Shown here: positions 1 through 40,426 of the stretch, piece by piece
Layout: every line of letters begins with the position of its first letter
Numbering within the stretch: position 1 is the first letter of the stretch
From: Cryomorphaceae bacterium
Lineage (GTDB): Bacteria > Bacteroidota > Bacteroidia > Flavobacteriales > Flavobacteriaceae
Reading direction: 5' to 3'
DNA: 40,426 bases
Assembly (NCBI GenBank): GCA_003331875.1
Contig: QOQA01000013.1
Span: forward strand, 1-40,426
Made by a program: the position numbers and the translations under genes
The notes under the pieces: generated by a model
The model's database searches: none
Told to the model about the DNA's origin: nothing
What the model saw: the letters and a program-made list of their open reading frames with translations, nothing else

Positions 1-76
1 TAAAATCAACTTATAATACTATAAAACCCTAATTATCAGATATTTGAGATATTAACAATAACAAAAAAAAATTAAT

Positions 77-98
77 TGTTTCAAATGAAACATTTTTT
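77..98 (+). terminator. Hairpin with T-run upstream of rlmB
   Basis: A perfect 6-bp inverted repeat (TGTTTC, loop AAAT, GAAACA) is followed directly by six T residues. This is the form of a short intrinsic terminator for a gene entering from the left edge. The stem is AT-rich and weak, so it could instead be an operator for rlmB, whose start lies about 45 bases downstream. The rest of 1-141 shows no open reading frame or clear promoter; only a one-mismatch -7 element (TAAGTTTA at 111-118) is visible. Confidence 0.35.
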
Positions 99-141
99 AT
101 CTGATTTTAGTAAGTTTAATACACAAAAACAATAATTCAAT

Positions 142-861
142 ATGATAGTTTACGGTCGCAGGTCAGTTATTGAAGCTATTAACAGTGATTTGGAAATTCA
201 AAAAGCATTTATTAAAAAAAATGCCGTTAATATGGAAAAAATAATTTTTAAACTAAAAAAAAAAAATATTCCACTCTCATTTGTACCCATAGAAAAATTA
301 AAAAAATTAACCAATAATAATCATCAGGGGATTGTATGTCAAATTTCAAAAATCAAAACCTCTAACCTTAATGACCTCGATAGCTCTTTACAGAATAAGG
401 ACTCTTCTAGGCTTGCTTTTTTAGACGGGATAACGGATACTAAAAATTTTGGATCAATAATTAGGAACGCTGAATGCTTTGGTATTGATGGTATTGTTAT
501 TTCCAAAACAGGAAGTGCTCAAATTAATGATGAAACAATCAAAAGCTCGAGTGGTGCAATTTTTAATATTCCAATTTACAAAGTTGATCACCTTATGGAT
601 GCTATCTATCTTGTGAAAGAACAAAATTTTGTTGTAATAGGAGCTGATGAAAAATCAAAAAAAAAGCTAAAAAGTGTAAAATTTAACAACAAAACAATAG
701 TAATTCTAGGATCAGAGGGCAAAGGAATTAGTTCACCAGTTTTAAAAAAATGTGATGAGACATTCAAAATACCCTTACAAGGAAATATTGAATCATTAAA
801 TGTTTCAGTAGCAGCTGGAATCATAATGTACGAGATTAGCAAAGCGAAATCTAAAGAATAG
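142..861 (+). CDS. rlmB: 23S rRNA (guanosine-2'-O-)-methyltransferase RlmB, TrmH/SpoU family
   Basis: A 239-residue SPOUT methyltransferase that uses S-adenosylmethionine to methylate ribose 2'-OH in RNA. The N-terminal substrate-binding domain (about 1-75) begins with the family opening VYGRRSVIEAI. The knotted catalytic domain carries motif 1 around residues 102-114 (NFGSIIRNAECFG, with the conserved Asn and Arg), motif 2 GSEGKGIS at 190-197, and motif 3 IPLQGNIESLNVSVAAG from 210. Length fits RlmB/TrmH-type enzymes of about 240 residues. The exact nucleotide modified is inferred from the family; another SpoU member such as TrmH cannot be excluded. The 3' end overlaps the convergent HAD gene by 11 bases. 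Confidence 0.9.
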   Translation: MIVYGRRSVIEAINSDLEIQKAFIKKNAVNMEKIIFKLKKKNIPLSFVPIEKLKKLTNNNHQGIVCQISKIKTSNLNDLDSSLQNKDSSRLAFLDGITDTKNFGSIIRNAECFGIDGIVISKTGSAQINDETIKSSSGAIFNIPIYKVDHLMDAIYLVKEQNFVVIGADEKSKKKLKSVKFNNKTIVILGSEGKGISSPVLKKCDETFKIPLQGNIESLNVSVAAGIIMYEISKAKSKE

Positions 862-1531
862 ATTTCAGTTCGACTAATTTATGAATAGTTTCACTTTTAT
901 TATGAATTTTCTCATTATGCGCAACAAAATGAATGGTTTTGATTTTTAATTTTTTTGCCCCCAAAACATCGGCCTCATAGTTATCACCTACCATCAGTGA
1001 TTCATTGGGGCTTGATCCAGAATCTGACAAAGCATGTTTAAAAATTTTTGGGTCTGGTTTTTTTACACCGACTGACTCAGAATCATAAATAGCTTCGAAG
1101 TAATGTATTATGTTGGAGTTTTTTAACTTTTTGTCTTGCACATCTCTGAATCCATTTGTAATAATAAAAAGTCTGTATTTGGGTTTTAAATATTCTAAAA
1201 CTTCAATAGCACCATCCATTAATTTATTGTTCTCAGGTAAAAATTCAATGTAATCATGTGATATTTTATCAATTGTTACATCATCTATTTCATAATCAAA
1301 AAGATTAAAAACTTCTTTTAGCCTGTTATATCTTAGAAATTCTTTTGAAATTTTTCCATTTCTATACAGTTTCCAATACTTAAAATTAATAGGTATATAT
1401 GCTTCAATAAATTTTTCAAAATTTAGTATAATATTATATTTTTTGAATATTTTTTCAAAAGACAACTCCGAATTTTTTTCAAAATCCCAAAGAGTGTGAT
1501 CCAAATCAAAAAAAATACTTTTAACCAACAT
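851..1531 (-). CDS. HAD-superfamily hydrolase, YjjG-like nucleotidase
   Basis: A 226-residue haloacid dehalogenase-type phosphatase. Motif I is FFDLDHTLWDF at the N-terminus, with two aspartates for phosphoaspartate formation and general acid/base. Motif II is near IITNG, and motif III/IV is KPDPKIF followed by MVGDNYEADVLGAK. The DLDHTLWDFE signature and the helical cap are typical of the YjjG/noncanonical pyrimidine nucleotidase group, so dephosphorylation of nucleoside monophosphates is the likely activity; the substrate is inferred. I chose the ATG at 1531 because it puts DLDHT near the N-terminus and gives an 11-base overlap with mpl. An in-frame ATG at 1552 would add seven residues. It is the last gene of the adk-obgE-mpl operon. 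Confidence 0.8.
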   Translation of the reverse strand: MLVKSIFFDLDHTLWDFEKNSELSFEKIFKKYNIILNFEKFIEAYIPINFKYWKLYRNGKISKEFLRYNRLKEVFNLFDYEIDDVTIDKISHDYIEFLPENNKLMDGAIEVLEYLKPKYRLFIITNGFRDVQDKKLKNSNIIHYFEAIYDSESVGVKKPDPKIFKHALSDSGSSPNESLMVGDNYEADVLGAKKLKIKTIHFVAHNEKIHNKSETIHKLVELKSIL

Positions 1532-2885
1532 ACTTGCAAAAATTTTTAGCAATTAAATCAATATCAAGTCCACCAAATTTTCCTGAACTCATTAATAATA
1601 AACATATCTTTTGTTTTTCAAAATTGATTAAATAATCATTCAATTCATCTTTATTGTAAATAAAAACTATTTTATCGTTTTTGAAGGATTTTTTTAAACT
1701 TTCTTCATCAAATCTTCTATTTTTTAACTTTGGGTTAAACTTATCAATAAAAATTACAGGATAATCACATGAGCTGAATCCTTCTTCATATTCATTTTGA
1801 AATTTTTCATCAAAACTGCTAAAAGTATACAATTCATAAACTGCCAATAAATCAACTTTAAAGTTTGACTTTACAGCATCAATGCTAGCCTTTAATTTAC
1901 TTGGTGAGTGAGCAAAATCTTTTATCACTGTCCTTATAGAATTAGTTTCAACTATTTCAAGACGATTACTTGCACCCTTGAAGGATCTTATTGAATTGTA
2001 AAACTGATCATCGGTCAAACCAATTAAGTTACATACCTGTTTAGCAGCTGATAAGTTTTCCATGTTATGTTTACCAAAAATTTTTAACGGTATTAATCCT
2101 TCATCAGTTTCAATGAAAAATCTACCGTCTCTAGTTAAAAAATTATGTTCAGTGTAAGGTATTTTTCTAATATAATTTTGGTTACCATCTAACAAGCTCA
2201 ATATATGCAAATCATTATTATTGTAAATTAAAACTCCACCGTTAACAATTTTATCAATAAAGATTTTAAACTGATTTTTATAAATATTAAATGTTGGAAA
2301 AACATTGACGTGATCCCACGAAATTCCTGATATCAACGCAATATTTGGCTGATAAACATGAAATTTTGGAATATCGTGAATTCTGGAGGAGAGATACTCG
2401 TCACCCTCTATTATAATGAATTCATTTTGTTGAGATAAAGAAACAGAGTTGGTTAGTCCCTCAATTTTTGCACCAAGTAAATAATCAGCGTATTTGCCAT
2501 TGTCTTTTAACACATGAAGAATCATTGAGCTTATAGTCGTCTTTCCGTGACTACCAGCAATTACAACTCTTGTTTTATTTTTTGAATATTCAAAAATAAA
2601 TTCAGGGAATGAATAAATTTTTATTTTTTTTTGTTTTGCTAATTTTAGTTCAGAGTTGTCAGATTTTGCATGCATACCAAGTATTATAAAATCCAAATCG
2701 TCTGTAATATTTGATTCAAACCAACCGAGCTTATTTGGATAAATATCATTATTAATCAAACTTGATTTTGATGGTTCATAAATTGCATCGTCGCTTCCTG
2801 TGACAATATAACCAAGTCTTTTTAACTCAATTGCAAGACTATGCATAACACTTCCGCCAACAGATATGAAATGAACTCTTTTCAA
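1521..2885 (-). CDS. mpl: UDP-N-acetylmuramate:L-Ala-gamma-D-Glu-meso-DAP ligase (Mpl)
   Basis: A 454-residue Mur ligase that reattaches recycled murein tripeptide to UDP-MurNAc in the cytoplasm, a peptidoglycan recycling step. The N-terminal UDP-binding domain opens HFISVGGSVMHSLAIELK and contains VTGSDD. The ATP-binding P-loop is GSHGKTTISSM near residue 112. The central domain has IIEGDEYLSS and ALISGISWDHVNVFPT, and the C-terminal domain holds FAHSPSKLKASI. GDEYL and the length (close to 457 in E. coli Mpl) separate it from MurC. The stop overlaps the downstream HAD start, and its ATG overlaps the end of the upstream TPR-like gene, so translation is probably coupled. Confidence 0.9.
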   Translation of the reverse strand: MKRVHFISVGGSVMHSLAIELKRLGYIVTGSDDAIYEPSKSSLINNDIYPNKLGWFESNITDDLDFIILGMHAKSDNSELKLAKQKKIKIYSFPEFIFEYSKNKTRVVIAGSHGKTTISSMILHVLKDNGKYADYLLGAKIEGLTNSVSLSQQNEFIIIEGDEYLSSRIHDIPKFHVYQPNIALISGISWDHVNVFPTFNIYKNQFKIFIDKIVNGGVLIYNNNDLHILSLLDGNQNYIRKIPYTEHNFLTRDGRFFIETDEGLIPLKIFGKHNMENLSAAKQVCNLIGLTDDQFYNSIRSFKGASNRLEIVETNSIRTVIKDFAHSPSKLKASIDAVKSNFKVDLLAVYELYTFSSFDEKFQNEYEEGFSSCDYPVIFIDKFNPKLKNRRFDEESLKKSFKNDKIVFIYNKDELNDYLINFEKQKICLLLMSSGKFGGLDIDLIAKNFCKYVG

Positions 2886-3367
2886 AACTTTATGTTCGGG
2901 AAATTTTCGTAAACATTTAGTGCCTTTTTTCCCTCATTTTCTGAAATTTTTGAAATATTTTCGATGATTTTTCTGGCTTTTTTCTTTCCTCCTCCAAGAA
3001 AACCTGGGACTTCCAAATAGACTTGCAACATAATCCAATTTAAGCTTAATGATGAATTGTCCAGTCCATATGTTTTTTCTAATTGATTTAACATTTCTGG
3101 CACATATGCTGCACCCCTTATTCTAGGCATTATTTCAATCTTTGCTGCTAATGTTGCAGCTAATTTATAATTGTAATTAAAATTATTAGGTTTTGAATTC
3201 ACCAGATCCCTATATAATTCTATTGGTTTTTCAAATTCACAAAGCTGCACCAATGAGTCAGCAATTTTTTCCATTTTTATTAATCTAGAATTTATCACAT
3301 CATCACTCTGCGACAGTGTTGATGAAGTAATTAAAATTAAAGCGATTGAGTATTTAATTTTTTCCAC
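2882..3367 (-). CDS. Secreted TPR-like protein of unknown function
   Basis: A 161-residue protein with an N-terminal signal peptide (basic start, hydrophobic residues 5-15, likely cleavage before Q-S at about 20). The mature part is helical and looks like degenerate tetratricopeptide repeats: [25 protein letters not shown] is followed by a segment around [18 protein letters not shown]. That phrase recalls the 'GGSKEKA' segment of TPR proteins common in Flavobacteriia. The function is unknown; a periplasmic scaffold role is only an inference. Its start lies 31 bases inside obgE and its stop overlaps the mpl start by 4 bases, so it is wedged tightly into the operon. The signal peptide supports the start chosen. 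Confidence 0.7.
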
Positions 3368-4347
3368 ATTATATCTTTTAAAGTTTCAATTCCCATTGAT
3401 GTAACAGATGATATGAAATGAATATCAATGTTTAAAGATTTTAGTTTTTTACTAGATCTTAAATTACTAATATTAACTTTTTCAATCAAATCACATTTTG
3501 TTACAACTAGAAGTTTTTCCTTATCCAATAACTCGTTGTTGTAATTTTTTAATTCATCTATAAGAATATTAAATTTTTTATCAATATTTTTTGATTCGCA
3601 TGAAACTAGAAAAACTAATATTGAATTTCTTTCAATGTGTCTCAAAAAATGATGGCCCAAACCCTTGCCTTTGCTTGCACCTTTGATTATCCCAGGAATA
3701 TCAGAAATGACAAACGTATTGAAGTCTTTATACTTAACAATTCCTAAGTTGGGTTTTAGTGTTGTAAATTCATAATCTCCAATTTTTGGTTTTGCATCAG
3801 TCAAAACACTTAGCAAAGTAGATTTTCCTGAGTTTGGAAAACCAACAAAACCAACATCAGCTAAAACTTTTAACTCAATTGTTAATTTCTTTTCCTTACC
3901 CTCTAGACCAGGTTGAGAATACTTAGGAGTTTGATTAGTAGATGATTTAAAATTCCAATTACCTAATCCACCTTTGCCACCAGGTACAGCATTGAATTCT
4001 TCCCCATCCTCAATGGATTCAAATATGACTTTTCCTGTATCAGTATCCTTTATAACACTTCCCACTGGAATTTTAATAAATTCATCCTTACCATTAGCGC
4101 CAGAACTTCTTGATTTGCCTCCATCTCCACCATGTTCAGCTTTAAAATGTCTTTTAAATTTAAAATGGAATAATGTCCATAGATTTTTATTTGTCTTAAA
4201 AATGATATTACCACCACTGCCACCATCACCCCCATCTGGACCACCCTTAGCAACAAACTTTTCTCTTCTTAAGTGCGAGGATCCTGCTCCACCATTTCCT
4301 GACCTAACAATAACTTTAACATAATCTACAAAATTATCTTCTGTCAT
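3337..4347 (-). CDS. obgE: GTPase Obg (ribosome biogenesis)
   Basis: A 336-residue Obg/CgtA GTPase needed for late 50S assembly and the stringent response. Residues 1-160 form the glycine-rich Obg fold ([29 protein letters not shown]). The G domain has G1 GFPNSGKS at 169-176, the switch region [10 protein letters not shown]3 DIPG and G4 TKCD. It ends soon after the G domain and has no C-terminal OCT domain, as in many Bacteroidota. The start codon overlaps the adk stop as TAATG, so the two are translationally coupled. Confidence 0.95.
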
Positions 4348-4922
4348 TACTTAACACTTTCAACTAAATCTAGCAGTCTTAAACTAATTTCATGAATTTC
4401 ACCAACTCCACTAACTGAGTGAAACCTATTGATTTTGCTGTAATATTCAATTAAAGGCTCTGTTTTGTTTCTGTACTCGTTAAGTCTTGTTAAAATTTTT
4501 TCTCTGCTCTGGTCGTCAGATCTTCCAGATATTAATCCTCGTTTTAACAATCTATCAGTAAGTAAATCATCATCAACGTCTAAAGCAACTATCGCGCTTA
4601 ATTTCATTTTATATTTAAATAGAATCTTATTCATTTCATCTGCTTGATATAAGGTTCTTGGAAATCCATCAAAAATAAACCCCTTGCAAGGTAGGTTTTG
4701 CTTTATTTCATTTTCTAACATTAGTACTGTTACATCATCCGGGACCAATTCTCCATTTTGCGTGTAAGCTTCTGCCTTTAAACCTAGTTCTGTTTGATTT
4801 TTAATATTTTTTCTAAAAACATCACCTGTTGATATATGCACTAGATTGTATTTATCTTTCAAGAAATTTGCTTGAGTGCCCTTTCCACTGCCTGGTTTTC
4901 CAAACAAAACTATATTAAGCAT
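4347..4922 (-). CDS. adk: Adenylate kinase
   Basis: A 191-residue enzyme catalysing ATP + AMP = 2 ADP in the cytoplasm. The P-loop is [10 protein letters not shown] at residues 8-17. The AMP-binding region includes STGD, and FDGFPRT is the conserved Arg-containing NMP-binding motif. The LID is the short form ([14 protein letters not shown]) without zinc cysteines. Length matches the short adenylate kinases. It heads a tight minus-strand operon with obgE, the TPR-like gene, mpl and a HAD gene. A -7 element lies at 4936-4943. There is no sign of the HPRT-adk fusion seen in some relatives. Confidence 0.95.
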
Positions 4923-4935
4923 GGTAATTTTTTTA

Positions 4936-4943
4936 CAAATATA
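4936..4943 (-). promoter_or_regulatory. Candidate -7 promoter element for the adk operon
   Basis: The minus strand reads TATATTTG, an exact match to the Bacteroidota -7 consensus TAnnTTTG, 14 bases before the adk ATG. I see no good TTTG -33 element at the usual spacing. The implied 5' leader would be under 10 bases, so the call is tentative. Confidence 0.35.
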
Positions 4944-4995
4944 CCTAAATACAAATGATGAATAAATTATTACCCATCTATAAATTAATGTATTT

Positions 4996-6156
4996 TTGGA
5001 TCTTAAACTTTACACTTTGGATAGAAAAATTGGTATTATTGGTGGCGGTCAATTAGGCAAGATGATATTAGATGAAACTAATAAAATGGGGCTTTCTCTG
5101 AGCATACTAGACCCCAGTAGTGAGTCACCATGCTGTAAACTATCAAGTAATTTTGTTAAAGGTGATTTCAATGATTATGATACTGTAACAAATTTTGGAG
5201 AAAAACATGATCTTATTTCATATGAAATTGAACACATAAATATTGATGCATTAGATGCGTTAGTAAAAAAGGGGATTGAAGTCCAACCCTCCCCAGAAAT
5301 CTTGAGAATAATACAAGATAAAAACTTACAAAAAACATTTTTTAAAAAAAATAATTTTCCAACATCAAATTTTACTTTTTTTAAATCTAAAAAAGAGTTT
5401 ATTAATTCATTTAAAAAAAAGAACTTGGATTTTCCGTGTGTTTGGAAAAAAACGAGATATGGTTATGATGGTTTTGGGGTAAAAGTTTTAAAATCTATGA
5501 ATGATTTATCAGAGTTAATTGATTCAGAAATGATTATAGAAGATTTTGTTCCATTCACAAAAGAATTATCTGTAATTGTTGCTATGAACAAAAACGGTGA
5601 TTTGAAAGCTTTTGAGACAGTTGAAATGGAATTCAATTCAAATTCTAATCAAGTTGAATTCGTAATTAGTCCAGCCAACATAAGCGAAAAAACTAATCTA
5701 AATGCAAAGAAAATGGCTTGTGATTTAGCAAAAAAATTGAATCTAGTTGGCTTATTAGCAGTTGAAATGTTTCTTACCAATGATGGAGAAATATTAATAA
5801 ATGAAATTGCACCAAGACCTCACAACAGTGGCCATTTTTCAATAGATGCATGCCCCACCTCTCAATTCAAACAACACATAAATTCCATTATGAATTTAAA
5901 CCTCGGCGAAACATCACATAAAGGTTGTGCGATAATGATAAATTTGGTTGGAGAAAAATCTAGCAATGGGAGAGTTAAATATGAAAATATTGATTTAATA
6001 AGAAACCAAAAAGGTGTTTTTATTCACCTCTATGGAAAAAAAATAACCCGTCCTAACAGGAAAATGGGGCATGTAACGGTAATTTGTGATAACTTTACCA
6101 CAGCTTATAAAAAAGCAAAAAAAATTAAAGACATAATAAAAGTTAAAAGTTACTAA
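4996..6156 (+). CDS. purK: 5-(carboxyamino)imidazole ribonucleotide synthase (PurK)
   Basis: A 386-residue ATP-grasp enzyme that makes N5-CAIR from AIR, bicarbonate and ATP in purine synthesis. The N-terminus has [12 protein letters not shown]. The ATP-grasp core has the Lys of [13 protein letters not shown], the acidic segment [15 protein letters not shown], and [19 protein letters not shown] with the conserved metal and phosphate ligands. No ATG is available in this frame: the reading begins at TTG 4996 (alternative TTG 5017). An ATG at 4988 is in another frame and would join this one if the T5 run at 4993-4997 were one base longer. One base separates its stop from purE, the next enzyme in the pathway. 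Confidence 0.92.
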
Positions 6157-6157
6157 T

Positions 6158-6634
6158 ATGGCAACAATTGGTATTATCATGGGAAGTAAATCAGACTACC
6201 CAGTAATGAAGGAAGCAACAGAAATTCTCGACGATTTTGGAATTAGTTACGAGACTGAGATTGTATCAGCACACAGAACGCCTGAAAAGATGATGGATTA
6301 CAGCAAAAATGCTCACAAAAGAGATATTAAAGTCATTATTGCTGGTGCTGGTGGTGCTGCTCATCTACCTGGAATGGTTGCATCTAACTCTCCCTTGCCA
6401 GTGATTGGTGTGCCAATTAAATCTAGAAATTCAATTGATGGATGGGACTCTATACTTTCAATTTTACAAATGCCAGGTGGAGTTCCTGTTGCGACTGTAG
6501 CTTTAAATGGTGCAAAAAATGGGGCAATTTTAGCTGCTGAAATTCTAGGTGTGAGTGATTCTGAAATTCAAAAAAAAATTATTGAATATAAATTAGAACT
6601 TGAGAAAAAAGTTAATACTTCTAAACTTAAATAA
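6158..6634 (+). CDS. purE: 5-(carboxyamino)imidazole ribonucleotide mutase (PurE)
   Basis: A 158-residue class I PurE that converts N5-CAIR to CAIR. The N-terminal phosphate-binding motif is [10 protein letters not shown], followed by [10 protein letters not shown] with the conserved His-Arg, and [15 protein letters not shown] with the active-site glycine loop and His. Length is standard for class I enzymes, which form octamers. It begins one base after the purK stop, so the pair forms a two-gene operon for consecutive steps. Confidence 0.96.
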
Positions 6635-6641
6635 CATTGTC

Positions 6642-6664
6642 AATAAAGAGTTAAAAACTTTATT
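6642..6664 (+). terminator. Weak hairpin between purE and gcvP
   Basis: AATAAAG and CTTTATT form a perfect 7-bp inverted repeat around a 9-base loop, 8 bases after the purE stop. The stem is AT-rich and lacks a continuous T tail, so termination would be weak. A TTTTTTG at 6677-6683 and TAATTTTA at 6707-6714, 23 bases apart, could form a poor promoter for gcvP. Confidence 0.3.
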
Positions 6665-6725
6665 CAATATAAATAATTTTTTGTTTTAAATATTACATGA
6701 ATTGCATAATTTTAGTGCTTCAAAA

Positions 6726-9563
6726 ATGAATTTTTCTAACAGACATATTGGAGTAGATTCGAAAGCTGAAAAAATAATGCTTGAATACCTAGGTCTGAAT
6801 AATGTAGAAAGTCTAATCAAAGAAACCATCCCTCGAGAAATTAGATTGAAACAGAATATTTCACTTGAAGCGGAGATGTCGGAAGCTCAGTTTCTGGATC
6901 ACATTTATAAGTTATCTAAGGAAAACAGATACTTTAAAACCTATATTGGAAAAGGGTATCATGAAAATATACTTCCCCCAGTAATTCAACGTAATATTCT
7001 AGAAAATCCAGGGTGGTATACTGCCTACACGCCATACCAAGCAGAAGTTGCTCAAGGAAGGCTAGAGGCTTTACTTAACTATCAAACAGTAATATGCGAT
7101 TTAACTGGAATGGAATTATCCAATGCATCACTCCTAGATGAAGGAACCTCTGCAGCAGAAGCAATGACCATGCTCTTTTCAACCAGATCGCGCGATAAAG
7201 TAAATCGTAATTGTAATAAGTTTTTTGTCAGCGATGACATCTTTGGACAAACATATGATGTTTTAGTCACAAGAGCGGAACCCTTAGGAATTCAGATTGT
7301 AAGAGACAGCATCGATAAAACTGTTTTTGATGAGAATTTTTTTGGTTGCATTGCTCAATACACTGGAAAAAGTGGAAAAATTTATGATTTAAGTTTGATT
7401 TCAGATAAATTAAATAATCATGATATAAAATTAATTATTGCAGCGGACTTGCTTTCACTTTGTATTCTTGAAAAACCTTCAATTTTTAATTGTGATGTGG
7501 TAGTTGGTACATCGCAAAGGTTTGGAATTCCACTTGGATATGGAGGCCCTCATGCTGGATATTTTGCTACAAAAAAAGAATACAAAAGATCTATTCCAGG
7601 AAGGATAATAGGTGTTTCAAAAGACAGAAATGGAAATAGAGCGCTCAGAATGGCTCTTCAAACCAGAGAACAACATATCAAAAGAGAAAGAGCAACCTCA
7701 AATATATGTACGGCTCAAGTTTTATTAGCTGTGATGGCAGGCATGTATGCAGTTTACCACGGACCAGAGGGTTTAAAAAAGATTGCTAAAAAAATAAATA
7801 ACTTGACTAAAGTTCTTTACTCAAATCTAAATAAGTTAGGTATTAATATAATTAATAAGAGTTTTTTTGATACTATTCATTTTAATATGGATGCTGATAA
7901 AATCAGAACAGTTGCAGAAAAAAATAAATTAAACTTTAATTATATCAACAAAAATGAGATTTCAATTTCGATAAATGAATCATCAGAATTAAATGATATA
8001 AAACAAATAGTTGAAGTTATATCAAATACAATTGGTAAAGGCTTATCATTTGAACAAGAAACTATTTTTGAATCAATTCCTAATAATTTTTGTAGAAAAT
8101 CTGATTTTTTAAAAGATAAGGTGTTCAACAAGTACCGATCAGAAACTTCAATGATGAGGTACATAAAATCACTTGAAAGAAAAGATTTATCATTAAATCA
8201 CTCCATGATTGCTCTTGGCTCTTGTACAATGAAATTAAATGCTGCGGCCGAAATGTTACCGCTTAGTTGGAAAAATTGGAATAACATTCATCCCTTCGCT
8301 CCAGAAAATCAAACTAATGGATATAAACTGATGCTTAACAAACTTGAAAAACAACTAAATGAGATTACTGGTTTTTATGCTACTTCCTTACAACCAAACT
8401 CAGGTGCTCAGGGTGAATATGCAGGTTTAATGGTCATAAGATCGTACTTTAAAAGCATAAAACAGTCTAACAGAAACATTTGCTTAATACCCTCTTCCGC
8501 TCACGGTACAAACCCAGCCTCAGCAATAATGGCAGGAATGAAGGTAGTAGTGGTGGGAACTGACAAATATGGAAATATTAATGAAGATGAATTAAAACTT
8601 AAAGCTGAAGAACATAGTGAAAATTTAGCTGCACTAATGATTACTTATCCGTCCACGCATGGTGTTTTTGAATCTTCAATTAAAAGAATAACTGATACTA
8701 TACACAAAAATGGTGGTCAAGTATACATGGATGGGGCTAACATGAATGCACAAGTAGGGTTAACAAACCCAAATGAAATCGGAGCAGATGTTTGTCATTT
8801 AAATTTGCATAAAACATTTGCAATTCCTCACGGAGGAGGCGGTCCAGGAGTAGGGCCAATATGTGTAAGGGAACATTTGAGTAATTTTTTACCTCAAACA
8901 GATAGGTCAAACCACAAGAAATTTTCTGTAAAAGCCATTTCATCTGCACCATGGGGATCAGCCATGGCCTGTTTAATTTCTTATGGATACATATGTATGA
9001 TGGGTTCTAAAGGTCTCAAAAGAGCAACTGAAATTGCAATATTAAATGCCAATTACATAAAAAAGAGAATTGAAAAGGATTACAAAATTCTATACACAGG
9101 AGAATCCGGAAGGTCAGCTCATGAAATGATTATCGATTGTAGAGACTTCAAAGATGATTTTGGGATTGGTGTTATGGATATTGCAAAAAGACTAATAGAT
9201 TATGGATTTCACGCTCCTACTGTTTCATTTCCGGTCCCTGGAACAATGATGATTGAACCTACTGAAAGTGAAAATTTAGATGAAATCGATAGGTTTTGTG
9301 ATGCATTAATTTCAATCAAGGGTGAAATCATTACATGTTCAAAAGATGATGCACAAAATATTTTAACAAATTCACCACACACTTTAGAAACCTTAACTTG
9401 CGATAAATGGAATAATAATTATAGCAGAAAGGAAGCAGCTTATCCCCTATCATACGTAGAGGACAATAAATTTTGGCCAAGCGTAACAAGAATTGATGAT
9501 GCATTTGGTGATAGAAACTTGATTTGCACATGCAATCCAATAGAAGATTATATTGAATCTTAA
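6726..9563 (+). CDS. gcvP: Glycine dehydrogenase (decarboxylating), P protein, single chain
   Basis: The PLP-dependent P protein of the glycine cleavage system. It decarboxylates glycine and passes the aminomethyl group to lipoyl-GcvH. At 945 residues it is the fused (alpha plus beta) form. The N-terminus begins NFSNRHIGVDSKAEKIMLEYLG. The first half has YTPYQAEVAQGRLEALLNYQ and DEGTSAAEAM. The second half has SMIALGSCTMKLNAAAEM, SSAHGTNPASAIMAGM, and HLNLHKTFAIPHGGGGPG with the PLP-binding lysine. I prefer ATG 6726, because it places NRHIG near the N-terminus as usual; a TTG at 6702 would add eight residues. The T and H protein genes are not in the window. Confidence 0.95.
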   Translation: MNFSNRHIGVDSKAEKIMLEYLGLNNVESLIKETIPREIRLKQNISLEAEMSEAQFLDHIYKLSKENRYFKTYIGKGYHENILPPVIQRNILENPGWYTAYTPYQAEVAQGRLEALLNYQTVICDLTGMELSNASLLDEGTSAAEAMTMLFSTRSRDKVNRNCNKFFVSDDIFGQTYDVLVTRAEPLGIQIVRDSIDKTVFDENFFGCIAQYTGKSGKIYDLSLISDKLNNHDIKLIIAADLLSLCILEKPSIFNCDVVVGTSQRFGIPLGYGGPHAGYFATKKEYKRSIPGRIIGVSKDRNGNRALRMALQTREQHIKRERATSNICTAQVLLAVMAGMYAVYHGPEGLKKIAKKINNLTKVLYSNLNKLGINIINKSFFDTIHFNMDADKIRTVAEKNKLNFNYINKNEISISINESSELNDIKQIVEVISNTIGKGLSFEQETIFESIPNNFCRKSDFLKDKVFNKYRSETSMMRYIKSLERKDLSLNHSMIALGSCTMKLNAAAEMLPLSWKNWNNIHPFAPENQTNGYKLMLNKLEKQLNEITGFYATSLQPNSGAQGEYAGLMVIRSYFKSIKQSNRNICLIPSSAHGTNPASAIMAGMKVVVVGTDKYGNINEDELKLKAEEHSENLAALMITYPSTHGVFESSIKRITDTIHKNGGQVYMDGANMNAQVGLTNPNEIGADVCHLNLHKTFAIPHGGGGPGVGPICVREHLSNFLPQTDRSNHKKFSVKAISSAPWGSAMACLISYGYICMMGSKGLKRATEIAILNANYIKKRIEKDYKILYTGESGRSAHEMIIDCRDFKDDFGIGVMDIAKRLIDYGFHAPTVSFPVPGTMMIEPTESENLDEIDRFCDALISIKGEIITCSKDDAQNILTNSPHTLETLTCDKWNNNYSRKEAAYPLSYVEDNKFWPSVTRIDDAFGDRNLICTCNPIEDYIES

Positions 9564-9592
9564 TTTATTTAATACTTTTATAAAAACTATTT

Positions 9593-10651
9593 ATGCCAAT
9601 TAAAATCTCCGGAACAGGATCTTTTATACCCAAAAACATAATCAAAAATGATTCTTTTTTAGATTCTGAATTTTACGATAAAAATGGTGAACCCTATCCT
9701 AACTCCAATAAAGATATTATTGAAAAGTTTGAATCAATCACTGGAATAAAAGAAAGAAGATATGCTGATAAAAATCATAATACCTCTGATCTTGCAACTT
9801 TTGCATCAATTGAAGCCATTAAGGATGCTGGGATTGACAAAGAAGAAATTGACTACATAATTGTAGCTCATAACTTTGGTGAAATTGATTATAACACCAA
9901 TCAATACATAGCTCTTCCTTCCGTAGCAACCCTCGTCAAACATAAACTTGAAATAAAAAATGATAATTGTGTTGCATATGATATAATATTTGGATGTCCA
10001 GGTTGGGTTGAGGGCATAATTCAAGCGAAAGCATTTATTAATTCTGGAATGGCAAAAAAATGTTTGGTTATAGGCGCAGATACACTTTCAAGAACAGTTG
10101 ATAAAAACGATCGAGATTCGTTAATTTTTGCAGACGGAGCAGGTGCTTCAATTGTGGAAGAAAGCCAAGAAACGGGGGGTATTCTATCTCACAAAACAGT
10201 AACTAAAGCTGGTAAAGAAGCTTTGTATTTATTTTGTAAAAACTCTTATCATCCAAAAACAAAATCAAAAACTAAGTTTATAAAAATGAATGGTAGAAAA
10301 GTTTACGAATTTGCAATTTCTACCATACCATCCGCTTTAAAATCTTGCATCGATGAAAGTGGTAAAAATATTGATGATATTAAAAAGATTTTTTTACATC
10401 AAGCAAATGAAAAGCTTGATGAGGCAGTACTTAAATATTTTTATAAACTATATGATAAGCCAATTCCTGAAAATATAATGCCCATTAGTGTTGATTTACT
10501 GGGTAATACGTCTGTGGCTACCCTACCCACATTGTATGATATTGTGTTAAAGGAAAACTTTAAAGGGCATCAGCTCCAAAGGGGTGATATAATTGTATTT
10601 GCAAGTGTCGGAGCAGGAATGAATGTAAATGCAATCACCTATCAGTTATAA
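9593..10651 (+). CDS. 3-oxoacyl-ACP synthase III family protein (KAS III/FabH-like)
   Basis: A 352-residue thiolase-fold condensing enzyme. The catalytic triad is visible: Cys135 in FGCPGWVEG, His269 in FLHQAN, and Asn305 in LLGNTSVATLP. DGAGASIVEE is the usual KAS III segment near 181-190. The family condenses a starter acyl-CoA with malonyl-ACP. The spacing and extra N-terminal residues resemble the Bacteroidota FabH-like paralogues rather than housekeeping FabH, so the physiological substrate is unknown. Two bases separate its stop from mlaE, which suggests a lipid- or envelope-linked role, though that is inference. Confidence 0.8.
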   Translation: MPIKISGTGSFIPKNIIKNDSFLDSEFYDKNGEPYPNSNKDIIEKFESITGIKERRYADKNHNTSDLATFASIEAIKDAGIDKEEIDYIIVAHNFGEIDYNTNQYIALPSVATLVKHKLEIKNDNCVAYDIIFGCPGWVEGIIQAKAFINSGMAKKCLVIGADTLSRTVDKNDRDSLIFADGAGASIVEESQETGGILSHKTVTKAGKEALYLFCKNSYHPKTKSKTKFIKMNGRKVYEFAISTIPSALKSCIDESGKNIDDIKKIFLHQANEKLDEAVLKYFYKLYDKPIPENIMPISVDLLGNTSVATLPTLYDIVLKENFKGHQLQRGDIIVFASVGAGMNVNAITYQL

Positions 10652-10653
10652 TT

Positions 10654-11388
10654 ATGAAATACCTGAAAGATATTGGAAAATATTTTTTGATGGTAAAGTC
10701 ATCTTTTGTACAGCCGTGCAAGAAAAAAATCCTCTACAAATTAATTTTTAAAGAAATTAATGATTTGGTTTTAGATTCTATTCCAATAGTATCTATATTG
10801 TCTTTTTTTATCGGTGGAGTTGTTTCAATTCAAATGGCCCTAAATCTTGAAAGTCCATTACTTTCAAAAACCTTGATTGGCTTTGCTACCAGACAATCTG
10901 TAATTTTAGAGTTTGCTCCCACCTTCATATCAATTATAATGGCCGGTAAAGTAGGATCCTATATTACATCAAGTATTGGTACTATGAGAGTTACAGAACA
11001 AATCGATGCTCTTGAGGTTATGGGAATTAATTCACTTAATTATTTAGTTTTCCCTAAAATTATTGCAATGTTGATGTATCCCTTTATCATTACTTTTTCT
11101 ATGTTTTTAGGTTTATTGGGAGGTCTTCTTGCAATGAGACTAACAGGAGTGCCAAGTGAAGCTTACATACAAGGTATTCAGATGGATTTTGATATATTTC
11201 ATGTTACATATTCATATATAAAAACTTTAGTTTTTTCGTTTATATTGGCAACTGTTCCTGCTTTTCACGGATTTTATATGAGGGGCGGAGCTTTGGATGT
11301 TGGTAAAGCAAGTACGCAATCATTTTACTGGACATCTATCATAATAATCATTGTTAATTATATAATAACTCAACTTCTACTCTCATAA
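10654..11388 (+). CDS. mlaE: MlaE/YrbE-type ABC transporter permease
   Basis: A 244-residue inner-membrane permease of the MlaE family, which moves phospholipids between the inner and outer membranes. About five hydrophobic segments are visible (around 43-65, 88-104, 133-160, 190-208, 220-242). The family core GKVGSYITSSIGTMRVTEQ followed by IDALEVMGIN is present. The stop overlaps the mlaF start as TAATG. MlaD (the MCE substrate-binding protein) is not adjacent. The lipid substrate is inferred from the family. Confidence 0.9.
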   Translation: MKYLKDIGKYFLMVKSSFVQPCKKKILYKLIFKEINDLVLDSIPIVSILSFFIGGVVSIQMALNLESPLLSKTLIGFATRQSVILEFAPTFISIIMAGKVGSYITSSIGTMRVTEQIDALEVMGINSLNYLVFPKIIAMLMYPFIITFSMFLGLLGGLLAMRLTGVPSEAYIQGIQMDFDIFHVTYSYIKTLVFSFILATVPAFHGFYMRGGALDVGKASTQSFYWTSIIIIIVNYIITQLLLS

Positions 11389-12137
11389 TGATTGAAATAA
11401 AAAATATATTTAAATCCTTTGGATTAAGTGAGGTACTAAATGATATATCCACAAAATTTGAAAGAGGTAAAACAAATTTAATAATAGGACAAAGTGGATC
11501 AGGTAAAACCGTTTTGTTAAAATGCTTACTCGGTCTATATTCAATTGATCGAGGAGAATTGATCTATGATAACATTTATTCATCGAAAATGAATGATGAA
11601 GAAAAAACTAATATTAAGAAAGAAATGGGTATGGTATTTCAAGGTAGTGCGCTTTTTGACTCAATGACAGTTTTAGAAAATGTTAGATTCCCTCTTGACA
11701 TGTTGACAAAATATTCAGAAAAAGAAAAAAATGAAATTGCTTTAAAGTTTATTGACAGAGTCAATTTAAATGATGCAATTAATAAATTACCATCTGAGAT
11801 CTCGGGTGGAATGCAAAAAAGGGTTGGTATTGCTAGAGCAGTTGTTTTGAATCCAAAATATCTATTTTGTGACGAACCTAACTCAGGACTTGATCCCAAA
11901 ACTGCGATAGTAATTGATAATCTAATTCAAGAAATTACCAAAGAATATAATATAACAACGGTTATAAATTCTCACGACATGAACTCTGTTATTGAAATAG
12001 GTGAAAACATTATTTTTTTGAAGGAAGGAATAAAGTTGTGGCAAGGAAACAATAAAGAAATACTAAATTCGAATAACAAAGAAGTTGAAGATTTTGTTTA
12101 TTCTTCTGAGCTGGTCAAGAAATTAAGAAAAAATTAG
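11388..12137 (+). CDS. mlaF: MlaF-type ABC transporter ATP-binding protein
   Basis: A 249-residue cytoplasmic ATPase partner of the preceding MlaE. Walker A is GQSGSGKT at 34-41. The Q-loop is MVFQGSALFDSMTV with the MlaF-like phrase. The signature is ISGGMQKRVGIARA, Walker B is YLFCDEPNSGLDP, and the H-loop is NSHDMNS. The order and the TAATG overlap with mlaE support a shared transporter. Its stop codon overlaps the stop of the convergent DUF389 gene, leaving no room for a separate terminator. Confidence 0.92.
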   Translation: MIEIKNIFKSFGLSEVLNDISTKFERGKTNLIIGQSGSGKTVLLKCLLGLYSIDRGELIYDNIYSSKMNDEEKTNIKKEMGMVFQGSALFDSMTVLENVRFPLDMLTKYSEKEKNEIALKFIDRVNLNDAINKLPSEISGGMQKRVGIARAVVLNPKYLFCDEPNSGLDPKTAIVIDNLIQEITKEYNITTVINSHDMNSVIEIGENIIFLKEGIKLWQGNNKEILNSNNKEVEDFVYSSELVKKLRKN

Positions 12138-13567
12138 TTCTTCTCAATAATTTCAATATTTTTTGATTCAAACTTTAAACCAATCCAATTTTTAATACTT
12201 TGATTGAGTTGTAATTTATTATTATCATCAATAATATCTGACCAAGATATTGACACAACAACAACAGTATCGGTTTTTTGGAAATCAGTTCGAATTGTTT
12301 CATAAATTTCAAATGAATTTAAATCTGGATAAATTAGTTTTGCTTCATTAATTAAAGAACTAAATAATAACTTTTCTTCACTCAAACTTCTTAGTTGATT
12401 AATTTCTTCACTCAAGTTCTCAATTTCATATTTTTTCCTAGCAATATCAATTGAGTCCCTGGATCTAAGCTCTTTTAAAAAAGTATTATTGAGAGTATAT
12501 GAATCTTCAATTTCTTGTTGAATAAATAGGAGTTTTGTTGATTTGAGATTTTCGTTAATCTTTATTTTTTTATTAAGTAAATCCATCAAATCCTTTGAAA
12601 TGGGTTTTTGTCCAAACGTATTAATTATTATTTCAGATTCTCCATCATTATATTCAACCTTTGCAGATTTACTTAAATAATCGCCATTTGATAACATAGA
12701 AAGCTCCGTGTTTAAAAAATTTCTTGCTTCAGTCTCAAACGTTGATTTCTTTATAACTCCTCTAAATTTATATCCTGCGAAGATAAATGACGAAATTGCA
12801 ATTAACGCAATTGCATTAGCAATAAATCTCCTCCTTCTTGAGTTAGCATAAACAATCAGTGGAAAACGCAAAACTTTTAGGGTCAAGTATGTTGCCACTA
12901 TAATATATAATGTGTTAATTAAAAATAGTAAAATTGCACCCCTCGCTTTTAATAATTCACCTTCTGCTAAATAATAACCTACAGTACAAAGTGGCGGCAT
13001 CAAGGCGGTGGCTATTGCTACACCAAAAATTGCTGAACTTATATTTTCTTTTTTAGTCTTTGCGATAATCAAAGCCAACCCTCCAAAAAAAGCAATTAGA
13101 ACATCCCTAATATCAGGACTAGTTCTGGAAAGAAGCTCAGGAGTTTCTTCACTAATTGGAATCGAAATAAAAAAAATATAAGCTGTTCCAATACTCAAGA
13201 AAACCATCACAAGTGTATTGATTATGGAACTTTTCAGAGTATCAATGTCATTTGTTGAAATTGATAAACCTAAACCCAAAATAGGTCCAAGAAGCGGAGA
13301 AATTAACATTGCACCAATAACAACGGCAGTGGAGTCTGCGTTTAAACCAACGGATGCAATTAAAATTGAACATATAAGAATCCATGCTGTAGTTCCTCGC
13401 ATAGAAATATCTTTTTTAATGGAATTAATTGTTCCATTTTTATCAACATCTTTATAAAAACTAAATACACTCTTAATGAAAATCAATATACCATTAAATA
13501 ATCCAGATGCATTTTTCTTTAGATCTTTTTCAAAGTTTTCGTCTTTAAAATCAAATTTTGTTTCCAA
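12134..13567 (-). CDS. DUF389 (TIGR00341-type) membrane protein
   Basis: A 477-residue integral membrane protein. The conserved DUF389 core is at about 55-200: TTAWILICSILIASVGLNAD followed by STAVVIGAMLISPLLGPILG, further hydrophobic segments, and ATALMPPLCTVGYYLA. Roughly six membrane helices end near residue 265. About 210 soluble residues follow, including a coiled-coil-prone stretch (SRDSIDIARKKYEIENLSEE) and two alpha/beta segments. The function of the family is not established; a transport or channel role is often suggested. It is the last gene of the pdhA-led operon, one base after the nucleotidyltransferase gene, and converges on mlaF. Confidence 0.8.
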   Translation of the reverse strand: METKFDFKDENFEKDLKKNASGLFNGILIFIKSVFSFYKDVDKNGTINSIKKDISMRGTTAWILICSILIASVGLNADSTAVVIGAMLISPLLGPILGLGLSISTNDIDTLKSSIINTLVMVFLSIGTAYIFFISIPISEETPELLSRTSPDIRDVLIAFFGGLALIIAKTKKENISSAIFGVAIATALMPPLCTVGYYLAEGELLKARGAILLFLINTLYIIVATYLTLKVLRFPLIVYANSRRRRFIANAIALIAISSFIFAGYKFRGVIKKSTFETEARNFLNTELSMLSNGDYLSKSAKVEYNDGESEIIINTFGQKPISKDLMDLLNKKIKINENLKSTKLLFIQQEIEDSYTLNNTFLKELRSRDSIDIARKKYEIENLSEEINQLRSLSEEKLLFSSLINEAKLIYPDLNSFEIYETIRTDFQKTDTVVVVSISWSDIIDDNNKLQLNQSIKNWIGLKFESKNIEIIEKN

Positions 13568-13568
13568 T

Positions 13569-13976
13569 TTATTTAATTTCTTTTATTCCAGTTAAGTCAG
13601 ATGAGCTTCTTATTTTTTCTCCCAATCCATCAATGATTTCAATTCCGTATTGGTTGCATATTTTTGACTCAGGTATTTCATGATTTTTTCTATCTCCACC
13701 ATTTGCAAAAACTGACGGTTTTAGTTCTTCTAGAGATTTACTCACAGTTTTGTCTTTATCAATAGAAAGAAAAACTTCGTCTACAGATTTTAAATTTTTT
13801 ACAATTTCTACCCTGTCCTTCTCATCCATAAAAAACTTACCTTTTTTTAATGTGCACTGGTGGTTATTATTAACGATCACAACTAAGTAATCACCCAACT
13901 CTTTAGCTTTGTTTATATATTCTAAATGTCCAACGTGTAGTGGATCAAAATATCCACTTATACATACTTTTTTCAT
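13569..13976 (-). CDS. Cytidylyltransferase-like nucleotidyltransferase
   Basis: A 135-residue single-domain enzyme of the cytidylyltransferase/adenylyltransferase fold. The nucleotide-binding motif HxGH appears as GYFDPLHVGHLEYINKAKEL near the N-terminus. ANGGDRK (about 91-97) and the C-terminal IRSSSDL match the RTSS/ISST-type triphosphate-binding loop. The size resembles glycerol-3-phosphate cytidylyltransferase, archaeal FAD synthase (RibL) or a stand-alone HldE C-domain; I cannot choose among them. The start overlaps the stop of the SprT-like gene as ATGA. Confidence 0.75.
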   Translation of the reverse strand: MKKVCISGYFDPLHVGHLEYINKAKELGDYLVVIVNNNHQCTLKKGKFFMDEKDRVEIVKNLKSVDEVFLSIDKDKTVSKSLEELKPSVFANGGDRKNHEIPESKICNQYGIEIIDGLGEKIRSSSDLTGIKEIK

Positions 13977-14563
13977 AGTGTAGTTACCTTAGCATGAGAT
14001 ACAAAAAGGTAATTCCTTTTATTTGTTAAGCATTTACAAAGATATCTTTTTCTTTTTTTTTGAACTTTAATGTACTTTTTATCTCTGTAGGTAAAAGTTG
14101 AATTTAGTGATAGATCATCAAGATAAACTAAAACCTTACTTTGATCATCATCATATTTATCTAGTTCTTTTGAAAGTTCAGAGTCATATGAAAATGAAGA
14201 CTTGGGGTCTTCCATATGATTTCTTAGTGAAACTAAAAGACTTTCAGGAAAAATATTAATATTTAAAAATGGTTCAGTTATTTTTTTAAATATATTTTTC
14301 CATTTTGATCCATGTGGTTTTGCAAACTTATTATCTCTGTACGTATAGTAATGGGCAATTTCATGGATTAAAGTCATTAAAAAACGATACTTATTGTTAG
14401 ATTTATTAATTGTTATTACAGAGTTTTGATTATTTAATTTTCTAAAATCCCCATGTTTGGTTATTCTTTCTTTTACGACTTTGACAGATAAATTTTCATT
14501 TTCAATCAAGTTTATAAGGCCCTCTACAGACATTTTAGGAATGTAAGGAGTAATATGAAGCAT
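13973..14563 (-). CDS. SprT-like zinc metallopeptidase domain protein
   Basis: A 196-residue protein with a zincin active site. HEIAHYYTY gives HExxH at about residues 67-71, and a third histidine follows in KPHGSKWK. This is the SprT/Spartan arrangement. The C-terminal region (YRDKKYIKVQKKRKRYLCKC) lacks the paired CxxC zinc ribbon of canonical SprT, as in Bacteroidota versions. Substrates are unknown; Spartan relatives cleave DNA-protein crosslinks, but carrying that over here would be speculative. It has a 4-base ATGA overlap with the downstream nucleotidyltransferase gene and a 2-base gap from the SDR gene. Confidence 0.78.
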   Translation of the reverse strand: MLHITPYIPKMSVEGLINLIENENLSVKVVKERITKHGDFRKLNNQNSVITINKSNNKYRFLMTLIHEIAHYYTYRDNKFAKPHGSKWKNIFKKITEPFLNINIFPESLLVSLRNHMEDPKSSFSYDSELSKELDKYDDDQSKVLVYLDDLSLNSTFTYRDKKYIKVQKKRKRYLCKCLTNKRNYLFVSHAKVTTL

Positions 14564-14565
14564 TA

Positions 14566-15243
14566 CTATGGATTCGATTTTGAAATTGGTATGACTTTTC
14601 CATTGAATAATTTTTTACCGTTAACAGAAAAATTATATATGTACTCTGCCATTTCGGTTGGGCTTACTTCAGCCTGATAACCAGGGAATGCTTTTTCCAA
14701 CATTTTAGTTTGTACAGAACCAAGACATAGGGAATTAAAACTCAATTGAGAGTTTTTATATTCTTCAGCTAAGACCTCAGTTAATATATTTAAAGCACCT
14801 TTACTAGAAGAATAGGCACTTAAACCTTTGAACTTTGATGAGCCGATCAAACCCCCAATACTACTAATATTGATGATATGAGCATTTGATGAAAAAAAAC
14901 CAAAAAGGTTTTTTATCAAATTTACAATTCCAAAAAGATTAACATCATATATTTTTTTAAAGTCATTGACTGTTATTTCATCAAATGTTTTATTTATTAA
15001 TAAACCTGCATTATTAATTAAAAAATCAATTTCTATTTGATTTTTTTTACAATAATTGACCAATTCAAGGTGATCATCATCATTTGTTATATTAAATGAT
15101 ATATGATTTATATTTTCTAAACCAAGCTCCACAATATTTGATGACCTTGATAATGAGATAACTTTATAGTTGTTTTCAGAGAAAATTCGTGCGAGCTCAA
15201 AACCAATTCCAGCACCGGTTCCAGTGATGATGACTGTTTTCAT
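14566..15243 (-). CDS. Short-chain dehydrogenase/reductase
   Basis: A 225-residue classical SDR. The Rossmann cofactor motif is TGTGAGIG (TGxxxGxG) at 7-14. NNAG is present in FLINNAGLLINK, the catalytic Ser is in NISSIGG, and YxxxK appears as YSSSK. A serine-arginine at the end of beta-2 (SRSS) hints at NADP preference. The substrate cannot be read from the sequence. The last base of the E2 stop and the first base of this start coincide, so it is co-transcribed with pdhA-pdhC, but a role in that pathway is not implied. Confidence 0.85.
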   Translation of the reverse strand: MKTVIITGTGAGIGFELARIFSENNYKVISLSRSSNIVELGLENINHISFNITNDDDHLELVNYCKKNQIEIDFLINNAGLLINKTFDEITVNDFKKIYDVNLFGIVNLIKNLFGFFSSNAHIINISSIGGLIGSSKFKGLSAYSSSKGALNILTEVLAEEYKNSQLSFNSLCLGSVQTKMLEKAFPGYQAEVSPTEMAEYIYNFSVNGKKLFNGKVIPISKSNP

Positions 15244-16952
15244 TATACCAAAATAGTTACAGGGTTTTCTAAATAACCCTTTAATGTTTGTAGAAATAAA
15301 GAACCTGTGACTCCATCAATTGTCCTATGATCGCACGCAAGTGTTAATTTCATCGTGTTACCAATGGTAATTTTATCATCAATCACAACAGGTTTTTTTA
15401 TGATACTACCAACTGAAAGAATGGCAGAATTTGGTTGATTAATAATTGAGGTAAATTCATTTATCCCAAACATTCCTAGGTTGGATATTGTAAACGTGCT
15501 TCCTTCAATCTCATCAGGTCTTAATTTTTTTGACTTAGCTCTTACAGCAAAGTCTCTAACCACACTATTTATTGAATGTAATGATTCAGAATCTGCAAAT
15601 TTGATAACGGGGACAACCAGACCATCTTCTACTCCAACAGCCACTCCAATGTGAATGTGGTGATTCAACCTTGTTTTATTATCAGACCATTGAGAATTTA
15701 CCTTGGGGTGTTCCCTAAGAGCAATAGCGCAAGCCTTAATAACAATATCGTTGAATGAAATTTTTGTATTGGGGATAGAATTATACTGTTCTCTGAAAGC
15801 AATAGCATTATCCATACTAAATTCAACACTTAGATAATAATGAGGAGCAGAAAATTTTGATGTACTTAATCTTTTTGCAATCGCTTTTCTCATCGAATTA
15901 TTATCTATCTCATCAAATGATTCAGACTTAGTAATATTAGCAGATGGTTTTATCGTTGGAGCAGTTGTTTGTGTATTATTCTCTGTATCTTCAACAGCTA
16001 TTGGCTCATTAATTGGAGTTACATCAACATTGTCAAGATCACTTTTAATTATTCTTCCGTTATCTCCTGAACCACTAATTGTGGTAAGATCAATATTTTT
16101 GTCAGCTGCAATTTTTTTAGCCAATGGAGATGCAAAAACTCTTTTGTCTGAAATAGTTAAATCTTGCTCCAAAGATTCAGTTTCATCAACTATTTCCGCA
16201 GGATTGTCTGTAGGTATGTTTTCTTTAGCTTCAGGTGCTGCAGATTCAGAGTTGTAATTGGCTAATGCTTGTTCAGCGCTAACATCAGTTGATGAAATTA
16301 CAGCAATGAGCTCATCTACATTTACTGTTTCTCCTTCTTTGACTCCAATATGAATTAGTTTCCCATCATAAAAAGACTCAAACTCCATAGTTGCTTTATC
16401 AGTTTCAATTTCTGCTAAAATATCGCCCTCATTGACATCATCTCCGACTTTCTTCAACCAAGTTGAGATTGTACCCTCCTCCATTGTATCACTCAATCTG
16501 GGCATTGTAATGTATTCAACTTTCGAAAAATCTATATCATTATCTTGATTTGACGGAACTAAGTCATCTACAATCTTTTCTGGCTTTTGTTCTTCACTTG
16601 ATATTAATACAGGTTCAAGGCTTACAGATTCTTCTTGCTCGTTAATTTGATCAACTAAATCAAGTTGTTTTGGTTCATCTTCATTTAGGCTTAAATATTG
16701 TGAAATATCCTCTCCCTCCTCACCAATAATACATAAAAGTGAGTCAACATCAGCAGTAACACCCTCATCTATCGCAATATGTAATAATGTGCCATCATAA
16801 AATGATTCAAACTCCATTGTTGCTTTATCAGTTTCGATTTCAGCTAAAATATCACCCTCGCTAACCTTATCTCCAACTTTTTTTAACCATTGCGAAACAA
16901 CACCCTCCTCCATGGTATCACTAAGTCTTGGCATTTTAATTACTTCTGCCAT
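15243..16952 (-). CDS. pdhC: Pyruvate dehydrogenase E2 (dihydrolipoamide acetyltransferase)
   Basis: A 569-residue E2 core subunit that transfers acetyl groups to CoA. It has two tandem N-terminal lipoyl domains, with the lipoylated lysines in EIETDKATMEF at about Lys43 and Lys186. A peripheral subunit-binding domain follows at about 272-306 (VFASPLAKKIAADK, GSGDNGRI). The catalytic domain has the active site DHRTIDG (His542, Asp546). Acidic and Pro/Ala-poor linkers join the domains. The two lipoyl repeats are almost identical in DNA around the lysine (roughly 16340-16400 and 16780-16840), so they are a recent or homogenised duplication. It begins immediately after the pdhA stop. E1 beta is not in the window. 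Confidence 0.94.
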   Translation of the reverse strand: MAEVIKMPRLSDTMEEGVVSQWLKKVGDKVSEGDILAEIETDKATMEFESFYDGTLLHIAIDEGVTADVDSLLCIIGEEGEDISQYLSLNEDEPKQLDLVDQINEQEESVSLEPVLISSEEQKPEKIVDDLVPSNQDNDIDFSKVEYITMPRLSDTMEEGTISTWLKKVGDDVNEGDILAEIETDKATMEFESFYDGKLIHIGVKEGETVNVDELIAVISSTDVSAEQALANYNSESAAPEAKENIPTDNPAEIVDETESLEQDLTISDKRVFASPLAKKIAADKNIDLTTISGSGDNGRIIKSDLDNVDVTPINEPIAVEDTENNTQTTAPTIKPSANITKSESFDEIDNNSMRKAIAKRLSTSKFSAPHYYLSVEFSMDNAIAFREQYNSIPNTKISFNDIVIKACAIALREHPKVNSQWSDNKTRLNHHIHIGVAVGVEDGLVVPVIKFADSESLHSINSVVRDFAVRAKSKKLRPDEIEGSTFTISNLGMFGINEFTSIINQPNSAILSVGSIIKKPVVIDDKITIGNTMKLTLACDHRTIDGVTGSLFLQTLKGYLENPVTILV

Positions 16953-17954
16953 TTAATCTAATTTGTGTTTTAAAAATGGGTAGTCTTTTTGTTCGTAAAC
17001 AGCATCATACATCACACTAATCTCAGGAAATGGGGATTCCTCAGCAAATTTTTGACATTCTAAGACTTTCTCTTTAACACGAGCATCAATAACAGAAATT
17101 TCATCTTCTGAGGCATAACTGTTTTGTAATAGTATATCTTTTACCTGAGTAATGGGATCAATTTTTCTATACTCTTCAACCTCTTCTTTTGTTCTATATT
17201 TTTGAGCATCAGACATTGAATGTCCTCGATATCTGTAAGTCTTCATTTCTAATAATGATGGTCCTTTTCCAGATCTGGCTCTAGAAATTGCCTCATCTAA
17301 AGCTTCAGCCACTTTAACAGGATTCATTCCATCAACAGGTCCACAAGGCATTTCATATCCAAGTCCTAATTTCCAAATTTCAGTATGATTACTGGTTCGT
17401 TTAACGGATGTACCCATTGCATAACCATTATTTTCAACGATAAAAACAACGGGAAGATCCCATAACATGGCTAAGTTCAGCGTTTCGTGAAAAGATCCTT
17501 GTCTAACAGCACCATCTCCCATAAAACATAGCGTTACAGCTCCTCTGTTAAAAAATTTATCTCCAAAGGCCATTCCAGCCCCTAATGGGATTTGTCCACC
17601 GACTATTCCATGTCCTCCATGAAATCTGTGCTCTTTTGAAAAAATATGCATTGATCCACCCAGACCGTTAGATGTGCCTGTTGATTTTCCAAAAAGCTCT
17701 GCCATAACTTTCTTGGGATCTACTCCCATACCTATGGGCATAACATGATTTCTGTATGCTGTAATCATTCGATCCTTTTCAAGATCCATAACATGAAGAG
17801 CGCCAGCTAAAATAGCCTCTTGTCCATTATATAGGTGTAGAAATCCTCTTACTTTTTGTTGGATATATACGGATGCGAGTTTATCTTCAAACTTTCTCCA
17901 AAAGAGCATTTCCTCATACCAGTTTAAATAAATCTCTTTTGTAATTGGCCTCAT
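16953..17954 (-). CDS. pdhA: Pyruvate dehydrogenase E1 component, alpha subunit
   Basis: A 333-residue thiamine-diphosphate enzyme subunit. The ThDP motif GDG...NN is visible from GDGAVRQGSFHETLNLAML to FIVENNGYAMGTS. GGSMHIFSKEHRFHGGHGI precedes it, and the phosphorylation-loop-like YRYRGHSMSDAQKYRTKEEV follows. With E1 beta it decarboxylates pyruvate and acetylates E2. The gene leads the operon pdhA-pdhC-SDR-sprT-nucleotidyltransferase-DUF389. A consensus -7 element and a hairpin terminator for porV lie in the 54 bases upstream. E1 beta must be encoded elsewhere, a known arrangement in Flavobacteriia. Confidence 0.95.
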   Translation of the reverse strand: MRPITKEIYLNWYEEMLFWRKFEDKLASVYIQQKVRGFLHLYNGQEAILAGALHVMDLEKDRMITAYRNHVMPIGMGVDPKKVMAELFGKSTGTSNGLGGSMHIFSKEHRFHGGHGIVGGQIPLGAGMAFGDKFFNRGAVTLCFMGDGAVRQGSFHETLNLAMLWDLPVVFIVENNGYAMGTSVKRTSNHTEIWKLGLGYEMPCGPVDGMNPVKVAEALDEAISRARSGKGPSLLEMKTYRYRGHSMSDAQKYRTKEEVEEYRKIDPITQVKDILLQNSYASEDEISVIDARVKEKVLECQKFAEESPFPEISVMYDAVYEQKDYPFLKHKLD

Positions 17955-17964
17955 ATATTAATTG

Positions 17965-17972
17965 CAAAGATA
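17965..17972 (-). promoter_or_regulatory. Candidate -7 promoter element for pdhA
   Basis: The minus strand reads TATCTTTG, an exact match to TAnnTTTG, ending 11 bases before the pdhA ATG. It lies just after the hairpin that would end the porV transcript, which is where a new transcription unit would be expected. I do not see a clear -33 TTTG. Confidence 0.45.
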
Positions 17973-17976
17973 ATTT

Positions 17977-17999
17977 AAAAAATCCAGTTTTTAAACTAG
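17977..17999 (-). terminator. Intrinsic terminator after porV
   Basis: On the minus strand CTAGTTT and AAACTGG pair (one G-T wobble) around a very short AA loop, followed by A and six T residues. It starts 10 bases after the porV stop codon. The stem is short and AT-rich, so efficiency is uncertain, but the position and T-run fit. Confidence 0.45.
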
Positions 18000-18008
18000 A
18001 AAATTATC

Positions 18009-19130
18009 TTAATCAAAAGCATATGATAGGCCTACTCTAAGCGTATTTTCAAGTGGACTAATGACATCAGAAGTTGAAATCAAATAAGACATATCAATCT
18101 TTAAATCATTAGTAATGAAACCCGCTCCAGCTGTAATAAATTTTCTTGATCCTTTTAGTTCGTGTTCACTAAAATATCCGGATCTTAAAAAGAAGGATTC
18201 ATTAAATGAATATTCTAATCCGATTGAATAAGTTAACTCCTTCAACTCTTCGCTAAAACCATCAGGCGCATCGTTAAATGATTTGAATAATCCAGATAAA
18301 AAGCTGATGTCTGGCTGTCTGTATGCAATTAAATCTCCGGATGAATTGTATACTTCTTCACTTGGTGTGGGCACAAGTAGTTTATTAATTTCAAAAGTAG
18401 CTGATAAGCTATTATTACTATCAAAAATAAATTCATATCCAGCACCTAGTCTCAGGTTTGTTGGTATAAAACTTTCATTACCTTGCTCCGCATACTTCAT
18501 TTTAGGTCCAAGGTTAGAAATATTAAATCCTGCTCTCCAAATTCCTTCAGAACCACCAGTTTGAACAATATCTGATTGGTAATAACCTGAAATATCAACG
18601 GCCACTGAGGATGCTGCTTCAGTCTCATCACCAAGTGACTGAATTTTAACGTCAGAGAGTAAAAACCTACCGGAAACAGCCATAGAAAAGTTTTCACTCA
18701 ACTTCAATGAGTATGCTGCATCTAAAGTAAATTCGTTAGGGTTTTCAACAATTGGTATATCAAGTGGATTTTGTAGTATATCAATATCACCAAGATTAAA
18801 GTATTTTAAACTAGCGCTCCAAGCTGATCTATCAGATATTTTGTTGTAATAAGAAATATTTGCAAGAAATACATCATTGACCAATTTACTTAAATAAGGC
18901 GTATAACTAAATCCAACTCCTCCTCCTTTTTCGCTAAAAACATATTTAGCAGGATTCCAATGTTGGGAAAAGTTATCCATTGGTGTTGCTACACCTTGTT
19001 CTCCCATTCCTGCAGCCCTAGCATCTGATGCAATCATTAGAAAGGGTACAGCTGTTGTGATAACCCTTCTTTCCTGAGAATAGCTATTAAACATTAGCAA
19101 TGAAAAGATCAATATGAAAATTTTTCTCAT
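18009..19130 (-). CDS. porV: Type IX secretion system outer membrane protein PorV (LptO)
   Basis: A 373-residue FadL-like beta-barrel. After a signal peptide (about 1-18, ending YSQ) it has the PorV hallmark ITTAVPFLMIASDARAAGMG, then VATPMDNFSQHWNPAKYVF. Many amphipathic strands follow, and the protein ends in an aromatic-rich strand (VGLSYAFD). PorV shuttles T9SS substrates from the SprA translocon to the attachment complex, where PorU removes the C-terminal domain and the cargo is anchored. Here the upstream neighbours are the collagen-like fibre and a CTD protein rather than porU. The gap to the fibre gene is 19 bases, suggesting co-transcription. Confidence 0.93.
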   Translation of the reverse strand: MRKIFILIFSLLMFNSYSQERRVITTAVPFLMIASDARAAGMGEQGVATPMDNFSQHWNPAKYVFSEKGGGVGFSYTPYLSKLVNDVFLANISYYNKISDRSAWSASLKYFNLGDIDILQNPLDIPIVENPNEFTLDAAYSLKLSENFSMAVSGRFLLSDVKIQSLGDETEAASSVAVDISGYYQSDIVQTGGSEGIWRAGFNISNLGPKMKYAEQGNESFIPTNLRLGAGYEFIFDSNNSLSATFEINKLLVPTPSEEVYNSSGDLIAYRQPDISFLSGLFKSFNDAPDGFSEELKELTYSIGLEYSFNESFFLRSGYFSEHELKGSRKFITAGAGFITNDLKIDMSYLISTSDVISPLENTLRVGLSYAFD

Positions 19131-19149
19131 AGTTTATTTTTTAAGTAAT

Positions 19150-21660
19150 TTACTTTTTTAATTCCTCGATTTCAGCTTTTAATTTCTCAATTTCTTCATT
19201 AAGTTCTTGAACAGCTTTAATTAATGGAACGACTAATTTAGAGTATTCAACACCCATAGAATCTTCATCAGTTATTGCTTTATGAACAATTTGATTTTCG
19301 ATTTGCATTTCAGAATTAACTTTTTCGATATCTTGAGCAATCAAACCAATTTGTAAAGTTGAATCTCCAGAGTAGGAATCCTTCCAATAATAAGAAACTG
19401 GATTTAATTTTAATATATATGACAAACCATAGTCTAATGGTCTTATAAAATCTTTAAGTTTTAAATCTGATGATTCTGAGTAAGCTGCAGCATATACTGT
19501 TGCACCTTTGTCTTCTGCTGCCCATAATTCAGTCATATCCTCATTACCAATAATTGCATAATTATTTTTTGCATTAGTACCAGGACCCACATTTCCTCCA
19601 ATAAAAATTCTATTATTAGCACCAGCGTTGGAAGCCGCAGGGTTTGCATTGTGACCGATCATAATATTATTATTTCCACTTTTAACATATCTTCCAGAAG
19701 CATGACCAATAAAAACATTACTCGCACCTGTAGTTATTTGTCTTCCCGCGTTATAACCAACAGTAGTATTTTGATTACCGGATGTCATATCTGTTTTTGT
19801 AGTACCACCTTCCATCAAACCAAGTCTTGTATTTTTTAATCCTGTTGAGTTTTGTGAGGAAATGTCACCAACTAATATGCTTGTAGTACTGGAAAAACCA
19901 TCTGTTAAATCATTAACAGCACCAGCAACCCCAGAAGCACCGTCAGCTCCATCAGCACCGTCGGCTCCATCAGCTCCAGCAGCACCAGTATCACCTTTTG
20001 GACCTTGTGCTCCAGTTGCACCTGTTTCACCTTGTGGACCTTGTGCTCCAGTTGCTCCTGTTTCACCTTTTTGACCAATTTCAGTTCCATCAGTTAAATA
20101 ATACTTAGCTGCATATACTACAGCCGCCTTATCACCTGCCATCCAAACCTCTTCAACTGAACTATTTCCTAAAACAACAGTCTTATTTTTTGTGGCTTGC
20201 GCCCCCGCTCCAATCGCAGTTCTGTTAATTGATCCAGCTAAATTCGTACTGGCATTGTGACCAATTAGGGTATTTGAAGTTCCACCAATGAGCTCATCAC
20301 CAGCAGTATTACCAACTGCAGTATTAAAGCTTCCGTTTGTAACAAGCTTTAATGCATCTTTTCCAATTCCTGTATTTGATGAGCCAATTTTAGCGGCACC
20401 TAAAGAATTATATCCAACTGCAGTGTTATTGTCACCTGTTGTGATCGCATCAAGTGATGTTACACCAACTGAAAGGTTAAAATTTGCAGCATTAGTCGTT
20501 GAAGATGGATCATTACCTACATAAAGAGAGTTACTCTCAGACAAAACATCATCTAATCCAAGAAGTGTAGAAGATCCACTACTACCACTTCCTGTAGCAG
20601 CAGTTGTCATTGAGGTTCCATCAGCGAAAGCAATTCCCTTCAAATATACAGTAGCTCCTTGGTCTTGCGCCATATAAACCTTGCTAACATTTGCATTACC
20701 AATTGTTACAACATTATCACCATCAACACCAACAGCGCTTGGACCAATAACAACTTGGCCTCTGGCACTATTAGAACCAGCCTGAGCATTATATCCTAAC
20801 AATACATTATTATTTCCAGTTGTAAGATTTGATCCAGCAGACATACCAACAGCAACATTGTTGTTAGCATTTGAGTTTTTCAATGCACTATGACCAACTG
20901 CAACTGATCTTAGACCTGATGTTGAACTGGTTAGAGCATTAAAACCAATAGCAACCGTATCGTCAACATTACTGGCTGCGTCTAGAGCATTAATACCTAC
21001 AGCAACATTGGTGTTTGAGCCCTGAGAGTTTGATTCAGGATCACTACCACCATTAATCCAAACACCGTTTGAGTAGGTACTAACATCACTCAAATCATTA
21101 AGCGCACTTGCACCACCTGATCCAGCAGGTCCAGTTTCACCTTGTGGACCCTGTGCTCCAGTTGCTCCAGTTGCTCCTGTATCACCTTTTGGTCCTTGTG
21201 CTCCAGTTGCTCCAGCAGGTCCAGCAGGTCCAGCAGGTCCAGCAGGTCCAGCAGGTCCAGCAGCACCATCTTTTGCATTTAGAGCATACAATGCGTATGG
21301 AACAGGCAGTAATTCGCTTTCCGTTGTAACCGAGTAGTTAAATCCGTCTAACACAGTGATAGTTGCACTAACATAATGCTTGCCAGATCCCCAGTCAATG
21401 GCTGAAAATGCAGATAGATTTTTTGATCCAAGTCTTAGACTAACAAGACCGTTTTTACTTGTTGTTGCCAAATGAGACTCAGAATAAACAGTGGCTCCAT
21501 TGCTTGTTATTGCCAAATCAATTTCAACATCTGTACTTACAACTAAATTACCATTTGCATATCTTACGATACTCTGATACGAAAGATCCTGAGATATCTG
21601 CGAATATGAAAAGGATGAAAATAAAGTTATGAATGATAAAAAGGTTAATAGTTTTTTCAT
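19150..21660 (-). CDS. Collagen-like, YadA-head-like surface fibre with S74 intramolecular chaperone domain
   Basis: An 836-residue secreted modular protein. A signal peptide (1-21, ending SYSQ) is followed by a small beta domain common in Bacteroidota (to about 130, ending LLPVPYALYALNAKDG). Gly-X-Y block 1 is at 132-183 (17 triplets). Head module 1 is at about 184-364, with VAVG-type repeats such as NNNVAVGMSAGSNLTTG. Head module 2 is at about 365-528, block 2 at 529-582 (18 triplets), and head module 3 at about 583-729. The C-terminal S74 domain runs 730-836 and carries SDLKLK (Ser731, Lys736), matching the SDxxLK processing dyad, plus LIAQDIEKV and a terminal coiled coil. The S74 family trimerises fibres and then cleaves itself off. 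The protein is probably a trimeric adhesin or stalk. It has no T9SS CTD of its own, so its export route is unclear. Confidence 0.88.
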   Translation of the reverse strand: MKKLLTFLSFITLFSSFSYSQISQDLSYQSIVRYANGNLVVSTDVEIDLAITSNGATVYSESHLATTSKNGLVSLRLGSKNLSAFSAIDWGSGKHYVSATITVLDGFNYSVTTESELLPVPYALYALNAKDGAAGPAGPAGPAGPAGPAGATGAQGPKGDTGATGATGAQGPQGETGPAGSGGASALNDLSDVSTYSNGVWINGGSDPESNSQGSNTNVAVGINALDAASNVDDTVAIGFNALTSSTSGLRSVAVGHSALKNSNANNNVAVGMSAGSNLTTGNNNVLLGYNAQAGSNSARGQVVIGPSAVGVDGDNVVTIGNANVSKVYMAQDQGATVYLKGIAFADGTSMTTAATGSGSSGSSTLLGLDDVLSESNSLYVGNDPSSTTNAANFNLSVGVTSLDAITTGDNNTAVGYNSLGAAKIGSSNTGIGKDALKLVTNGSFNTAVGNTAGDELIGGTSNTLIGHNASTNLAGSINRTAIGAGAQATKNKTVVLGNSSVEEVWMAGDKAAVVYAAKYYLTDGTEIGQKGETGATGAQGPQGETGATGAQGPKGDTGAAGADGADGADGADGASGVAGAVNDLTDGFSSTTSILVGDISSQNSTGLKNTRLGLMEGGTTKTDMTSGNQNTTVGYNAGRQITTGASNVFIGHASGRYVKSGNNNIMIGHNANPAASNAGANNRIFIGGNVGPGTNAKNNYAIIGNEDMTELWAAEDKGATVYAAAYSESSDLKLKDFIRPLDYGLSYILKLNPVSYYWKDSYSGDSTLQIGLIAQDIEKVNSEMQIENQIVHKAITDEDSMGVEYSKLVVPLIKAVQELNEEIEKLKAEIEELKK
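19915..20076 (-). repeat. Collagen-like Gly-X-Y block 2 (18 triplets)
   Basis: This in-frame block encodes 18 Gly-X-Y triplets (residues 529-582 of the fibre): GET/GAT/GAQ/GPQ/GPK/GDT followed by a run of four GAD triplets. The GAD part is a degenerate 9-bp repeat with varied third codon positions. The upstream portion shares long near-identical stretches with block 1 at 21112-21267. Confidence 0.9.
21112..21267 (-). repeat. Collagen-like Gly-X-Y block 1 (17 triplets)
   Basis: This in-frame block encodes 17 Gly-X-Y triplets (residues 132-183 of the fibre). It opens with GAA and five GPA triplets, then GAT/GAQ/GPK/GDT/GET. Charged triplets such as GPKGDT and GPQGET are typical stabilisers of bacterial triple helices that lack hydroxyproline. 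Confidence 0.9.
21211..21264 (-). repeat. 9-bp minisatellite TCCAGCAGG, about six copies
   Basis: Read on the + strand, five exact copies of TCCAGCAGG start at 21211, 21220, 21229, 21238 and 21247. A sixth copy at 21256 differs only in its last base. On the coding strand it encodes (Gly-Pro-Ala)n. The unit length keeps the reading frame, so copy-number change would lengthen or shorten the triple helix without breaking the protein. Confidence 0.92.
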
Positions 21661-21669
21661 TTTAAAAAA

Positions 21670-22134
21670 TTAGTATTTAATTATTTTGATTGTTTTATTA
21701 AGTTTTTCCTGTTTGAATATGTGAACAAAATATACGCCATTGGCTAATGTTGAAACATCTAAAGGATATGGGTTTGAATCAATTATTCCCTCTGTAATAT
21801 ATGCTCCAGCGACAGAGCTAACTGAATAGCTAAGTGCTCCAATATCGTCGATACCAAGTGATATAAACACCCTATTGGTGGTCGGGTTTGGATAGGCCTT
21901 TAAAGAAATGAAATCAAATTCGATTACGTCGCCATCGACATAGAAAGATTGTAATATACCTTCTTTGTAAGAAATATTATTAGAGGTGTTTTTATAAAAA
22001 ATTTGTCCTAGAGAGTAATCAACGTCTAAAGAAGTTGTATTTGAGGAGGTACCTCCACTTGCAACAAATCCACTTTGGGAAAAAGCGCTAAAAATACAAA
22101 AAGAGAATAACACAGATATCATAAGTTTTTCCAT
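21670..22134 (-). CDS. Small secreted protein with T9SS type A sorting domain
   Basis: A 154-residue protein with a signal peptide (1-20, ending AFSQ). A short beta-rich region (about 21-70) has the pattern VASGGTSSNTTSLDVDYSLG followed by QIFYKNT and KEGILQSFYV, seen in small Bacteroidota CTD proteins. The type A C-terminal sorting domain (about 79-154) has AYPNPTTNRVFISL, LDVSTLANGVYFVHI and a terminal KIIKY. T9SS substrates carry this CTD, which PorU normally removes on anchoring. Here the cargo is only about 55 residues, so the protein is nearly all sorting signal. It starts the minus-strand unit that continues (9-base gap) into the collagen-like fibre and then porV. Its role is unknown. 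Confidence 0.82.
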   Translation of the reverse strand: MEKLMISVLFSFCIFSAFSQSGFVASGGTSSNTTSLDVDYSLGQIFYKNTSNNISYKEGILQSFYVDGDVIEFDFISLKAYPNPTTNRVFISLGIDDIGALSYSVSSVAGAYITEGIIDSNPYPLDVSTLANGVYFVHIFKQEKLNKTIKIIKY

Positions 22135-22303
22135 ATTAATATATTCTGAAAATTAATTTTTTGGTTGTTTTCCAAGTTATGAATTATTTAAAAACAAACA
22201 AAAATTTGCCTGCACATTTTACTTGAGGCACATTTCTTGTACTATAAATTATGTGTATAAATTTTAAAGTAATTTCGATTCTTTATATATTTACGACCAG
22301 CGT
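22135..22303. other. Divergent intergenic region between the CTD gene and gldJ
   Basis: These 169 bases are the longest gene-free stretch in the window and must hold promoters for both directions. Leftward, TAACTTGG (plus-strand 22172-22179) with TTTG (plus-strand CAAA at 22199-22202) 19 bases away is a one-mismatch candidate. Rightward, CTTG at 22236-22239 with TAAATTTT at 22258-22265, 18 bases apart, is a one-mismatch candidate, and TATATTTA lies at 22286-22293. A TGCCT/AGGCA inverted repeat surrounds part of 22208-22230. I see no RNA gene or open frame. Confidence 0.4.
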
Positions 22304-23923
22304 ATGAAAAAATTAAATTTTTTAATTCTACTATTTACAGTCCTTTTAGTAATTGGATGTAACAGAAATAGCATGAAGGGAAGTGGTAAAAATTCGTCAT
22401 CTGCCACAGGGTGGAGTATAAATGATAAAGACGGTGGTGGTTTTTCATACAACAAAAAATATAAAGGGCAAATATCCGCACCTGGTATGGTATTTATTCA
22501 AGGTGGAACTTTTGTAAAGGGCAATGCCAAGGATAATGTTTTAAATGATTGGAATAATACACCAACACAACAATATGTACGTTCATTTTTTATGGATGAA
22601 ACTGAAGTTACAAATGTGATGTACCGTGAATACCTTTTCTGGTTAAAGAAGAAATTTTATAAATCAGATTCTGAAGAAATAAAGAACATCTATTTTGCTG
22701 CATTACCTGATACTCTTGTTTGGAGGAATCCCTTAGGATTTAATGAAGACATGGTCAATAATTACCTCAGACATCCTGCTTTTAATAATCATCCTGTAGT
22801 GGGTGTTTCGTGGGTACAAGCACAAAACTTTTCAAAGTGGAGAACAAACAGAGTCAACGAGAAAATTTTATTAGACAAAGGCTTTTTAAACGAAGAAGCT
22901 TTGAAAGAATTACATAATGACTCGACTAACGTTTATGGATTTAATACACTTAGTTATTTAGTTAGTCCTAAATCTTCATACGGTGGAAATTTAGAAAATC
23001 TTATTGAGGGTACAGTTTCTGCAGATGCAGAAAACCCTGAGTTCGTTTCTATTGAAACTGGATTATTGGTTCCAACTTACAGACTTCCCACAGAATCTGA
23101 GTGGGAATATGCAGCTTTAGGATTAGAGGAATTAAGAGAAGGTAATTTATACAGAGGAAAGAAAAAGTTTCCTTGGTCTGGTGAGTATACTAGATCACAG
23201 CAAAAAAAGACGCTTGGTGATCAACTAGCTAACTTCAAACTTGGAAGAGGTGATTATGGTGGAATTGCGGGTTGGTCTGAAGAAGGAAGTGGAATCACTA
23301 CAAGTAGCATGGCTTATCCTCCAAACAGTTTTGGTTTATATGGTATGGCGGGAAACGTTTCAGAATGGGTTGCTGATGTTTACAGACCCATAATTGACGA
23401 GGAAGCTAATGATTTTAATTATTACAGAGGAAATGTTTACTCCAAACCTCAAATTACTAGAGACGGAAAAATTACAACAATAGATCGAGAAAATTTCAAG
23501 GATCAATTTCAAGTAATGGAAAATGGTCGTCTAAAAATATTTAAGCTACCAGGTGAGATTGCCTCTGAAGATCTCACGGAAGATGATCTTAGAAGAATTA
23601 ACTATACCAGGGCTGAAAACAGAGATTTTCAAGATGGTGATAATGAATCCACAAGAGAGTTTGCTAGCAGTAGTAATAATTTAAATAGACCTATGTATAG
23701 CGATCCTACTTTAACAAAATCTTCATCTACAAAAAGATTGACACTAATTAGTAATGAAGCTAGGGTATACAAAGGCGGTTCTTGGCTTGACAGATCATAC
23801 TATTTGGATCCCGCGCAAAGAAGATTCTATCCTGAGTATTTTGCAACAAACTTCATTGGTTTTAGAAATGCTATGTCTTACATGGGTGAAGATAGGAATC
23901 AAACAAAGCCCAAAAGAAGGTAA
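22304..23923 (+). CDS. gldJ: Gliding motility lipoprotein GldJ
   Basis: A 539-residue outer-membrane lipoprotein of the gliding/T9SS machinery. Lipidation is expected at Cys19 in LLVIGCN. Two separated parts of an FGE-sulfatase fold are visible: PGMVFIQGGTFVKGN with FFMDETEVTNVMYREY near the N-terminus, then YRLPTESEWEYAALG, GLYGMAGNVSEWVADVYRP and KGGSWLD, ending in IGFRNAMSYMGEDR. The long insert between fold parts and the C-terminal basic tail fit GldJ rather than GldK. In F. johnsoniae GldJ stabilises GldK and is required for secretion and gliding. The porV-containing unit is divergent from it across 22135-22303. Confidence 0.93.
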   Translation: MKKLNFLILLFTVLLVIGCNRNSMKGSGKNSSSATGWSINDKDGGGFSYNKKYKGQISAPGMVFIQGGTFVKGNAKDNVLNDWNNTPTQQYVRSFFMDETEVTNVMYREYLFWLKKKFYKSDSEEIKNIYFAALPDTLVWRNPLGFNEDMVNNYLRHPAFNNHPVVGVSWVQAQNFSKWRTNRVNEKILLDKGFLNEEALKELHNDSTNVYGFNTLSYLVSPKSSYGGNLENLIEGTVSADAENPEFVSIETGLLVPTYRLPTESEWEYAALGLEELREGNLYRGKKKFPWSGEYTRSQQKKTLGDQLANFKLGRGDYGGIAGWSEEGSGITTSSMAYPPNSFGLYGMAGNVSEWVADVYRPIIDEEANDFNYYRGNVYSKPQITRDGKITTIDRENFKDQFQVMENGRLKIFKLPGEIASEDLTEDDLRRINYTRAENRDFQDGDNESTREFASSSNNLNRPMYSDPTLTKSSSTKRLTLISNEARVYKGGSWLDRSYYLDPAQRRFYPEYFATNFIGFRNAMSYMGEDRNQTKPKRR

Positions 23924-23965
23924 TTATTTCCTTAGTTCACATTAACTTATTCTTTATATTTAATT

Positions 23966-25249
23966 ATGGTTGCAATCCATGATCTTTATGAGGAATTAAT
24001 ATTATCAAATTATCTTGTTGATATAGACTCAAGAAAAATCAGAAAGGGTTCTATTTTTTTTGGTATTAAGGGGGATAATTTCAATGGAAATGATTTTGTA
24101 CTTGATGCGCTTAATAATGGGTCTCGTTTAGCTGTAACTGATGTTGAAAACCCAAAGTTCAATAACAACCCCCATATAATTAAAGTCCCAGATTCTCTCG
24201 CTACACTTCAAGAAATCTCAAGGTTTCATAGAAAAAATTCTAATGCTAAAGTTATAGGCATCACTGGAAGCAACGGTAAGACAACAACTAAAGAATTAAT
24301 TTTTAAGGTACTTAGTTCAAAATTTAAAACAATTTGTAGTATAGGAAATTTTAACAATCACATAGGTTTACCTCTAAGTCTTTTAGAAATACGAAATGAT
24401 ACTGAATTTGCTGTGATTGAAATGGGAGCCAATAACTTTGGTGAAATTGAATTTTTAACCTCACTTTGTGAACCTGATTTCGGCTATATCACAAATTTTG
24501 GAAAAGCTCATCTAGAGGGGTTTATTAATATTGATGGGGTGATAAAAGCCAAGACTGAGCTCTATCATTGGATAATTGAAAACGATAAAGTTTTACTGAT
24601 TAACAGCGAAGATAAAACTCAAAATAAATTTATTAATCATAAAAGTATTGTGTTTGGAAGTAATAACAAATGCAATTATACTTTCAGTGAAAACAATATA
24701 GATTTGGTTTGTGTTTTATTTGAAGAATTTTTGTTTAAAACTAACCTCTATGGTTCATATAACTATTCTAATGTCTGTGCTGCTATTGCTTTAGGTCTAG
24801 AATTTGGTCTTGACAAAAATGAAATTAATCAAACTTTAGTTGATTATAATTCCGAAAACAACAGGTCTGAAATTATTAGAATTAATGATAAAACAATCAT
24901 TCTTGATGCGTATAATGCTAATCCCTCAAGCATGGAAGAGGCTATCAAATCATTTTCAAACTTAAAAGGTAAAAAAATAATTATTCTAGGTGACATGTAT
25001 GAGATTGGTAAAGAATCATCAATAGAACACAAAAAAATTATAAAATTATGTGAAGAAATACCCAATTGTAAATGTATTTTTATTGGAGAACATTTTTATA
25101 TTTTTTCAAGTACTGAAAAAGGTTCAAAATTTTTCAAAAATAAATCTGATTTTTATAATTCAGATATAAAAATTGATGAAAATAAAATTCTTATAAAAGG
25201 ATCGAGAGGTATGAAAATGGAAGAAATCTTAAAATATATAAAACAATGA
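23966..25249 (+). CDS. murF: UDP-N-acetylmuramoyl-tripeptide--D-alanyl-D-alanine ligase (MurF)
   Basis: A 427-residue Mur ligase that adds D-Ala-D-Ala to UDP-MurNAc-tripeptide in the cytoplasm. The N-terminal domain has DSRKIRKGSIFFGIKGDNFNG with the MurE/MurF DSR motif. The ATP site is GITGSNGKTTTKE near 95. The central domain has FAVIEMGANNFGEI and GYITNFGKAHLEGF, and the C-terminal domain has DAYNANPSSMEEAI and LGDMYEIG. The position after gldJ matches the gldJ-murF order known in Flavobacteriia. Its stop overlaps the amidase start as ATGA. Confidence 0.94.
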   Translation: MVAIHDLYEELILSNYLVDIDSRKIRKGSIFFGIKGDNFNGNDFVLDALNNGSRLAVTDVENPKFNNNPHIIKVPDSLATLQEISRFHRKNSNAKVIGITGSNGKTTTKELIFKVLSSKFKTICSIGNFNNHIGLPLSLLEIRNDTEFAVIEMGANNFGEIEFLTSLCEPDFGYITNFGKAHLEGFINIDGVIKAKTELYHWIIENDKVLLINSEDKTQNKFINHKSIVFGSNNKCNYTFSENNIDLVCVLFEEFLFKTNLYGSYNYSNVCAAIALGLEFGLDKNEINQTLVDYNSENNRSEIIRINDKTIILDAYNANPSSMEEAIKSFSNLKGKKIIILGDMYEIGKESSIEHKKIIKLCEEIPNCKCIFIGEHFYIFSSTEKGSKFFKNKSDFYNSDIKIDENKILIKGSRGMKMEEILKYIKQ

Positions 25250-26877
25250 CAAAACACTTTACTTACCTGATTTTAATAATTCTAATCACGTCATGTAATC
25301 AAAATCTAGTTAATAAATGGCAAAATTATGATGAAAGTGATGAGATAAAAACCAATTCCAAGCTAAAAAACAAAAGACTTCAATTTAAAAGGATTCAGTC
25401 TATTTCAAAAGATAAAAACAAACTTATCATTGGTTTTGAAAAAGAAATATCAAACTTTATTGACAGTGAATATGATTTAGTTAAAGAAATGGTTTATGAA
25501 AAATCCATTCCTGAAATTCAACAAAATATTATTGATGGAAAATTAACTTATTATAAATTATCATTATTTTACTTGTCAAGAATATATCAAATAGAATTTA
25601 ATCAAGAAACATATTTAAATTCTATTATATCCATCAATAAAAATATCCTTAAAGAAGCTAAAAGAAAAGATAAAAGTAAAAATACCAATATCTACTCCCT
25701 TCACGGAATTCCTATTCTTTTAAAAGATAATATAGGTTTTAAAGGACTGCCAACCACAGCTGGTGCGCATAGTTTAAAAAACAACTTTACAGATGATGCA
25801 TCAATAGTAAAACAACTCAAAAAAAATGGGGCTTTAATTCTTGGAAAAACAAATTTAAGTGAATGGGCAAATTATTTTTGTTATGGATGTCCAAATGGTT
25901 ACAGTGCTATGGGAGGTCAAACTTTACACCCATATGGAAGAAAGGTTTTAGATACTGGTGGGTCAAGTTCCGGAAGTGGGGTATCAACAACCTCAAACTT
26001 AGCTGCAGGATCATTGGGATCTGAAACATCTGGTTCTATTTTATCTCCATCATCTGCAAACTCACTTGTAGGGATGAAGCCAACAATTGGTAATGTTAGT
26101 AGAGCTGGAGTTGTTCCGATATCATCAACACTCGATACGGCTGGTCCAATGACAAAGTTTGTGATTGATAACATATTGATCTACAATGCTATAAATGATT
26201 TTGATCCCCTTGATGAGTATTCTGAAGAGAATTATGACATAGACTTAGAAACTGTCATCGACAATAAAACAATCAAATATAGAATTGGTTATTATAAAAG
26301 TTTCTATGAAAGAGATATTCTTTATAAAAACTCTATTGATTTTCTAAAAGAAAAAGGGCTTGAGATTGTAGATATTGATGCGCCAGAAATAAGATTAGAG
26401 GGTTTTTCTAAAATTTTGGATGAAGACATGAGGCATGACTTAAGAAGCTACTTATTTTCATATGGTAACAAGAATCTTGAAGTTGATGATATATTATCAA
26501 TTATCAAATACAATGAACTGGATTCTATTGAGAGAGCACCTTATGGTCAAGGAATATTCAAAAAAATTATCCAGGATACAATGTCTATCAATGATTTTGA
26601 AGACTTAAAGTTTGAGCTAATGAGTAAAGGCAATGAATTTTTTAACATACCTATGGACAAATTCAATCTAGATGTAGTTCTATCTATAAATAATTATCAT
26701 GCAGGCTATGCTGCTATGGCTCATAACCCATGTTTGACTGTTCCAATGAAGCTCAGAAAAAATAATGAACCTGCTGGATTAACTATTATCGGAAAATCTT
26801 TTGAAGAACAAAAACTTTACGAAATAGGTTACTTTTTTGAAAAGAATTTTGTGGGGAGAGTTCCGCCAAAAAACTAA
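25246..26877 (+). CDS. Amidase-signature family lipoprotein
   Basis: A 543-residue amidase with a lipobox (LITSC, Cys17), so it is likely anchored in the periplasm or outer membrane. The Ser-cisSer-Lys triad can be placed: Lys160 in LLKDNIG, cis-Ser240 in GGSSSGSG, and nucleophile Ser264 in GSETSGSILSPSSANSLVG. The spacing (80 and 24 residues) is close to that of known members. An extra 100-residue N-terminal segment precedes the core. The substrate is unknown; family members hydrolyse varied amides. The ATGA overlap with murF suggests co-expression, but a direct peptidoglycan role is only a possibility. Confidence 0.88.
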   Translation: MTKHFTYLILIILITSCNQNLVNKWQNYDESDEIKTNSKLKNKRLQFKRIQSISKDKNKLIIGFEKEISNFIDSEYDLVKEMVYEKSIPEIQQNIIDGKLTYYKLSLFYLSRIYQIEFNQETYLNSIISINKNILKEAKRKDKSKNTNIYSLHGIPILLKDNIGFKGLPTTAGAHSLKNNFTDDASIVKQLKKNGALILGKTNLSEWANYFCYGCPNGYSAMGGQTLHPYGRKVLDTGGSSSGSGVSTTSNLAAGSLGSETSGSILSPSSANSLVGMKPTIGNVSRAGVVPISSTLDTAGPMTKFVIDNILIYNAINDFDPLDEYSEENYDIDLETVIDNKTIKYRIGYYKSFYERDILYKNSIDFLKEKGLEIVDIDAPEIRLEGFSKILDEDMRHDLRSYLFSYGNKNLEVDDILSIIKYNELDSIERAPYGQGIFKKIIQDTMSINDFEDLKFELMSKGNEFFNIPMDKFNLDVVLSINNYHAGYAAMAHNPCLTVPMKLRKNNEPAGLTIIGKSFEEQKLYEIGYFFEKNFVGRVPPKN

Positions 26878-26878
26878 T

Positions 26879-27439
26879 TTATTTAATTAAAGTAACTTCT
26901 AACTCAACATCATCAAGGATCAGACGATCACCGAGGTTTTCAAAAAAAGAACCGGATCTGTACTGAACATCATATTTGGATCGATCAAAAATTAGTTTTG
27001 CTACATATGATCCATCTTCAAGTAAAGCCATCTCAAATGAAATGGGGTGTGTAATTCCTTTAATGGTAAGATTTGCATCAACGAGATACTTGTTATCTAT
27101 AATTTCTGTCTTTTCTAAAATTTCAAGTACAGCATTATTGAATTTATCAACACTAAAAAAATCATCATCTTTCAAATGATTTTCTAATCTAGTTTTTCCA
27201 CCACCAGATATATCGTCAACAGAAATCGAAGTCATGTCAACAATAAAATTTCCAGATGAGATTGCATTTCCATCAAAGTTTATATCAGCTTTTTTGAAGT
27301 TTAAGTGACCCCAGTGTGAGGCATTAGTGATTTTTTTACCTGTCCATTTAACCTTACTTTTTTCCAAATCAAAATTTGTTTGAGAAAATGCAAATAAGGA
27401 AGATAATATAAATAGAGTATTAATAAAGTATGTTTTCAT
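26879..27439 (-). CDS. YceI family lipocalin-like periplasmic protein
   Basis: A 186-residue protein with a signal peptide (1-19, ending AFSQ). The mature part follows the YceI pattern: DLEKSKVKWTGKKIT, HWGHLNFKKADINFDGN, FIVDMTSISVDD, LENHLKDDDFFSVDKF, LTIKGITHPISF, and a C-terminal DRSKYDVQYRSGSFF. YceI proteins form a lipocalin-like barrel that binds isoprenoid or other lipids; the ligand here is unknown. It is the last gene after the yjbQ-like and M20 genes, and it ends one base from the convergent amidase stop. Confidence 0.9.
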   Translation of the reverse strand: MKTYFINTLFILSSLFAFSQTNFDLEKSKVKWTGKKITNASHWGHLNFKKADINFDGNAISSGNFIVDMTSISVDDISGGGKTRLENHLKDDDFFSVDKFNNAVLEILEKTEIIDNKYLVDANLTIKGITHPISFEMALLEDGSYVAKLIFDRSKYDVQYRSGSFFENLGDRLILDDVELEVTLIK

Positions 27440-27468
27440 ATTAACAAAGGAACTAAAATTATGCCAAA

Positions 27469-28755
27469 TTATTTTTTCGAAATAAAATCTAAAGTTAATG
27501 CAACCATAGATCTAATGCCGGTTTGCATAGCAGTATCATCTACATAGAAATCAGGACTATGGTGCAAAACTGTACGAGGATCAACCCCTTCTTTTGAACC
27601 ACCTATAAAGAAATACATCCCAGGTATTTCCTGCTGAAAAAATGAAAAGTCTTCGGCACCAGTTCTTGCATTTAAAAAAATTACGTTTTCGGGCTTGTTG
27701 ACTCTTCTTAGAGTTGGAAGCATATTTTCATAAAGTTCTGGCTGATTGAAAGTAATTGGATAGCTTGTTCCATATGTAATTTTTGCTTCAACATTATTAG
27801 CCTCGGCTAAATTTAAAACAACTTGTTCAAACCTTTTCAATAAAGTTTTTCTCATTGAAGGCCTAAGGGTTCTTATTGTTCCTAGCATGTATAAATCTTC
27901 AGGAATTATATTACTTCTAACCCCGCCATGAATGGCACCAACTGTAATTACAGCAGCTGCTTCAGTCAATTCCAAGTTTCTACTAACAATTGTTTGAAGG
28001 GAATTGATCATTTGAGCTGCGGTTACAATAGGGTCAATCCCATCCCATGGTCTTGAGCCGTGGGTCTGCTTACCTTTTAAATCAATTCTAAACTCATCAA
28101 CAGCAGCCATAATACCTTTTGGTCTTACAGCAACATTTCCAACATTAAAGCCAGATCCTACATGAAGACCAAAGATTGCGTCAACATCCGGATTTTTTAA
28201 AACACCTTCTTTGACCATTAATTCTGCTCCTCCCTCCTCACCTACTGGTGCACCTTCCTCTGCAGGTTGGAAAATAAATTTAACCTGTCCAGGGATCTGT
28301 TCCTTAAGTTTGTATAAAATCTTTGCAGTAGCCAATAAAATTGCAGTATGCATATCATGACCACATGCATGCATAACTGGCACCTCCTCACCATTGTAAA
28401 CCCCAGTCATATTGGATGCCCATGGAATATCAACTCTTTCCTTTATAGGCAAACCATCAATATCAGCTCTCAAACCTACAACTGGACCTTCTTTACCCTC
28501 ATTCAGTATAGCCACGACACCTGTTTTAGCAACCCCGGAGGCAGGTTTGTATCCAATTTTTATCAATTCATTTTTAATTCTCTCAGCAGTTTTAAACTCT
28601 CTGTTACTTAATTCTGCATTTTGATGAAACCAATGTCTTAATTCAATAATCTCATCAATATTCTCCTCAATTAGTTTCTCAACCATATTGTCAAAGTCTT
28701 GAGAGTAAAGTGAAGACCCAATTAAAAAAATTACTAAAACAATATATTTATTCAT
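27469..28755 (-). CDS. Secreted M20-family amidohydrolase (hippurate/IAA-amino acid hydrolase-like)
   Basis: A 428-residue metalloamidase with a signal peptide (about 1-19, ending YSQ). The metal-binding segments are HACGHDMHTA (Cys131, His133, His136) and FQPAEEGAP (Glu166, Glu167). A later HVGSGFNVGN and the C-terminal GAEDFSFFQQEIPGMYFFIG and HHSPDF complete the site. The Cys in the first motif marks the M20D (IAA-amino acid hydrolase, hippuricase, HipO-like) branch, which releases amino acids from N-acyl conjugates. The natural substrate is not evident. Export implies action on extracellular or periplasmic compounds. Confidence 0.88.
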   Translation of the reverse strand: MNKYIVLVIFLIGSSLYSQDFDNMVEKLIEENIDEIIELRHWFHQNAELSNREFKTAERIKNELIKIGYKPASGVAKTGVVAILNEGKEGPVVGLRADIDGLPIKERVDIPWASNMTGVYNGEEVPVMHACGHDMHTAILLATAKILYKLKEQIPGQVKFIFQPAEEGAPVGEEGGAELMVKEGVLKNPDVDAIFGLHVGSGFNVGNVAVRPKGIMAAVDEFRIDLKGKQTHGSRPWDGIDPIVTAAQMINSLQTIVSRNLELTEAAAVITVGAIHGGVRSNIIPEDLYMLGTIRTLRPSMRKTLLKRFEQVVLNLAEANNVEAKITYGTSYPITFNQPELYENMLPTLRRVNKPENVIFLNARTGAEDFSFFQQEIPGMYFFIGGSKEGVDPRTVLHHSPDFYVDDTAMQTGIRSMVALTLDFISKK

Positions 28756-28767
28756 AACTATTAATTT

Positions 28768-29175
28768 TTATTCGCCGATCACAGTTAGTATTAATTTTCT
28801 ATTGCTCGCAGAATTTCTGTGTTCACAAAGATAAATTCCTTGCCAAGTTCCAAAGTTAGGGTTTCCATTTGAAACAGGAAAAGAAATTGATGATCCAATC
28901 AAACTACTTTTTATGTGTGAGGTCATATCATCAGGTCCTTCATAAATATGAGTAAAGTAATCTTCATCTTCGGAAACCATGTGGTTAAAATGGGTCTCAA
29001 AATCGTCTCTAACTGATGAGTCAGCGTTCTCATTTATAGTTAAGCTAGCAGATGTGTGTTTTATAAACAAATGTGCAATTCCACTGATATTTGGAATATG
29101 ATTAATAATTTTACTAGTAATCAAATGAAACCCCCTACTGTAGGGACTTAATATTATTGCTTTTTGGAAAACCAT
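28768..29175 (-). CDS. YjbQ/UPF0047 family protein
   Basis: A 135-residue protein matching the YjbQ family: HLFIKHTSASLTINENADSS, the HYEGPDDMTSHIKSSL-like segment, and GTWQGIYLCEHRN near the C-terminus. The conserved His and Glu residues resemble a small metal site. The family is annotated as secondary thiamine-phosphate synthase on weak activity data, so its true role is unsettled. It precedes the M20 gene by 12 bases and probably shares its transcript. Thirty bases separate its start from the divergent SRPBCC gene. Confidence 0.88.
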   Translation of the reverse strand: MVFQKAIILSPYSRGFHLITSKIINHIPNISGIAHLFIKHTSASLTINENADSSVRDDFETHFNHMVSEDEDYFTHIYEGPDDMTSHIKSSLIGSSISFPVSNGNPNFGTWQGIYLCEHRNSASNRKLILTVIGE

Positions 29176-29205
29176 TTCTATAAATTTAAATTATTTTAGT
29201 AATCA

Positions 29206-29712
29206 ATGATTGATAATCCAAAAAAATCTTGGTCTGTTGGATACAAAATGAAGATTGATTCTAATCTTGATGATCTTTGGAATATCATAACAAAACCAGG
29301 GCATCTTGAATTAGTTCACCCCTTTTGCAAAGAAAATTATCCAATTATTTGGGACAGTGAAAAGTCTAAGGATGTGTTGATATACTCTAATGGAATAAAA
29401 TTAATTAGGGAATTTAAAACATGGAAAGAAAAAGAGGGCTACACTTTAGAGATTGGTACTAAAAATGGAAGAAGATCACTAGTTGAATGGAAAATATCTC
29501 ACGAAAATCAAAACATTTATTTATCTATAAAAGTTTATTCTTTTTTTATGAGGGATAGGAATCTAATGGTTTCATTTTTACCGCATTTTATTTTCATATA
29601 TCCAAACCTTAGAAGATATTTAAAAAGCGTGATTGGGGGGATCAACTATTACCTACAAAATAAAAAAAGAGTTCCCAGAAATTTTTTTGGGAGGCATCGT
29701 TGGTTCTCATAA
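29206..29712 (+). CDS. SRPBCC/START-like protein
   Basis: A 168-residue protein with the helix-grip (Bet v 1/polyketide-cyclase) pattern. An N-terminal strand is followed by DLWNIITKPGHLELVHPFCK, central beta strands, and a long C-terminal helix (YPNLRRYLKSVIGGINYYLQ). The fold usually binds hydrophobic ligands, and the internal VSFLPHFIFIYPNL stretch is hydrophobic. No catalytic residues or signal peptide are evident, so function is unknown. It stands alone between two divergent units. Confidence 0.65.
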   Translation: MIDNPKKSWSVGYKMKIDSNLDDLWNIITKPGHLELVHPFCKENYPIIWDSEKSKDVLIYSNGIKLIREFKTWKEKEGYTLEIGTKNGRRSLVEWKISHENQNIYLSIKVYSFFMRDRNLMVSFLPHFIFIYPNLRRYLKSVIGGINYYLQNKKRVPRNFFGRHRWFS

Positions 29713-29758
29713 TTTAAAAAAAAAACAATTTAGTTACGGTTCGTCTTCCATTTGGTAT

Positions 29759-29766
29759 TAAATTTG
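29759..29766 (+). promoter_or_regulatory. Candidate -7 promoter element for the RND efflux operon
   Basis: TAAATTTG is an exact match to TAnnTTTG, ending 15 bases before the ATG at 29782 in a 69-base gap. No convincing -33 TTTG is seen at the expected distance. Position and match make it the best candidate in this gap. No regulator gene adjoins the operon. Confidence 0.45.
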
Positions 29767-29781
29767 CCCCTTTAAAATTAA

Positions 29782-30888
29782 ATGAAAAGAACAATCATTT
29801 CAGTAGTTGCAGGATTAATATTACTAATTATTACATATTTTCTTTCCGGTTTGATTATGAGCTCTGGAGATAAAATAGTTGCCAAAGCGGTTAGTGCAGA
29901 GGAAAACGTAAAAGTAACAAGTGTCAAAAATTCAACCAACGATGCTACATTGAATCTAAATTCAATTGTTCAATCCGAAAATAAATTGCAATTAATTTCT
30001 GAGGTTACTGGAATAATAGACTTTACAAATATCAGGTTTAAAAAAGGTCAAAGATTTAAAAAAGGTCAGACAATTATAAAAATTAACTCTGATGAAGCTG
30101 AAGCATTTTTGAGGCAAAGCAGAAGTCAATTTCAAAATCAAATTGCGTCTGTGTTAGCAGATATTAAGATTGATTATCCAGAGAGCTATCAAAAGTGGGA
30201 AGAATATTTTCTAAACTATGATATAGAAAGTGATATAGCAGAATTACCAAAACAAAGCACAAATAATGAGACCTTCTTTTTAACAGGCAGGGGTATAATT
30301 TCAAGCTATTACGGAGTGAAGTCATCCGAGGAAAGATTAAATAAGTACAATATCGTTGCCCCTTTTGATGGTGTTGTTTCAAGTTCCTTCGTTGAAAATG
30401 GAACTATGGCAAGAGCAGGTTTGGTTCTTGGTGAATTTATTAATAGTGATTCATTTGAAATTGAAGTTGATATTCCGTCCGAATATAAATCTTACATAAT
30501 TAAGGATAAAGAGGTTTACATAAAGTTATCTGACGGAAGCAGTGTTAATGGAAAAATTAACCGAATTAATAATAATGTAAATAGAGAAACACAAACTGTA
30601 AGTGTTTTTGTAAAAAGTAATTCCAAAAAACTAAGTGATGGAATGTATGTTGATTTAATTTTATCTCTAAAATCATTTGATAATTCGTTTAAAATTTCTA
30701 GATCAATGATTAAGAATGATTCGATTGTACACACAGTTAAGTCAATGGCTGTCAAAAACAAAATAGTTAATCCAGAGTTTTATGGTGATAATTATGCTAT
30801 TGTCACTGGTCTTGATGATGGTGACTTGGTTATCCAAACACAAATTCCTGAAATCTTTGAAGGAATGAAAGTCAAAATCATGGATTAA
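29782..30888 (+). CDS. RND efflux periplasmic adaptor (HlyD/MFP family)
   Basis: A 368-residue membrane fusion protein. Residues 6-26 form an N-terminal hydrophobic anchor with no lipobox. The first biotinyl-lipoyl-like half is around LISEVTGIIDFTNIRFKKGQ. A helical hairpin follows (DEAEAFLRQSRSQFQNQIAS). The second half is IVAPFDGVVSSSFVENGTMA, and beta-barrel and membrane-proximal domains follow. It joins the inner-membrane pump to the TolC-like channel across the periplasm. It is the first of three genes, with a 2-base gap to the permease. The substrate is unknown. Confidence 0.88.
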   Translation: MKRTIISVVAGLILLIITYFLSGLIMSSGDKIVAKAVSAEENVKVTSVKNSTNDATLNLNSIVQSENKLQLISEVTGIIDFTNIRFKKGQRFKKGQTIIKINSDEAEAFLRQSRSQFQNQIASVLADIKIDYPESYQKWEEYFLNYDIESDIAELPKQSTNNETFFLTGRGIISSYYGVKSSEERLNKYNIVAPFDGVVSSSFVENGTMARAGLVLGEFINSDSFEIEVDIPSEYKSYIIKDKEVYIKLSDGSSVNGKINRINNNVNRETQTVSVFVKSNSKKLSDGMYVDLILSLKSFDNSFKISRSMIKNDSIVHTVKSMAVKNKIVNPEFYGDNYAIVTGLDDGDLVIQTQIPEIFEGMKVKIMD

Positions 30889-30890
30889 CA

Positions 30891-33800
30891 GTGAGAAGAT
30901 TAATCACCTATTTTGTTAATTATCCAAAAGCAGTAAATATTCTTGTCCTATTTTTTATTGTCTTTGGAACCGCAGGTACACTAGCTTTAAAATCGTCTTT
31001 TTACCCATTAATTGACCCTAAATTTATTGAAATCAGCGCTGTACTGCCAGGTGCCTCGCCTGAGGAAGTTGAAGAGGGTATTGTAATGAAGATTGAAGAA
31101 AACCTCAAAGGAATTGCTGGCGTTGACAGGTATTATTCAGCATCAAGAGAAAATATTGGTATCGTTTTGGTTGAAACTCTTGAGGATTCTGACGTTGATA
31201 ATGTTTTAATCGATGTAAAGAATGCTGTAGATAAAGTTCCCTCTTTTCCATTAAATCTTGAACCAATTGTTGTAAAAAAAATGGAACAACAAGAGCCTAC
31301 TTTTATTTTTTCATTGACAGCAGAAAATATTGGTTTGAGTTCGTTAAAAAATATTTCTAAAAAAATTGAGGTTGACTTAAGAAATCTAGATGGTATATCG
31401 CAGATATCCACATCAGGGTTTTCTGACAATGAAATTGAAATTTCTGTAAATGAAAGATTATTATCAAAATACGACCTAACCTTTTATGAAATTCTAGATG
31501 CAATTCAGAGAAGTAACATAATTGTCAGTGGTGGAACTATTAAAACCAATTCAGAAAAATTTTTAATAAGATCAAACAATAAAAATTATTACTCAAACCA
31601 ACTTAATGAAATTGTCGTGAAATCCTTTCCGTCAGGAACTAATTTAAAATTAGGTGATGTTGCCAATGTTTATGAAAAGTTCTCAGATGATGAGCCTCAG
31701 TTAAAGTTTATTGACAATAAGTCTTCTGTAATAATGACTGTTTTAAGTACAAAAAACGAAGACCTTTTAGAATCAGCCGATAAAATCAGACAATACATGG
31801 ATGACTTCAATGATAAGAATGAAAATATTCAACTTATAAAGTTAAAAGATTACTCTGAAGTTTTAAGGCAAAGAACCAATTTACTACTTGAAAATGGTGG
31901 TTTAGGTATTCTTTTAGTTTTAGGATTGTTGTCACTTTTTTTGAATACAAGGTTAGCTTTTTGGGTTGCTTTTGGTCTGCCTATATCTTTTCTTGGAATG
32001 CTAATATTTGCTGGAAACTTTAACATAACAATTAATATCATGTCTCTGTTTGGGATGATTGTTGTGATTGGTATTTTGGTTGATGATGCGATCGTAATTG
32101 CTGAAAACATTTACAAGCATTATGAAAGTGGAAAGTCAGCAGCAGATTCAGCTGTTGATGGTACACTAGAGGTATTACCAGCTATTGTTTCTGCAATTAT
32201 CACGACGATTATATCCTTTGCAACATTACTATTATTGGCTGGTGATGTGGGTAATTTCTTTGGGGAGGTTGCCATGATTGTAATCATAACCTTAATAGTT
32301 TCACTTATTGAAGCATTAATCATTTTGCCATCACATTTAGCTCATTCAAATGCTCTTAAAAGGAAAAAAGAAGATAAGAATGGGGTGCTTTTCACATTTT
32401 TTTCAACGATGAAAAAACTAAACCAAAGGGGATACAGAGTTATGGACTGGCTTAGAGATAAAATTTACACTCCAATGTTAAGGTTTGGATTGGAATATAG
32501 ATTTCTTAGTCTAAGTGGTTTTATAGCTGCACTCATGTTAACAGTAAGTTCAGTTTTTGGTGGTATAATACCCATGACATTTTTCCCTACAATTGCTAGT
32601 GATTTTGTAACGGTTGATCTAAAAATGCCAATGGGTACTAGTACAAAAGTTACAGATTCAATCATTAATGTCATCGAAAAAAATGCAATCATTGCCGGAA
32701 ATGAACTTCAAGAAAAGTACATGAATGGTGATGATAGAAAACTCATTCAAAACATTCAAAAAAATATAGGAAATTATGCAGACAATCTAGAAATGGTAGC
32801 TGGAGTGGGCAACATTGAAGGTTCAAGTGTAGCGTCATTGGAAATATACATGTTAGACAGCGAGGAGAGAACTCAAGATATCCAATCATCGATGCTTGCC
32901 TCACTAATTAGAGAAAAGACCGGAACAATTCCTGGAGCGGAAAAATTTATTATTAATGATGGTGCTAATTTTGGAGGGAGTCCTGTTGCAATTTCTCTGT
33001 TGAGTAACAATAAGTCTGATTTAAAAAATGCAAAAAATGATTTGATTGAAAATTTAAAATCGAACCCGGTTTTGGTAGATATCGCTCACAATGATCCACA
33101 AGGTTTCAAAGAAATTGATATTAAATTAAAGGAAAATGCCTACGCCCTAGGTCTAAGTTTTCAAACAGTCATGACTCAGGTTAGGTCTGCATTCTTTGGT
33201 CTAGAAGCTCAAAGAATACAACGAGGAAATGAGGATATAAAACTTTGGATTAGGTATGACGAGTCAAGTAGATCAGAAATTAATAATCTAGATAACATGA
33301 AAATCGTTACACCCACTGGTAGAAAAGTTTTTTTGAAAGAAATTGCAAATTTTTCAATAAATCGTGGTGATGTAGCAATAAATCATTTAGATGGCAAAAG
33401 AGAAATTAAGATAACAGCAAATTTGATTGATCCCAATCAAAGTGCATCAGATGCAGTATTTGGTATCCAACAAAGCATTATACCAATAATTGAAGAAAAA
33501 TACCCGACTATTGAAACTTCTTTTGAGGGTCAATACAGGGAAGCCAACAAAACAATACAATCTTCAAAGGTTGTTTTCCCTTTAGCATTGTTTTTAATTT
33601 TCTGTGTTATCGGATTTATATTTAGAACATACAGTCAACCATTTTTACTTTTATTATTAATCCCCTTCAGTTTAACAACGGTAGCATGGGGGCATTTGGT
33701 TCATGGATTCCCTGTAAATGTTATTTCACTTTTAGGTGTGATTGCATTGGTTGGTATTTTAGTAAATGACGGGCTAGTTTTAATATCAAAATTTAATTCA

Positions 33801-34133
33801 AACCTTAGATCGGGTAAAAGTTATGATGAATCATTATTTGGAGCAGGTAAAGAAAGATTTAGAGCAATCTTTTTAACCTCAATAACTACAATGGCTGGAT
33901 TGGCACCGATAATATTTGAAAAAAGCTTTCAAGCACAATTATTGAAACCGATGGCAATATCCATTGCTTATGGAATTGGCTACGCAACTTTTCTGACCTT
34001 AATATTACTGCCAATACTGCTATCATTAACCAATACACTCAAGTTAAATTTTGTTTGGTTAAAAAGTGGAATCAAATTAGATAAAAGAGATGTTGAGGCA
34101 CCAGTCATAGAAATAAATAGAGAAAAGAAATGA
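30891..34133 (+). CDS. RND family efflux permease
   Basis: A 1080-residue inner-membrane proton-driven pump of the AcrB type. It starts with GTG. TM1 is at about 13-33, followed by a large periplasmic loop with VLPGASPEEVEEGI. The TM4 region has GMIVVIGILVDDAIVIAENI, where Asp398-Asp399 correspond to the proton-relay aspartates of AcrB. A second periplasmic loop precedes TM7-12, which contain VALVGILVNDGLVLISK in the symmetric helix. The sequence fits the HAE/hydrophobe-type branch, but no specific drug or substrate can be assigned. The stop overlaps the TolC-like gene start as ATGA. Confidence 0.92.
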   Translation: MRRLITYFVNYPKAVNILVLFFIVFGTAGTLALKSSFYPLIDPKFIEISAVLPGASPEEVEEGIVMKIEENLKGIAGVDRYYSASRENIGIVLVETLEDSDVDNVLIDVKNAVDKVPSFPLNLEPIVVKKMEQQEPTFIFSLTAENIGLSSLKNISKKIEVDLRNLDGISQISTSGFSDNEIEISVNERLLSKYDLTFYEILDAIQRSNIIVSGGTIKTNSEKFLIRSNNKNYYSNQLNEIVVKSFPSGTNLKLGDVANVYEKFSDDEPQLKFIDNKSSVIMTVLSTKNEDLLESADKIRQYMDDFNDKNENIQLIKLKDYSEVLRQRTNLLLENGGLGILLVLGLLSLFLNTRLAFWVAFGLPISFLGMLIFAGNFNITINIMSLFGMIVVIGILVDDAIVIAENIYKHYESGKSAADSAVDGTLEVLPAIVSAIITTIISFATLLLLAGDVGNFFGEVAMIVIITLIVSLIEALIILPSHLAHSNALKRKKEDKNGVLFTFFSTMKKLNQRGYRVMDWLRDKIYTPMLRFGLEYRFLSLSGFIAALMLTVSSVFGGIIPMTFFPTIASDFVTVDLKMPMGTSTKVTDSIINVIEKNAIIAGNELQEKYMNGDDRKLIQNIQKNIGNYADNLEMVAGVGNIEGSSVASLEIYMLDSEERTQDIQSSMLASLIREKTGTIPGAEKFIINDGANFGGSPVAISLLSNNKSDLKNAKNDLIENLKSNPVLVDIAHNDPQGFKEIDIKLKENAYALGLSFQTVMTQVRSAFFGLEAQRIQRGNEDIKLWIRYDESSRSEINNLDNMKIVTPTGRKVFLKEIANFSINRGDVAINHLDGKREIKITANLIDPNQSASDAVFGIQQSIIPIIEEKYPTIETSFEGQYREANKTIQSSKVVFPLALFLIFCVIGFIFRTYSQPFLLLLLIPFSLTTVAWGHLVHGFPVNVISLLGVIALVGILVNDGLVLISKFNSNLRSGKSYDESLFGAGKERFRAIFLTSITTMAGLAPIIFEKSFQAQLLKPMAISIAYGIGYATFLTLILLPILLSLTNTLKLNFVWLKSGIKLDKRDVEAPVIEINREKK

Positions 34134-35437
34134 GAAAATTAGTATATATATTATTGTTTTTTTCCAACTTAAGCTTTGCTCAAGAAGTTCTTACAACAGA
34201 TATGGCTGTAAAACTGACACTTGAAAATAATCTTGACATAAAGGTTAGTAAGAATGTCTTAGAAATCTCAAAAAATAATTCTTCAATTTTAAATAGTGAT
34301 TATTTACCTACAATTAATGCAACATCAAGTGTATCTAGAGCTCAGGGAGATGTTAAGGTTAAAACCAATCAAGGTATATCCGCTAAAATTAATGATACCA
34401 GTAATGATGAAAGTTTTGCTAGTGTCAACATCGTATATAACATAGTTGATGGTAGAGGAAGAAAGTATAATTATCAAAAATCAAAAGAACTTTATAGTAG
34501 GACAGAGCTTGAAGTAAGAGAAATTATTGAAAATACACTTCTCCAACTTTTTACAGTATATTTTGATTTTGCTAGATTAACTAGAGAAAAGGAAATATTA
34601 AAGAACACCCTAGGTATTTCTATTCAAAGATTAGAAAGGGTTAAAACAAAATATAAATTTGGTCAATCTACTTCTATAGAGGTTTCGAGTGCTCAGGTAG
34701 ATAAAAATACAGATAGTTTAAACTATTTGAACATAATTAAGGTTCTTTCAAATACCAAAAGAGACCTTAACTTGATTATGAACATTGATTTAGAATCAGA
34801 TTTTGAAGTAGTTGAGGATATTGAATTTACAGACGAAAAAGAGACTGAAGACTTTTTTAATGCAGGACTAAGCAATAACACAATGTTCCAGATATTGGAT
34901 AAAGATGTTGAAATTTCAAATTTAGAGTTAAAAGCAATAAAATCAACCTATTTACCAACGGTACAATTAAGAGGATCTTATGGGTGGAATGAAACAATTG
35001 ATGAAATTGCCTACAATCCAGTCAATGAGTTTTCTTCCAAAGGGGTCTCAACTGGAGTTAATATTTCAATACCAATTTTTGATGGTGGAAAAAGAATTAC
35101 TGCAACTAAAAATGCAAGAATAAATTTGGAAAATTCCTTGATTCAAAAAAACAAAAGTGAACTTGAAATAATCAAAAATATAAGAAACGCATACGAAACT
35201 TATAAAAACAATTTATTCCTTTTACAAATTCAAGAAAAAAGCTATCAAACAAGCAAATTGTCATTTTCAAAGTTTGAGGAAAAATACTCCCTTGGTCTGG
35301 TTTCCTCGTTGGAATTTAGACAGGCACAAACTAATTTATTGAGAGCAGAACTTTTACTCAACAGCTCTTTGTTTGAATCTAAAATTTCTGAGCTTGTTTT
35401 CTTAAAGCTCACAGGAAAAATAGTTGATAATTATTAA
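34130..35437 (+). CDS. TolC family outer-membrane efflux channel
   Basis: A 435-residue TolC-like protein with a signal peptide (1-17, ending SFAQ). The internal duplication typical of the family is visible: the first half has TDMAVKLTLENNLDIKVSKN and LPTINATSSVSRA, and the second has NLELKAIKSTYLPTVQLRGS and ISIPIFDGGKRITATKNARI. The C-terminal helices include SSLEFRQAQTNLLRAELLLN. It completes the tripartite efflux pump encoded by the two preceding genes. It ends one base before the convergent MoxR-like gene's stop. Confidence 0.92.
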   Translation: MRKLVYILLFFSNLSFAQEVLTTDMAVKLTLENNLDIKVSKNVLEISKNNSSILNSDYLPTINATSSVSRAQGDVKVKTNQGISAKINDTSNDESFASVNIVYNIVDGRGRKYNYQKSKELYSRTELEVREIIENTLLQLFTVYFDFARLTREKEILKNTLGISIQRLERVKTKYKFGQSTSIEVSSAQVDKNTDSLNYLNIIKVLSNTKRDLNLIMNIDLESDFEVVEDIEFTDEKETEDFFNAGLSNNTMFQILDKDVEISNLELKAIKSTYLPTVQLRGSYGWNETIDEIAYNPVNEFSSKGVSTGVNISIPIFDGGKRITATKNARINLENSLIQKNKSELEIIKNIRNAYETYKNNLFLLQIQEKSYQTSKLSFSKFEEKYSLGLVSSLEFRQAQTNLLRAELLLNSSLFESKISELVFLKLTGKIVDNY

Positions 35438-35438
35438 T

Positions 35439-36911
35439 CTAGGAATTTAAATTATTGAGATAACTTCCAATAGAGTCTTTAAACTCAATTCCTTCAAGTG
35501 ATCTTGTCTTTGTTAATTTTTTAAAACAAGAAAGTCCCCAAATTAAAATTTCCTTGTAGAAATAAACTTCTTCTTCCTTAATATTTTTACAATACTTTGA
35601 AATTATAGTTGAAAGTCCATCTACTTGATCTAGCTCATTCCTGTACTCGCGGTCAGTAAAATCGTCACCAATAAATACGTCTTTTCCTTTTTTGGTAAAC
35701 CACTCAATGACATCATCATATGGTGTTTTTTCGTTGGGTTTTTCCAGAGACTTTATTGTTGGGAAAAATAAATTAAATACCGATTTAATTGCCTCTTCAA
35801 TCAAACTGTATGATACCTGATCAGCACCCTCTTGTTCCCCCTCATAAACCAACTCAACCTTGCCGTTAATCGAAGGAATAATTCCAGTAAAGTCAGTTAA
35901 TCGGATAATTGTACTAGTTTCACCATTTACAAGCATACGTCTTTTTGCAGTGCTTACTAAATTTTCATAAGCGGTAATACTCATTCTGGTACTAATTCCA
36001 CTTTTCGCATCTACGTACTCACTTGATCGAGCGATGAAATTTATTTGCTCTACTAAATCTTTTGCAACTTCCGGGATCAATATATTCTTTTTGTCGTCAG
36101 GAGAAATATTGGACTCTTGCTTTGTTATTTTTTTTGCAATGTTGATGGACAATGGATAATGAGTTAGTATTTGTGATCCAATCCTATCTTTCAGTGGAGT
36201 TACAATACTTCCACGATTCGTATAATCCTCAGGGTTTGCAGTAAATACAAATTGAATATCTAGTGGTATTCTTAATTTGAATCCTCGAATTTGAATTTCT
36301 TTTTCCTCCAGTATTGAAAATAAAGAAACCTGTATTCTTGCCTGTAAATCCGGCAACTCATTCACAACAAAAATACATCTATTAGCTCTTGGAATCATTC
36401 CAAAATGTATCACTCTTTCATCGGAATAAGAAAGTTTTAGACTTGCTGCTTTTATAGGATCCAAATCTCCGATTAAATCAGCAACAGATACATCAGGTGT
36501 TGCAAGTTTTTCGTAAAACCTTTCATTTCTGTGAATCCAATCTATTTCTGTTTTGTCTCCAAGATTTTTAATGATCTCTTTTCCTTTTGATGATATTGGT
36601 GAAATTGGATCGTCATTAATCTCAGATCCCTTTATTACAGGAATCCACTCATCAAGCAAATTAACCATTTGTCTTGCTAATCTGGTTTTAGCTTGACCTC
36701 TGAGCCCTAGAAAATTGATATTGTGACCAGCCAAAATTGCCCTCTCAAGCTGAGGAATAACACTATTTTCATATCCATGTATTTTTTCAAAAGTCTTTTT
36801 ACCATCTTTCAAAACTTGAGTTAAATTACGTTTTAACTCATCTTTAATGGACTCTGTTTTATAACCAGATTTTTTTAATTCCTTTAATGTACTTATTGTA
36901 GGTTTTTTCAT
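35439..36911 (-). CDS. MoxR-like AAA+ ATPase (magnesium chelatase ChlI-related)
   Basis: A 490-residue AAA+ protein. Walker A is the modified GLRGQAKTR (Lys75). The Walker B region is RCIFVVNELPDLQARIQVSL, with Asn-Glu in place of Asp-Glu, and it is followed by SILEEKEIQIRG. Sensor 1 is FTANPEDYTNRG, with LKDRIGSQI after it. The C-terminal part is helical with charged ends. The Asn-Glu form resembles a ChlI-like subgroup rather than classical MoxR. Such ATPases act with a VWA partner to remodel or insert metal into a target protein. Its stop is one base from tolC's. No bacteriochlorophyll genes are present, so a chelatase role is unlikely. Confidence 0.85.
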   Translation of the reverse strand: MKKPTISTLKELKKSGYKTESIKDELKRNLTQVLKDGKKTFEKIHGYENSVIPQLERAILAGHNINFLGLRGQAKTRLARQMVNLLDEWIPVIKGSEINDDPISPISSKGKEIIKNLGDKTEIDWIHRNERFYEKLATPDVSVADLIGDLDPIKAASLKLSYSDERVIHFGMIPRANRCIFVVNELPDLQARIQVSLFSILEEKEIQIRGFKLRIPLDIQFVFTANPEDYTNRGSIVTPLKDRIGSQILTHYPLSINIAKKITKQESNISPDDKKNILIPEVAKDLVEQINFIARSSEYVDAKSGISTRMSITAYENLVSTAKRRMLVNGETSTIIRLTDFTGIIPSINGKVELVYEGEQEGADQVSYSLIEEAIKSVFNLFFPTIKSLEKPNEKTPYDDVIEWFTKKGKDVFIGDDFTDREYRNELDQVDGLSTIISKYCKNIKEEEVYFYKEILIWGLSCFKKLTKTRSLEGIEFKDSIGSYLNNLNS

Positions 36912-38042
36912 CTATATCTTTCTTTTTTTATTTGTTTCATAATCTTCGAAAATCATTTCTCCTAAATTATCTAGACCTGTGTAAAAGGCTTTCCCGTTGT
37001 TGGCTTTGGTAAACTCTCTTATGAAATGCTGTAAATATGAATCACGAGCAATCATAAAAGTTGTAATCGGTATTTTTAATTTTCTAGCTTGTTTAGCCAT
37101 CGTATAACATTTCTTTACAATCTTTTGATCCAATCCAGCACTATTCTTATAATATGATCCATCTGGCATTTTTAAGCAGCTTGGCTTGCCATCTGTGATC
37201 ATTAATATTTGCTTATTGTTATTTTTTTTCTTGCTTAACATATCCATGGCAAGTTGTAATCCAGCTACAGTGTTTGTGTGATAAGGTCCAACTTTTAAAT
37301 ACGGAAGTTCCTTAATACTTATTGGCTTTGCATCATTACCAAAAACCAAAATATCAAGAGTGTCTTTCGGGTATCTGGTCAGTATTAGCTCAGATAACGC
37401 CATGGCTACTCTTTTCGCAGGTGTTATTCTATCCTCACCATAAAGAATCATGCTATGACTTATGTCGATCATAAGAACCGTACTCATTTGTGATTTGTTT
37501 AGAGTGTTTTTAACAACCAAATCCTCAGCTTGTAAATCAAGTTCTCCACTACCTGTTCTGGTATACATGTTTCTCAAACTTTCCGTGATCATTAACTGGT
37601 CAATGGAGTCTCCAAACTGATAATCTCTGTAATCATCAAAGTCATCTGAACTTTTCCCTGTGTGGTTTGTTTTGTGATTACCAGACCTTGATTTTTTTAT
37701 TTGACCAAATATTTTTTTCAAGGCAAACTTTCTTAAGGCTCTTTCCATCTTGGCAGAAATTTTTTTAGATTCTTTTCCCGAACCAACATCAAACTCTGCT
37801 TTAACAAAACCTTTATTTAATAAATCATTAATGAAATCATCTATTGTGTAGTCATCGGTTGTTAGCTCGTATTCCTTATCCAATTCTTTCAACCAATCGA
37901 TTGCTTCATCAAAATCTCCACTTGTGTAAGTGATAAGTTCTTTAAAAATTTCAAATAGCTTTTCAAAGGGACTTATATTTTGATTTCTGGCGGAAGAAAA
38001 AGACCAACCAGAAATAGGAATTTTATCAAATGAATTCATCAT
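36912..38042 (-). CDS. VWA domain protein, partner of MoxR-like ATPase
   Basis: A 376-residue cytoplasmic protein. The C-terminal half is a von Willebrand A domain with an intact MIDAS: Asp193-x-Ser195-x-Ser197 (MIDISHSM), a threonine at 256 or 258 in HTNTVAG, and Asp284 in ITDGKPS. The N-terminal half is charged and helical, with DDYRDYQFGDSIDQLMITES at about 137-154, reminiscent of the DYxxGD motif of DUF58-type proteins. No signal peptide or membrane segment is seen. Its stop directly adjoins the ATPase start, so the pair is coupled. The target is unknown; MoxR-VWA pairs usually mature a neighbouring complex, but none is obvious nearby. Confidence 0.85.
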   Translation of the reverse strand: MMNSFDKIPISGWSFSSARNQNISPFEKLFEIFKELITYTSGDFDEAIDWLKELDKEYELTTDDYTIDDFINDLLNKGFVKAEFDVGSGKESKKISAKMERALRKFALKKIFGQIKKSRSGNHKTNHTGKSSDDFDDYRDYQFGDSIDQLMITESLRNMYTRTGSGELDLQAEDLVVKNTLNKSQMSTVLMIDISHSMILYGEDRITPAKRVAMALSELILTRYPKDTLDILVFGNDAKPISIKELPYLKVGPYHTNTVAGLQLAMDMLSKKKNNNKQILMITDGKPSCLKMPDGSYYKNSAGLDQKIVKKCYTMAKQARKLKIPITTFMIARDSYLQHFIREFTKANNGKAFYTGLDNLGEMIFEDYETNKKRKI

Positions 38043-38093
38043 AAATTGATTAACAAATCAAATGCCATTTTAATTTTAAATATGAAAGTTTAT

Positions 38094-38130
38094 AAAAAAA
38101 TGTCTACAGGCATCTGCTTGTAGACATTTT
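38094..38130 (-). terminator. Strong intrinsic terminator after the NTF2-like lipoprotein gene
   Basis: A 15-bp stem (AAAATGTCTACAGGC with GCTTGTAGACATTTT, one G-T wobble) closes a tetraloop. On the minus strand it is followed by a run of seven T residues. It begins 18 bases after the lipoprotein stop codon and sits just before the VWA gene start. On the + strand the T-run is only four bases, so termination is mainly leftward. Confidence 0.88.
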
Positions 38131-38147
38131 AAAATTTAAAATATAGA

Positions 38148-38645
38148 TTAACTCTCAGGGTCTGGTGCTACTGCCATCACAACGCCTGTTGCATCTCCGT
38201 AGTCTCCGCCATTCACCAACATTCCGTCATCATCAAAAGTTAGATAATGATAAAATTTGACTTCAAAGGGTTTACCAGAGGCTGTATTTACACCAGTCCA
38301 TGTTCCATAAGTTCTAACACTTCCATTTGGAAGGCTAGTTTCAGGATCAACTCCGGGTAAAAAGTTTTCAGGTTCGTAATTGATATCCTCCATAGCTGCA
38401 AGCCATCCAGAAATGTATGCAACAACATCTTCTTTTGTAGTAAAATATTCCTTATTTGCATAAAAAGCACCTTGCCACTCAATGCTATCACCAATCTGGG
38501 AGGATAGGTAATCTAAATCTTCATTTTCCCAGTTTTCAAACCATGCTTTTGTAAGTTCAACATTTTTTTCAAAATTGGGGTTTTGCTGAGGAGCATCACA
38601 TGATCCTAGAGCAAAAATTATAAAAAGTAGAAAAATTTTCTTCAT
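38148..38645 (-). CDS. NTF2-like (SnoaL-type) lipoprotein
   Basis: A 165-residue lipoprotein with a lipobox (LGSC, Cys16) after a short hydrophobic leader. The mature region has the SnoaL/NTF2 pattern: an N-terminal helix (KNVELTKAWFENWENEDLDY), the segment DSIEWQGAFYANKEYFTTKE, a helix with VVAYISGWLAAMEDI, and C-terminal strands (VRTYGTWTGV, FEVKFYHYLTFDDDGMLVNG). Members use this fold for binding or small-molecule chemistry. No catalytic residues are recognisable, so function is unknown. It appears to be a single-gene unit, divergent from the beta-helix gene and closed by a strong terminator. Confidence 0.8.
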   Translation of the reverse strand: MKKIFLLFIIFALGSCDAPQQNPNFEKNVELTKAWFENWENEDLDYLSSQIGDSIEWQGAFYANKEYFTTKEDVVAYISGWLAAMEDINYEPENFLPGVDPETSLPNGSVRTYGTWTGVNTASGKPFEVKFYHYLTFDDDGMLVNGGDYGDATGVVMAVAPDPES

Positions 38646-38736
38646 AATGTTTTAATAAAAATTTAAGCTTTTAAGATAGGGAATTCAATTTTATTAACAT
38701 TTAATTCGTGATTAATTTTCAAAAAAGTTTTTTTAA

Positions 38737-38744
38737 TACTTTTG
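38737..38744 (+). promoter_or_regulatory. Candidate -7 promoter element for the beta-helix gene
   Basis: TACTTTTG matches TAnnTTTG exactly and ends 6 bases before the ATG at 38751. The predicted start would give a leaderless or very short leader transcript. The -33 element is weak (TTTTC about 16 bases upstream). Confidence 0.4.
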
Positions 38745-38750
38745 AGAAAT

Positions 38751-40426
38751 ATGAGCCGCTATTTTCTTAGCTTTTTTTTTGTTTTAATTTCTATTAGTTT
38801 ACATACCCAATCCACCTATTACGTTGCTCCTTCAAGTTCAGGGGGAAGTGATAGTAATAACGGTTCAATTGGTTCCCCTTTTGAAACCATACAATATGGC
38901 ATAAATCAATTATCATCTGGTGGTGATATACTCTACATTAGAGCAGGGACCTATCGTGAGACGATTACAATTAATAAAACTGGGTCAAATGGAAACCCAA
39001 TAACGATTGAGGCATACAGCAGTGAGGAGGTTACCATTGATGGTACTGTCGATGTAACTGGTAGTTGGACTAGTCACGGAAATGGCATTTACAAACTAAG
39101 CTCGTATTCAACAAATATCACACAACTTTTTGTTGATGATGAACCGATGGTCAATGCCAGGTGGCCCAATGCTCAGTTTAATGATGATTCAGTTTTTTCT
39201 CACTCTACTTGGGCTCAAGGAGATGAAAACACTCTCAGTGACACTGATGACCCAGATTATGTAGATGACCGAAGTATAAACGGATCTCTTCAAATTGATG
39301 AAGACATATTTAATCCGGGTGTTGGAGGGATTGGTAATACTTCCCTGGATCTAAATAGCTCTATCGGAATTTTAAATATTGGGTCGTTTAAAACATGGAC
39401 AGTAGCGATTACCGGACACACTCAAAATGCATCATCAGATGATGTAATTACATATAATACAAGTGATATAGGAACCTACAAAGACAAACATCATTATTAT
39501 TTTTTTGAGGGAAAGTTGAGTTTTTTAGATACCAATAATGAATGGTTTCATGATAAAAGTGATAATACTTTGTATGTGTATCCTGACTATGGCGATCTGT
39601 CAAACAGAACAATAAAAGGAAAAACAACTGACTACAGCGTAACTTTTAGTGGTGCACAGTATGTCACCCTAAAAAAAATTAATTTTTTTGCTACTACTTT
39701 TGAGATGACTGGAAATTCTGATTACAATACTGTTGAGGAATGTAATTTTTATTATCCAAGTGCATCAAAAAGAATGCTGGGAACAACGGACGGACTCGGA
39801 ACTCCCAACGTCACAGAACTGGGTAGCAATGCTGACAACAACACAATTGAAAAGTGCCTATTTGAAAATACAGAGGGAGAGGCACTTGTTATTAAAGGAG
39901 ATACCAACACAATTAAGAACAACTACTTCCATCATATTGACTGGAGCGCATCTGAACTTCAAGGCTTGATGGTTTCTATTTATTGTACTGGAACAAGCAA
40001 TATATTTCAGGAAAACACCATCCATACAACCGGGGCTTCAGCCACAGTGCTCCCTGGGAGAACATCTACATTTAGCTACAACAAAGTCACAAATACTGGA
40101 CTTTTACAATCCGATGGTGCTGTGTTTCAGGGTACAAAAAATTATGTTCAAGGTTCGGTAGTTCACCATAATTTTATTTATGACACTGAAAAATATGCAT
40201 TCAGATATGATGCTCCTGGTGGTGATGCAACCCAAGCAGGAAGTTATGGAATTATGCATCACAACATCGCTGACAACACCAATGGTTTAATGATAAAAGG
40301 CAATAATCAAATCATTGCTCACAATACAATTTTAAATACAATCAATAACCGAAATGACATCATTATTCTTTCTGAAGATTGTTCTAACAATAGCACCTAT
40401 TTGTATAATAATTTAGCCAAAAGAAT
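38751..40426 (+). CDS. Secreted right-handed parallel beta-helix protein (partial, runs off the window)
   Basis: An open frame of 558 codons from ATG 38751 to the window edge with no stop. The first 22 residues form a signal peptide (basic start, FFLSFFFV-like core). Directly after it comes STYYVAPSSSGGSDSNNGSI and then SPFETIQYGI, the standard opening of secreted DUF1565/pectate-lyase-like beta-helix proteins. Repeated short beta-strand and Asn-rich turns follow, such as NTVEECNFYY, NNTIEKCLFENTEGEALVIK and NTIKNNYFHHID. These are typical of polysaccharide lyase or NosD-like folds. Catalytic residues cannot be assigned, and the C-terminus, which may include a T9SS CTD, is outside the window. 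Base composition looks more GC-rich than its neighbours. Confidence 0.82.
   Translation, partial: MSRYFLSFFFVLISISLHTQSTYYVAPSSSGGSDSNNGSIGSPFETIQYGINQLSSGGDILYIRAGTYRETITINKTGSNGNPITIEAYSSEEVTIDGTVDVTGSWTSHGNGIYKLSSYSTNITQLFVDDEPMVNARWPNAQFNDDSVFSHSTWAQGDENTLSDTDDPDYVDDRSINGSLQIDEDIFNPGVGGIGNTSLDLNSSIGILNIGSFKTWTVAITGHTQNASSDDVITYNTSDIGTYKDKHHYYFFEGKLSFLDTNNEWFHDKSDNTLYVYPDYGDLSNRTIKGKTTDYSVTFSGAQYVTLKKINFFATTFEMTGNSDYNTVEECNFYYPSASKRMLGTTDGLGTPNVTELGSNADNNTIEKCLFENTEGEALVIKGDTNTIKNNYFHHIDWSASELQGLMVSIYCTGTSNIFQENTIHTTGASATVLPGRTSTFSYNKVTNTGLLQSDGAVFQGTKNYVQGSVVHHNFIYDTEKYAFRYDAPGGDATQAGSYGIMHHNIADNTNGLMIKGNNQIIAHNTILNTINNRNDIIILSEDCSNNSTYLYNNLAKR

Follow-up and report, generated by a model that had tools for sequence, protein, structure and literature searches.

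Type A substrates of the T9SS pass through SprA and are taken over by PorV, and their textbook fate is to be cut by PorU and then linked to lipopolysaccharide. In P. gingivalis, PorU is itself a CTD protein of type A, with a gene found just ahead of porV in the operon region, and it stays on PorV with its CTD uncleaved (PMC10202324, PMC5562754); PorZ retains its CTD as well, such that removal of type A CTDs by PorU is described as not universal (PMC10202324). For the type B systems SprB-SprF and PG1035-PorP, which use a PorP/SprF shuttle, the adhesin and its barrel anchor are reported to be encoded close together, and anchoring is by a CTD on a PorV-like barrel (PMC9143113, PMC12618676). The MAT fibres of Bdellovibrio bacteriovorus are mosaic, include an S74 subfamily, and are described as conserved at the cell-proximal end and variable at the outer end; their attachment on the cell side is named as an open question (PMC10769870). 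Finally, the Flavobacteriaceae isolates Aa_F7 and DN50 are reported to have no PorU homologues, just weak matches to PorQ, and gldJ beside genes labelled 'hypothetical' (PMC7440613).

Here we describe a locus of an uncultured marine flavobacterium in which a fibre unit lies beside porV, where relatives have porU. As with PorU-PorV, a type A CTD protein is encoded on the upstream side of porV; however, this protein, CTD154, has only 154 residues and no matched peptidase domain, its gene is separated from porV by that of a fibre, searches of the genome gave no PorU, and the genus has no PorQ-like second match to the PorV model, an indirect indication because the PorV model alone was used (weak second matches do occur in PorU-positive genomes). 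The locus shares with SprB-SprF and PG1035-PorP the closeness of adhesin and barrel genes and, as proposed below, anchoring by a CTD on the barrel, but CTD154 is of type A, the barrel is PorV and not PorP, and a fibre that lacks a CTD would need an anchor acting in trans. The fibre resembles MAT fibres in its N-domain, its mosaic build and its S74 domain, but it falls below the curated MAT_N cut-off, has collagen segments and adjoins a T9SS CTD partner gene. Aa_F7 and DN50 belong to other lineages, and the available text of their description does not mention a fibre module (PMC7440613).

Layout of the locus

The window, that is, the whole stretch of DNA analysed (40,426 nucleotides of contig QOQA01000013.1), belongs to a draft genome of 1.08 Mb that is 74.9% complete. 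CTD154, the fibre and porV form a run on the minus strand, separated by 9 bases (21661-21669) and 19 bases (19131-19149), respectively, with gldJ divergent on the plus strand; open reading frames and family models agree on this arrangement, which an earlier note on this DNA had claimed. The features are as follows.

18009..19130, minus strand: porV, 373 aa, outer-membrane shuttle barrel for T9SS type A CTD substrates (NF033710, PF19572)
19131..22303, no strand: the 'porU slot' between porV and gldJ (comparison of relatives' loci)
19150..21660, minus strand: fibre, 836 aa (PF01391, PF13884)
19309..19470, minus strand: Peptidase_S74 / chaperone-of-endosialidase domain, residues 731-784 (PF13884)
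19918..20076, minus strand: collagen segment 2, residues 529-581 (best stretch of PF01391)
19980..21240, no strand: head cassette between the collagen segments (identity of G000 and G005)
21100..21273, minus strand: collagen segment 1, residues ~130-187 (NCBIfam collagen-like adhesin model; Gly-X-Y by eye)
21277..21660, minus strand: fibre N-domain 'FibN', residues 1-128 (alignment A3, NF053851, AlphaFold2)
21670..22134, minus strand: CTD154, short T9SS type A CTD protein, 154 aa, proposed fibre anchor (TIGR04183, PF18962, orthologue alignment A2)
22304..23923, plus strand: gldJ, 539 aa, far edge of the porU slot (TIGR03524)

The porV product passed the equivalog model NF033710 (504.1 bits against a cut-off of 250, E 2.4e-151) and also matched PF19572, and GldJ scored 636.5 bits with TIGR03524 (cut-off 458). 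Regulatory signals were not clearly more frequent than in shuffles (promoter-like sites, 15 versus 17.4; the TTTG/TAnnTTTG pattern, 3 versus 4.06; terminator-like sites, 4 versus 2.4, none of them in the two gaps), and Rfam gave no match. From the spacing, co-expression of the fibre and CTD154 with porV is plausible.

The fibre and the short CTD protein

The fibre consists of a signal-like N-terminus (by eye), the N-domain, collagen segment 1, head repeats, collagen segment 2, a third segment, S74 and a coiled-coil-like end (by eye). Its collagen scored 63 bits with PF01391 (cut-off 27.2) and its S74 domain 42.3 bits with PF13884 (cut-off 22), a chaperone/autoprotease domain that the S74 subfamily of MAT fibres also has. 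Up to E 1, no Pfam or NCBIfam model of type A, B or C CTDs or of an autotransporter C-terminal anchor barrel matched the fibre, and the type B model TIGR04131 matched neither the fibre nor CTD154. By eye, there is no lipobox and no Cys at the end of the signal-like stretch, and S74 was the sole peptidase family of Pfam and NCBIfam matched by the locus proteins.

FibN matched NF053851, the MAT N-domain model, at E 2e-6, with 27.7 bits for the domain and 23 bits for the whole protein against a curated cut-off of 60. The same model matched 14 of 15 FibN homologues (best E 9.3e-13), and homology of FibN to the Bdellovibrio MAT N-domain is supported by these profile comparisons. AlphaFold2 modelled FibN with a mean pLDDT of 76.4 (83-94 in the ten-residue blocks of 31-110); a PDB fold search with this model returned nothing at E<=0.001 and only weak beta-sandwich matches (best E 8.8e-3), and Big_1 of Pfam was weakly matched by 7 of the 15 homologues (best E 3.1e-5) and not by the FibN of the window.

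Collagen and S74 are frequent in phage tail fibres, a likeness that would suit a phage or injection-system tail fibre carried by a prophage or its remnant. We rejected a phage origin and regard it as barely credible, because a tblastn search of 50,697 phage records with the FibN of the window returned nothing at E 0.01, the adjacent open reading frames do not, by eye, look like phage genes and the N-terminus resembles a signal peptide.

CTD154 comprises a signal-like stretch, a YSxGQ N-part and a CTD at residues 80-153, which is a type A sorting domain according to TIGR04183 (37.9 bits, cut-off 23) and PF18962 (37.9 bits, cut-off 27); all ten short upstream CTD proteins tested also pass TIGR04183. 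No Pfam or NCBIfam model matched the YSxGQ N-part, and the AlphaFold2 model of CTD154 is poor, with residues 1-78 below 50.

Absence of PorU and probable history of the slot

The earlier note had given the order gldJ, porU, porV in F. johnsoniae, as also reported in PMC7440613, and had seen no C25 motif between gldJ and porV. Profile searches confirmed that neither C25 nor PorU matches there and extended the absence to the rest of the genome, where PF01364 found no C25 and nothing passed the cut-off of NF033707, which gave a single 22-bit fragment where the model covers the CTD. PorU was found by two models in none of the 23 genus genomes, which include 22 relatives of the draft genome, so CTD154 would not have its CTD removed by PorU; PorV is retained in 21 and SprA in 18 of the 23. 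A porU relocated elsewhere was rejected on these searches, and no genome searched combined the fibre order with an intact porU at another place, which makes a simple rearrangement unlikely. PorU absence itself is not new, having been published earlier for two isolates.

Among 299 family genomes, 101 had no C25 match, about one third of the sampled Flavobacteriaceae. PorV was present in 78 of the 80 PorU-less genomes tested for it, out of 96 PorU-less handles, and a survey of 60 of these 78, one per genus, found gldJ adjoining porV with just a gap or tiny open reading frames between them in 59. The slot is also empty at the locus in cultured Salinimicrobium, Aquimarina mytili and Allomuricauda zhangzhouensis, for which the slot alone was inspected; these loci overlap the main genome set and were tallied separately.

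The slot thus holds porU in PorU-positive relatives, nothing in most PorU-negative ones and the two-gene module in part of the genus, where it contains the fibre in ten genomes, nothing in ten and, in G019, a second CTD protein unrelated to CTD154, which suggests that the slot may favour CTD proteins (contig ends break the locus in G009, G012, G014, G006, G021 and G011). The genus lies inside a clade of 31 rows, none with porU in the slot, and ten sister rows (nine distinct, L060 and L083 being one sequence in this tree) are empty; together with the ten empty genus rows, they indicate that the slot was vacated before the fibre arrived. A FastTree phylogeny of 144 PorV+GldJ rows, with duplicates and rows without both genes left out, gave nine changes of PorU state, seven of them forced by starred branches, with long-branch warnings, and was not used for placing single losses. 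It is highly probable that porU was lost before the genus arose and that the module now sits in the slot of about half of its members. The interpretation in the earlier note is partly supported: porU is indeed absent from the slot, and the rest of the genome yielded none, whereas replacement of porU by the fibre does not fit, since all 23 genus genomes lack PorU and the slot is empty in the ten sister rows and in ten genus rows; substitution in one step was rejected on the same grounds and on the 59 empty slots among 60.

It might still be proposed that the function of PorU in the attachment complex passed to the fibre and CTD protein, acting as a novel sortase or peptidase, because both sit at the position of PorU and S74 domains are self-cutting. 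We consider this very improbable: 59 of the 60 PorU-less genomes manage without any replacement in the slot, S74 is the only peptidase family matched, and in the MAT example it cuts its own chain (PMC10769870).

A gene pair across Bacteroidota

The larger result is a phylum-wide pairing of a CTD protein with a FibN fibre, of which we found no description in the parts of the open-access literature consulted. Of 81 judged loci, 56 have a CTD protein, usually a short one, as the immediate upstream neighbour of the fibre or fibre tandem, and four more have it one gene away; the 81 derive from 83 FibN genomes, from which L325, at a contig start, and L348, lacking a FibN open reading frame, were dropped. 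Pairing was seen in 48 of 57 loci with strong FibN matches (E<=1e-24), in 8 of 24 with weak ones (E>1e-24) and in 25 of the 28 best newly found loci, compared with an upstream CTD neighbour for 7 of 1247 other open reading frames in porV neighbourhoods. No CTD protein was nearby in 17 of 51 judged loci of the set from 53 further genomes, nor in G027, G030, G047, G056, L296, L297 and L300. From the 26 relatives' loci, L282 (no FibN open reading frame) and L283-L285 (second loci of counted genomes) were left out; the locus sets share genomes, and tallies were added only for the 81-locus total.

SprA is present in all 83 FibN genomes, and FibN was found in none of 73 SprA-less genomes; the FibN search scored 10 candidates per genome, so that the domain may have escaped notice in some. 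Because 14 of the 20 SprA-less genomes listed among these 73 belong to one family (f32), the association of FibN with SprA is not free of kinship. G047 has 32 FibN matches and one type A CTD match genome-wide, of the CTD154 kind, which hints that, on the adaptor reading given below, a single adaptor may serve many fibres. A plasmid search with FibN returned one record, an Aureispira plasmid, in which a gene annotated 'T9SS type A sorting domain-containing protein' precedes the FibN gene by 3 bases and so provides independent annotation of the pair.

A different reading of these genes, unlikely though to be reckoned with, is that the fibre has a separate way out of the cell, and that the short CTD protein plays an accessory part, for instance as a cap, lectin or regulator, and shares the operon for dosage. 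In its favour, the fibre begins with what by eye looks like a Sec-type signal and lacks a CTD, a directly upstream CTD protein is missing from 25 of the 81 judged loci, and Bdellovibrio displays related MAT fibres on its surface through an element given as unidentified (PMC10769870). However, no known alternative outer-membrane route is visible in the fibre, which has neither an autotransporter barrel match nor a lipobox by eye, and FibN did not appear in the SprA-less genomes.

The pair also occurs in PorU-positive genomes and, in other genera, away from porV, so that neither loss of PorU nor adjacency to porV is required. There is somewhat less than an even chance that the pair is real and its place beside porV incidental, an empty gap having taken in a fibre cassette whose tie to PorV is that of any T9SS substrate. 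Genus members with an empty slot can carry the pair at another locus (L243, L245 and L246), as do other genera, and ten genus members leave the slot empty; on the other side stand the tight same-strand spacing of 18-47 bases between fibre and porV in all ten genus genomes with the fibre in the slot, and the CTD protein in that of G019. This reading concerns location and is compatible with the explanation of the pair as fibre and anchor.

Between G000 and G005, identity per 60-base bin is 90-100% over 19980..21240 and then 65-83% down to 19321, and in near relatives CTD154 and FibN are swapped as one block, with switches at 22200-22140 and 21300-21240. The mosaic itself is observed; as its mechanism we infer recombination. 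Linkage alone can exchange adjacent genes together, which weighs against taking block exchange as a sign of partnership.

Discussion

We propose that the CTD protein anchors the fibre. After an ancestral loss of porU, whose direction is read from the distribution and the tree, the module of a short YSxGQ-CTD protein and a FibN fibre would have occupied the vacated slot. Both proteins would enter the periplasm by Sec, as their signal-like N-termini suggest, and the short protein, given its CTD, would be exported via SprA and taken up by PorV. Without PorU, the CTD of CTD154 may stay uncut and be held on PorV, for which there is precedent in the PorV-bound substrates reported to accumulate in porU mutants (PMC5562754) and in the CTD of P. 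gingivalis PorU, which remains on PorV (PMC10202324). The YSxGQ part would then grip the N-domain of the CTD-less fibre trimer, such that the fibre stands on the cell, and S74 may aid trimerisation and trim itself. Recombination that breaks close to the collagen segments would swap the heads, and the CTD protein and FibN could be swapped together.

We hold T9SS export of CTD154, an uncleaved CTD on PorV and a YSxGQ hold on the fibre only tentatively, at a little under evenly balanced. They are favoured by the frequency of the pairing, the presence of SprA wherever FibN occurs and the absence of FibN without it, the single CTD protein of G047 and the block exchange. Against the anchor model, a FibN-like domain occurs in Bdellovibrio, and the T9SS is described as confined to the Bacteroidota (PMC12618676), so display without T9SS can occur. 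A broader form of the proposal appears doubtful to us, namely that the short YSxGQ-CTD protein is a Bacteroidota-wide adaptor that binds the N-domain of a CTD-less fibre, ferries it through the T9SS in trans and leaves it on PorV, or on lipopolysaccharide where PorU exists.

As C25 is missing in about one third of the family genomes and PorV is mostly kept, the textbook fate of type A substrates is unlikely there, and the cultured species with an empty slot make that fate testable in culture. A gene order kept across the phylum proposes a concrete partner for surface fibres, and this unit may show how such fibres attach to the cell. If the adaptor reading is true, it would open the T9SS to cargo that lacks a secretion signal of its own, and in PorU-less lineages the shuttle PorV would have become a permanent anchor.

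Gene content of the locus

The positions and identities of porV, the fibre, the CTD protein and gldJ proposed in the earlier note agree with open reading frames and family models:

18009-19130, minus strand: porV, over its equivalog cut-off
19150-21660, minus strand: fibre of 836 aa, with two collagen stretches and an S74 domain
21670-22134, minus strand: CTD154, a protein of 154 aa whose type A CTD covers residues 80-153
22304-23923, plus strand: gldJ, over its equivalog cut-off

CTD154 and the fibre are separated by 9 bases, and the fibre and porV by 19. In the fibre, a model search matched none of the T9SS CTD types A, B and C, and no Pfam model at cut-off covers its N-domain (FibN, residues 1-128) or the YSxGQ part of CTD154. 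The named relatives that match best by PorV are uncultured Bacteroidetes assemblies (AG-903-E05, 99%; AG-900-K16, 95%; AG-891-J21, 95%). Elsewhere in the window, three plus-strand genes (29782-35437; 368, 1080 and 435 aa) resemble, on visual inspection, an RND efflux operon that includes an outer-membrane factor.

Absence of PorU and state of the slot

The search that the earlier note proposed found no PorU in the rest of the source genome (G000, a 1.08-Mb draft, 74.9% complete), either by PF01364 or over the NF033707 cut-off. Across the 23 genomes of the genus, none has a peptidase C25 match (PF01364) and none passes NF033707, whose weak matches in the genus are confined to its CTD end (position 984 onward). 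Since PorV was found in 21 of these genomes and SprA in 18, incompleteness does not explain the absence. PorU adjoins PorV on the same contig in all 26 PorU-positive genomes examined, and an empty slot is therefore a fair sign that PorU is absent. Among 299 Flavobacteriaceae genomes, at least 90% complete except the window's own, C25 was matched in 198 (two weakly, G159 and G206) and not in 101; by genus, it was matched in 135 of 204 sampled and not in 69. PorV passed its cut-off in 78 of 80 PorU-less genomes taken from 96 further ones, and a 2020 study described isolates Aa_F7 and DN50 as lacking PorU and PorQ (PMC7440613). Among the C25-less genomes, G023, G029 and G033 have 34, 12 and 13 type A CTD matches.

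PorU-positive relatives (L068-L072) show the order porV, porU, then divergent gldJ and murF, with one extra gene ahead of gldJ in L071. The comparisons draw on draft genomes, and contig ends truncate some loci. Of 80 named loci, 47 carry PorU, 26 have gldJ directly after porV, one has fibre and CTD protein (L074), four have a fibre reaching the contig end (one with a CTD protein too), one is cut and one holds a 75-aa ORF alone. An empty slot is the usual PorU-less state, because the porV-gldJ interval was empty in 51 of the 60 PorU-less genomes compared, each from a different genus, and held just ORFs of 70-150 aa, several overlapping neighbours, in eight; the last (L211) has other genes beside porV. 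Cultured species with an empty slot, judged on the slot alone, include Salinimicrobium marinum, S. nanhaiense, S. xinjiangense, Aquimarina mytili and Allomuricauda zhangzhouensis. In one genus member (G019; L055, 8496-12060), a 751-aa T9SS CTD protein (Por_Secre_tail 27.7 bits, cut-off 27) and a 362-aa gene take the place of the fibre pair, and in another (G011), without a PorV match, CTD protein and fibre adjoin gldJ (L254). Several relatives (L059, L061, L068, L069, L071) have a 160-aa gene between pdhA and porV; the window's genus lacks it, with about 40-90 bases from pdhA to porV.

In a PorV plus PdhA tree (42 rows, IQ-TREE quick), the 31 rows whose slot lacks porU group as one clade (support 99). 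Within it, ten sister rows, of which nine are distinct, are all slot-empty, and the 21 genus rows (support 100) comprise ten with fibre, ten empty and one with the other CTD protein (G019), requiring at least four changes in fibre presence. Because the slot is empty in the sister rows and holds the fibre in 10 of 21 genus rows, loss of porU probably preceded the arrival, or the arrival and later loss, of the fibre. The earlier proposal that a fibre was placed in the slot or replaced porU thus stands as to a fibre and CTD protein in a porU-less slot, but replacement is disfavoured by the order of events, whose direction the tree suggests. The synteny comparison proposed with it shows porU retained there in PorU-positive relatives, mostly empty slots in PorU-less ones, and the fibre in part of the genus.

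A CTD protein and fibre module with a proposed link to the T9SS

A genus-level CTD154 alignment retrieved full-length short relatives from other genera and families. Of 13 chosen, ten lie directly before a FibN gene, that of G052 adjoins one in reverse order, that of G023 is separated from one by a gene, and that of G047 has no FibN gene nearby. With FibN as query, a CTD protein stood immediately upstream in 19 of 26 loci of relatives (a longer one in L269 and L275) and one gene off, either past the fibre or ahead of a tandem fibre, in three; four had none (G027, G030, G047, G056).

Of 392 Bacteroidota genomes drawn, 83 carried FibN (E 1e-8), and the best locus of each was examined. A CTD protein immediately preceded the fibre or fibre tandem in 56 of 81 judged loci (2/2 for the window and G023, 25/28 with exceptions L296, L297 and L300, and 29/51 judged among the other 53), counting gaps of 100-290 bases (L333, L340, L344, L353, L364) and weak or partial CTD matches (L350, L353, L365). 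Those in the set of 51 were of about 160-245 aa in 28 cases and 829 aa in one (L368). Four further loci had the CTD protein one gene off (L345, by N-part match alone, L347, L351, L352), in L361 the N-part matched a 629-aa protein at a distance of 671 bases, and 17 of the 51 had no CTD protein nearby. Pairing reached 48/57 at E<=1e-24 and 8/24 among weaker FibN matches. An automatic count of the first sets gave an upstream CTD protein for 25/30 and 19/29 FibN genes, against 7/1247 other ORFs in porV neighbourhoods and 3/83 in FibN loci. The pair gap was -4 to 26 bases in 39 of 44, and all ten short proteins tested passed TIGR04183.

On Aureispira anguillae plasmid pAUEa, a gene annotated 'T9SS type A sorting domain-containing protein' lies 3 bases before a FibN gene; this pair (L315, 7261-10427) adjoins a recombinase-family gene, a hint of mobility. 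In genus members and G026 (L243-L246, L248), the pair occupies a second conserved place, directly behind a 152-155-aa gene; beyond that lies a divergent gene starting with an HGYxM-type stretch. Because the pair also occurs in PorU-positive genomes and away from porV, its location in the slot may be incidental.

SprA was present in 319 of the 392 genomes, including all 83 with FibN, and FibN was found in none of the 73 SprA-less ones (Fisher p 3.5e-9, kinship ignored; 14 of 20 SprA-less genomes listed belong to one family, f32). One single-contig 1.9-Mb genome of the same order (G047; L250, L277), without a PorU match and with two PorV matches over cut-off, has 32 FibN matches, many clustered, and one type A CTD match genome-wide; its one CTD154-like protein carries YSLGQ, with no FibN gene in the surrounding 13 kb. 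This imbalance suggests that one adaptor may serve many fibres.

Mosaic evolution

Between G000 and a near relative (G005), the PorV and GldJ flanks are 98% identical, CTD154 65% and FibN 73%, whereas CTD154 and FibN of G005 are 90% and 94% identical to those of G007. Outside FibN, the G007 fibre shows 51-63% DNA identity in windows (21300 to 19201). Informative sites switch at 22200-22140, near the CTD154 start (22134), and where FibN meets collagen (21300-21240). In the head stretch that separates the two collagen segments (21240 to 19980), identity of G000 with G005 is 90-100% per 60-base bin, and 360 aligned bases in a row are identical; this exceeds the flanks, where identity is about 85-96% per 200 bases. 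Beyond 19980, down to 19321, identity is 65-83%. Because of this pattern and these switches, CTD154 and FibN were evidently exchanged as a single block and the head as another in this one genome triple, with the collagen segments as possible recombination joints. CTD154 may have co-adapted with FibN; linkage alone could explain the first block.

Proposed mechanism

The window fibre's FibN and the N-domain of MAT fibres in Bdellovibrio are related; the surface partner of the MAT fibres is reportedly not known (PMC10769870). CTD154 may be exported through the T9SS, and the CTD-less fibre may trimerise; structure predictions are of single chains. In PorU-positive F. johnsoniae, type A substrates reportedly end up either anchored or released, and PorV is presumed to be recycled (PMC12618676), which argues against a lasting PorV anchor. 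Type A substrates reportedly pile up on PorV in P. gingivalis without PorU (PMC5562754), PorU there retains its own CTD and remains on PorV (PMC10202324), and type B adhesins remain on PorP/SprF barrels (PMC9143113, PMC12618676); because of these precedents, a lasting hold of CTD154 on PorV is plausible. In a PorU-less cell, CTD154 would remain on PorV and would grip the fibre through FibN.
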